Part shown: one piece after another, positions 1-40,745 of the stretch | Layout: every line of letters begins with the position of its first letter | How positions within the stretch are numbered: position 1 is the stretch's first letter | From: a virus | Direction: 5' to 3' (one strand) | Virus record (IMG/VR): IMGVR_UViG_3300032954_000040 | Coordinates: 1 to 40,745 of that record | DNA: 40,745 nt | Program-made: the position numbers and the translations under genes | The notes under the pieces: model-generated | What the model was told of the DNA's origin: nothing | Seen by the model: only the letters and a program-made list of their open reading frames with translations | Databases searched by the model: none

Positions 1-486
1 ACATACGATGCGGCGAATAATGCAGTCCCCTCGGTGGGCGGAACTTTGACACATGGCGCCTTGATCAGTTGCGACGCGACCAATGGCTATAGTTATAATT
101 CAGGAGGCACCTTAACGGCGATTGGCGCCTTCGCTCAAAGCCCGAATACACCGGCTAATTGGACCGTTACGCAGGTTGATGGCAATTGGGCATGGGAAAG
201 TAATTTCAATATCTCAGAGGTTTTGCGGCCAGCATCAAAATCGACGTTTGCTGGTAGTTCTATCGTATCGTGCAGCGCGAGCTTTGGTCAATTCGGCACA
301 GCGGCGTTTGCTGGCGTTGGAGCGGTGACAGCCAATGGAACATTTGGGCAGTTTGATCTATTTACGTTATCCGGCGCCGGGACGCTGACGACGACAGCAA
401 CCGTCATAGATAAGGTTGGGCCGCAATACATGCAGTGGCAGAGCACCATTCCGCTGATCACAACATCCATTATTGGTGTGTTCTGA
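1..486 (+). CDS. Repeat-rich virion protein, 3' part (5' cut by window edge)
   Basis: The reading frame is open from base 1 to the TGA at 484-486, so this is the last 161 residues of a longer protein; a GTG at 34 is not needed as a start. The sequence is rich in Gly, Ala, Ser and Thr. Its second half has short units ending in an F/L-x-G-x-G-x-L/V-T pattern (for example LSGAGTLTTTA), the same style as the repeat arrays in the proteins at 7386, 24060 and 26931. It overlaps the next gene by one base (ATGA) and lies just upstream of the neck/tail genes, so a virion surface or decoration role is possible. No catalytic motif is seen and the function is not recognised. Confidence 0.7.
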   Translation, partial: TYDAANNAVPSVGGTLTHGALISCDATNGYSYNSGGTLTAIGAFAQSPNTPANWTVTQVDGNWAWESNFNISEVLRPASKSTFAGSSIVSCSASFGQFGTAAFAGVGAVTANGTFGQFDLFTLSGAGTLTTTATVIDKVGPQYMQWQSTIPLITTSIIGVF

Positions 487-1202
487 TGAAACCCACGCTT
501 TCCTATACCGAAAGCGAAATGTTTGTGGTGTTGCGTCGTATTCTGATGGCGTGGTTGCCGGCTGACGTGTCGGTGGTGAAGTCACAGATTAATCGAGTAC
601 CAGAGCCTCCTGGCACCGACTTTGTTCTGATGACGCCGATCATGCGCACACGACTTGAAACAAACACCGACAGGTATCAGGATGTGAGTTTTACCGGCTC
701 GATTGCCGGAACCATACTCACGGCGTCAGGAACTACTGGCGGAACGATCATTACTGGTGCTACACTATTCAGCGAAAGCGTTGTGGATGACACGATCATT
801 CTTGGCTATGTGACGGGATCAGGTGGCGATGGCACTTATTCTGTTTCGGTGCCGCAGTCAGCCGGTCCTGTAACGATGTATGCTGGTCTGAAGTCCGCGT
901 TGCAACCGACTAAAGTTGATATTCAACTCGATGTTCACGGGCCGAACAGTGCCGACAATACGCAAATCATCTCGACGCTATTCCGGGATGGCTATGCGAC
1001 TCGTGCTTTTGCGACTGATCCTGCTGGTTTGGATTTGCAGGCCCTTTATGCGGATGAACCGAAACAATTGCCATTTGTGAATGGCGAGAGTCAATTTGAA
1101 GATCGTTGGGTGATGACGTTATGCTTACAGGCAAATCAATTGGTTTATGTATCGCAACAGTTCTTCGATGAAGTTGACGTGGGACTTGTGGAAGTAGTCT
1201 AG
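486..1202 (+). CDS. Neck / tail-terminator-like protein with an inserted beta module
   Basis: 238 aa. ATG at 486 overlaps the previous stop as ATGA and is preferred over an upstream in-frame start at 435 that would overlap far into that gene. The N-terminus (SYTESEMFVVLRRIL) and the C-terminal half (DIQLDVHGPNSADN, RDGYATRAF, EDRWVMTLCLQAN) resemble the phage neck/tail terminator family (LIC_12616-like) that caps the tail tube at the head. Residues about 67-133 are an extra segment (FTGSIAGTILTAS to GSGGDGTYSVS) with the same pattern as segments in the sheath and baseplate J proteins. The position just before the sheath gene fits a tail-completion role. The family call is from pattern memory; the inserted segment is seen directly. 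Confidence 0.7.
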   Translation: MKPTLSYTESEMFVVLRRILMAWLPADVSVVKSQINRVPEPPGTDFVLMTPIMRTRLETNTDRYQDVSFTGSIAGTILTASGTTGGTIITGATLFSESVVDDTIILGYVTGSGGDGTYSVSVPQSAGPVTMYAGLKSALQPTKVDIQLDVHGPNSADNTQIISTLFRDGYATRAFATDPAGLDLQALYADEPKQLPFVNGESQFEDRWVMTLCLQANQLVYVSQQFFDEVDVGLVEVV

Positions 1203-1212
1203 GGGAAAAAGA

Positions 1213-2952
1213 ATGTCTGGCACTCTCGCAATTCCCGCTTCACAGCTTGTTAATTCTGTCCCTGGCGTCCTGAGTGCCGGCGGTTCGGCGCTTGATTTGA
1301 TTGGTTTGGCACTGACAACGACTCCGAGGGTGCCGATTGGTACGGTTAAAGCGTTTTCGACTCAGGCCAATGTGGCATCGTTTTTTGGTGCAACGTCGCC
1401 TGAAGCTGCTTTTGCTACCAATTATTTTCTTGGTTTCAATAACTCCACGGTTAAACCGGGTTCATTGTTATTTGCTCAATATAATGCGGCAGCAGTTGGG
1501 GGTTACTTGTGGGGCGGAAGCCTACTTGGTATTCCGCAAACGACATGGCAGGGTTACAGCGGCATTCTGACTATTTCGATTGATGGAACGCCAGTCACTA
1601 GTACCACCATTAACCTGTCATCGGCTACCAGCCTGACCGCCGCCGCTGAACTCATTACTGTGGCGCTTGGAACAACCGGGCCGGCTCAGGCAGCATTTAC
1701 CGGAGTAATTTCCGGCACCACCGTCACCGTATCAAACTGGACTGGCAACGCTATTGCAGTTGGTCAGGAAATTCGTGGGTCCGGTATTGCGGCGGGAACG
1801 CAAATAGTATCGTTCGGCACCGGAACAGGCGGCAATGGAACTTATATTATTTCCGGATCGTTTAGCATCGGTGCGTCGTCCATGACGACAAACACACCAA
1901 CTGTTACTTATGATACGATTACCGGCTCTTTTGTGGTGAACAGTTCCAGCACGGGGGCGAATTCATCTGTATCGTATGGGTCTGGCACAATTGCCGCCAA
2001 TCTTATGCTGACTCAGGCCGCAGGAGCAGTTATTTCCCCCGGCGCGGCAGCAACGAATCCAACCGATGCGATGAACACAATTGTAGCGCAAACCACCAAT
2101 TGGGCGACGTTCACCACGCTGTTCAATCCAGATGTTTCGGGTAATGCGAACAAGCTATTGTTTGCCGCGTGGGCCAATTCGCAAACCGGAAACGAAGTTA
2201 ATAGCTATATCTATGTTCCGTGGGATTCTGACCCGACGCCGACGCAATCGACTACCGCGACAGCGAGTCTTGGCTACATTCTGACACAAAGCGGAAGCAA
2301 CGGAACGTTTCCGATTTATTCGCCCTCGCAAGGCACGACGATAGCGGCATTTTTCATGGGAGCAGTGGCGTCGATCAATTTCGATCAGCTTGACGGCCGT
2401 ATTGACCCATGCTTCAAGTCGCAAGGTGGCTTGGTTGCCGATGTTACAAATGCAACCGTTTCGACTAATTTACAGGCCAATGGCTATAATTTTTATGGAA
2501 AATGGAATACGGCGAACCAATCATTCAGCTTCCTTTTCCCCGGTTCAATCACGGGTGAGTTTTTGTGGGCTGATAGTTATGTAAATCAAATATGGATGAA
2601 TAACCAATTTCAACTCGCTATTATGGTTCTGTTTACTAACGTTAGAAGCATACCGTATAATCACGCGGGCTATGACTTGATTCGTGCGGCGCTACTTGAT
2701 CCAATTCAAGCGGCCGGTAACTTTGGCGCATGGCGTGCCGGTGTGACCCTATCCAATGCGCAGATACAGGAAATAAACGGTTCGGCTGGATTTGATGTCG
2801 CCACGACGCTTCAGAATCGTGGTTGGTATCTTTTAATCCAAGACGCATCGCCGCAAGTGAGAGCGGCGCGAGGCAGCCCGCCCTGCACCTTTTGGTATGT
2901 TGATGGGCAGTCTGTTCATAAGCTAAACATCGCCTCCATAGAGGTTCAATAG
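1213..2952 (+). CDS. Contractile tail sheath protein (DUF3383 family)
   Basis: 579 aa, starting at ATG 1213 behind an AGGGGAAAAAG ribosome site. The N-terminus (SQLVNSVPGVLSAGGSALD), the FATNYFLGF segment and the C-terminal part with IRAALLDPIQAAGNFGAW and a cysteine-containing end (SPPCTFWYVDG) match DUF3383, the sheath family of AP22/Bcep781-type myophages. It would polymerise round the tail tube and contract at infection. Residues about 160-226 are an added module (FTGVISGTTVTVS to GTGTGGNGTYIIS) also found in the neck and baseplate J proteins, and this makes the protein longer than usual. The tube gene follows directly, as expected. Confidence in a structural sheath role is high. Confidence 0.85.
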   Translation: MSGTLAIPASQLVNSVPGVLSAGGSALDLIGLALTTTPRVPIGTVKAFSTQANVASFFGATSPEAAFATNYFLGFNNSTVKPGSLLFAQYNAAAVGGYLWGGSLLGIPQTTWQGYSGILTISIDGTPVTSTTINLSSATSLTAAAELITVALGTTGPAQAAFTGVISGTTVTVSNWTGNAIAVGQEIRGSGIAAGTQIVSFGTGTGGNGTYIISGSFSIGASSMTTNTPTVTYDTITGSFVVNSSSTGANSSVSYGSGTIAANLMLTQAAGAVISPGAAATNPTDAMNTIVAQTTNWATFTTLFNPDVSGNANKLLFAAWANSQTGNEVNSYIYVPWDSDPTPTQSTTATASLGYILTQSGSNGTFPIYSPSQGTTIAAFFMGAVASINFDQLDGRIDPCFKSQGGLVADVTNATVSTNLQANGYNFYGKWNTANQSFSFLFPGSITGEFLWADSYVNQIWMNNQFQLAIMVLFTNVRSIPYNHAGYDLIRAALLDPIQAAGNFGAWRAGVTLSNAQIQEINGSAGFDVATTLQNRGWYLLIQDASPQVRAARGSPPCTFWYVDGQSVHKLNIASIEVQ

Positions 2953-2976
2953 CTCGTGACGTAGGAGTAATAAGAC

Positions 2977-3408
2977 ATGGCTACGATTACGAGTGCAAAC
3001 TGTGTATTTATGCTGTCAATCTTTGGTGTTTTCAACACACCGCAGCAATTGCAGGGTTTTGCGGCTGACGACATCTTTACGACTCCGGCCGTTACGCCAG
3101 TCGAAACCTTGATGGGCGTCGATGGAGTTTTATCGGGTGGTTGGACTCCGGTTCCGGTGCCGCAGACAATTTCGCTTCAGGCTGATTCGTCATCCAGTAT
3201 AATTTTTGACAGTTGGGCTGAAGCGCAAATTTCGGCAGGAGATGTTTATGTCGCCAACGGATCGGTGCGATTGAATTCGATCAGTAGCCTATATACAATG
3301 GTCAATGGGTTCTTGACCAGTTACATGCCAATCCCGGACGCGCGTAAAATCTTACAGCCTCGGCGCTTTACGATTACGTGGCAGAAGGTTATTCCAACGC
3401 CGATTTAA
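2977..3408 (+). CDS. Tail tube protein
   Basis: 143 aa, starting at ATG 2977 behind GTAGGAGTAATAAGAC. The length, the position straight after the sheath and before the tail assembly chaperone, and the sequence style (ITSANCVFML, GVDGVLSGGWTPVPVPQTISLQADS, a conserved hydrophobic middle) fit the tail tube protein that follows the DUF3383 sheath in related phages. It would form the hexameric rings of the inner tube through which DNA passes. No enzymatic motif is present. The assignment rests mainly on gene order and length; an alternative is another tube-like baseplate ring protein. Confidence 0.7.
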   Translation: MATITSANCVFMLSIFGVFNTPQQLQGFAADDIFTTPAVTPVETLMGVDGVLSGGWTPVPVPQTISLQADSSSSIIFDSWAEAQISAGDVYVANGSVRLNSISSLYTMVNGFLTSYMPIPDARKILQPRRFTITWQKVIPTPI

Positions 3409-3418
3409 GGATCATTAA

Positions 3419-3910
3419 ATGCGAAAAGAAATAATTGTTCATGTTGATTTAGAAGGTCGTGATAAGGGCAAGGTATTTAAGATTCGTGAGATGCCAGCCG
3501 AACAAGCGGAGGCGTGGGGCGCGCGGTTCACGCTGGCACTGATGAAGGCCAATGTTGAGGTTCCATCGAACTTTACCGAATTGGGGATGGCTGCCATTGT
3601 GGTGATCGGCATTCATGCCCTTGGCAGTATTCCTTGGGAAACCGCCAAACCGCTACTCGATGAAATGATGGGATGCGTGATTGGAATATTCCCTGATCCA
3701 AACCATCCAAACGTCATGCGTGGCCTTGTGCCGGACGATATTGAGGAAGTACAAACGCGAGCGTGGTTGCGAGATAAAATAATCGAGCTACACTTGGGTT
3801 TTTCGATCAGCGGAAAGATTGCCGAATTCCGCCAGAGTGCCAAGGCAGTGATGCAAACGAATGGGCAGAATACACCAATGTCCCCAAAACCATCGGATCA
3901 GTTGTCTTAA
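3419..3910 (+). CDS. Tail assembly chaperone, short (unshifted) form
   Basis: 163 aa, starting at ATG 3419 after GGATCATTAA. It begins with a beta hairpin-like segment (KEIIVHVDLEGRDKGKVFKI) and EMPAEQAEAWGARF, as in the first chaperone gene between tube and tape measure in many long-tailed phages. The chaperone coats the tape measure while the tube polymerises and is absent from the finished virion. The stop at 3908-3910 is bypassed in a fraction of ribosomes if the CCCAAAA site at 3883-3889 is used, giving the 208-aa form described separately. The following 130 bases are open in the -1 frame, which is the typical layout of this gene pair. Confidence 0.8.
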   Translation: MRKEIIVHVDLEGRDKGKVFKIREMPAEQAEAWGARFTLALMKANVEVPSNFTELGMAAIVVIGIHALGSIPWETAKPLLDEMMGCVIGIFPDPNHPNVMRGLVPDDIEEVQTRAWLRDKIIELHLGFSISGKIAEFRQSAKAVMQTNGQNTPMSPKPSDQLS

Positions 3911-4044
3911 GTAAGTTAGCTACGCTTTATGAATTGCAGACAATTTATAGCGTTGAAGATTTATACACGTTCCTTGAAATTATAGCGGTTGATCGAGCCA
4001 ATGAGTTTTTGTTGGCGAAACGAAGTCAGGAGGACAGGCGATAG
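3419..4044 (+). CDS. Tail assembly chaperone, -1 frameshift fusion form
   Basis: Predicted long product. 157 codons are read in the first frame up to the Lys codon at 3887-3889; the ribosome then slips back one base and reads 51 more codons to TAG at 4042-4044, giving 208 aa. The extension runs TIGSVVLSKL, ATLYELQTIY, SVEDLYTFLE, IIAVDRANEF and a charged end. That is the usual character of the T part of tail chaperones, a short helical domain that binds the tape measure. The extension frame has no good start codon or ribosome site of its own, and the next gene (tape measure) starts 12 bases later. The slippage itself is inferred. Confidence 0.75.
3883..3889 (+). promoter_or_regulatory. Programmed -1 ribosomal frameshift site CCCAAAA
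   Basis: In the zero frame the bases read C CCA AAA, matching the X XXY YYZ slippery pattern; both tRNAs can re-pair after a one-base backward slip. The site is 18 bases before the zero-frame stop and leads into an open -1 frame of 51 codons. It lies between tail tube and tape measure genes, where such shifts are well known. No strong downstream hairpin was worked out. Confidence 0.75.
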
Positions 4045-4056
4045 GAGATCGGGGTT

Positions 4057-6051
4057 ATGGCAAATATCGTTGATGAACTTGTCATTACTCTCGGCCTCGA
4101 CGCCTCTCAATTTACCGCTGGCTCGGTCAAGATCAAAGATGACCTTGAGCAATTAAAGCGTGAATCCGAAGATCATGGCAAGAAAGTTGAGCACTCTGCC
4201 GGCACAGCAACGGCAGCGTATGCGAAACTGCGCAACGAAGTTATGGCGCTGACGGCGCTATTTGTTGCCGGGCTTGGCATAAAGGAATTCACCACTAATA
4301 CGAATATATTTAACGCCGCGACCGGGCAACTGGCGCAGAACATTGGCCTGACGACTGAACAACTTTATCTTTTAGAGGAAGGTGCTAAACGTTTTGGCGG
4401 CACGTCCGAGGCTACTGCTGGTTCACTTTCAGGGTTAATGAGTGAGCTTCAACAGTTTTCAATTACTGGTCAATCGAATCTTTTACCTTTCTTCAGAACA
4501 TTACATATTGATATTGGCGGACTCCGCGATGGCACTAGAAGTTTTTATGATATTATCATTGAGCTTCATAAAGCCTTAAGTAAAATGACCTCAACCGAGG
4601 CAACTCAGTGGGGCAAAATGTTTGGCCTTGATCCAGCGACAGTAATGTTGTTGCGTCAAAGCGACGAGGAATTTCAAAAACTAATTCAACACATAAAAGA
4701 AATTGGCGTGCCGACTGAAAAAGATATTCAGTTAGGTCAAGAATTTAGAGGCGCGCTAGCTGACCTTGAGCAAGCATCGAAGATGTTTGGCTTGACATTA
4801 CTGCGCGATTTGAACCCTGAAATTATAAAAGTAATGAAGGGTATTGAGAGTTGGTTACAAAACAAAGATAATATCAAAGCGGTCGAAACCTGGGTCCTTG
4901 ATGTAGAGCGGGCTATTAAGCAAGTTGTTGATGCACTCGGCGGTTGGAAGAGTGCAACGGAAATTTTGTTTGGCCTGTGGGCGTTTTCTAAAATATCTCC
5001 ATTGCTGGCTAACATCGGACTTATTACCGGCGCCATTTTTGGCGTTGGCGCAACGATTTCTGGCGTAACAGCCCTGTGGTTGGCATTTCTTGCTGCGTTG
5101 GCGCTTACGCCAGAATCAGCGCCGGGCGCAGCAGCAAGAAACAAAGCTGGCCTTTATGATCAACCCCAACAGCCAAGCCTTCAAAATCAATGGGAGCAAG
5201 AGCATCCGGGACAGAAGTTTTCCTTTGGAAAAATGGTCGGTGGTGCATGGCAGTCTGCTAAGGATTGGATGTTTGGAAAGGACGAAGATAAGCACGCCGC
5301 CGCGTTGCGTGATACGTTATCGCGAGATTTGGGGATAAGTAAAGATGCGGCATCTGGATTAGTCGGCGGCAATCTTATTCCAGAGAGCAACCTAAATCCT
5401 AATGCAGTAAATCCAACATCTGGCGCCCTCGGGCTGGCTCAATGGCTTGGTCCGAGAAAAGATGCTCTGTTTGAGTGGGCCGCATTAAACAAACTTGACC
5501 CCAAAAAAGAATCCACACAGCTAGGATTTCTTGAGTGGGAACTAAGGAATACATTTCCTGATGTATTAAAGGCATTGCAGGATGGAAGAATAACCCCACA
5601 ACAAGCAACGAATTATGTTTTACATCATTACGAGAAACCCGGAGATCAAAGCCCGGCAGAGGAACAGCGACGTGGCGATATTGCTCGACACGTTGCGGCA
5701 TTGCCGAGTCCAGAACCAACCGCGCCGCCATGGTATCACCCCACGCCGGCATCTCCTACCGTGCCGGCAGTCCCCAGAACAACGCCGGTCATTCCTCGTC
5801 CGACACCTATGCCCGATCCATCTCTACGCTTGGCAACGATACCGCGTGCTCAGATTATGACTTCGGCTTCTAATAGCGTAATAAACACCAACACAACATC
5901 TCACGCCGCGAGCAATATAAACAATTCCACCACCATAGGATCAATCAACATCCAGACAGCGGAAACCAGTCCGGACGGATTGGCTAAGGGTTTGAAAGGT
6001 GCGTTGCAACGTTATCAATTGGCGGCAAACGCCAATACTGGCTTAGTATGA
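4057..6051 (+). CDS. Tail tape measure protein with lysozyme-like domain
   Basis: 664 aa, ATG 4057 with an AGGAGATCGGGGTT leader. The N-terminus (VDELVITLGLDASQFTAG, then a Lys/Glu-rich helix) is typical of tape measure proteins. Two hydrophobic stretches lie near residues 65-85 and 300-350. Residues about 425-550 resemble the phage tail lysozyme domain (Phage_lysozyme2): GISKDAASGLVGGNLIPESN with a likely catalytic Glu443, then GALGLAQWLG and an RR-GDIARHV end. It sets tail length and may open the cell wall locally during DNA entry. At 664 residues it implies a fairly short tail. The Pro-rich and Asn/Thr-rich C-terminus (570-640) is probably a linker. The stop overlaps the next start (ATGA). 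Confidence 0.85.
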   Translation: MANIVDELVITLGLDASQFTAGSVKIKDDLEQLKRESEDHGKKVEHSAGTATAAYAKLRNEVMALTALFVAGLGIKEFTTNTNIFNAATGQLAQNIGLTTEQLYLLEEGAKRFGGTSEATAGSLSGLMSELQQFSITGQSNLLPFFRTLHIDIGGLRDGTRSFYDIIIELHKALSKMTSTEATQWGKMFGLDPATVMLLRQSDEEFQKLIQHIKEIGVPTEKDIQLGQEFRGALADLEQASKMFGLTLLRDLNPEIIKVMKGIESWLQNKDNIKAVETWVLDVERAIKQVVDALGGWKSATEILFGLWAFSKISPLLANIGLITGAIFGVGATISGVTALWLAFLAALALTPESAPGAAARNKAGLYDQPQQPSLQNQWEQEHPGQKFSFGKMVGGAWQSAKDWMFGKDEDKHAAALRDTLSRDLGISKDAASGLVGGNLIPESNLNPNAVNPTSGALGLAQWLGPRKDALFEWAALNKLDPKKESTQLGFLEWELRNTFPDVLKALQDGRITPQQATNYVLHHYEKPGDQSPAEEQRRGDIARHVAALPSPEPTAPPWYHPTPASPTVPAVPRTTPVIPRPTPMPDPSLRLATIPRAQIMTSASNSVINTNTTSHAASNINNSTTIGSINIQTAETSPDGLAKGLKGALQRYQLAANANTGLV

Positions 6052-6344
6052 ACAACCAGATCATATCCCCATTAGATATTTTGATGCATATATCTAATTG
6101 GGTGACTCCTATTATTGTTGCCATGGTGAGTGGTTTAATCAGTGGCTTATTCATGCTGATCGTTGGAAGAATGAATTCTCTCGAAACAGATGTTAAAGAT
6201 AATCGCGAAGCACTCAATAAATCAATTGATGAAATATACAATAAAATATGGGAACATCATGCACAGATTCTAAAAGACTATCCAACGAAACAAGATTTGG
6301 CTAATCTGGAAAATAAACTACTGGACGCTATACGGAACCGTTAA
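6048..6344 (+). CDS. Small membrane-anchored coiled-coil protein
   Basis: 98 aa, ATG overlapping the tape measure stop. One clear membrane segment (residues about 19-41, TPIIVAMVSGLISGLFMLIV) is followed by a charged region of heptad-like character (SLETDVKDNREALNKSIDEI) to the C-terminus. The stop overlaps the next start by one base, so it is translationally coupled within the tail operon. The layout mirrors, in reverse, the 140-aa protein at 30180 (coiled coil first, membrane segment last). The family is not recognised; a baseplate-associated or tail-tip membrane protein is possible, and a holin role is less likely given the distance from the lysis genes. Confidence 0.65.
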   Translation: MNNQIISPLDILMHISNWVTPIIVAMVSGLISGLFMLIVGRMNSLETDVKDNREALNKSIDEIYNKIWEHHAQILKDYPTKQDLANLENKLLDAIRNR

Positions 6345-7003
6345 TGGCACTCGTCTTTCCAAATGTTCCATTTGCCCCTGGCGTTCCGCCATTGTTGCGG
6401 AATCCTAATGCGTTGCTTGATGGAGCAATAAGCCTTTTGACTTCGGATGGCCTTGGCGTTGGAAGCGGATTTCCCGGCCCTCAATGGGGAATCTTTACGA
6501 CTGACGGCATTCCGGTCGCGATCCCGGATAACGTTGCTGTGGTGGAGTTTCGGCGTGAAGGTAGAATTTCGGATTACCCGGTAGAGGAAGGAGGGTTTGC
6601 ATCCTATGACAAAGTGCAGCTTCCTTATGACGCGCGTGTTAGATTTACGATCGGTAGTTCAGCGGCAGCGCGAACTGAATTTCTGGCCAATATAGACGCC
6701 GCTCAGCAATCACTTAACCTATACACAATAATAACCCCTGACGCTTGGTACTACAATGCTAACATTATTCATTATAGTTATCGGCGTGAGCATCGTTACG
6801 GGGGTGCTGGCCTCGGTGCCTATTCTGGCACTAATTTGCTTTTGGTTGAAGTGTGGCTTGAAGAAGTAAGAGTAACGGCATCTGCGCAATTCACCAATAC
6901 GAAAAGCCCATCAAGTCAGGATCAAACAAACAGCGGCCCGGTTAGCGCAACAACTCCAACATCGGGTCAAGACGCGGTTCTTGAAACAACGGCATTTACC
7001 TAA
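6344..7003 (+). CDS. Putative baseplate component
   Basis: 219 aa, ATG overlapping the previous stop. The sequence has Pro-rich entry segments (FPNVPFAPGVPPLLRNP), a conserved-looking YPVEEGGFASYDKVQLPYDARVR-type region, and ALLDGAISLL near the start, features of the protein that follows the tape measure in AP22/Pam3-like phages and belongs to the baseplate hub. The last 40 residues are a low-complexity Ser/Thr/Gln tail. It is coupled by a one-base overlap to the plug-like gene at 7003. Its exact place in the baseplate cannot be fixed from sequence alone. Confidence 0.6.
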   Translation: MALVFPNVPFAPGVPPLLRNPNALLDGAISLLTSDGLGVGSGFPGPQWGIFTTDGIPVAIPDNVAVVEFRREGRISDYPVEEGGFASYDKVQLPYDARVRFTIGSSAAARTEFLANIDAAQQSLNLYTIITPDAWYYNANIIHYSYRREHRYGGAGLGAYSGTNLLLVEVWLEEVRVTASAQFTNTKSPSSQDQTNSGPVSATTPTSGQDAVLETTAFT

Positions 7004-7374
7004 TGCTTATTATTCCCCTTGAACCCGTGCCGTCGCAACAGGTTTCGGTGGAACTGAATAATCAGTCATGTAAGATCAATGTTTATCAGCGCACGACTGG
7101 ATTGTTTGTCGATCTTTATATGGACGACGATTTGCTCGTTGGTGGCGTATTGGCGCTAAATAGTAACCTAATTGTTCGTTTTTTGTATCTTGGCTTTGTC
7201 GGTGATTTGGCTATCGTCAATCTGCACTCGATCTTTAGCACACAAGTTGATCCATCTTACTCTGGACTCGGTTCGCAGTTCGTTTTGGTTTACTTATTAC
7301 CCTCTGAAGTTCCGGCGTTTTTGACTCCAAAGGTTAATGGCTATTGGTCGCCTACTAATCCAATCTCATTATAG
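7003..7374 (+). CDS. Baseplate plug-like protein (Pam3 gp18-type)
   Basis: 123 aa. The pattern LIIPLEPVPSQQVSVELNNQ, INVYQRTTGLFVDLYMDD, FLYLGFVGDLAIVN and YSGLGSQFVLVYLLP matches the small protein that plugs the central channel of the cyanophage Pam3 baseplate (gp18 domain, DUF6983). It would block the tube lumen before contraction. The next gene begins with a second copy of the same domain; the two share an exact stretch encoding RTTGLFVDLY, so this is a tandem duplication. The family name is from memory; the duplication is seen directly. Confidence 0.75.
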   Translation: MLIIPLEPVPSQQVSVELNNQSCKINVYQRTTGLFVDLYMDDDLLVGGVLALNSNLIVRFLYLGFVGDLAIVNLHSIFSTQVDPSYSGLGSQFVLVYLLPSEVPAFLTPKVNGYWSPTNPISL

Positions 7375-7385
7375 GGAGCGGCTTT

Positions 7386-9299
7386 ATGCAAATAGTTCCG
7401 CTCCGCGCTGTTCCATCGCAAATGATTTCTGTTAATCTGAACAATCAGGTTTGCCGGATCAATGTGTACGAGCGCACGACTGGATTGTTTGTCGATTTAT
7501 ATGTAAACGATATGTTGGTGACTGGCGGCGTTCAGGCACTCAACCGTAATCTAATTGTTAGGTTTTCTCATTTTGGATTCATTGGCGACTTGGCTATTGT
7601 CGATATCGAGGGGGTGAATGATCCATCCTATGTTGGCCTTGGTTCGCAGTTCATTTTGGTTTATTTATTTCCTGATGAGGTTCCAATAATATTTTCACCT
7701 AAAACAATTGGCTTTTGGTCGCCGCCAGGGTTTCCTCTTGTTCCATCCGCAGGGGCGACAAGTCTTACCATATTTCAGTTTGCCGCTAATATTTCTGTCT
7801 CTGAGCATGTTGTACTGTCGATCAAAGCGCCAATCCTTGGTAGCGCCATTATTAATACCGATGCATTTAATCCAAACTCAAGTTACTCAACATTCTCCGC
7901 GTCTGGCCATTTAACCGTTTCACCGACTTATGTTGATTTGATTAATGCAACCATTGTCGGTTCAGCCAATTTTGCCGTAAATGCCAACCACACACCGAAA
8001 GGCGCCTCGACATTTACGGGTGTCGGTAAACTCAATATTTTTGAACAAGTTGATCTTCTTGTGGCAAGTGCATTTACCGGATTGGCACAATATCAGGTAT
8101 TTGCAACTCACAATCCAAATGCATCGGCTACTCTGTCCGGCAACGGAACAATAACTGATGCCATTGAACCAAGTGAGCTTATTTCGGCGGTTGCTGCGCT
8201 TAGCGCCGTAACTCAATTCACATTGGCAGAAACCGTCGTTCTTCAAGCAACCGGTTCCATTCCTTGGTCGGCTTCTATTTATGCAGCAGCGCAAGGGGAG
8301 TGGTACGATTCCATTGCGCTCACTGGTGATGGACTTTTGGCGATAACGGCAACCGCCATTGAGCAAGCTATTACCTCCTTGTCGTGCTCTGGTCTGATTT
8401 CGCCAAAAGTAACCGAGAATCTTTTGGCTGGAAATATTGCCGTATCCGGTTCTGGCCTCGTTATGGTGACGGCGACGCATACACCAAATGGTTCGGCAAT
8501 ATTAGCCGGCACCGGCCTTACGGCGACCACGGCCAATGTAAATGAAGCGGCGCTTATTTCTGAATCTGGCGTAGGTTTTATTGCAACAAATGCCACTCAC
8601 ACGCCATCCGGTTCATCTTTCATTCTTGGTAATTGTTCATTTATAACGACTGCAAATAACCGAGTTGCCGGCGGCGCTAATTTTGCTGACGTTGCGACAA
8701 TCAATGCTGTGGCAAACGATCTAGTTTCTGGATCGACACTATTAAATATTACTACAACACTAATGGCAAACGCTATCCACGCACCGGCCGGCTCCGCTGC
8801 GCTTTCCGGCTCTGGCCTATTTGCAACGAATGCAACGATAATCGCCCGCCTACCAACAACGTTTATTGTTGATAGTGGTCTTATTAAAACTATGGCCGGT
8901 ATTATTATCCATGGTCTGCCTTTATCGCTGACTGCAACCGGAAAATTGACAACGATAGCGACTCGTATCGTTTCCGGTGCAGTGTCGATAACCGGCAAGA
9001 GTGGTTTGACGGCTGCGGCTGATGTCGGTCAATTGTTTAGCGATGGTGGTGTCTTGGGCGTTACGTCTGAAGCCGGGTATCCAGTCAGCCCATCCGGCCT
9101 TGGTGCCGGTCAGGTGTGGAGCAATGGCGGCGTTGTTTCTGTTGTGCCGACTTATGCTCCCGGCAGCAATGTGGTATATTTCTCTCCAACGGGAGCCGCT
9201 GCGCTGTTGGCTTCGAGCGCCAATGGATTGCCAAACTCTAATCCCGGTATCGGCAGCAATCGACTTTGGGTTAATGGCAATTTGGTCTGTATAGCGTGA
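7386..9299 (+). CDS. Plug-domain protein with long degenerate repeat array
   Basis: 637 aa, ATG 7386 after GGGAGCGGCTTT. Residues 1-115 are a second plug domain (IVPLRAVPSQMISVNLNNQ, RTTGLFVDLYVND, GLGSQFILVYLFPDEVP), paralogous to the protein at 7003. Residues about 120-540 are degenerate beta-type repeats containing THTPxGSA and SGxGLxxTxA elements, related to those in the 24060 and 26931 proteins. Residues 545-637 hold two copies of a short phage tail motif, LWxNGGxVxxV-like (GAGQVWSNGGVVSVV and GSNRLWVNGNLVCIA). An appendage fused to a baseplate plug is unusual; it may be an exposed tail-tip adhesin. Function beyond this is not known. Confidence 0.65.
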   Translation: MQIVPLRAVPSQMISVNLNNQVCRINVYERTTGLFVDLYVNDMLVTGGVQALNRNLIVRFSHFGFIGDLAIVDIEGVNDPSYVGLGSQFILVYLFPDEVPIIFSPKTIGFWSPPGFPLVPSAGATSLTIFQFAANISVSEHVVLSIKAPILGSAIINTDAFNPNSSYSTFSASGHLTVSPTYVDLINATIVGSANFAVNANHTPKGASTFTGVGKLNIFEQVDLLVASAFTGLAQYQVFATHNPNASATLSGNGTITDAIEPSELISAVAALSAVTQFTLAETVVLQATGSIPWSASIYAAAQGEWYDSIALTGDGLLAITATAIEQAITSLSCSGLISPKVTENLLAGNIAVSGSGLVMVTATHTPNGSAILAGTGLTATTANVNEAALISESGVGFIATNATHTPSGSSFILGNCSFITTANNRVAGGANFADVATINAVANDLVSGSTLLNITTTLMANAIHAPAGSAALSGSGLFATNATIIARLPTTFIVDSGLIKTMAGIIIHGLPLSLTATGKLTTIATRIVSGAVSITGKSGLTAAADVGQLFSDGGVLGVTSEAGYPVSPSGLGAGQVWSNGGVVSVVPTYAPGSNVVYFSPTGAAALLASSANGLPNSNPGIGSNRLWVNGNLVCIA

Positions 9300-9308
9300 G
9301 GAAAAAAA

Positions 9309-11303
9309 ATGTCAGGTAGCCTGTACCCATCCCCTACCTTTTATTCAGCATTATTGAGTGGTGGATCAGGTGTTTTTTTGCCTGGGGTTCAAAATGTTGC
9401 CGCCCTGCAATCCGCGACATCAACAACGTTACCGAATGGTAATTGCTATTTGCACGGGTACCGTTCAGGATTAGATGGCGGTGAAGGTTTTTTCAAGACA
9501 GGCTCTACAGCAACGGCTAATGGCGGAACTATTTTTACGGATGCGTCCGGTCGCACTTGGTATCGACAAACAAATAATCAGTTATGTATTCCGGAGTGGT
9601 TTGGGGCTTACGGCGATCATGTAACGGATGATACTGCCGCTGTTCAGGCCGCATTAAATTGGTTAGGTAATATGGGCGGTGGCACATTAACCATACCATC
9701 CGGGGATTTTTTCCTGATAAACTCCGCAAATCTTAACATTCCTAAAAATGTTATGATCGTTGGCGACGCCGCTCCATTGCTGACTGGTGGTCAATCGACA
9801 TGGACGAGCGGTTGTGGATTTATTGTCAATCCAGCTTACACAATAACATTTACCGATAGTTCTCAGATTTATAACCTTGTTATTAAATCGCCAAATCTTC
9901 TTGCCAATCCGACATCGGCGCAGATTATTGCCGCCGTTGCCGCTTGGCATTCGGCAGGAGGAACGGCGCTGACTGCCATTAATGCGGTTGGCGGTGTAAC
10001 CATGTCAAATGTGTTCATTATCGGATTTAATCAGGCCATCAACATTCAGCAGGGAGAATTTTTCTTTCAAAACGTTTGGATTGATTGCTACAACGGCGTA
10101 TATATGAGTGGCGCCGGTGACAATTCGGTCATGGATAATGTTCGGTGCGAACCATTTTATTCTGGATTCGATCAGGCATCTCAGGCGAGAGGGGGAATAG
10201 CCTTTAACCTTAGCGGCAGCACCGGCATAACAATGCGGAAGTGTTTTGTCGGTTGTTGGGTAGTTGGTTATTTTTATACTAATCTTGGCATATGCACCTT
10301 TATTGATAGTGGCTATGAATGGTTTTCTGGCGTTACAAAACCATCTGGAACGGCTGCCTTCCAAGGGCAAAATGGGAGTAGCGCCGAAACAAAATTCATT
10401 GGTTGTTATGCTATAAACGCATCGACAAGTTGGCTTCTGAGCGAACCATCCGGCCATATATCTCTGATTGGATGTTCGGCAGGAGCGCCGGCAAGCGGCG
10501 ATTCAACTTATGTGTGTTTGATCAGTATTTATGATCAAACAATAGGTTTGATCGAAGGATGTTCTTTTAATCTTGCCGGACGAGCGGATCATGTTCCCAT
10601 TGCTATTGCTGCTCATACAGCCGGAACATTAGGGTGGAAGTTCATCGGAAATACTGTTTACAATACCGCTGCCGCGCCACCATCGACCATATTCTCGTAT
10701 GGCAATCAGGCGGCGCAGCAAAGTATTGATATTCTTGGAATTCGTATGTTTGGTTCCGGGATTACAAATACGCAGCAATACAGCATTCACAATTCTGCGC
10801 TTCATGAGAAACTTGAGCTTATGGCCGATGTATCAATGTCGGCCACAGATGGTAGTTCTCAGGCTGTATTATCACTGTTCGATACGGCTTCATTTCCAAC
10901 CGGTTCAGCAAATTATATGATAGGATTCTGGACAGGTTTTTACGGAAACCTTGTTTCAGGCATTACATTGAATACAGCCGGTAATACCGTTGCATATAAC
11001 ACGGGATCGGATGAAAGGTTAAAGGACAATTTAATTCCGCTCACAGGACAAGGGGAAATAATAGATGCCTTGGAACCAATGAGTTGGACATGGAAGGATG
11101 CTGGTAATAAGGCCGTTGGATTCCCTGCTCAGAGATTGAGTCGTGTTTTACCGAATGCTGTTATACCCGGCGACGAGACAGCTATAGATAAAAGTGATCC
11201 AAACTTCAAGACATGGCAAGTTAGCACAACCGATCCTATCGTTCCTTATCTTGTTGCTGAAATTCAGGAACTTCGTAAGCGCCTTGCTAAACTTGAGGAA
11301 TAA
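9309..11303 (+). CDS. Beta-helix tail fibre/spike with C-terminal S74 chaperone
   Basis: 664 aa, ATG 9309 after TGAGGAAAAAA. Residues about 85-130 (EWFGAYGDHVTDDTAAVQAAL, GGGTLTIPSGDFFL) are the standard start of a pectate-lyase-like right-handed beta helix as in tailspikes; the helix runs to about residue 490. The C-terminus is a peptidase S74 intramolecular chaperone: SDERLKDN with a likely catalytic Ser567-Lys572 pair, LEPMSWTWKD, VGFPAQRLSRVLP, and a final coiled coil (EIQELRKRLAKLEE). The chaperone trimerises the fibre and then cuts itself off. The protein probably binds and perhaps degrades host polysaccharide. It sits oddly between the plug and hub genes. Confidence 0.85.
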   Translation: MSGSLYPSPTFYSALLSGGSGVFLPGVQNVAALQSATSTTLPNGNCYLHGYRSGLDGGEGFFKTGSTATANGGTIFTDASGRTWYRQTNNQLCIPEWFGAYGDHVTDDTAAVQAALNWLGNMGGGTLTIPSGDFFLINSANLNIPKNVMIVGDAAPLLTGGQSTWTSGCGFIVNPAYTITFTDSSQIYNLVIKSPNLLANPTSAQIIAAVAAWHSAGGTALTAINAVGGVTMSNVFIIGFNQAINIQQGEFFFQNVWIDCYNGVYMSGAGDNSVMDNVRCEPFYSGFDQASQARGGIAFNLSGSTGITMRKCFVGCWVVGYFYTNLGICTFIDSGYEWFSGVTKPSGTAAFQGQNGSSAETKFIGCYAINASTSWLLSEPSGHISLIGCSAGAPASGDSTYVCLISIYDQTIGLIEGCSFNLAGRADHVPIAIAAHTAGTLGWKFIGNTVYNTAAAPPSTIFSYGNQAAQQSIDILGIRMFGSGITNTQQYSIHNSALHEKLELMADVSMSATDGSSQAVLSLFDTASFPTGSANYMIGFWTGFYGNLVSGITLNTAGNTVAYNTGSDERLKDNLIPLTGQGEIIDALEPMSWTWKDAGNKAVGFPAQRLSRVLPNAVIPGDETAIDKSDPNFKTWQVSTTDPIVPYLVAEIQELRKRLAKLEE

Positions 11304-11305
11304 TA

Positions 11306-12193
11306 ATGGCATTTACTCAGAGACTTATGACCGCAACCTTTGAGCTTGGCACAGGAAATTTTGGTGAAGGAAAACCGAACACAATAACTTTGACCGGCTA
11401 CCGCATGTCAGCAACAATAGTAAAATCGGGTGGTGCCAGTATGGGATATTGCAATTTGAGAATTTGGGGTATGTCATTTGACATAATGAACAAATTATCG
11501 ACCCTTGGAATTATGCCTATTGCTCTGCGTCGAAATTACCTACAGTTATCGGCAGGCGACGCGACTGGACAAAGCATAGTTTATACCGGATGGATTCAGG
11601 ATGGTTATTTTGACGCCGCGAGTATGCCGGATGTTTGTTTTCATGCAAATTGCCTCTACGCACTTGTCGAGGCTCTGGCGCCGAATGCTCCGAATAGCTG
11701 GAAGGGTGCTGTGCCGGTAGCAACAATAATGGCTACTTTAGCGGCACAAAAGGGTTGGCTTTTTCAAAACTACGGTGTAACAAGCGTTTTAGTTGATCCG
11801 GCCTTACACGGTACGGCTTGGGATCAAATGCAAACAGTCCGCGATCATGCTAATATCAATATGATTGTTGATGACGGCTCTCCTAAAACTTTGGTTATTT
11901 GGCCCATGGGCAATGCGAGGGGGACGCAGGTTCCTATTATTTCACCAGCAACAGGCATGATCGGCTATCCGACGTTTACGCAACAGGGTGTCATAGTTAC
12001 AACTGAATTTAATCCATCTATTGCTTATGGACAGTTTGTTGAAATTCAAAGCGATCTTAAACCGGCTTGCGGAAAATGGTATGTTAATTCATTAACATAT
12101 GTTTTGGAATCGCTTCTTCCGGGTGGACAATGGCTAACGCGATTCGAAGGCCTGCCGCCAAATCAGGCTCCCTCACTTCCATCAGGTGGTTAA
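11306..12193 (+). CDS. Baseplate hub protein
   Basis: 295 aa, ATG 11306 two bases after the previous stop, with GAGGAATAATA before it. The pattern TLTGYRMSATIVKSGGASMG, CNLRIWGMSFDIMNKLSTLG and GDATGQSIVYTGWIQDGYFD, plus NINMIVDDGSPKTLVIWP, is characteristic of the myophage hub protein that precedes the spike gene (T4 gp27-like fold family in AP22/Pam3-type phages). It forms the trimeric ring joining tube and spike. It overlaps the longest version of the spike gene by a few bases. Gene order (hub, spike, baseplate J, DUF2612) supports the call. Confidence 0.75.
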   Translation: MAFTQRLMTATFELGTGNFGEGKPNTITLTGYRMSATIVKSGGASMGYCNLRIWGMSFDIMNKLSTLGIMPIALRRNYLQLSAGDATGQSIVYTGWIQDGYFDAASMPDVCFHANCLYALVEALAPNAPNSWKGAVPVATIMATLAAQKGWLFQNYGVTSVLVDPALHGTAWDQMQTVRDHANINMIVDDGSPKTLVIWPMGNARGTQVPIISPATGMIGYPTFTQQGVIVTTEFNPSIAYGQFVEIQSDLKPACGKWYVNSLTYVLESLLPGGQWLTRFEGLPPNQAPSLPSGG

Positions 12194-12194
12194 T

Positions 12195-12842
12195 ATGAGT
12201 GAATATTTAGGCTCCCAAAATACTACCGATAGAACAAGTGACTTTAATGCGCACAGCTTTCTTATTAAACAACTCATATCTAAAGTACACACATGTGCCT
12301 TGGTAAAGATTCTCGGCGTTGTTAGTGGAACGGGTATTAATCCGGTTGGGTTCGTTACCGTTCAGCCGCTTGTCAATCAGATTGATGGATACGGAAACCC
12401 GGTTGAAACGGCGATATTGAATAACGTTCCGTTCTTTCGCTTGCAAGGTGGAACAAATGCAGTCATTCTTGATCCACAGGTAGGCGACATCGGCATGGCT
12501 CTATTCACCATGCGCGATAGTTCCACGGCAAAGAATACGCGCGGAACGGCGAGTCCTGGCTCTCGGCGCCGCTATAGCCTGTCCGATGGGTTCTACATTG
12601 GCGGCTGGCTCAATGGAACACCGACGCAGTATGTTCAATTTACCCCCACGGGAATTGCCGTAACGGCCACAAATACAGTAACGATCAACGCGCCAACCAC
12701 TACGGTGTACGGCAACCTCTTGGTCACAGGTGACGTGACCGCTGGCTCACAAGGTAATGATAGTGTATCATTGCAAAATCACATCCATGGTGGCGTTGAC
12801 TTCGGTGGCAGCAGTACGCTCGCGCCAACGGCAGGGACTTGA
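12195..12842 (+). CDS. Baseplate central spike protein (gp138-type)
   Basis: 215 aa. The start is ATG 12195, one base after the hub stop; a GTG at 12186 is in frame but overlaps the hub. The N-terminal region (ALVKILGVVSGTGINPVGFVTV, FRLQGGTNAVILDPQVGD) is an OB-fold of the gp138/gp5 spike type. The C-terminus has NHIHGG with His196 and His198, the HxH pattern that binds iron at the tip of such spikes. It would pierce the outer membrane. The middle (residues 150-180) is short beta-helix-like sequence. Confidence 0.8.
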   Translation: MSEYLGSQNTTDRTSDFNAHSFLIKQLISKVHTCALVKILGVVSGTGINPVGFVTVQPLVNQIDGYGNPVETAILNNVPFFRLQGGTNAVILDPQVGDIGMALFTMRDSSTAKNTRGTASPGSRRRYSLSDGFYIGGWLNGTPTQYVQFTPTGIAVTATNTVTINAPTTTVYGNLLVTGDVTAGSQGNDSVSLQNHIHGGVDFGGSSTLAPTAGT

Positions 12843-12845
12843 TGA

Positions 12846-14276
12846 ATGAGTGGCAGCACAAACGTTCCGAAGCCGGTTTTTGGGCCAAATGGCTATATCC
12901 TCCCGACCGAGAGCGTGATTCTAGCGGGGGTGCAGGCCGATAATAATGCTGCGTTCGGCGGTAATCTCTCTGCGCAGTTATCTACGCCACAGGGTCAACT
13001 CGCCTCTAGCCTGAGTGCCATTATTGCTGATTGTAATGATCAGTTTCTTTTGGTCACGCAAGGCTGCGATCCGGCTTATGCTACGGGCCGAATGCAGGAT
13101 GGCATTGGTTACATCTATTTTATCACTCGGTATCCTGCCCTTCCCACTACGGTCCAATGCACATGCACCGGCCTTGCCGGGGCATTAATTCCGACCGGAA
13201 CATTAGTGAAGGACACATCGGGCAATATCTATACTTGCACATCTGGCGGGAGTTTTGATGTAAATGGCACGGTTAGCTTGTCATTTGCCAATATCGTCAA
13301 TGGGCCAATTCCATGTCCCGCCACAACATTGTCGGTTTTGTATCAAACCGTTCCGGGTTTTGATACAATCACCAATCCATCGGATGGTGTTCTGGGACAA
13401 AACGTCGAAACGACAGCGGAATTTGAAGCGCGTCGTCAGGCTTCGGTGGCGATGAATGCCAATGGTTTTATTCCGGCCATTACCGGCGCAGTTTTAAATG
13501 TTAAAAACATACTTGATGCCTATGTCATTGATAATTCGACCAACTCGCCTATCATTTCTGACGGAGTAACAATAGCACCGTTTTCTTTATACGTTTGTGC
13601 CGCTGGTGGTTCAAGTCAGGACATTGCGCAAGCAATATGGTCTAAAAAATCTCCCGGCTGCGCCTATTCAGGGAATACAACAGAAACGGTCATTGATAGT
13701 AACTCCGGTTATGTTCCCCCGCTACCCTCATATCAGGTGACATTTCAAACTGCCGTCGCTCAAACATTCGTTATATTGGTGACAATAAAAAATTCAAATT
13801 CAGTTCCTAACAACGCTGCATCTTTGATACAGACTGTTATCTTAAATGCGTTTGCGGGAGCGGATGGAGGAAGTCGGGCGCGGATTGGTTCATTAGTGTT
13901 GGCGAGTCGTTATTATGGAGGAATTCAGTCCATAGGAACGTGGGTGGAGATCATTAATATCAAGATCGGTTCCAATGTGGCGCCAACGGCATCATTCAAT
14001 GCTAATATTAGTTCTACGACGTTGACCGTTAACTCCGTTACAAGTGGAACACTTGGCGTCGGTCAGGTATTAAATGGAACAAACATTCCTGATGGTGTAC
14101 AAATAACAGCATTAGGATCGGGGACAGGGGGTGCTGGCACTTATACTATTAATATTGCGCAAAATATCAGTAATCAAAGTATGGTTTCAATTCTTCCGAC
14201 TCTCGATGATGTTCAGGTTGGCATCGCTCACGTTCCTGTATTGTCAGCGGCAAACATCTTAGTGGTGTTACAATAA
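12846..14276 (+). CDS. Baseplate J-like wedge protein with an inserted beta module
   Basis: 476 aa, ATG 12846. Features of the baseplate J family are ATGRMQDGIGYIYFITRYPA, DTITNPSDGVLGQNVETTAEFEARR and a C-terminal IVVLQ end. It forms the wedge ring that triggers sheath contraction. Residues about 384-448 are the extra beta module also found in the neck and sheath proteins (ASFNANISSTTLTVN to GSGTGGAGTYTINIAQ), here placed just before the family's C-terminal segment. The stop overlaps the next start by one base. A structural role is certain in broad terms; the module's function is unknown. Confidence 0.85.
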   Translation: MSGSTNVPKPVFGPNGYILPTESVILAGVQADNNAAFGGNLSAQLSTPQGQLASSLSAIIADCNDQFLLVTQGCDPAYATGRMQDGIGYIYFITRYPALPTTVQCTCTGLAGALIPTGTLVKDTSGNIYTCTSGGSFDVNGTVSLSFANIVNGPIPCPATTLSVLYQTVPGFDTITNPSDGVLGQNVETTAEFEARRQASVAMNANGFIPAITGAVLNVKNILDAYVIDNSTNSPIISDGVTIAPFSLYVCAAGGSSQDIAQAIWSKKSPGCAYSGNTTETVIDSNSGYVPPLPSYQVTFQTAVAQTFVILVTIKNSNSVPNNAASLIQTVILNAFAGADGGSRARIGSLVLASRYYGGIQSIGTWVEIINIKIGSNVAPTASFNANISSTTLTVNSVTSGTLGVGQVLNGTNIPDGVQITALGSGTGGAGTYTINIAQNISNQSMVSILPTLDDVQVGIAHVPVLSAANILVVLQ

Positions 14277-14845
14277 TGCAAAATTATCAACAGACCATTA
14301 TAAGTCAATTTGCGGCAAGTCCAATTATTTGCCAGCTTATTGCTAATATGAATGATTACATTGATCCAACAATCAATCTTGATAGCTTCTACAATAATGT
14401 CTGGAATGTTCATACGGCGATTGGTTATGGCCTCGATGTGTGGGGAAGAATTGTCGGAGTCAATCGGGTGTTGAACATCCCTATTGGCGGCAAGTATCTT
14501 GGGTTTGAAGAGGCCGGATCGGTGAGTGCTGATCCATTCAATAATTCACCATTTTATACCGGAGAGCCTATAACTGGAAATTATGTGTTAACCGATGATG
14601 GCTTCAGGACGCTTATCCTTGCTAAAGCATTTGCAAATATTTGCGATGGTTCTATTCCTTCAATAAATCAGATTTTGCTGACACTGTTTCCAGGGCAAGG
14701 GAATTGTTATTGCACGGATGGGCAAAATATGACTATGACTTATACGTTTGAATTTACCTTATCGCCTGTCGATGCGGCTATTGTAGAACAGTCTGGTGTG
14801 TTGCCCCGGCCTTGTGGCGTGTCGGTTTCCGTGGTGCAGGTGTAA
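14276..14845 (+). CDS. Baseplate protein, DUF2612 family
   Basis: 189 aa, ATG overlapping the baseplate J stop. The sequence shows a Tyr/Gln-rich start (NYQQTIISQF), NVHTAIGYGLDVWGRIVGVNR, LGFEEAGS, DDGFRTLILAKAFANICDGSI and a C-terminal PRPCGVSVSVVQV. These are hallmarks of DUF2612 proteins that follow baseplate J and link wedge to tail fibres in AP22-like phages. Position and length agree with the family. No enzymatic residues are apparent. Confidence 0.8.
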   Translation: MQNYQQTIISQFAASPIICQLIANMNDYIDPTINLDSFYNNVWNVHTAIGYGLDVWGRIVGVNRVLNIPIGGKYLGFEEAGSVSADPFNNSPFYTGEPITGNYVLTDDGFRTLILAKAFANICDGSIPSINQILLTLFPGQGNCYCTDGQNMTMTYTFEFTLSPVDAAIVEQSGVLPRPCGVSVSVVQV

Positions 14846-14904
14846 TATGCCATATAAAGATCATGAGAGGAATAATGACTATGTTAGCGCGATGGAGATG
14901 ATAT

Positions 14905-16254
14905 ATGCAGATTAGCGCAATACCACAAAAAATGACCCTATATTGGGGCCAATTTGCTGGTCAAAGTTATATTCGCCAAGTTCCTACTCCATCACAAATT
15001 GGTATTCAAAATGGTGCAGCATCATTCACTGATGGATTTCCACCGTTAACCACAATCGCTGTGGCTGCCGGCGGGGTGCCACCTTATGGCCAAGATTTCA
15101 ACGGAATCCTCCAACAGATTACACAATGGAATCAATGGCAGCAGGTCGGTGGTCCTGTTCAATACGATGGGACATTCTCATCTGGCATTAATGGCTACCC
15201 CAAAGGCGCCGCGATACAATCAATTAATTCCAATTTGGTTTGGCTCAATTTAGTTGATAACAATACAACAAATCCAGATTCAGGGGGCACGAACTGGACA
15301 CCGCTCTGTTCGGCGTGGAGTGCGTCGGTCTTCGTTGCTTCTGGCAGTTCCTCGAATGTTTTGACAGTGGTTCTTAACCCGGCGCCGGCTAATCTTGCTG
15401 CTTTGGTTGGGATTCCTATTTATATTCAAAATCCGATTAATTTCACCAGCACGGGAGCCGTCACATTAAATCCTAATAACCTGGGAGCGATTTCTGTCGT
15501 CAATAACGATGGTACGGCATTGTCTGCCGGCTCCCTTCAACCGAGTGGTATTTATGGACTAATTTATACTCAAGCGGGAGTATTTCAGCTTATATCGCGC
15601 ACTAATGTTTTTACCGATCCTAATGTGGGAGCAATAACGCTTGTGGGGCCAGGAAGCAATGGTGCTAATTTGGCCTTAAAAGGCAATGGTATAACAACAC
15701 CAAATAAATTCATTCGAGTTGTTAGCGGAGTTTTGCAAATTGTTAATAGTGCTTATAATAGCGTCATTGCAACTTTAACAGATGGCGGTATTCTTACAAT
15801 AAACGGTAATATAAATTCAAGTGCCAGCATTTCAGCGGCCAGCGCCGTATCGGCTAATCAAATAAATTCATCGGGTAACGTTACGGCAGTAGAAAATGTT
15901 CAGGCTGGTGTTGGGGCGTTTGGTTCAGGTAACAATAATAATTGCACGATATTGGGCGATTGGACAGCGGTAAATTCAACCAATGGACTTTTGCGCCACC
16001 CCAATGGTTATATCGAACAATGGGGACAGGCATCGACCGGCGGTTCAGCGACAACTATTACATTTCCTTACACATTTCCTCATGCCTGTCTTAATGTTCA
16101 AATAACCAATTTTCTTGGCGCTTCATCCGGTCAGGCGCCGACTGTATGGCCGGGGGCTTGGATTAATGGCGCCGGTTCGTTTAATGCCTTACAAAGTAGC
16201 TCATCAGCGAATGCACAAGCTGGAACAATATTCTGGCGAGCGGTTGGTTACTAA
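14905..16254 (+). CDS. Tail fibre protein with gp53-like receptor-binding tip
   Basis: 449 aa, ATG 14905 behind GGAG with 7 bases spacing. The N-terminal 120 residues (VPTPSQIGIQNGAASFTDGF, GGVPPYGQDFNGILQQITQW, GYPKGAAIQS) are the fibre base seen in many prophage side fibres. The shaft (about 130-350) is low-complexity beta sequence. The C-terminal 100 residues (LLRHPNGYIEQWGQAS, TITFPYTFPHACLNVQITN, final FWRAVGY) match the gp53-like C-terminal receptor-binding domain. It probably recognises the host surface. The next gene is a likely assembly factor. Confidence 0.85.
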   Translation: MQISAIPQKMTLYWGQFAGQSYIRQVPTPSQIGIQNGAASFTDGFPPLTTIAVAAGGVPPYGQDFNGILQQITQWNQWQQVGGPVQYDGTFSSGINGYPKGAAIQSINSNLVWLNLVDNNTTNPDSGGTNWTPLCSAWSASVFVASGSSSNVLTVVLNPAPANLAALVGIPIYIQNPINFTSTGAVTLNPNNLGAISVVNNDGTALSAGSLQPSGIYGLIYTQAGVFQLISRTNVFTDPNVGAITLVGPGSNGANLALKGNGITTPNKFIRVVSGVLQIVNSAYNSVIATLTDGGILTINGNINSSASISAASAVSANQINSSGNVTAVENVQAGVGAFGSGNNNNCTILGDWTAVNSTNGLLRHPNGYIEQWGQASTGGSATTITFPYTFPHACLNVQITNFLGASSGQAPTVWPGAWINGAGSFNALQSSSSANAQAGTIFWRAVGY

Positions 16255-16265
16255 AAGGTAAAACA

Positions 16266-16808
16266 ATGACCTACTATGCGCAATACGATTCGTCTATCAC
16301 GTCACAGTCGTTGGTGCTTGGTTGGTATGATACTGGCATGTTCTTTTATCCCAACTTGCCACCTATTAATGATTTATTGGAATTAACGCAGAATCAATGG
16401 GACAATCGTACAACGGAAACATGGGCGGTTGAAAATGGTGCGTTAGTTATCTATACGCCGCCATCTCCACCACCACCGACTCAGCAACAATTAGCATTGG
16501 CTGATTTGCAAGCGGGTGTAGTTCAAATCGTCAGTATAAGCAATTCATCTCTCGATGGGACATATGCATCTGATTCTGGCACGTTTCAAACAATATCGGG
16601 GATTTTAGCGGCAATTGGCGCTGGCATTGGTTTACCGGGAGGCGGTGATACGTTTACCTGGGCAGACTCCAGTGGAAATCCACATTTTTTCGGAGCGGAG
16701 GATTTCAAAAATCTTGCAACAGCGATAATGAACTTCACCTATACACTTAGTCAAATTATCGGTGGGGCACCATTAGAAATTCCCTCGCAACCGGTAACAA
16801 TTCCATGA
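16266..16808 (+). CDS. Tail fibre assembly-like protein
   Basis: 180 aa, ATG 16266 behind AAAGGTAAAAC. The N-terminal half (YYAQYDSSITSQSLVLGWYD, LPPINDLLELTQNQWDNRTTETWAVENGALVIY, then a Pro run) resembles tail fibre assembly proteins. The C-terminal half (TFTWADSSGNPHFFGAEDFKNLATAI) resembles the DUF4376-type domain found in the same group. It overlaps the next gene by 4 bases. It would help the fibre encoded just upstream to fold or attach. Specific partners are inferred from adjacency. Confidence 0.65.
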   Translation: MTYYAQYDSSITSQSLVLGWYDTGMFFYPNLPPINDLLELTQNQWDNRTTETWAVENGALVIYTPPSPPPPTQQQLALADLQAGVVQIVSISNSSLDGTYASDSGTFQTISGILAAIGAGIGLPGGGDTFTWADSSGNPHFFGAEDFKNLATAIMNFTYTLSQIIGGAPLEIPSQPVTIP

Positions 16809-17200
16809 CAACTTCATTGTTACTCGATGTTGTGAGTTGGGATTTAGTGCTCGATGCTTCTGGCAACATTGCGGTATGCGATGCGCCCTATGCCATAGCT
16901 CAAGATGTCGCATGTGCCATTCGCTTGTTTCAGGGCGAATTATGGTACGATACGAGTCAAGGTGTTCCATATTTTCAAAACATTCTCGGTCATGCGCCGC
17001 CGCTTGGCGTTTTGAAAGCGGCCATTAATACGGCGGCGTTATCAGTGCCTGCGGTCGTGGCATCTCAGACTTACTTGTCGAGCGGCCCGTCGCGGGGTAT
17101 TATCGGCCAGTGCCAAGTGACTGATGAAGTTGGAAGACTCCTTGTTGTCACCGGCAATCTTGGACCATCCGGGCCGACTCTCGTTTATGTTGTAGGATGA
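16805..17200 (+). CDS. Baseplate wedge protein, gp25-like
   Basis: 131 aa, ATG 16805 overlapping the previous stop (ATGA). The sequence VVSWDLVLDASGNIAVCDAPYAIAQDVACAIRLFQGELWYDTSQGVPYFQNILG is the conserved core of the gp25/lysozyme-like wedge family (not enzymatically active in phages), which joins the baseplate to the first sheath ring. The C-terminal VTGNLGPSGPTLVYVVG is typical of the AP22-type version. It is displaced downstream of the fibre genes, while in many relatives it lies before baseplate J. Confidence 0.75.
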   Translation: MTTSLLLDVVSWDLVLDASGNIAVCDAPYAIAQDVACAIRLFQGELWYDTSQGVPYFQNILGHAPPLGVLKAAINTAALSVPAVVASQTYLSSGPSRGIIGQCQVTDEVGRLLVVTGNLGPSGPTLVYVVG

Positions 17201-17382
17201 AAATGAAAGAACCCGAAACAGAACACAACAATATTCCATCCATAGAAATGTTAACACCGCAAATGTGCTTGGTGATGCTGGAACGAGCAATTTTGGCGAT
17301 GCCGGTTAACAATCCTTTTATTCCCGGAAAACTATGGAATAATTCCGGAATTGTTTGCGTCTCATCGGGAGAAGATCATTGA
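17197..17382 (+). CDS. Small protein with a phage tail LWNN motif
   Basis: 61 aa, ATG 17197 overlapping the wedge gene stop (ATGA). The C-terminal half (LAMPVNNPFIPGKLWNNSGIVCVSS) follows the pattern LPxSNPGxxxxxLWNNGGVVxVS, which is also present twice near the end of the 637-aa protein at 7386 and is common in phage tail proteins. The N-terminal half is unremarkable. A TTG start for the methyltransferase overlaps its TGA. Function unknown; probably a minor virion or fibre-associated protein. Confidence 0.6.
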   Translation: MKMKEPETEHNNIPSIEMLTPQMCLVMLERAILAMPVNNPFIPGKLWNNSGIVCVSSGEDH

Positions 17383-18194
17383 CTGTTAAAGGTGTAGCTC
17401 TATCTCAATCTAGGCAAGCCGCTTTTGTTCTTGTTGCGACGGATCATGGCAGTATGATCATAAACAAAAATGATTACTGCACAGGCGAGCGTGGAACATT
17501 TGGCGTTGGTTATGAGATTTTGAGAAATTCAAATTTCAGCCTTAACGAGTGCCTTTTGATCATTCAGCTATTGACCAAAAGGCAAAGTAACTTCCCTGGT
17601 GAAATGATTGCCATTGATGTAGGCGCTAATTACGGCACGCATACATTGGCGATGGCTCGGACGCTTACCGGATGCGGCAAGGTTATTGCCATTGAGCCGC
17701 AAGAGAGAATCTATTACGCTCTTTGTGGCAATGTTGCTCTCAACAACCTCATGAATGTAACGGCTATTCGTTCAGCAGTTGGATCACATAACGGTATCAT
17801 AAAAATCCCCGTGCCGGATTACCTTGCGCCAGCAAGCTATGGAAGCCTTGAATTGATCAAGAGCGATGAAAATGAAATCGTTGGTCAAGTGATTGATTAT
17901 TCCGATAGTGCCACCGTGCCAGTAACGCTAATGACAATTGATTCTTTGCTTCTGGATCGTTGTGATCTTCTAAAGATCGACGCCGAAGGAATGGAAATGT
18001 TTGTTATGGAAGGGGCGGCGAAAACCGTTACTAATCATAAGCCGATATTATTTATTGAGGCATTTAAAATACCATACGAGCTATTTATGGATACGTTAAA
18101 ACGATTTGGCTATACGGCGTTTTATACTATCGGACTAAACGTTGTAGCTTTTCACGCCGACGATCCGACCAAGGAGTGTATGGTCCATGAATGA
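17379..18194 (+). CDS. FkbM-family methyltransferase
   Basis: 271 aa. The chosen start is TTG 17379, which overlaps the previous stop and has GGGAGAAG a few bases upstream; another TTG at 17355 is in frame but lacks such a site. Residues 80-89 (DVGANYGTHT) are the AdoMet-binding motif I, followed by VIAIEPQE (acidic residue 106) and LLKIDAEGMEMFVMEGA, all hallmarks of FkbM (Methyltransf_21) enzymes, which O-methylate sugars or polyketides. It is coupled to the GT9 glycosyltransferase (8-base overlap), so the pair may build or modify a glycan. The substrate cannot be read from sequence. Confidence 0.85.
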   Translation: MTVKGVALSQSRQAAFVLVATDHGSMIINKNDYCTGERGTFGVGYEILRNSNFSLNECLLIIQLLTKRQSNFPGEMIAIDVGANYGTHTLAMARTLTGCGKVIAIEPQERIYYALCGNVALNNLMNVTAIRSAVGSHNGIIKIPVPDYLAPASYGSLELIKSDENEIVGQVIDYSDSATVPVTLMTIDSLLLDRCDLLKIDAEGMEMFVMEGAAKTVTNHKPILFIEAFKIPYELFMDTLKRFGYTAFYTIGLNVVAFHADDPTKECMVHE

Positions 18195-19380
18195 TATGAT
18201 GGACAATGATTTTTGCGACATGCCGAGTGTGGTTAAGCTATTGAAGGAAGAACGTCCACAAAAAATCAGTGATCCATTGCCAATTCAATACATTCCAGGC
18301 CGAGAGTGGGCCTGCGTCATTCGCCTCGGCGCCATCGGTGATGATCTGATTGCTACGTCGATACTTCCATTGCTGGCAAAGGACTATAACGTTGAGGTCA
18401 TTGCCGAAGACCCTCAACACGTAATTTTTGAAAATAATCCCTATATCGCAAAGCTAACGGTGAAGAAGCGTGGAGATTTACCGGAAGGCCAGAATAACGA
18501 GTGGCAGAATTGGTTTGCCGCTCGCTCAAAAGAATACGCAAAATTTATTCATCTATCGCATAGTTGCGAGGATGCAATTGCGTTTTTCCCGTGTCAGACT
18601 AAGTTCTGGTATCCCGACAGTGTGCGGCGCAGGTTATGCAGCGGCGTGTCATATTTGGAATATGTTCATGATATTGCGGAAGTTCCACATGTATTCAGGC
18701 CACAATTCTTTCCGACTGAGGCTGAGAGGACAAAAGCTCAGGAAACCAAGGCCAAGGTTGGCAGGCGTGTCATCGGATGGGCGATATCCGGAAGTCGTTT
18801 CGATAAGATTTATCCTCAATCCCCCATGGTCATTGGTCGCTTGATCAAGGAACTTGATGTGCCGGTCATCCTCTTTGGTGGACCGGGCAAGGATAACGTC
18901 ATAGCGAAACAGATCATGGAACACGTCGAGCGGCAGAATGGTACGACCCAGGGACTTCATCTTGCCCTTACCCCCGACGTTCCGGCCGGCACACAGGCAT
19001 GGGAGATGGGCACAGGCACGCATGTCGAAATCAAGGATGCACCCCCGCCTTTGTGGCCGATTCGACGGTCCCTGGCTCAGATTTTGACGATGGACCTGAT
19101 GATCGGACCCGATACAGGCTTAATGTGGGCGGCGGGGATGGAACCTTTCGGCAAAATAATGTTATTGTCACACGCATCCCCAACGAATATAACTAAACAC
19201 TGGATCAACACAGTAACGCTTCACGCTGACCAAAAGCGCGTGCCTTGTTTCCCTTGTCACCGGCTGCACAACACCATCGACACATGCAAGCCGAACAAGG
19301 AAAATAACGGTGCCGCGTGCATCACTGACATCAATCCGGAGGATATAGTACAGGCGGCAAGGAAACTTCTTGATGTTTGA
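18187..19380 (+). CDS. Glycosyltransferase family 9 (heptosyltransferase-like)
   Basis: 397 aa, ATG 18187 with GGAG 10 bases upstream. Residues 46-60 (RLGAIGDDLIATSIL) match the N-terminal GT-B motif of ADP-heptose:LPS heptosyltransferases. Residues 308-317 (PDTGLMWAAG) match the C-terminal donor-binding motif DTGxxHxA, with Trp in place of the usual His. Several Cys residues cluster near 345-365 (CFPCHRLHNTIDTC), as in family members with a Cys-rich loop. It probably transfers a sugar onto a host or phage glycan. It lies next to the FkbM gene and right after baseplate genes, an unusual location. Confidence 0.8.
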   Translation: MNDMMDNDFCDMPSVVKLLKEERPQKISDPLPIQYIPGREWACVIRLGAIGDDLIATSILPLLAKDYNVEVIAEDPQHVIFENNPYIAKLTVKKRGDLPEGQNNEWQNWFAARSKEYAKFIHLSHSCEDAIAFFPCQTKFWYPDSVRRRLCSGVSYLEYVHDIAEVPHVFRPQFFPTEAERTKAQETKAKVGRRVIGWAISGSRFDKIYPQSPMVIGRLIKELDVPVILFGGPGKDNVIAKQIMEHVERQNGTTQGLHLALTPDVPAGTQAWEMGTGTHVEIKDAPPPLWPIRRSLAQILTMDLMIGPDTGLMWAAGMEPFGKIMLLSHASPTNITKHWINTVTLHADQKRVPCFPCHRLHNTIDTCKPNKENNGAACITDINPEDIVQAARKLLDV

Positions 19381-20068
19381 ACCGATATCCCGTATTGATG
19401 CTAAACAACTCGGTTTGAAACGATATTTCATAAACGCTCCATGCAAGTATGGTCACGTTGACGAAAGACTCGTATCGAACGGCATGTGTTTTGCTTGTGC
19501 TAGGGAAAAGGCTACGCGCTATAATAAAACAGAATCCGCTAAATTAGCTCAGGCCAAAATGAGGATAAAATTAAAAGATAAGCGTAATGAGCAATCTAGA
19601 GCTTGGCGCTTAGCTAATCCTGGCCGACAGGCTGAGTTATCAAAAGAATGGATAAAAAATAACAAGGATAGAAGAAATAAATATCGTAGATAATATTGCA
19701 ATGAAAAATATTCAACAGATGTGCAATTTAAGTTAAAGATTATTTTGCGTAATAGTTTGAACGGGATCGTGTGGCGAGGGAGAAAAGGTGGATCGACAAT
19801 ACGAGATTTGGGGTGTTCGTTAGCTGAACTAATTGATCATTTATCAAAACAATTTACTGATGATATGTCATGGGATAATCATGGTGCAGTTTGGGAAATT
19901 GATCACATAAAGCCTTTATGTTCATTTGATCTTACGGACAGAAATCAATTTATTAAAGCTGTTCATTATACAAATCTTAGGCCATTATATAAAGAGGAAA
20001 ATAATAAGAAATCACATAAAGATAAGGCTGAAGCTAAGCGCGGGTACAGTACCGTGTGTAGTAACTAA
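19373..20068 (+). pseudogene. HNH homing endonuclease, split by an in-frame TAA
   Basis: ATG 19373 opens a frame with an N-terminal zinc-ribbon pattern (CKYGH, then CFACAREKA) and a basic helix. A TAA at 19691-19693 then stops it after 106 codons. The same frame continues through YCNEKYSTDVQFKLKIIL to an HNH core, WEIDHIKPLCSF and HYTNLRPLYKEENNKKS, ending at 20068. The two parts together have the usual length (about 230 aa) of phage HNH enzymes. A single C-to-T change (CAA to TAA) would explain the break. It starts inside the end of the GT9 gene and ends 20 bases before the intron-bearing gene, so it is a likely former partner of those introns. Readthrough or a sequencing error cannot be excluded. 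Confidence 0.75.
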
Positions 20069-20087
20069 ACTAAAGGAGGTAACAAAA

Positions 20088-20989
20088 ATGGCTGGAATTG
20101 GAGCCTGAAATTGGGCCTTTAGGGAGTAATCCTTATCGAATGAACCGGGTGAATTCAGGAAACGGCCAGAACGGTTAATCCTGAGCCAAGCCGTCGAAAG
20201 ACGGAAGGTGCAACGACTATCCCGCAAGGGAGTAGGATCAAGCGATCCGAAGCGCCCGGCCCCGAGAAATCGGGTGATGATATAGTCTGGTCTATATAGG
20301 AATATATAGCAGTCCGAAAGGACGGTGACGGTCTAGCGAATCGTTACGAACACTTCGATGCCCAAAAGGCCATGCTCGATTGGGTTTGCGGCGGCGCAAC
20401 CCCGACTCGCCCGACAACCTGGGGAGTTGGGCTTTCGCTCGGCGCACCGTCCTCGACTTCCGGTTCGGAAGTTGGAACGGGTTCCGGCTGGACGCGGCAG
20501 ACTTGCCCGTTTCCGGCCGCGTCCTCGCCGGCTGGTTCGGTTTCGAACAGTGCGGCGATGACGTTCGGTCCTGGCCTCACTGCCGCGACGTTCAGCGGTA
20601 TCCAGCTTTGGGACACCATGGCCGTTACGGCGGGGAATATGCTTGGGTCAATTTGCTAGGCCCCTTTAGGGAGCAATCCCTATCGAAGAACCGGGTGAAA
20701 ACGGGGAACGGCTAGAACAGCTAATCCCGTGCCAAGCCTCAAAAGAGGAAGGCGTAACGACTAGGGGGAAACCCCGTAGGGCCAAGCGGCCCGAAGCGCC
20801 CGGCTCCATCGCAAGATGGATGATGATATAGTCTTCTCTGCATGGGGACATGCAGCAGTCCGCAAGGGCGGTATCGGATTAGCGAACCGATACGAAAGTA
20901 AGGATGGCACGTTGGCCACGGTACGTACCCTGGGTGTTGGCGATAGTCTTGTTATCGCTGTAGGCGCCCTTGTTATTACCCTGGCGTAA
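20088..20989 (+). CDS. Small tail-fibre-domain protein, split by two group I introns
   Basis: Predicted exons are 20088-20106, 20358-20648 and 20904-20989, giving 131 aa after splicing. ATG 20088 has a near-perfect ribosome site (AAAGGAGGT). Without splicing, exon 1 hits TGA after six codons. Both junctions rebuild a Tyr codon (T|AT): GIGA-Y-AQKAMLDWVCGG and GNMLG-Y-GTLATVRTLGVGD. The joined protein then follows the same plan as the N-terminal domains of the proteins at 21192 and 23395: a short helix, a WGVGLSLGAPSS-type strand, SVSNSAAMTF, IQLWDTM, and a final LVITL strand. Exon 2 is much richer in G+C than its neighbours. Splice points are inferred from reading frame, a terminal intron G and homology; the last few bases could shift. 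Confidence 0.75.
20107..20357 (+). ncRNA. Group I intron 1 (subgroup IA-like, about 251 nt, no internal ORF)
   Basis: The core can be paired by eye. P3 is CCGGGT with GCCCGG. P4 is TCAGGA with TCCTGA. P6a is CCGTC-gaaa-GACGG. P7 is GACTA with TAGTC (in ATATAGTCT). Two extra hairpins between P7 and P3 (TCCC-gcaa-GGGA and GGATC-aagc-GATCC) fit P7.1/P7.2 of subgroup IA, and P8 is CCCGA-gaaa-TCGGG. The 5' exon ends in GCCT and pairs with GGGC about 7 bases inside the intron (P1 with a U-G pair); the intron ends in G at 20357. At about 250 nt it is near minimal size. Intron 2 preserves the same helices with different bases, strong evidence for the fold. Confidence 0.85.
20649..20903 (+). ncRNA. 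Group I intron 2 (close relative of intron 1, about 255 nt)
   Basis: It has the same helix order as intron 1. P3 (CCGGGT with GCCCGG) is unchanged. P4 is CGGGGA with TCCCGT, P6a is CCTC-aaaa-GAGG, and P7 is GACTA with TAGTC. P7.1 is GGGG-gaaa-CCCC, P7.2 is GGGCC-aagc-GGCCC and P8 is TCCATC-gcaa-GATGGA. Helices P4, P6a, P7.1, P7.2 and P8 differ from intron 1 by paired changes. The 5' exon end GGGT can pair with GCCC in the intron (P1). Its 3' part (TAGCGAACCGATACGAA) is almost the same as in intron 1. The intron ends in G at 20903, giving T|ATGGC exons. No ORF is inside. Confidence 0.85.
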
Positions 20990-20991
20990 GG

Positions 20992-21026
20992 AATATGCCC
21001 CGGCAGAAATGTCGGGGCATATTTTA
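20992..21026 (+). terminator. Rho-independent terminator after the intron-bearing gene
   Basis: AATATGCCCCG at 20992-21002 pairs perfectly with CGGGGCATATT at 21013-21023 around a 10-base loop and runs into a T-rich end (ATATTTTAT). It starts 3 bases after the TAA of the split gene and so ends the upstream tail operon. Confidence 0.85.
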
Positions 21027-21057
21027 TGCAACTAATCCTCCATCGTTCATTTTAGGC

Positions 21058-21081
21058 CAACTTGACCACCACATCAAGTTG
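21058..21081. repeat. 8-bp inverted repeat in the 20990-21191 gap
   Basis: CAACTTGA at 21058-21065 and TCAAGTTG at 21074-21081 form a perfect 8-bp dyad with an 8-base centre. It lies between the terminator and the extended -10 promoter, so it could be an operator or an RNA hairpin. No other copy was noticed. Confidence 0.5.
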
Positions 21082-21146
21082 ATCATCATACAGCAACATT
21101 CAACCACCATGCACTCGGACGGGGGCGTGCGTTTGTTGCGCCGTCG

Positions 21147-21155
21147 TGCTATAAG
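21147..21155 (+). promoter_or_regulatory. Extended -10 promoter upstream of the adhesin operon
   Basis: TG-C-TATAAG (21147-21155) is a good extended -10 element. No convincing -35 is present at the right distance, as is usual for this promoter type. It follows the terminator at 20992-21026 and precedes the start at 21192, so it could drive the block 21192-32694. Inferred from motif and position only. Confidence 0.45.
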
Positions 21156-21191
21156 ATGTCGCCAACTCCTTGAAGCCGGGAGACATTGCTG

Positions 21192-23387
21192 GTGGTCGGA
21201 CTCAGTGATTATTCCGCGCAAAACTGGCTGAACTACCTCACCGGCCGTTCGGCCATGCCCGCGACGCCCACGGCTTGGCTTGCGTTATTCTCAGCGGTCG
21301 GCGCCGATAATAACACAGGATTTACGGAAATCAGCGGCAATGGTTACGCGCGCGTCAACACGAGCGGCAAATGGACAGCGGGTGCCGGTGGCGGTGGACC
21401 CATAACTATTTCCAATAGCGCAACATTAGCATTTCCGATCAGCACGGCATCGTGGCCGCTGGCGATTGCGTGGGGACTATTTGATGCTTCCGGCGGTGGC
21501 AATTTACTATGTTGGGATTGGCTCGGCTCCAATTCTTGGTGGCCTTACACGGCAACGTCAGCGTCTCCTAGTGTAATAACAGCAAAAGGAATAACCCAAG
21601 GTAGCCCGACCGCTTTTGCAAATAGTTCCCCTGTCGTTATTGATGAGGAATTTGGTGGTTCATTGCCAACGGGAATTGGTGCAAATACGCAATACACCGT
21701 TGCAGGATTGTCGAATGATGTTTTTAATATTGGTGTGAATACAACATCAACCGGCGCTGGTATGATCAATCCAATTGTTCCAGTGACAATTGGGTCTGGT
21801 GTTATTTTTAGTTTTCCTGCCGGCTCTTTGGTTCTCGCCTCTGGACCAATCAACGGATTCATCAATACAGCATCTCAATCCGTAATTGTAATAGATTCAC
21901 GCTATCAGAATCCGGCAAAAACCATGACGGATTCTGCCGGTGTTATATGGAGAACAAATCCAGCATGTCAGGTGATGTTCAATGGAACTATCGACGCTAA
22001 TACATCGCAGGTCGTTAAGATGGCTCTTGTTGGTAGTAATGTCTGGTACTTAAATTATGCCAGCACTTGGTATTTTAAGAGCGTAACTGCAAGTCCATCC
22101 TCCGGTGGTTGGACGGCTGGTTCAAATCCGCTTCCTGCCGGGCAGGCAATTAGAATACATGATCTTGTTGCTACGTTCGGAGTTAATATTCTTCCGGTAT
22201 ATAATCAAGCCGGCGGCGCAGGGATTGTAAGTAGTGCAATTCATTTATCGTCAATTCAGTATCTTGGCTTTACAATGGTCAGGGTGCAATGCTCTCAGGG
22301 GAGTGGGAGTAGCAGTCCCACCGCCGCGCAAACATTGTATTTAACTCAACATGGTGTACGTGGGCATTTTATTGTTGGTCAGCAAGGAAGCAGTAATGGC
22401 AGCAACTTTGCCTCGTGGATCGCGGCGCAAATATCTGATACTGGTATTGCTTCTATTTTTGGGTTTGAAGTTACCAATGAACCAAACAACAATGGATTAA
22501 GTGCGGCTCAGGTTCAATCATTGTGCTCTTCACTTGGGTCCGCTGTCGCCGGAAATTCTAATACGAACAATGTTGTCCCGGCAATTTCATTCAGCCCTGG
22601 ATACCAAGGGGGAACAACGGCAACGAGTTTTGTAACCGCCGTTGGTGATCAAACAAGCAGAGGTATTCATTGGGGCACTTGGCACGGATACACGCAAAAC
22701 GGATCGAATTTATGTGTGCAACCCTGGGCAAATCCCAATGGCGCGCAGGATGCTAATACATGGACAAGAGTCGAGTGCCCCGGAAGACCTTACGTATTAG
22801 GAGAATTTGGCGTTCTTATACCGGGATCAACCGCTAGTTATGAACAAGCTACGGCTGCTGCCGGTGGTAAAATGATGCTTAATTATTACTTAGACTCTTA
22901 CTACAATGGAGCAGCCGGCGTATTCCAATTTGAATTGTTTGACGAAACTGCTGAAACATTTGCCTTATTTGATCCTAGCGGTAATCCATATCCTTGCGCC
23001 ACGGTATTTCATAATTTCACAACAATCATAGCCGATGCGGGTGGAACGGCTTCATCATTTAACCCATCGGCCTTGAATTATTCTATATCAGGCCTACCTA
23101 CAAGCGGTACATATTGGGGAAGATCAATGTTGTTCCAAAGTTCTAACCTAGCATTCATACTTATTATATGGAATGAACCGGAAGTTCAATCAGGCCCTCC
23201 CGCTACCGATACTACGCCAACAACAACAACAGTGACAATTACAATCAACCAAGCCTTTTCCAGCGCGAATCTATATGATCCAACTGTCGGCACATCATCG
23301 GTACAGAACTTTGGCGCCATTACATCGGGGCAACAAATAACTGTTGGATTAGTAGGCTATGCTAAAATCGTTATATTGACTCCGTGA
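21192..23387 (+). CDS. Tail protein fused to a GH-A-type glycosidase (putative depolymerase)
   Basis: 731 aa from GTG 21192, which has GGGAGA 8 bases upstream; TTG 21186 is in frame but too close to that site. Residues 1-120 are a fibre attachment domain shared with 20088 and 23395 (LSDYSAQNWLNYLTG, GFTEISGNGYARV, WGLFDASGGGNLLCWDW). Residues about 120-220 are an inserted beta segment also found at 23395. From about residue 300 there is a TIM-barrel glycosidase pattern: FGFEVTNEPN with a likely acid/base Glu430, and YVLGEFGV with a likely nucleophile Glu538, 108 residues apart as in clan GH-A. The final 100 residues are beta-rich. It probably cuts host capsule or surface polysaccharide at the tail tip; the substrate is unknown. 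Confidence 0.75.
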   Translation: MVGLSDYSAQNWLNYLTGRSAMPATPTAWLALFSAVGADNNTGFTEISGNGYARVNTSGKWTAGAGGGGPITISNSATLAFPISTASWPLAIAWGLFDASGGGNLLCWDWLGSNSWWPYTATSASPSVITAKGITQGSPTAFANSSPVVIDEEFGGSLPTGIGANTQYTVAGLSNDVFNIGVNTTSTGAGMINPIVPVTIGSGVIFSFPAGSLVLASGPINGFINTASQSVIVIDSRYQNPAKTMTDSAGVIWRTNPACQVMFNGTIDANTSQVVKMALVGSNVWYLNYASTWYFKSVTASPSSGGWTAGSNPLPAGQAIRIHDLVATFGVNILPVYNQAGGAGIVSSAIHLSSIQYLGFTMVRVQCSQGSGSSSPTAAQTLYLTQHGVRGHFIVGQQGSSNGSNFASWIAAQISDTGIASIFGFEVTNEPNNNGLSAAQVQSLCSSLGSAVAGNSNTNNVVPAISFSPGYQGGTTATSFVTAVGDQTSRGIHWGTWHGYTQNGSNLCVQPWANPNGAQDANTWTRVECPGRPYVLGEFGVLIPGSTASYEQATAAAGGKMMLNYYLDSYYNGAAGVFQFELFDETAETFALFDPSGNPYPCATVFHNFTTIIADAGGTASSFNPSALNYSISGLPTSGTYWGRSMLFQSSNLAFILIIWNEPEVQSGPPATDTTPTTTTVTITINQAFSSANLYDPTVGTSSVQNFGAITSGQQITVGLVGYAKIVILTP

Positions 23388-23394
23388 GGCAGGA

Positions 23395-24048
23395 ATGACG
23401 GGGGCAACGTATTATTCTTATATTAATCTACTGAACTATTTGACCGGCTTTGCGGCGATGCCGTCAACGCCGACGCCTTATGCTGCTTTGTTTACTGCTG
23501 TTGGCACTGATGCCGGAACAGGATTTACCGAGGTTTCCGGCAATGGTTACGCGCGATCAAATTCTCTCGGAGCGTGGAGTGCGGCGAGTGGTTCTGGACC
23601 TAGCACAATTTCAAATTCAACAGGGATTAATTTCCCAACTGCAACCGGAGCGTGGACGGGTATCGTTGCCTTTGGTATTTTCGACGCTTTAACAAGCGGA
23701 CATTTATTGTTTTGGGACTGGATCGGCAATGATCCCTGGTTCCCTTTCAATTGCACCTTGGCGTCTCCGGGAGTTTTCACAGCGCCGGGTATTACGGCAG
23801 GATCGACTCCAACTTTGGTTAATACGGCAAAGGTAGTTTTCACAGCGCAATATGGCGGGGGATTTCCGTCCGGAATAACACAATCGACACAATACACGGT
23901 TTCCGGACTTAGCTCCGATTCATTTAACGTTAGTACCAATACAACAAGTGTTGGATCGGGTTTTGTAAGACAAGTTACACCAGTAACTATTTCAAATGGC
24001 CAGACCGCGCGATTTAATATGTCGAACCTTACTCTCACCGCAACCTGA
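23395..24048 (+). CDS. Tail protein paralogous to the N-terminus of the glycosidase
   Basis: 217 aa, ATG 23395 after GAGGCAGGA. It aligns by eye over its length with the first 220 residues of the protein at 21192: INLLNYLTGFAAMPSTPTPYAALF, GFTEVSGNGYARSN, FGIFDALTSGHLLFWDW. This is followed by the same inserted segment (GGGFPSGITQSTQYTVSGL, DSFNVSTNTTSVGSGF). It lacks the glycosidase part. Tandem duplication with loss or gain of the enzyme domain is the simplest history. It may be a stand-alone attachment subunit. Confidence 0.75.
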   Translation: MTGATYYSYINLLNYLTGFAAMPSTPTPYAALFTAVGTDAGTGFTEVSGNGYARSNSLGAWSAASGSGPSTISNSTGINFPTATGAWTGIVAFGIFDALTSGHLLFWDWIGNDPWFPFNCTLASPGVFTAPGITAGSTPTLVNTAKVVFTAQYGGGFPSGITQSTQYTVSGLSSDSFNVSTNTTSVGSGFVRQVTPVTISNGQTARFNMSNLTLTAT

Positions 24049-24059
24049 TTGGGTGAGAA

Positions 24060-26930
24060 ATGGGAACAGTTGTTATATTAAAAACAGCTACGGGCGCCGG
24101 AACGTTTGTTGTTCCGAGCGATTGGAACAATGCCAATAACTCAATTGAATGCATTGGCGGTGGAAGCGGCGGTAATAATCCAACATTTGACCTGGGTATT
24201 GGATGCGGCGGGGCCGGTGCTGGTTATTCAAGATCAAACAATGTAACTTTAACAATTGGAAATACCTATAACTTATTTGTCGGTGCTGGTGGTGCTGGTG
24301 GAACGTCATCTGCTGCTGGCGGTGCTGGCGGTGCAACATTTTTCGGTGCAACAACACTAGCAGCATCAATGGTTGGTGCGAACGGTGCAACCGCACCCAC
24401 AAGCAGCACAGCGGGTGTTGGTGGATCAACAACTGGAGCGAAAGGATCAATCCTTTATGCCGGTGGGTCTGGCAGCGCAATATCCACCGGAGGATCAAAT
24501 GGAGGTGGTGGCGCCGGGGGACCGAATGGCAATGGCGCAAATGGCAACGGCGGAACGGGTTCACCTTATTCCGGGAGCGGCGGTGGCGCGTCGGGCGGTG
24601 GTTCGCCCGGTGCTAGTGCCGGAACTTCATCAACAGGTGGCGCAGGCGGTAACAATTTCTCAGGTTCCGGGGGAGGTGCTGGTGGCACAGCTTCAAGCGC
24701 CCCTGGCAACGGAATAAATGGTGGTGGTGGCGGTGGTGCGGGGGCGATAGTACCTTTAGCTTATCTTACCGGCGGTGCTGGCGGAAACGGCGTAGATATG
24801 GCCGGTGGTTCTGCTGGCGCGGGCGGTGGCGGTGGCGCTAGTTCAATTTGTTCTGCTTCCGGATCAGGAAACGTTGCTCCCGGTGGTGCTGGCGGTCTTT
24901 ATGGTGGCGGTGGTGGTGCTGGTGGATTTGATAATAGTTTTGCCTATACGAGTAACGGTGGCGCGGGTGCGCAAGGCATTATTGTTATTACCTATGTTTC
25001 CACATCGAACACCATTACATGGGCAGCCAATACTAATTTTAAATCTTCCGGTTATGGTGTCCTTAGTTCATCTGTGATTTGGACAGATAATGCAGCGTTC
25101 CTATTTACTGGCTCACTAACTATCAACACTGTTACGATTAGGTCGGCAAAATCAAATTTGTCCGACGCCGGATTATTTTCGACAACAGGAACCGCCCTTG
25201 AACAAGCAATTGTGGCGCCGTCAGGTGTTGGGCAACTTATTATTTTTAGTAATCTCCTTGATTCTGGGACGGCAACATTTCCATTTAATACCACGGTTTA
25301 TTGCAATGCGACCGGAGGCGGTCACACATATACAGATAACGCAACGTTATCTGGCACTGGATTATTGTCTATTTTAAATAATGTAAATTTAGCGGCACTT
25401 TCCACATTTTCTGGTTCTGAATCGCTTACCACAAATGCTCTTCGATTTGTGGCCGCAAACTCTATTTCATTAGGCGTTGGATTATTAACGACAACAGGAA
25501 CGTCGATTGAATTGGCCAAGCCTACGGTAATTCAATCCGGTCTGTTGTCAACTTCCGCAACCGCACTTGAATTGACCAATGGAATTATTAGTGGGACTGG
25601 ATTAGTAGTCACAACGGCAACAACCCTATCGCTCAACACCTGCGCCTTTTCTGGCTCCGGGCTTATTGCTACGAATGCTACTCACACACCAAACGGTTCA
25701 GCGGTATTTGGTTTTGTTGCGCAAGTAATTGTTGCTGAAAAAGTCATTTTGCGCGCAACTATTGGATTAAGCGTGATTGGCGCGTTGCAAACAAATGCTA
25801 CTCATACACCCATTGGGTCATCGACCATTTCCGGGATAGCTTCAATATCTGCCACAGCGAGTAGCAACATTTATTCAGATTCGGCAAACCTTGCATCAAT
25901 TGCAACAATAATATTGGCCGAAACAGAAATGGCAACTGCTCTATCTTCCCCGCAAGGAGCGGCGCAGCTTATTGGAACAGCTACATTATTGGCACAGACC
26001 AACGGGGTAATCAACGATAGCGGCTTAATTATCACTCAGGCCACACATACACCGGCCGGTTCTGCAATATTTTCCGCAATTGGATCTTTGGGCACAACAA
26101 CTCATTATATGGCCGCTAATTCAGCAATCCTGTCTGGGTCAGCCTTATTCCAAGAATCGTACAACATTTTAGTCGAAGCAACGTCAAACGTTTCTTGTGT
26201 CGGAACGATAAATACAGTTGCGTTTACCATGAAAGATGATTCCGCCACACTATCTGGTCTGCAATCCGTCTCAGCAATAGCCTCTTGCCTCTACATTAAT
26301 TCTGCGGCGATATATGGAACATCCTCAATAACGACTAGCCAAGTCCAAGTCCTTGTTTCTGGATCGTCGAGCGTTAAAGGAACTTGCTCCGTAACAATAA
26401 ATTCAAAGACTTTGAGTGCTGTATCTGCAATAATACCGGGATCGTCACTCATCTTTACGGATGCTTACAATCCGACGAAAACGCCCGCAAACGCTAATTT
26501 AGCTGGCGCCGGACAATTTAATCTTAGCGAGCATTTTGTCGGCTCCGCTTCCATTGGAATAGCGGCTATTGGCAATTGTAATACCAACAACAATTTTGTT
26601 TTAGCCAATTCTGCCTCTATATCCGGATTGTCGCAAATCACAACAATAGCATCCGGCTCTTGGTATAATTCGGCAACTTTGTCCGGAACTGGATCGGTGA
26701 TGGTGAACGAAGGCTTACAGTTCCAAGGATATGTTGAAATTGATAGCGATGGATTGTTGTATTGTGACGTGTTCTTTGGTCAAAATGAAAATGTCATTAT
26801 TTCTGGTGAATGTTTTATAGATATTCATTCTGCCGTTGATCATACGACAATAGGTGTTGAACTCAAAGTTGCTAAAAAAGGTGCAGGACTTTGCGAGCGA
26901 GGCAAGCCTATGAAACCGATGGCGGATTAA
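24060..26930 (+). CDS. Glycine-rich adhesin-like protein with repeat array (paralogue A)
   Basis: 956 aa, ATG 24060 behind GGTGAGAA. Residues 1-30 (VVILKTATGAGTFVVPSDW, then IECIGGG) are the entry of a phage glycine-rich domain. Residues about 30-310 are dominated by GGxGG and GAGG runs ending in GAQGIIVITYV. Residues about 320-930 are degenerate beta repeats of the SGTGLLTTxA and THTPxGSA kind. The C-terminus ends in a short charged segment. Glycine-rich sheets of this type form polyglycine-II receptor-binding domains in some phage adhesins, so host recognition is a reasonable inference. No signal peptide is present, in keeping with a virion protein. It abuts its paralogue at 26931. Confidence 0.75.
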   Translation: MGTVVILKTATGAGTFVVPSDWNNANNSIECIGGGSGGNNPTFDLGIGCGGAGAGYSRSNNVTLTIGNTYNLFVGAGGAGGTSSAAGGAGGATFFGATTLAASMVGANGATAPTSSTAGVGGSTTGAKGSILYAGGSGSAISTGGSNGGGGAGGPNGNGANGNGGTGSPYSGSGGGASGGGSPGASAGTSSTGGAGGNNFSGSGGGAGGTASSAPGNGINGGGGGGAGAIVPLAYLTGGAGGNGVDMAGGSAGAGGGGGASSICSASGSGNVAPGGAGGLYGGGGGAGGFDNSFAYTSNGGAGAQGIIVITYVSTSNTITWAANTNFKSSGYGVLSSSVIWTDNAAFLFTGSLTINTVTIRSAKSNLSDAGLFSTTGTALEQAIVAPSGVGQLIIFSNLLDSGTATFPFNTTVYCNATGGGHTYTDNATLSGTGLLSILNNVNLAALSTFSGSESLTTNALRFVAANSISLGVGLLTTTGTSIELAKPTVIQSGLLSTSATALELTNGIISGTGLVVTTATTLSLNTCAFSGSGLIATNATHTPNGSAVFGFVAQVIVAEKVILRATIGLSVIGALQTNATHTPIGSSTISGIASISATASSNIYSDSANLASIATIILAETEMATALSSPQGAAQLIGTATLLAQTNGVINDSGLIITQATHTPAGSAIFSAIGSLGTTTHYMAANSAILSGSALFQESYNILVEATSNVSCVGTINTVAFTMKDDSATLSGLQSVSAIASCLYINSAAIYGTSSITTSQVQVLVSGSSSVKGTCSVTINSKTLSAVSAIIPGSSLIFTDAYNPTKTPANANLAGAGQFNLSEHFVGSASIGIAAIGNCNTNNNFVLANSASISGLSQITTIASGSWYNSATLSGTGSVMVNEGLQFQGYVEIDSDGLLYCDVFFGQNENVIISGECFIDIHSAVDHTTIGVELKVAKKGAGLCERGKPMKPMAD

Positions 26931-29900
26931 TTGACGACCTACGTCACCCTTACCACGGTTGGAACCGGAACATGGACCGTTCCGGTTTCGACCACGTACA
27001 CTATTGAATGTATCGGTGGTGGTGGCGGTGGTTCTAACGGAAACAATTCTCAAGGCGGCGGCGGTGGCGGTTATAGCAATGGAACTGTTAGCTTAACCGC
27101 AAGTAGTAATATTACATATTCCGTTGGTGCTGGCGGTGCTGGCGGTGCCGCTTCATCCTCGGCCTCTAATTCAGGAACGGCCGGCAGTGCCACATGGTTT
27201 AATGGCGCTAGTTTATCCGCCGCTACAGTCGGCGCTAATGGAGGCGCCGGTGGTAGTGGTTCAGTCGTCGGCACAGCGGCCGGTGGCTCAACGACAGGAG
27301 CAAAACCAAGTTCTGGCGGCACACTGTATGCCGGTGGATATGGTGGGCAAAACGATGACGGTCCTACCGGGGGCGGCGGCGCTGGCGGTCCTCATGGAGC
27401 CGGTGGCAATGGAATAAGTACTTCTGGCACTGGCACCATATTTTCAGGCGGTGGCGGCGGTGGTGGCGGCGGCGGTAGCGATGGACATTGGACGATTAGC
27501 AGCACTACCGGCGGCAACGGTGGTGATAACTATTTAGGTTCTGGTCACGGAACTGGTGGAACAACATCAGCCGATGCGACGGTCGGAACGAGTGGTGGTG
27601 GCGGCGGCGGTGGTGCTCAGAGTGGAACGCTTTCACATTGTATTGGCCGCGCAGGTGGCAATGGTGTTGATTTAGGCGATGGTTCAATTGGGTCCGGTGG
27701 TGGTGGTGGTGCGGCCGGTTTCTATACCGCAACAGGAGCATCGGTTGGTGGGGCCGGTGGTCTTTACGGCGGCGGCGGTGGCGCCGGTGGCTCTGATTCT
27801 GCATTTGGCACATTTGCGGCCGGTGGCGCTGGTGCGCAAGGCGTTATCGTTATTTCTTATAGCGGAACGAATTGGTCTGATTCATGGGCATTAACCGCTA
27901 CTAGCAACTTAACTGTTGATTCCACCCATACACCAGCCGGCTCAGCGTCTATCGCCGAAACAGGTAGCCTTACCGCTTCCGCTACGTGGATTTCGGTTGC
28001 CGGTAATAGTTCATCCATTGCAGAAACAGGAAGCCTTGCCACCTCGGCGGAATGGATTTCAGTTGCCGGCAACACTGTTGCATTAGCTGATGCGGGTCTT
28101 TTAACAACAACGGCGGAATGGATTTCAGTTGCCGGTAATTCTGCAACACTCTCTGATACAGGCCTTTTAACCACCAATGCAACGCACACGCCGGCTGGTT
28201 CTGCGACATTCTCTGATACCGGATCACTGTCCATATCGGAGAATGTTAATCTTGCAGCAACAATAACATTAGCTGATGCCGGCCTCTTAACTACCAACGC
28301 CACACATACCCCCGCCGCGTCGGCAACATTGTCCGGCACCGGATTAATCTCGACATCGGCTGAATGGATTTCAGTTGCCGGTAACTCGGCGGTTTTTACC
28401 GGCACTGGTTTACTCACAACGACCGCAACTGAATTAGAATCCGTAGCTGCAAATCTTTCTGCCGTTGGTTTAATTTCTACAACGGCAACGGAATTAGAAT
28501 CGGTTATTTCCACGATTTCTGGCGTTGGTCTTTTAACGACCAACGCCACACATACGCCAATCGGAACAGTAACCATACCGGCTACTGGACTATTTAATAT
28601 TTCAGAAAATGAACTCGAATCTGTTACAGCGACTCTACCGGCTATCGGGTTGCTGTCAATAACAGCAACAGAATTAGAAAAAGTAATATCGACTTTCGCT
28701 GGCATTGGTCTTTTAACGACTAATGCCATACATACCCCGGCCGGTGCCGCAACATTATTGGGCGCTGGTCTTTTAACCACGACGGCGGAATGGATTTCGA
28801 TTGCTGGTAACGCAGCAACATTTTCCGATATTGGCCAATTAACTGTTTCAGAACATGTTCTTTTAGCCGCGACCGCAGCATTTTCTGATACTGGCCTTTT
28901 AACCACAACCGAAACGGAACTTGAGCAAGCGGTTATAACTATATCTGGCGTCGCAACGGTTACAGCAAACGCCCTACCGCTCGGACAACAAAGTGGCCAA
29001 GCAACACTTCCATTTGTCGGTCAAATCATTCCTTCTGAAAATGTAATTCTTCAAGCTACATCAATATTTTCGGACGCTGGCCTCTTAACCATCAATGCTA
29101 TCCATACACCGAATGGATCGGCAACATTTCCTTGCACTGGAGCCGTTTCTGCTTCCGGGGCCGTAGCATTTGTTGCTACTTCATCGTTATCCGGCAGTGG
29201 TCTTTTAACTACGAATGCTACCCATACGCCAAGCGCCTCAACGACATTTGCTTCCATTGGCAACATTAATATTTCAGAGAATGTAATTCTTGCTGATACG
29301 GCACTCTTCTCCGATATAGGCCTTTTAGTAACGGATGCGACTATTACGGCTAAAACTCTTGCTGGATCAGCGGTATTTTCTGGCGTTAGCTCTATCACAA
29401 CATCGGCAACGCATACCCCAATTGGGACTGCAATTTTTGCTGATAACGGTAATTTAACGACTGCTGAAAATGTTGCGCTGGCCGGATCGGTCGTTACATC
29501 TGGTTCGGGGCAAATTGTTACTGGAACAGTTGCCGATCTCGCGGCACTCACCGCGTTGGTTGGTTCCAGTCAGATTGTCGTTGATGGCTACCTAATAACC
29601 CCAGGGTCAACAACCGGGTCAGCAACGTTTGACGGTTTCGCGACGCTTTCAACACAACCATCGCTCATTGCCCTGGATCGTGCTACACTATCTGGTGAAG
29701 GAACTTGCTTCAGTGTCAGTTTTCCGCCGATCAGTCATCGGCGGCTGACCTATGGCGAGAGTTTGCCGCCGCGTGGTGTTCTTACCATTCTAGATGGATT
29801 GTGGGTAACGATGTTGACCAACCCAACCCCGGTTGCTTTACCCTCTATTCGTTCAGGCGAAACGGACGGTCGTTACATCGACTGCACGCCCGATCTTGGG

Positions 29901-30173
29901 CCATTGGGGGATTATATTCCCAATGTCAATGTCGTCAGTTTGGCGATGGCGCGTGAGGATGGTCAACCATTAGGACCGCTCGATTTACAACCCGCCGGTT
30001 CGCAATGGCCAACGACTTTGGATGAAACCGGCTTGGTCATAACATTTGGCTTTATTGCACCAGCCAATGCACCGGATGCTGTTTACGAACTAACGTTAAA
30101 AGTGAATACTACCAACTCAGGGAGGGTTTTCATCCGCGATTTGGTTATCGCCATGGTTTCCGCATTGGGATAA
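26931..30173 (+). CDS. Glycine-rich adhesin-like protein with repeat array (paralogue B)
   Basis: 1080 aa from TTG 26931, directly after the TAA of paralogue A; the start codon is weak, so translation is probably coupled. Residues 1-30 (YVTLTTVGTGTWTVP, TIECIGGG) and about 30-310 (Gly-rich, ending GAQGVIVISYS) match paralogue A. Residues about 330-905 hold at least eight THTP-type and five AEWISVAGN-type units, alternating with LSGxGLLTTNA strands. Residues about 925-1080 are a distinct C-terminal domain (RLTYGESLPPRGVLTILDGLWV, FGFIAPANAPDAVYELTLKVNT), of a type that might be a trimerisation or attachment domain. Likely a long surface fibre or adhesin. Confidence 0.75.
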   Translation: MTTYVTLTTVGTGTWTVPVSTTYTIECIGGGGGGSNGNNSQGGGGGGYSNGTVSLTASSNITYSVGAGGAGGAASSSASNSGTAGSATWFNGASLSAATVGANGGAGGSGSVVGTAAGGSTTGAKPSSGGTLYAGGYGGQNDDGPTGGGGAGGPHGAGGNGISTSGTGTIFSGGGGGGGGGGSDGHWTISSTTGGNGGDNYLGSGHGTGGTTSADATVGTSGGGGGGGAQSGTLSHCIGRAGGNGVDLGDGSIGSGGGGGAAGFYTATGASVGGAGGLYGGGGGAGGSDSAFGTFAAGGAGAQGVIVISYSGTNWSDSWALTATSNLTVDSTHTPAGSASIAETGSLTASATWISVAGNSSSIAETGSLATSAEWISVAGNTVALADAGLLTTTAEWISVAGNSATLSDTGLLTTNATHTPAGSATFSDTGSLSISENVNLAATITLADAGLLTTNATHTPAASATLSGTGLISTSAEWISVAGNSAVFTGTGLLTTTATELESVAANLSAVGLISTTATELESVISTISGVGLLTTNATHTPIGTVTIPATGLFNISENELESVTATLPAIGLLSITATELEKVISTFAGIGLLTTNAIHTPAGAATLLGAGLLTTTAEWISIAGNAATFSDIGQLTVSEHVLLAATAAFSDTGLLTTTETELEQAVITISGVATVTANALPLGQQSGQATLPFVGQIIPSENVILQATSIFSDAGLLTINAIHTPNGSATFPCTGAVSASGAVAFVATSSLSGSGLLTTNATHTPSASTTFASIGNINISENVILADTALFSDIGLLVTDATITAKTLAGSAVFSGVSSITTSATHTPIGTAIFADNGNLTTAENVALAGSVVTSGSGQIVTGTVADLAALTALVGSSQIVVDGYLITPGSTTGSATFDGFATLSTQPSLIALDRATLSGEGTCFSVSFPPISHRRLTYGESLPPRGVLTILDGLWVTMLTNPTPVALPSIRSGETDGRYIDCTPDLGPLGDYIPNVNVVSLAMAREDGQPLGPLDLQPAGSQWPTTLDETGLVITFGFIAPANAPDAVYELTLKVNTTNSGRVFIRDLVIAMVSALG
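27926..29480 (+). repeat. Degenerate tandem coding repeats in the 1080-aa protein
   Basis: Two unit types recur. One encodes (N)ATHTPxGSA, seen about eight times. The other encodes AEWISVAGN, seen about five times with near-identical DNA (for example GAATGGATTTCAGTTGCCGG). Strands with GLLTTNA or GLLTTTA lie between them. The same units occur in a more diverged form at 7386-9299 and 24060-26930, so recombination between the genes is possible. The repeats explain the long open frames on the opposite strand here. Confidence 0.8.
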
Positions 30174-30179
30174 TGTGCT

Positions 30180-30602
30180 GTGGCCGATGACATCGTGCCG
30201 AAACCCGATCCAACCGTTTTAACAACCACGCAACTTTTGCATGAAATTGCAACGTTAAAGGAACTGTTAGAACATAAAATACAAGCAAACGACAATGCTA
30301 TTCACATCCGGCTTGATGCCATGGTGGCAACATCTATCGCCCGTGATTCATGCAGAACTGAATCAATAACTAAATATGAAGCCTTCTTGACGAAACAACT
30401 TGAAAATCTGGCCAATATTGAAGCTAACCACGATAAAGCAATAGAAGATAAGATATCTGCATTATCGTCGCGCATAGATAAATATGAAGGCAGTAAAACG
30501 GTTACATCAGCATCACAAGCTCTTCTCTTTTCGGTTGTTTCAGCTATTTTAACTTTGGTCATTGGTGTTTTTCAGATTATTCGTTATATCCAACGACCAT
30601 AG
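30180..30602 (+). CDS. Coiled-coil protein with C-terminal membrane anchor
   Basis: 140 aa from GTG 30180. Residues about 15-105 are helical and charged (TQLLHEIATLKELLEHKIQA, LTKQLENLANIEANHDKAIE) with heptad character; residues about 108-135 form a membrane segment (ASQALLFSVVSAILTLVIGV). It starts seven bases after the adhesin gene and precedes the lysis-type genes. It is similar in layout to phage proteins of unknown role sometimes placed near holins; a spanin or holin accessory role is possible but unproven. Confidence 0.65.
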   Translation: MADDIVPKPDPTVLTTTQLLHEIATLKELLEHKIQANDNAIHIRLDAMVATSIARDSCRTESITKYEAFLTKQLENLANIEANHDKAIEDKISALSSRIDKYEGSKTVTSASQALLFSVVSAILTLVIGVFQIIRYIQRP

Positions 30603-30617
30603 AAAGGAAGTCGTCAA

Positions 30618-30896
30618 ATGACAACAACCGCTCCAACAGCCCCGCGCGCAACGGTTTATGATGCGCCTTATACTGGCATAATTGCCTTAACCCCTGGCGC
30701 AACGACCGCCGCGCAAACCGGGCAGGGTTTTGGTTATCTCGGTGCAACCGCCGGAACAGCAACGGTCACATTTTATGATAGTAGCACTGTTGTTCTGCCG
30801 TTCGCTTCGGCAAACACATTCTATATTTTACCATGGGCCGTTACAGGATTGACGCTTGGGAGTGGTGGCGGAACGTTTGTCAATCTGTTGCAGTAA
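30618..30896 (+). CDS. Small hypothetical beta-rich protein
   Basis: 92 aa, ATG 30618 behind AAAGGAAGTCGTCAA, a strong ribosome site. It is Thr/Ala/Gly-rich, with alternating short hydrophobic segments (TVYDAPYTGIIAL, GQGFGYLGATAGTATVTFYD, TFYILPWAVTGLTLGSGGGTF). No known domain is recognised. Its composition is like the virion proteins upstream, so it may be a minor tail or decoration protein rather than a lysis protein. Confidence 0.65.
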   Translation: MTTTAPTAPRATVYDAPYTGIIALTPGATTAAQTGQGFGYLGATAGTATVTFYDSSTVVLPFASANTFYILPWAVTGLTLGSGGGTFVNLLQ

Positions 30897-30910
30897 TAAA
30901 GGAGAGAACA

Positions 30911-31129
30911 ATGAACTTCGGAGAAGTCATTTATATGCTTCAGGCGGGTAAGTGTATTGGCCGACGGGGATGGAATGATAGAGACATGTATATTTACATG
31001 CAGGAATTTCCCGGCTTCATGCCGTGCATTATTTTGAAAACGGATCAAGATGACCTACAGCCTGGATGGCTTCCGTCGCACGCTGACATCTTTGCGGAAG
31101 ATTGGTACGAAGTCTGTTTTCCGGAGTAA
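30911..31129 (+). CDS. DUF2829 / Tad2-like protein (possible anti-Thoeris)
   Basis: 72 aa from ATG 30911, which has AAAGGAGAGAAC in front; an upstream in-frame start at 30833 overlaps the previous gene and has no such site. The family pattern is complete: MNFGEVIYMLQAGKCIGRRG, W21, N22, DMYIYM, MPCIILKT, LQPGWLPSHADIFAEDW. DUF2829 includes Tad2 proteins, which bind cyclic signal molecules of the Thoeris system (and in some cases CBASS) and so block host defence. Not every DUF2829 member has been tested, so anti-defence activity is an inference from the family. Its place between virion and lysis genes suggests late expression. Confidence 0.8.
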   Translation: MNFGEVIYMLQAGKCIGRRGWNDRDMYIYMQEFPGFMPCIILKTDQDDLQPGWLPSHADIFAEDWYEVCFPE

Positions 31130-31136
31130 TGAACCC

Positions 31137-31553
31137 ATGACAGTGAATTGGAATAGCGCCGTCGATATTCTGGCTCGCACCATGGTAGGCGAGGATGATG
31201 TCGGCGGCGCCGATGGAATGCAGGCCGTGGCCTCCGTGGTCATGAACCGGGTTAATTCAGGAATAACATGGTGGGGCAATACGATTCTGACGGTGTGCTT
31301 AAAGCCAAGTCAATTTTCCTGTTGGACACCTAACTCAGCTAATCGAGCGCGGATTCTGGCACTCACCAATACAAATCCATCCTTTGTAACGGCTCAGGCT
31401 ATTGCGCAAGAGGCAGTCGCCGGGACAATGCAGGATTTAGTCGATGGGGCAACGAACTATCTTGCTATTAGCGCGCTCAATTCGGCGCCAGATTGGATCA
31501 TCGGTATGACTGTCACCGCTATTATTGGTGAACAAATTTTTCTGAAGAATTGA
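31137..31553 (+). CDS. Cell wall hydrolase, SleB-like endolysin
   Basis: 138 aa from ATG 31137; the longer frame opening at 31050 overlaps the DUF2829 gene and is not favoured. The sequence ILARTMVGEDDVGGADGMQA, VASVVMNRV and LKPSQFSCWTP matches Hydrolase_2 (SleB) enzymes, with Glu19 as the likely catalytic acid. Such enzymes cut peptidoglycan and serve as phage endolysins. There is no signal peptide, so a holin would be needed; a holin-like gene follows 3 bases later. Confidence 0.85.
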   Translation: MTVNWNSAVDILARTMVGEDDVGGADGMQAVASVVMNRVNSGITWWGNTILTVCLKPSQFSCWTPNSANRARILALTNTNPSFVTAQAIAQEAVAGTMQDLVDGATNYLAISALNSAPDWIIGMTVTAIIGEQIFLKN

Positions 31554-31556
31554 ACC

Positions 31557-31886
31557 ATGAACAAACAATTATGGACACCGCAACTTATTATTGGCCTTAT
31601 TGGCATGGCAATTGTTGCCGGCACCGTCGCAGCGGTCTTTGTTATTGGCGACGTTCAGTTGCGTAGTCAAACAGTCGGCGGCGTTATGAGTCTCGGCGGT
31701 ATGGTGGCCGCGTACTACTTCGGCAGCAGCCACGGCTCGCAGGACAAAGACGCCACCTTGGCGCGCGCGCAGGAGTTGCTGGCGGTTTCTACGCCACCGG
31801 CCTCGACAAGTGAGACTGTTACACAACCATCATCCTTCTCCATGGCCGGAACTGCTTCAATAGCGCCACACCAACCCAAGGAATAA
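31557..31886 (+). CDS. Holin-like membrane protein
   Basis: 109 aa, ATG 31557. Two membrane segments are visible, residues about 9-32 (QLIIGLIGMAIVAGTVAAVF) and about 38-58 (VGGVMSLGGMVAAYYFG), followed by a Ser/Thr/Pro-rich tail. Length, topology and position straight after the endolysin gene fit a class II-type holin or a holin-like pore protein. The tail of about 50 polar residues is probably cytoplasmic or periplasmic depending on topology. No specific family could be named. Confidence 0.7.
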   Translation: MNKQLWTPQLIIGLIGMAIVAGTVAAVFVIGDVQLRSQTVGGVMSLGGMVAAYYFGSSHGSQDKDATLARAQELLAVSTPPASTSETVTQPSSFSMAGTASIAPHQPKE

Positions 31887-31890
31887 GACA

Positions 31891-32694
31891 ATGACACATG
31901 CTTATGGCCGCAAGCCGCATGACCCACGTAAATTGGCGTTGGCTCCGAGTCTCGCTGATCATGCCGTGACAAAAATGACGCCACCGCCGATTGTGGATCG
32001 GTCGCAGGTGCCGTTTCATCCTAAAATGTGGTCAAACGATATTTATCCATGCTGCACATGTAGCGCCTATGCCAATATGGCACTCGGCGTTGGAACGCTG
32101 AACGATACTCTGGCGTCTTACACATTTAGCCCGCAAAATGCGCTCGATTTTTATGCGCGTGTTGTCAATATCAATCCTTTCGATTTCACCGATCTTCAAA
32201 AGAGTGATGGTACCGAGATTTTGACAGTGTTGCAGGATCAACTCAAATGGGGATGGGAGGCCGATCCGGAAGCCAACCCCTCAGAAATACTTGTGGCCGA
32301 TTATGCCAATGTGCCATTGACTCGTGCCATGCTCGCGAATGCCTGTTACCTTTATGGTGGCGTCGATCTTGGCGTAACAATTTACCAATCCGATGTCGAT
32401 ATAATCGGCAAAGGCGTCTGGAACGCGCCACAGCAAGGTGGCCTTGAAGGTGGTCATTCGCTTGCTCTGTGGGATTATACCGGCCTTACGGACACCGATA
32501 CCGTTCGGCTCGTAACGTGGGGTGGATTCCAACTTGCCACATGGCAATGGATCGAATCGGCCTGTGAAGAGGCATGGGCATTGCTTTGGAAGTGCCTATT
32601 GCCAATTACGCAAAAATCATGGCTCGGCATTGATTCCGCACAGCTTGAGGCTGATTTGATGGAGTTCAATAAACAGATTGATCAGCTTACGTAA
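31891..32694 (+). CDS. Papain-like (C1-type) cysteine peptidase family protein
   Basis: 267 aa, ATG 31891 after AAGGAATAAGAC. NDIYPCCTCSAYANM (catalytic Cys most likely 57) and GGLEGGHSLALWDY (catalytic His) match a bacterial/phage branch of papain-like peptidases. The third site is TWGGFQLATWQWIESA, with Thr instead of the usual Asn before the TWG motif, as in relatives of this branch. It is the last gene of the lysis cassette. It may cut host or phage proteins, or have become a wall amidase; the substrate is unknown. A terminator overlaps the convergent gene right after its stop. Confidence 0.75.
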   Translation: MTHAYGRKPHDPRKLALAPSLADHAVTKMTPPPIVDRSQVPFHPKMWSNDIYPCCTCSAYANMALGVGTLNDTLASYTFSPQNALDFYARVVNINPFDFTDLQKSDGTEILTVLQDQLKWGWEADPEANPSEILVADYANVPLTRAMLANACYLYGGVDLGVTIYQSDVDIIGKGVWNAPQQGGLEGGHSLALWDYTGLTDTDTVRLVTWGGFQLATWQWIESACEEAWALLWKCLLPITQKSWLGIDSAQLEADLMEFNKQIDQLT

Positions 32695-33415
32695 GTAAAT
32701 CAAGAAACCCATTTCTTTGGAGGCGGGTTTCTTTTTTCTGTCTTTTAGCCTCAACGCTACGCATTACATGCTCTTTTGATTTTGGCTTTCCTTTTTGTGC
32801 CATAGATATTTTAGTTTTGGTTTCCTCTGAATGCAAATGATTCGGCTTTCCTTTTTTGGCCATAGACATTTTAGCTCTGGTTTCTTCTGAACGTGGTGGT
32901 CTTTTCTTCTGCGCTATAGAAATTTTAACTTTGGTTTCTTCCGAACGCCGTTTTCCTTTAAGAGCTTCGCTCATATGTCTTTTTGCCTCTTCTGAAAATG
33001 GTCCTTTCTTTTTTCCTATATGAGCTTTTGATATACGTTTTTTGTGTTCTTCTGATTTACTTTTACCCTTAGAAGCTTTAGACATCAACGATCTAGTTTC
33101 TTCAGATGGCTTAGTGCCGGCCATTCCACCTGAATTAAGATTATAACCTTTAGGAACGAGTGTTCCTTCTTGTTTAATAATAATTTGCTCAAGCTCTAGC
33201 AAATTATTACGTGACCAAGACTGAGCAATTACATTTATTGTAAATGCGTCTTTACCATATTTATTGATTGCATGATGAATCGCCCTACAGGATTTTGTAG
33301 AAGTATGTATTTTCCACCTAACTTCTAAACCTATAGTAGTAATGCCAATATAACGCTTACCATTTATTAAATTAGTAATCGTATAAACTAAAAATTCTTC
33401 CAGTTTCTCTGTCAT
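32687..33415 (-). CDS. GIY-YIG homing endonuclease with NUMOD3 repeats
   Basis: 242 aa from ATG 33415, which overlaps the helicase stop as ATGA and has AAAGGA 9 bases upstream; an ATG at 33424 is in frame but has no spacing. Residues about 8-30 (FLVYTITNLINGKRYIGIT) are the GIY-YIG motif, with the catalytic Tyr/Arg/Glu region following (RWKIHTS, LLELEQIIIKQEG). Residues about 100-235 are NUMOD3 DNA-binding repeats (SEETRSLMSKASKGKSKSEE and five to six more). This is a free-standing homing endonuclease placed exactly at the end of the helicase gene, probably a past insertion. It is AT-rich compared with its neighbours. Confidence 0.9.
   Translation of the reverse strand: MTEKLEEFLVYTITNLINGKRYIGITTIGLEVRWKIHTSTKSCRAIHHAINKYGKDAFTINVIAQSWSRNNLLELEQIIIKQEGTLVPKGYNLNSGGMAGTKPSEETRSLMSKASKGKSKSEEHKKRISKAHIGKKKGPFSEEAKRHMSEALKGKRRSEETKVKISIAQKKRPPRSEETRAKMSMAKKGKPNHLHSEETKTKISMAQKGKPKSKEHVMRSVEAKRQKKETRLQRNGFLDLLT
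32702..32737 (+). terminator. Terminator of the rightward operon, inside the GIY-YIG gene end
   Basis: AAGAAACCC at 32702-32710 pairs with GGGTTTCTT at 32725-32733 around a 14-base loop and ends in a run of six T. It follows the peptidase stop by 7 bases and lies within the last codons of the oppositely oriented endonuclease gene, so this stretch is both coding (-) and a terminator (+). Confidence 0.8.
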
Positions 33416-34851
33416 GTAAACCATTCCTTTAGTTTATCACCCTGAACCATTTCGGCTACTGATTTTTTTTGCTCTAATACAGATAAAATCTTCTCATCTA
33501 TAGTACCGGGGCAAATAAAATCAACGTATAATATCGACCTTTCTTGTCCATCTCTATGTACACGATCTTCTGCTTGGGCGCGAAGTTCTAAATCCCAAGC
33601 GTTACTGTAGAATATTACATTTGATGCTGCTATTAATGTCAGGCCAAATGCCCCCGTTGCTGTTGTCGCCACGAAATAATCAGCATCTCCGAATTGAAAA
33701 GCATTAACTGCCGCCTCGCGATCATTCAATGACGTTTCGCCATAAAATGTAACTACCCTTCGATCCGGGAATGCCTTTTCTAATGCACCACTAATAACCA
33801 CGATGTCATGTCGATAGACGCACCAGATAACCACCTTACCGTTCATTTCGTTTAAAACATCTATCAAGATTTCGGTGCGATTGGAGTCAAGACAATGCAG
33901 ATTGCCGGCTTCATCCCTGGCGATACCAAGGACAACACGCTGCATGGCGGTTAGTCGCGCAAGCGCGTTGCTTGTTGTCATGTGAACGCCGGATTCAATT
34001 TCACTGGTAGCCTTTTTCTTAAGATCGTCGTAAATGCGATGTTGTTCATCGGTGAGGGGAACATGGACGCGCTCGAAAATCTTTGGCGGGAGATCGAGGC
34101 AGTCTGATTTCAGCACTCTAAATACATGCGGTTCAATGCGTTCCTGCAATTTATCAAGATCGCGGAATCCATCAACCACCTGAACCGTGCGACTGCCAGC
34201 AACGAAAATTGGCTTTAGCACACAATAGCGCGCTCGAAAGCCGAAATAGCTATTGCCGAGTATTCTTTCCAACCCAAGAAAAGCAAACTGTCCCCAAAGA
34301 TCGAGCGGATTTTTAGGCACGGCAAGCCCGGTCAGCGCGCGCCGGTAGGCGGCTCTCTGGCCTAGCTTGATCATTTCCTTGGTGCGCTGTGCGTCGATGT
34401 TGCGAATCTTTGATGATTCATCGACAATGATCAGTGTTCTAACGCCAACAAAGTTATTCGCGACAGTCTTGGCGGTCTTCGACGCGCCGAGAGCTTCGAT
34501 ATTCATGACCAGAACTGGTAGAATATCGGACGTTGCCATAATGGCATTAAGGTTGCGGCGCTCTTTTTCTAAGCTACCGCCGCGCCAGAGATGCGGTACA
34601 ACTGGAATATCGGCCGGAACATTCTCCGGGATATGCTTATTGATCCAATCGGCATAACTGCCTTTGCCGGCGACAATGAGAATTCTGTTTATTTTGCCCT
34701 CACAATATAGTTCCATGGCTTCGTCAAGAGCCACCTTGCTCTTGCCCGTGCCCATATCCATCATATAGAAAAATGAAGGCCGCTTAGCCGCCTTGGCCAA
34801 CGCCGCAATTTGATGGGCGCGCGGTGAACGAGTCGGCGTAAACGTAACCAT
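33412..34851 (-). CDS. SNF2-type DNA helicase/translocase
   Basis: 479 aa, ATG 34851. Motif I is MGTGKS (residues 33-38), motif II is VDESS (143-147), with DESS in place of DEAH; later motifs include FVATTATGAFGLTL and motif VI QAEDRVHRDGQ (426-436). The order and spacing match compact phage SNF2-like helicases that act in replication or recombination. It shares an operon with a PD-(D/E)XK nuclease and pentapeptide protein, and overlaps the endonuclease start. Complete at both ends. Confidence 0.9.
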   Translation of the reverse strand: MVTFTPTRSPRAHQIAALAKAAKRPSFFYMMDMGTGKSKVALDEAMELYCEGKINRILIVAGKGSYADWINKHIPENVPADIPVVPHLWRGGSLEKERRNLNAIMATSDILPVLVMNIEALGASKTAKTVANNFVGVRTLIIVDESSKIRNIDAQRTKEMIKLGQRAAYRRALTGLAVPKNPLDLWGQFAFLGLERILGNSYFGFRARYCVLKPIFVAGSRTVQVVDGFRDLDKLQERIEPHVFRVLKSDCLDLPPKIFERVHVPLTDEQHRIYDDLKKKATSEIESGVHMTTSNALARLTAMQRVVLGIARDEAGNLHCLDSNRTEILIDVLNEMNGKVVIWCVYRHDIVVISGALEKAFPDRRVVTFYGETSLNDREAAVNAFQFGDADYFVATTATGAFGLTLIAASNVIFYSNAWDLELRAQAEDRVHRDGQERSILYVDFICPGTIDEKILSVLEQKKSVAEMVQGDKLKEWFT

Positions 34852-34918
34852 TGAATCAGCCTTAATGCAGCAGGCTACCCCGGCCTTGCGACCGGGGCAC
34901 CACCTAACAAGTTAACCG

Positions 34919-35371
34919 TTATTCGGCGGCGGCTCCATGGCGACGACCACGGCGAACATTCTCGTGTAGAGCTTCGCCCAGTGTACCGAAACTATTCGGT
35001 GCATCGGATTCAACGCCAATCGTGAAGTCATCTCCGATCACGGGCACGGGTTCGTTGCCCAAACTTTCCGGCTCGCCAAGCTGTGCCGCGATTTCCATGT
35101 TAGTCGCGGCATCAAGACGCTGACCCTTGGCCTTGGCCGCTTCATCGGCGGCGATCTGTGCCTTCGACCGGCGACCACGCCGCTTTTTCGGCGCCGTCTC
35201 GGCGGCGGCTTCGACCGCTTCGGCCTCACTCGGCACGTAACCGGCCAGAAGTGCCCGCACTTCGGTCAGCGCGGCATAGAGCGGCGCCACAACCGGATGG
35301 CCTTCGATCTGCGCCACCAACGAACGCTCCTCCTTACGCAATGCGGCAGCAAGAGTAGCAGAGATAGACAT
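34919..35371 (-). CDS. Basic small protein with an RGRRSKAQ segment
   Basis: 150 aa from ATG 35371 (MSISATLAAALRKEERSL), with AAGGAA upstream; the in-frame start at 35413 adds 14 residues without a site. Residues about 1-45 are helical (MSISATLAAALRKEERSL, ALYAALTEVRALLAGY). Residues about 60-75 are highly basic (KKRRGRRSKAQIA), like an AT-hook or DNA-contact tail. The rest is acidic and ends RRGRRHGAAAE. Possibly a nucleoid-binding or replication accessory protein; the family is not recognised. A 6-bp GC hairpin (34878-34897, CCCCGG with CCGGGG) lies in the 67-base gap to the helicase. Confidence 0.65.
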   Translation of the reverse strand: MSISATLAAALRKEERSLVAQIEGHPVVAPLYAALTEVRALLAGYVPSEAEAVEAAAETAPKKRRGRRSKAQIAADEAAKAKGQRLDAATNMEIAAQLGEPESLGNEPVPVIGDDFTIGVESDAPNSFGTLGEALHENVRRGRRHGAAAE

Positions 35372-35436
35372 GAATTGAGTTTCCTTGTGTAATGGAAAAT
35401 TACCGCTCGACAATTCGAGTGGAAATCATTTATCGG

Positions 35437-35889
35437 CTAGATCGTTCCCTGTGTCAACGCTATTCCAATTTTCTCCCAATCCCAATTGCTAGCGCCTCCA
35501 TGCCACCGTCCATAGACCGGATAATTGATGAGACGTGGATCAATTCCTTGATCCGCGACCGATTCGACAAACCGGCCGCTGATCAACCACAATTCATCGA
35601 CAGGCTTACCGAGTTTCGGCCCGCCTTGGTTGACACGCCGCACGGCCAGCCATACCCGCCCGCCGGCCCGAACATGACTCTGTATCCAACTAATTTGGAA
35701 CGTGCGTAGATTGACTTTCCAGCCATTTGTTCGTTTATACTCGCACCATCCTTCAATGCCATTGTAACAGTAATTTGAATCTGGAACACCGGATGTCGTA
35801 ATGCCGGTTTCAATCGCGGTCCAATGCATGGCAGCCAAATTAGTGTGGAAGGTTTTGCGTAGTCCTGCATCAATTTTAGCCTTGGTCAT
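35437..35889 (-). CDS. PD-(D/E)XK nuclease
   Basis: 150 aa, ATG 35889 with AGGAGTACTAAGAA upstream; it overlaps the end of the pentapeptide gene by 14 bases. Residues 35-52 (VPDSNYCYNGIEGWCEYK) give the PD...ExK core (Asp37, Glu50, Lys52), and the region after it (NLRTFQISWIQSHVRAGGRVWLAV) matches the helix and strand that follow in the resolvase/VRR-NUC-like group. It may resolve or trim DNA during phage replication, working with the SNF2 helicase in the same operon. The exact subfamily is uncertain. Confidence 0.8.
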   Translation of the reverse strand: MTKAKIDAGLRKTFHTNLAAMHWTAIETGITTSGVPDSNYCYNGIEGWCEYKRTNGWKVNLRTFQISWIQSHVRAGGRVWLAVRRVNQGGPKLGKPVDELWLISGRFVESVADQGIDPRLINYPVYGRWHGGASNWDWEKIGIALTQGTI

Positions 35890-36601
35890 TTCTTAGTACT
35901 CCTGTAGCATTATTGTTTCTCAGGTTGCGAGAATTGGCTAACGCTAAAATTGCATCCTTGTGAGCCTTCCAAAATTTACGCGCCGCTATGCCATCCATAC
36001 GCGCGATGCGTTCATCATCGAAACTTGCCCAATCCTCTATACTGTGAAACTCACAACCGATCTGTATGTGCGCGTCAAATATGATCACAGGGTAAAGCAA
36101 TCCTGAAATCTGTAGTGGAACAGTCTGAATGGTAATTCCGTCTCGGATAATCGCACCACTCAAATCCGCACCACTCAAATACGAACCACGCAAATCCGAA
36201 CCACGCAAATCCGAATCACGCAAATTCGCACCACGCAAATACGAACCACGCAAATCCGAACCACGCAAAATCGCACCACGCAAATCCGAACCACGCAAAA
36301 TCGCACCACGCAAATTCGCACCACGCAAATTCGCACTACGCAAAATCGCACCACGCAAATCCGAACCACTCAAATACGAACCACTCAAATTCGAACCACT
36401 CAAATTCGCACCACGCAAATCCGCACTACGCAAAATCGCATCACGCAAATCCGAACCACGCAAATTCGCATCACGCAAATCCGAACCACGCAAATCCGCA
36501 TGGTGCAAATCCGCATGGTGCAAATCCGCACCAATAAAAGTTTCAGCGTTCAGCGCAAGTAAAACAGCATCTGTGACACGGCTCTTGATCTGAATAGGCA
36601 T
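35876..36601 (-). CDS. Pentapeptide-repeat protein
   Basis: 241 aa from ATG 36601, which has GGAGAG then four A before it; the longer frame opening at 36667 runs through the promoter and is not favoured. Residues about 25-155 are about 26 near-perfect pentapeptides of the A(D/N)LRG or GSDLR kind, which fold as a right-handed quadrilateral beta helix. The C-terminal 85 residues (FDAHIQIGCEFHSIEDWASF, DDERIARMDGIAARKFWKAH) are a domain often attached to phage pentapeptide proteins. Some such proteins mimic DNA and bind gyrase; whether this one does is unknown. It heads the helicase/nuclease operon under an operator-bearing promoter. Confidence 0.85.
   Translation of the reverse strand: MPIQIKSRVTDAVLLALNAETFIGADLHHADLHHADLRGSDLRDANLRGSDLRDAILRSADLRGANLSGSNLSGSYLSGSDLRGAILRSANLRGANLRGAILRGSDLRGAILRGSDLRGSYLRGANLRDSDLRGSDLRGSYLSGADLSGAIIRDGITIQTVPLQISGLLYPVIIFDAHIQIGCEFHSIEDWASFDDERIARMDGIAARKFWKAHKDAILALANSRNLRNNNATGVLRNDQG
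36158..36530 (-). repeat. 15-bp coding minisatellite (pentapeptide repeats)
   Basis: About 25 units of a 15-bp pattern, (C)CACGCAAATCCGAAC on the + strand, with few variants (GCACTACGCAAAATC, CACTCAAATACGAAC). Each unit encodes one pentapeptide of the gene at 35876-36601. High identity between units suggests recent expansion or gene conversion. It also creates open frames of 'SEPRK' type on the other strand, which are not real genes. Confidence 0.9.
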
Positions 36602-36638
36602 TTTTCTCTCCGTGGCCAGTGTTCCGGGCAATCGACTT

Positions 36639-36667
36639 AGTATAGTGGCCACTATGGCCAGTGTCAA
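36639..36667 (-). promoter_or_regulatory. Promoter P1 with operator (pentapeptide/helicase operon)
   Basis: On the minus strand: TTGACA (36667-36662), 17 bases, TATACT (36644-36639). The spacer holds ATAGTGGCCACTAT, a perfect 14-bp dyad, part of a 21-bp site (36639-36659) shared with P2 and P3 (consensus GGMCATMGTGKCYACTA). It lies 38 bases upstream of the pentapeptide start, so a repressor bound here would block RNA polymerase. Confidence 0.8.
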
Positions 36668-36702
36668 TCACAAAAAATCCAACAATCCCATGAAGATTCC
36701 TC

Positions 36703-36731
36703 TTGCAGTTAAGGCTTGGCGGCATTATATT
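36703..36731 (+). promoter_or_regulatory. Sigma-70-like promoter for a rightward small transcript
   Basis: TTGCAG (36703-36708), 17-base spacer, TATATT (36726-36731). It is divergent from P1 and leads into the 433-base stretch without a standard gene (36602-37034). Transcription would start near 36738 and end at the hairpin of 36998-37029. Confidence 0.6.
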
Positions 36732-36892
36732 CTCTATAGCGAAAGGGGAACGGGGCCTTCGCTCTCGTTAAAGCCCGTAAGGCGGGGATGGAATCGGCCA
36801 TAAGCCCGTCAGTAAATCGCAACAACCGGGGAGTGCTCCATGAAAGGTTCTCGATGTTGACGTTCACCCGGCTCGCCCCTGAGGGGGCATTT

Positions 36893-36940
36893 ATGATCGG
36901 CAAAAGCATCATCGGCATCATCATCGGCGGCGCCGCCTAG
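36893..36940 (+). CDS. Possible 15-residue hydrophobic peptide
   Basis: ATG 36893 has GAGGGGG about 6 bases upstream; the peptide reads MIGKSIIGIIIGGAA. The composition (Ile/Gly, with one Lys near the N-terminus) is like small membrane-active peptides such as type I toxins or tiny holin-like peptides. A GC hairpin follows the stop. It is too short for composition statistics, so coding status is uncertain. Confidence 0.3.
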   Translation: MIGKSIIGIIIGGAA

Positions 36941-36997
36941 CCGGCGGCTTCACCTAGAATTCGGGATGGTCCTGAATTCGTAACAAGCCAAAAAAAA

Positions 36998-37029
36998 CCG
37001 GAGGGGAATAACAGCCCCTCCGGTTTTTT
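36998..37029. terminator. Bidirectional terminator
   Basis: CCGGAGGGG (36998-37006) pairs with CCCCTCCGG (37015-37023) around an 8-base loop. It has a run of T on the + side (37024-37029) and a run of A before it (36990-36997), so it can end both the rightward small transcript and the leftward gene group that stops at 37035. Confidence 0.9.
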
Positions 37030-37034
37030 ATTGT

Positions 37035-37238
37035 CTAAAGCAGGATAACCCCAAGTTCGATAAGCTCCTGTGCCTCGGCCAGTTCACCCCGCACCTTGGC
37101 GTGCTGCTCTTTCGTTAGGCCATAGTAGGCGGCTTGTTCCCCGATGATCCTATTGAGGAAGTTCCGCCAAATATCACTATCCGCATCCACGACCACGGCG
37201 CGGCCGTCCTCTTCGTTAACGATTTTGAACGGTGTCAT
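37035..37238 (-). CDS. Small hypothetical protein
   Basis: 67 aa, ATG 37238, starting just after the stop of the upstream gene (TGAGATG arrangement). The sequence (FKIVNEEDGRAVVVDADSDI, FLNRIIGEQAAYYGLTKEQ, LAEAQELIEL) is mainly helical after an initial beta part. No family recognised. It is the last gene of the leftward group ending at the bidirectional terminator. Confidence 0.6.
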   Translation of the reverse strand: MTPFKIVNEEDGRAVVVDADSDIWRNFLNRIIGEQAAYYGLTKEQHAKVRGELAEAQELIELGVILL

Positions 37239-37239
37239 C

Positions 37240-37467
37240 TCACTTCCTCCCCTGTGACTTCAGTTCCGCAATCAGCCGCTTTAGCCGCTCGATCTCCCGG
37301 CCGGCATCACCTTCCCGTTGTTCAGCAATCGCTGCGCGCTTGAGTAGCGCAGTGATCTCGGCCTTCATGTTTTCGATCTTGAGCTTTTGCCGCTCGATAA
37401 CAACCGCTAGAGTATCGCCCCGGCATGAGGCGAGCGCACGGTCGGTGACTCTTTCCAGTTTGCTCAT
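37240..37467 (-). CDS. Small coiled-coil protein
   Basis: 75 aa from ATG 37467 with GGAGAATGGAC in front; the longer frame to 37641 runs through a terminator and another gene and is rejected. The C-terminal half (VVIERQKLKIENMKAEITAL, REIERLKRLIAELKSQ) is a clear coiled coil. Family not recognised. It lies downstream of an internal terminator, so it may depend on readthrough or its own start. Confidence 0.6.
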   Translation of the reverse strand: MSKLERVTDRALASCRGDTLAVVIERQKLKIENMKAEITALLKRAAIAEQREGDAGREIERLKRLIAELKSQGRK

Positions 37468-37486
37468 TGTCCATTCTCCATACGAC

Positions 37487-37516
37487 AAAAGCCGCGCCCA
37501 ATTGCTTGAGCGCGGC
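37487..37516 (-). terminator. Leftward terminator between small genes
   Basis: On the minus strand GCCGCGC and GCGCGGC (37516-37510 and 37497-37491) pair around 12 bases, then TTTT (37490-37487). It ends the transcript from the 52-aa gene. Confidence 0.75.
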
Positions 37517-37525
37517 GTGTCGGTG

Positions 37526-37684
37526 TCAGTTTTCCTCTTCTTCGCCGTTCTCACCTTGGAGTTCCGCGTTGAAGTCGCGGCACTCGATGTCGGCCTCATG
37601 CTTTGTCTGGCATGTACGCCAGATTCCACCATGTTGATCAACCACGCACCATGATCCGTGATCGTAGTCCACCTTGAATTTCAT
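37526..37684 (-). CDS. Small acidic hypothetical protein
   Basis: 52 aa, ATG 37684 with GGAAGGAGAAGCC in front, a very strong ribosome site. It overlaps the upstream stop as ATGA. It begins MKFKVDYDHGSWCVVDQHGG, followed by IWRTCQTKHEADIECRDF, and ends in an acidic run (GENGEEEEN). Aromatic and cysteine residues suggest a small folded domain, but no family is recognised. The good ribosome site and coupling support a real gene. Confidence 0.65.
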   Translation of the reverse strand: MKFKVDYDHGSWCVVDQHGGIWRTCQTKHEADIECRDFNAELQGENGEEEEN

Positions 37685-37893
37685 CGGCTTCTCCTTCCCT
37701 TTTCTTCCAGTTGCTCAATCGCATGATGAACATACTCGCGCGCAGCTTTCCAGGCATCGGCGCGGCCTTTTAGGTATTGAGTTTCCGGTTTATCGCCTAG
37801 TTCCGCATAAGAGGCCACACACTCGGCCTGTATTCTTATGATCTCAAGGTTGCCCTCAATTTGCATGAGAACAAAAACCGCTTCTTTACTCAT
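37681..37893 (-). CDS. Small helical hypothetical protein
   Basis: 70 aa, ATG 37893 with GCAAGGAAAAGAAA in front. Mainly helical (VLMQIEGNLEIIRIQAECVA, GRADAWKAAREYVHHAIEQL) with a basic end (EEKGRRSR). Stop overlaps the next start (ATGA). It follows a terminator after the DUF932 gene, so read-through may control its level. Family not recognised. Confidence 0.65.
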   Translation of the reverse strand: MSKEAVFVLMQIEGNLEIIRIQAECVASYAELGDKPETQYLKGRADAWKAAREYVHHAIEQLEEKGRRSR

Positions 37894-37904
37894 TTTCTTT
37901 TCCT

Positions 37905-37935
37905 TGCAAGAAAAGGCGGGGATTGCTCCCCGCCT
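37905..37935 (-). terminator. Leftward terminator after the DUF932 gene
   Basis: AGGCGGGG (37935-37928 on the minus strand) pairs with CCCCGCCT (37921-37914) around 6 bases and is followed by TTTTCTT. It lies 7 bases downstream of the DUF932 stop. Confidence 0.8.
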
Positions 37936-37941
37936 CTCGGT

Positions 37942-39033
37942 TCAGGCGACCAGGGACAGGATTTTGCCAGCTTCGCGTTCCAGCGCGACTCGCTCGTCCT
38001 GATGCGGGATAGACCGGGCAACCGCCGTTGCGCCCACCACCACGTCCCAGGCCGTCTCAATCGGGCGACCTTCTTCCATCTCATGCGCCGCCTTGATGGA
38101 GGCGGAAATGCCCTTGGAAAACCGGCTGGCCAGGAATTCGTCCAGCCGGTTTTCGAGATGCGCCCGTTGCGCTTGCTCGATGGTCTGCACCACCTTGCGA
38201 TCAGAGGCCGCGCTGTAGGCGTCCAGGGCCGGGACAATCCGTTCAAGGAAGCGGTCAGGCGCCGCCGCAGTGTGACGGATTTTGATTTCCTTGAAGTCGA
38301 GCGCGCCCCAGATGATCCGGTTGCAACAGACGTAATCGAACAAGAAAGTCGCGAGGCCGAACGTCGCGGCCCCTACTTCCGAGTTCCACACCAGAAAGCC
38401 CCTCGCGAGGCTCCCCGGTTCGCCGTTGCGCCGGTTCGGCACCGTGATCCGCCGCTTTTCGTCGGCCAGGAACACGAACATGTCGCGGTCACCACCATAA
38501 AGCGTCGTGTTGTCCTTGGTGACCGTGACTGCCTTGCCGAATTCGCCCGGCACGCGCCAGTGACCGGATACCCCATCACCGAAGCGATCAACCAATTGGT
38601 TGACGACTTCCGCGTTCCAGATGCGCCCATAACGAGGTCCGGTTGCAGCGCGAAGCTGTGGGCCGGCATCCGTCTTGGAGATGAGCACTTGGACATCCTC
38701 AACCTCGCGCAGCACGTTGAGGCCGAGATTGATGCAGTCTGAGGCCAGTTCGGCCGGAAGGCGCCGTAGATAGCCGGCCGGTGCTTCCGCCAGCGTGGCA
38801 AGCTGCCCGAAGGAGAAATGGGATGGAGCATAACCCTGTCCGTTCGGTCCCTCGATCAGAATGCCGCTATGGTCGGCCTGTGGCACTGCGTGCAATTTGC
38901 GGCTGGAAACTACCCGCTCGCGCGAGTTCCGCCGCAAGTCGCCGAAATGCTGTTGCATGTCGATCAGCGAGACGAAACGCTCGTCCGCCGGCCGTGTGCG
39001 CCATTCGGCATTAGCCTGCATAAGTGTGGCCAT
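37942..39033 (-). CDS. DUF932 family phage/plasmid protein
   Basis: 363 aa from ATG 39033, which has GGGAG 6 bases upstream; a TTG at 39039 is in frame but adds only two residues. Features of the family are VSSRKLHAVPQADHSG, GGDRDMFVFLADEKRR, RGFLVWNSEVGAATFGL, and FDYVCCNRIIWGALDFKEI. DUF932 proteins are common in phages and plasmids and their role is not settled. High G+C compared with the tail block. Expression is from promoter P2, and its 5' leader has a hairpin (GGGGGC-gacc-GCCCCC, 39072-39087). Confidence 0.85.
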   Translation of the reverse strand: MATLMQANAEWRTRPADERFVSLIDMQQHFGDLRRNSRERVVSSRKLHAVPQADHSGILIEGPNGQGYAPSHFSFGQLATLAEAPAGYLRRLPAELASDCINLGLNVLREVEDVQVLISKTDAGPQLRAATGPRYGRIWNAEVVNQLVDRFGDGVSGHWRVPGEFGKAVTVTKDNTTLYGGDRDMFVFLADEKRRITVPNRRNGEPGSLARGFLVWNSEVGAATFGLATFLFDYVCCNRIIWGALDFKEIKIRHTAAAPDRFLERIVPALDAYSAASDRKVVQTIEQAQRAHLENRLDEFLASRFSKGISASIKAAHEMEEGRPIETAWDVVVGATAVARSIPHQDERVALEREAGKILSLVA

Positions 39034-39097
39034 TTTCAACTCCCGATTTAATTGTCATAGAGCGTCGGCTCGGGGGCGACCGCCCCCTACGCATTGA

Positions 39098-39126
39098 TAT
39101 ATAGGGATTAGTGGCCACGATGTCCA
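39098..39126 (-). promoter_or_regulatory. Promoter P2 with operator (DUF932 group)
   Basis: On the minus strand: TGGACA (39126-39121), 17 bases, TATATA (39103-39098). The spacer and -35 hold the shared 21-bp operator (39105-39125; GGACATCGTGGCCACTA then ATCC). The core is TGGCCA, as in P1. It lies 65 bases before the DUF932 start. Confidence 0.8.
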
Positions 39127-39144
39127 GGATTATTTTTCAGAAAG

Positions 39145-39384
39145 TTAGATTATTTTCTCAACAAGCGTTTGACCACGATACAGCGCCAATTCGGCCCGGA
39201 CCATCTTCAGCCCATGCAATCCGTCGCGCAGGATATGGGCGCGGTCGGCTATAGCTGTCGCCCGATCCTCTGCCAAATAGCAGCAGAAGCCGCTTTGATC
39301 CTTAAAGTAGATTATCAGCCGAAGATGTTCGCCTAAACTCATCGGTCGCCCCGCCCTCCCGGCCGGTGTCTCAAAATGGACCAC
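39145..39384 (-). CDS. Small hypothetical protein
   Basis: Up to 79 aa. GTG 39384 gives the full frame; ATG 39342 (MSLGEHLRLIIYFKDQSGFC) is the other option and has GGAGGGCGGGG about 10 bases upstream. The body (CYLAEDRATAIADRAHILRD, GLKMVRAELALYRGQTL) is mixed alpha/beta. Family not recognised. It lies just upstream of P2 and its own promoter is not evident. Confidence 0.5.
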   Translation of the reverse strand: MVHFETPAGRAGRPMSLGEHLRLIIYFKDQSGFCCYLAEDRATAIADRAHILRDGLHGLKMVRAELALYRGQTLVEKII

Positions 39385-39452
39385 CTGTCCCGGCGGTTTT
39401 TAACCGCTCGCCCCCTTGAACTCCCCGTGAGAATACCCACGTGAGTCCTAGA

Positions 39453-39483
39453 CCAAGGGGATGCGGTTTTAGTACGCGCCGCC
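39453..39483 (+). repeat. 31-bp direct repeat, copy 1
   Basis: Exact match to 39815-39845, 362 bases away; begins CCAAGGGGATGCGGTTTTAG and ends TACGCGCCGCC. It lies 27 bases upstream of the gene at 39511. Flanking bases differ, so the repeat has sharp borders. It may be a shared promoter, regulatory or recombination site. Confidence 0.85.
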
Positions 39484-39510
39484 TCTTCCCTCGCCACAGG
39501 ATTACTGAAA

Positions 39511-39699
39511 ATGACCAAGCTCTACGAGATCTCGAACACCCAGACCGGCCACAGCTTCGGCCGCTACAAGGCCGCTGATCGCAAGGCCGCCCTTGATGCC
39601 ATGGCGCGCGCCGCTGGGTATCGCGATTATGTGCACGCCTGCGAGGTGGCGGCCGTTGAGATCGGCGAGATTACAGTTGTCGAAGCGGATGCCGCCTGA
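39511..39699 (+). CDS. Small rightward hypothetical protein
   Basis: 62 aa, ATG 39511 with ACAGGATTACTGAAA before it. The sequence (LYEISNTQTGHSFGRYKAAD, RKAALDAMARAAGYRDYVHA, VAAVEIGEITVVEADAA) is balanced and well coded; G+C is high, as in the DUF932 gene. It is the only standard-size gene on the + strand in this part, sitting between the first 31-bp repeat and a perfect terminator. Family not recognised. Confidence 0.7.
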   Translation: MTKLYEISNTQTGHSFGRYKAADRKAALDAMARAAGYRDYVHACEVAAVEIGEITVVEADAA

Positions 39700-39715
39700 C
39701 GACTGCATCTAGCAG

Positions 39716-39750
39716 AAACGGGAAGGCTCCAAGCCTTCCCGTTTCTTTTT
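39716..39750 (+). terminator. Strong terminator of the 62-aa gene
   Basis: AAACGGGAAGGCT (39716-39728) pairs perfectly over 13 bp with AGCCTTCCCGTTT (39732-39744) around a 3-base loop, then CTTTTT. Confidence 0.95.
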
Positions 39751-39814
39751 GCGCTGCACGCCAATCGCTACACGTTTGATGTATTATCGTCTTGTCAGCC
39801 CCATATCTGTGATG

Positions 39815-39845
39815 CCAAGGGGATGCGGTTTTAGTACGCGCCGCC
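39815..39845 (+). repeat. 31-bp direct repeat, copy 2
   Basis: Identical to 39453-39483. Unlike copy 1 it is not followed by a recognised gene but by about 150 bases ending in a terminator. Confidence 0.85.
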
Positions 39846-39947
39846 GTTCCGGGAGAGGCACCCCTACGCGCCAGCCTATCGGCCAAGGATGCTTCACTCC
39901 GCTCCCATTGGCGCCGATGCATACATGTCCTGGCCAGGACACCGAAG

Positions 39948-39995
39948 AACCCCCGCCGCGATGCCCTTATGAGGCGCATCGGACGGGGGTTTTTC
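39948..39995 (+). terminator. Rightward terminator after the second repeat unit
   Basis: AACCCCCG (39948-39955) pairs with CGGGGGTT (39984-39991), with an inner CGATGC/GCATCG helix, then TTTTT. It could also serve the leftward gene ending at 40007. Confidence 0.8.
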
Positions 39996-40006
39996 GTGAT
40001 CGCGCG

Positions 40007-40294
40007 TTAAGCGGCTTGCGGCGGATCGGTGTCATCGGGATCGGTGTCACTGCCATTATATTCTTCTATCGGACTAAAATTAGTTATGGACCATGACGCA
40101 CCAGAACCGCCGCCGCTTGCGGTGGTATACAATCTTTTCTCATATTCATGGCACTCAATATCACATGGATTACTGAGTGAAACAAACACACAGAACGGTC
40201 GCCCGTGCCACAATCGCGCCCACCAACCCCTTTGGTGCATCTTATGCGAACATTTGCCGCAGTCATCAATGAATTTACAGTTACCGGATTCCAT
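40007..40294 (-). CDS. Cys-rich small protein
   Basis: 95 aa, ATG 40294, beginning right after the stop of the HTH gene. Cysteines in CKFIDDCGKCSHK near the N-terminus, one in FCVFVS and two in NPCDIECHEY could bind a metal ion. Residues about 15-35 include WWARLWHGRP. The C-terminal third is acidic and low in complexity (SDTDPDDTDPPQ). Probably co-expressed with the regulator. Family not recognised. Confidence 0.6.
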   Translation of the reverse strand: MESGNCKFIDDCGKCSHKMHQRGWWARLWHGRPFCVFVSLSNPCDIECHEYEKRLYTTASGGGSGASWSITNFSPIEEYNGSDTDPDDTDPPQAA

Positions 40295-40537
40295 TTATTC
40301 CTCCATTTCCGCTAGTTCACAGTCCACCATGTGTTGCAATCTGGCACGAATAACCCGCGACGTGCATAACACCATAAGCCGCCGCGCCGGCTCCGGAATG
40401 GTCTGTTGCCGTAGCTCCCAACGACGGATGGTCCTGGCACTCACCCCGATTAGTTCGCCAAGTTTCCGTTGTTGCACGATCACCGGATCACACGGAAATA
40501 GCCGACCGCACAAATCTCCCACGTCTAATGTTTCCAT
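40295..40537 (-). CDS. Cro/XRE-like HTH transcription regulator
   Basis: 80 aa, ATG 40537, with GGAGAGTAAATAAC before it. Residues about 22-44 (QQRKLGELIGVSARTIRRWE) match a helix-turn-helix of the Cro/XRE type. The short N-terminal and C-terminal segments hold no other domain. It lies downstream of promoter P3, whose spacer carries the same dyad as P1 and P2, so it is the best candidate for the repressor of all three (autoregulation). This link is inferred. Confidence 0.8.
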   Translation of the reverse strand: METLDVGDLCGRLFPCDPVIVQQRKLGELIGVSARTIRRWELRQQTIPEPARRLMVLCTSRVIRARLQHMVDCELAEMEE

Positions 40538-40576
40538 TGTTATTTACTCTCCGAACTGCAATCAATTTCGCATTAA

Positions 40577-40605
40577 AACATAGGACATCGTGTCTACTAT
40601 GTCAA
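40577..40605 (-). promoter_or_regulatory. Promoter P3 with operator (HTH regulator)
   Basis: On the minus strand: TTGACA (40605-40600), 17 bases, TATGTT (40582-40577). The shared 21-bp site is at 40583-40603 and begins GGACATCGTG on the + strand. It lies 40 bases before the HTH start. The site is an imperfect dyad with GACAT at one end and ATGTC at the other. Confidence 0.8.
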
Positions 40606-40745
40606 CGTTTAAAGAACTAATTGAGATAGATGACCCAACAGATACCCGGCAGCGCCACCATAAAGCTGATTGTTTCCAACCCAATCAATAACACATCCTT
40701 GTGCGGACATGGTATTTGGTGAGTAATCGGTTTATGGTGTGATTC
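40606..40745. other. No gene seen (right edge)
   Basis: The 140 bases after P3 hold no supported gene. A 30-codon frame (ATG 40599 to TAA 40691) starts inside the P3 operator without a ribosome site. A gene could begin beyond the window. Confidence 0.5.

Follow-up and report, generated by a model that had tools for sequence, protein, structure and literature searches.

A single small gene in the fibre region of a phage genome is read in its DNA as three coding stretches set apart by two segments that resemble each other, which raises the question of what these segments are, whether the gene can still give rise to its protein, and how one short gene came to be interrupted twice. The window analysed here (40,745 nucleotides) is the entire IMG/VR virus record IMGVR_UViG_3300032954_000040, and its genes are those of a phage with a contractile tail, baseplate hub and wedge genes being present in addition to the genes listed in Table 1. 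We consider it very probable that two ORF-less group I introns of a phage clade interrupt a tail-fibre gene of the Gp80 family, that the transcript is spliced to encode a protein of 131 amino acids, and that the introns arrived by homing.

Other features of the window form the background to this gene. Three different virion proteins, among them the tail sheath and a baseplate wedge protein, carry a similar domain (435-1202, 1213-2952 and 12846-14276, all on the + strand; phrog_38233, phrog_21413). Genes resembling FkbM methyltransferases and glycosyltransferase 9 lie between the tail and fibre genes (17355-19380, +), and a GIY-YIG homing endonuclease gene (phrog_314; 32687-33424, - strand) overlaps the end of a helicase gene on the same strand (33412-34851).

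Table 1. Coordinates of the interrupted fibre gene, its two introns and other genes of the window
Feature	Position	Strand	Details	Basis
Tail sheath	at 1213			
Tape measure	at 4057			
Tail fibre	at 14905			
HNH / endonuclease VII-like gene, free-standing	19370..20068	+	one in-frame TAA at 19691-19693	phrog_1035
Exon 1	20088..20106	+	19 nt, ATG GCT GGA ATT GGA GCC T	MANIxAY-type N-termini of 21 intronless genes
Group I intron 1	20107..20357	+	251 nt, no ORF, terminal G at 20357	RF00028, R1, intronless homologues
Intron 1 catalytic core, P3-P4-P5-P6-P6a-P7-P7.1-P7.2-P8	20143..20288	+		
Exon 2	20358..20648	+	291 nt, 97 codons	PF23140 and homologue alignment
Group I intron 2	20649..20903	+	255 nt, no ORF, terminal G at 20903	RF00028, R1, intronless homologues
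Intron 2 catalytic core, P3-P8	20689..20834	+		
Exon 3	20904..20989	+	86 nt, TAA at end	homologue alignment
Neighbour gene with the same Gp80 N-terminal domain	21186..23387	+	uninterrupted	PF23140
Second neighbour gene with the same Gp80 domain	23395..24048	+	uninterrupted	PF23140
Endolysin	at 31050			

The interrupted gene and its intronless homologues

The host gene is, as judged by similarity, a tail-fibre gene of the Gp80 type. Exon 2 alone matches PF23140, the family of the podophage GP4 fibre protein Gp80, with 58.5 bits (E 1.1e-15) where the curated cut-off is 27. An aaaggagg ribosome-binding site precedes exon 1, and the joined exons amount to 396 nt, that is, 131 amino acids and a stop codon, the product reading MAGIGAYAQKAMLDW...NMLGYGTLATV...VITLA. 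The gene had thus been given its correct length of 131 codons in a preliminary description made from the sequence, which also held that joining the exons restores a protein like those encoded at 21192 and 23395. All three do share PF23140, and the product is 30 and 27% identical to these two neighbours, while an intronless homologue in the viral contig L243 is much nearer at 76% identity.

Twenty-one homologues of the gene were found in other viral contigs, and each of them matches without interruption over about 131 codons (the L262 homologue reads 118). No intron of the clade described below is present at any of these 21 loci, each of which was checked for it. When the joined exons are aligned end to end with three 131-aa homologues, the alignment has 131 columns and zero gaps, and the intron bases are absent from the intronless relatives. 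These uninterrupted genes fix the limits of the introns at 251 and 255 nt, close to the 250 nt or so first proposed. Both introns are inserted after the T of a Tyr codon (T/ATG); the Tyr at the first site is kept in 14 of the 21 homologues, and a YGTL motif marks the second site in most of them.

Two other ways of reading the gene were tried and rejected. Placing the splice ends straight after the last hairpin of each intron (G at 20348 and 20894) makes an in-frame TAA at each junction, and the homologues place the intron ends 9 nt beyond these positions. An altered genetic code, which would have accommodated the TAA codons at those first-tried junctions and the one in the HNH gene upstream, is not needed with the corrected junctions, and TAA also serves as the stop codon of the fibre gene.

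In unspliced RNA a stop codon follows straight after exon 1, so that only a six-residue peptide (MAGIGA) would be made and splicing would be required for the fibre protein. Since exon 2 consists of whole codons, its skipping would keep the frame, and the product would then have 34 amino acids.

Structure and class of the introns

A search with covariance models bears out that the gene contains two group I introns. In the whole window cmscan finds exactly two matches to RF00028, both within 20088-20989: the first at 20097-20309 (+, 78.2 bits, E 2.3e-18) and the second at 20639-20855 (+, 70.1 bits, E 6.2e-16), compared with a gathering score of 50. The two introns are alike along their full length and, as had been stated before, neither carries an ORF of note.

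To describe their structure, 33 introns of one clade, drawn from IMG/VR by one exact core pattern and including the window pair, were aligned. Nine helices are proposed, namely P3, P4, P5, P6, P6a, P7, P7.1, P7.2 and P8. Across this alignment 95.0% of cells are paired, compared with 82.6% in shuffles, and 140 cells are changed on both sides, compared with 38.9 in shuffles, a value that none of the 500 shuffles reached. Changes on both sides are seen in 20 pairs, and sliding the partners by one column lowers pairing to 47-48%. P3 and P7 are invariant across all 33 introns and are therefore uninformative by covariation. The shared helix order, and the paired changes in P4, P6a, P7.1, P7.2 and P8 that had been noticed between the two window introns, are confirmed. 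The folding z-scores of the window pair are -3.35 and -3.46. P7.1 and P7.2 are marks of group IA; here both are present between P3 and P7, and both covary. From these sequences, the introns are assigned to group IA, most like orf142-I2 and orf142-I3 of phage Twort.

At the 5′ splice site both introns have a U·G pair, the exons ending in T at 20106 and 20648. The P1 pairing read from the sequence joins exon GCCU to GGGC in intron 1 and exon GGGU to GCCC in intron 2, so that the P1 guide changes along with its exon. P10 of intron 1 appears weak by eye. In the proposed mechanism each intron would fold within the transcript, and guanosine would cut after the U of the U-G pair in P1. The exons would then be joined at the terminal G, remaking the Tyr codon (T/AT) at residues 7 and 104, and the spliced product would be the 131-aa fibre protein.

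We regard it as very improbable that the introns have lost their ability to splice through decay, which would make the fibre gene non-functional. The endonuclease gene next to them is indeed broken, as would fit a decaying locus, but every helix is intact in both introns, with P3 and P7 identical to those of all 33, and the exons, all open, continue a single frame and match the homologues in length.

Relatives in other phages and the origin of the pair

A covariance model of the clade, R1, was built from the 33-intron alignment. In the window it detects intron 1 at 158.8 bits and intron 2 at 160.6 bits, and no others. The R1 search yielded 65 matches in 50 loci, and the host genes of these matches are mostly virion genes, including those for tail tubes (PF10618), tail sheaths (phrog_165 and phrog_23) and major head proteins (of the SU10 type in L042 and Phage_capsid_3 in L039), while a few matches lie in DNA polymerase and ribonucleotide reductase genes. 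Two or three introns per gene occur in L017, L022, L042 (head) and L048 (tail tube). The environmental introns in tube, sheath and head genes (for example in L048, L020, L017, L022 and L042) belong to the same clade as the window pair and are mostly ORF-less, at one to three per gene, but they differ from it in their host genes and insertion sites. At 3537-3939 of L048, two clade introns of a tail-tube gene flank an exon of about 29 nt. From about 3540 (+) in L050, an endonuclease VII-like frame apparently lies inside the P8 loop of a clade intron.

A near-exact published precedent for the window gene is orf142 of Staphylococcus phage Twort, a tail tube protein gene with three group I introns, two of which are very alike and are separated by an exon of 23 nt (PMC10136302, PMC11878797), much like the short exon in L048. 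Introns I2 and I3 of orf142 are classed as IA2 (PMC10136302). As in the window, multiple group I introns lie in a small tail gene and two of them are alike, but there are three introns rather than two, the gene encodes a tail tube rather than a fibre, the internal exon has 23 rather than 291 nt, and the host of Twort is staphylococcal. In Twort the two best R1 matches, with 95.7 bits at 17019-17175 and 84.2 bits at 17297-17484, have starts that differ by 278 nt. They lie right behind a virion protein gene that comes after the one for the tail sheath, at the place where orf142 is expected. In cluster J mycobacteriophages, too, capsid and minor tail genes contain group I introns, and these are spliced during infection (PMC3706429). 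Compared by description, these differ from the window pair in that there is one intron per gene and the capsid intron contains an endonuclease frame.

It had been proposed that a tandem pair in a small tail-fibre gene is uncommon, phage group I introns usually sitting in replication or nucleotide genes and often alone. The gene does hold two introns and is a fibre gene, but the wider claim of rarity has to be narrowed, with this clade common in virion genes, two or three introns occurring per gene, and Twort orf142 as a precedent.

How the pair arose can be approached through the similarity of its members. The window introns are 75.1% identical to each other, and 79.6% and 77.9% identical to introns of other phages. 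Each intron is closer to introns of other phages than to its partner, which makes it likelier that the two were acquired separately from a common pool than that one was copied within the gene. It is quite unlikely that one of them gave rise to the other in this gene, in either order, through reverse splicing at a new T/AT and subsequent recombination of the DNA copy. Such copying would suit the position of both introns at T/ATG in the same gene and guide sequences that fit their own exons, and trees are compatible with a sister pair (the two window introns as a clade, AU p=0.106). The best tree, however, does not group them, and their mutual identity is below that to introns of other phages. 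Most likely, then, the introns came separately from a pool resident in phage virion genes, and homing would have brought them in along with adjoining exon DNA.

The upstream endonuclease gene and its possible role in homing

A free-standing HNH gene with similarity to endonuclease VII ends 19 nt before the start codon of the fibre gene. Its relatives read through at the position of the TAA at 19691, and the gene is probably a decayed homing endonuclease, the alternative being that the TAA is an assembly error. L003 is without the HNH gene and has a few tens of bases between the upstream gene and the fibre gene. By analogy with known systems, an endonuclease gene at this place suggests past collaborative homing, and the HNH gene may be what is left of the endonuclease gene through which intron 1 was introduced.

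The known case is that of cyanophage S-PM2, where the psbA group I intron and F-CphI, which uses an Endo VII motif, take part in collaborative homing (PMC6083498). In both phages a separate endonuclease VII-like gene adjoins the intron-bearing gene, but the window gene is broken by a stop codon and is a candidate endonuclease from its sequence. On the same model, the HNH endonuclease would cut intronless copies near codon 7, and gene and intron 1 would be copied over together; we consider it possible, if somewhat unlikely, that the two form such a pair. The layout is consistent with this: the HNH gene stops 19 nt short of the fibre gene, whose intron 1 is reached after another 19 nt of coding sequence. 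Also consistent are the endonuclease VII similarity shared with F-CphI, the empty gap in L003 and the similar arrangement that recurs, with GIY-YIG genes, at loci for tail tubes and sheaths. Against it, the adjacent free-standing gene is not intact, its relatives lacking the in-frame stop, and intron 2, which lies 542 nt downstream, is unexplained except by co-conversion.

The recurring layout involves endonucleases of another kind. GIY-YIG or NUMOD3 genes lie directly before intron-bearing tail-tube or sheath genes in L013, L028, L029 and L044, with two of the GIY-YIG matches in this set below the Pfam cut-off. Among 80 tail-tube loci, an intron at codon 7 is present in two, both with a GIY-YIG gene directly upstream, while one locus has the GIY-YIG gene alone and 77 have neither (Fisher p 0.00095, from two positive loci and with a query taken from an intron-bearing contig). 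The HNH gene was rejected as a regular partner of the intron clade, as a clade intron lies nearby in only one of the 79 loci that carry its relatives. In L255, L257 and L262, a GIY-YIG/NUMOD3-like gene, named from its sequence, ends 20 nt before an intronless Gp80 gene (upstream of 2501), so that this gap appears to be a landing place for such genes.

A wider reading, which we offer as tentative and think unlikely, is that a compact, ORF-less intron clade spreads via virion genes (sheath, tube, head and fibre) by borrowing unrelated free-standing endonucleases whose genes settle just upstream of the target, and that the window captures a late stage, in which one gene would have two fixed introns while its helper endonuclease decays.

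For annotation, the locus is a case in which gene callers would miss a 131-aa fibre protein. Collaborative homing involving nucleases from several families could be tested at loci of the recurring kind, where an endonuclease gene lies immediately before an intron close to codon 7. The window gene, with its two introns, is a clear tail-fibre example of a pattern for which Twort orf142 has been the main illustration until now, and a single model finds such introns to be widespread in the virion genes of uncultured phages, beyond the genes of replication and nucleotide metabolism.
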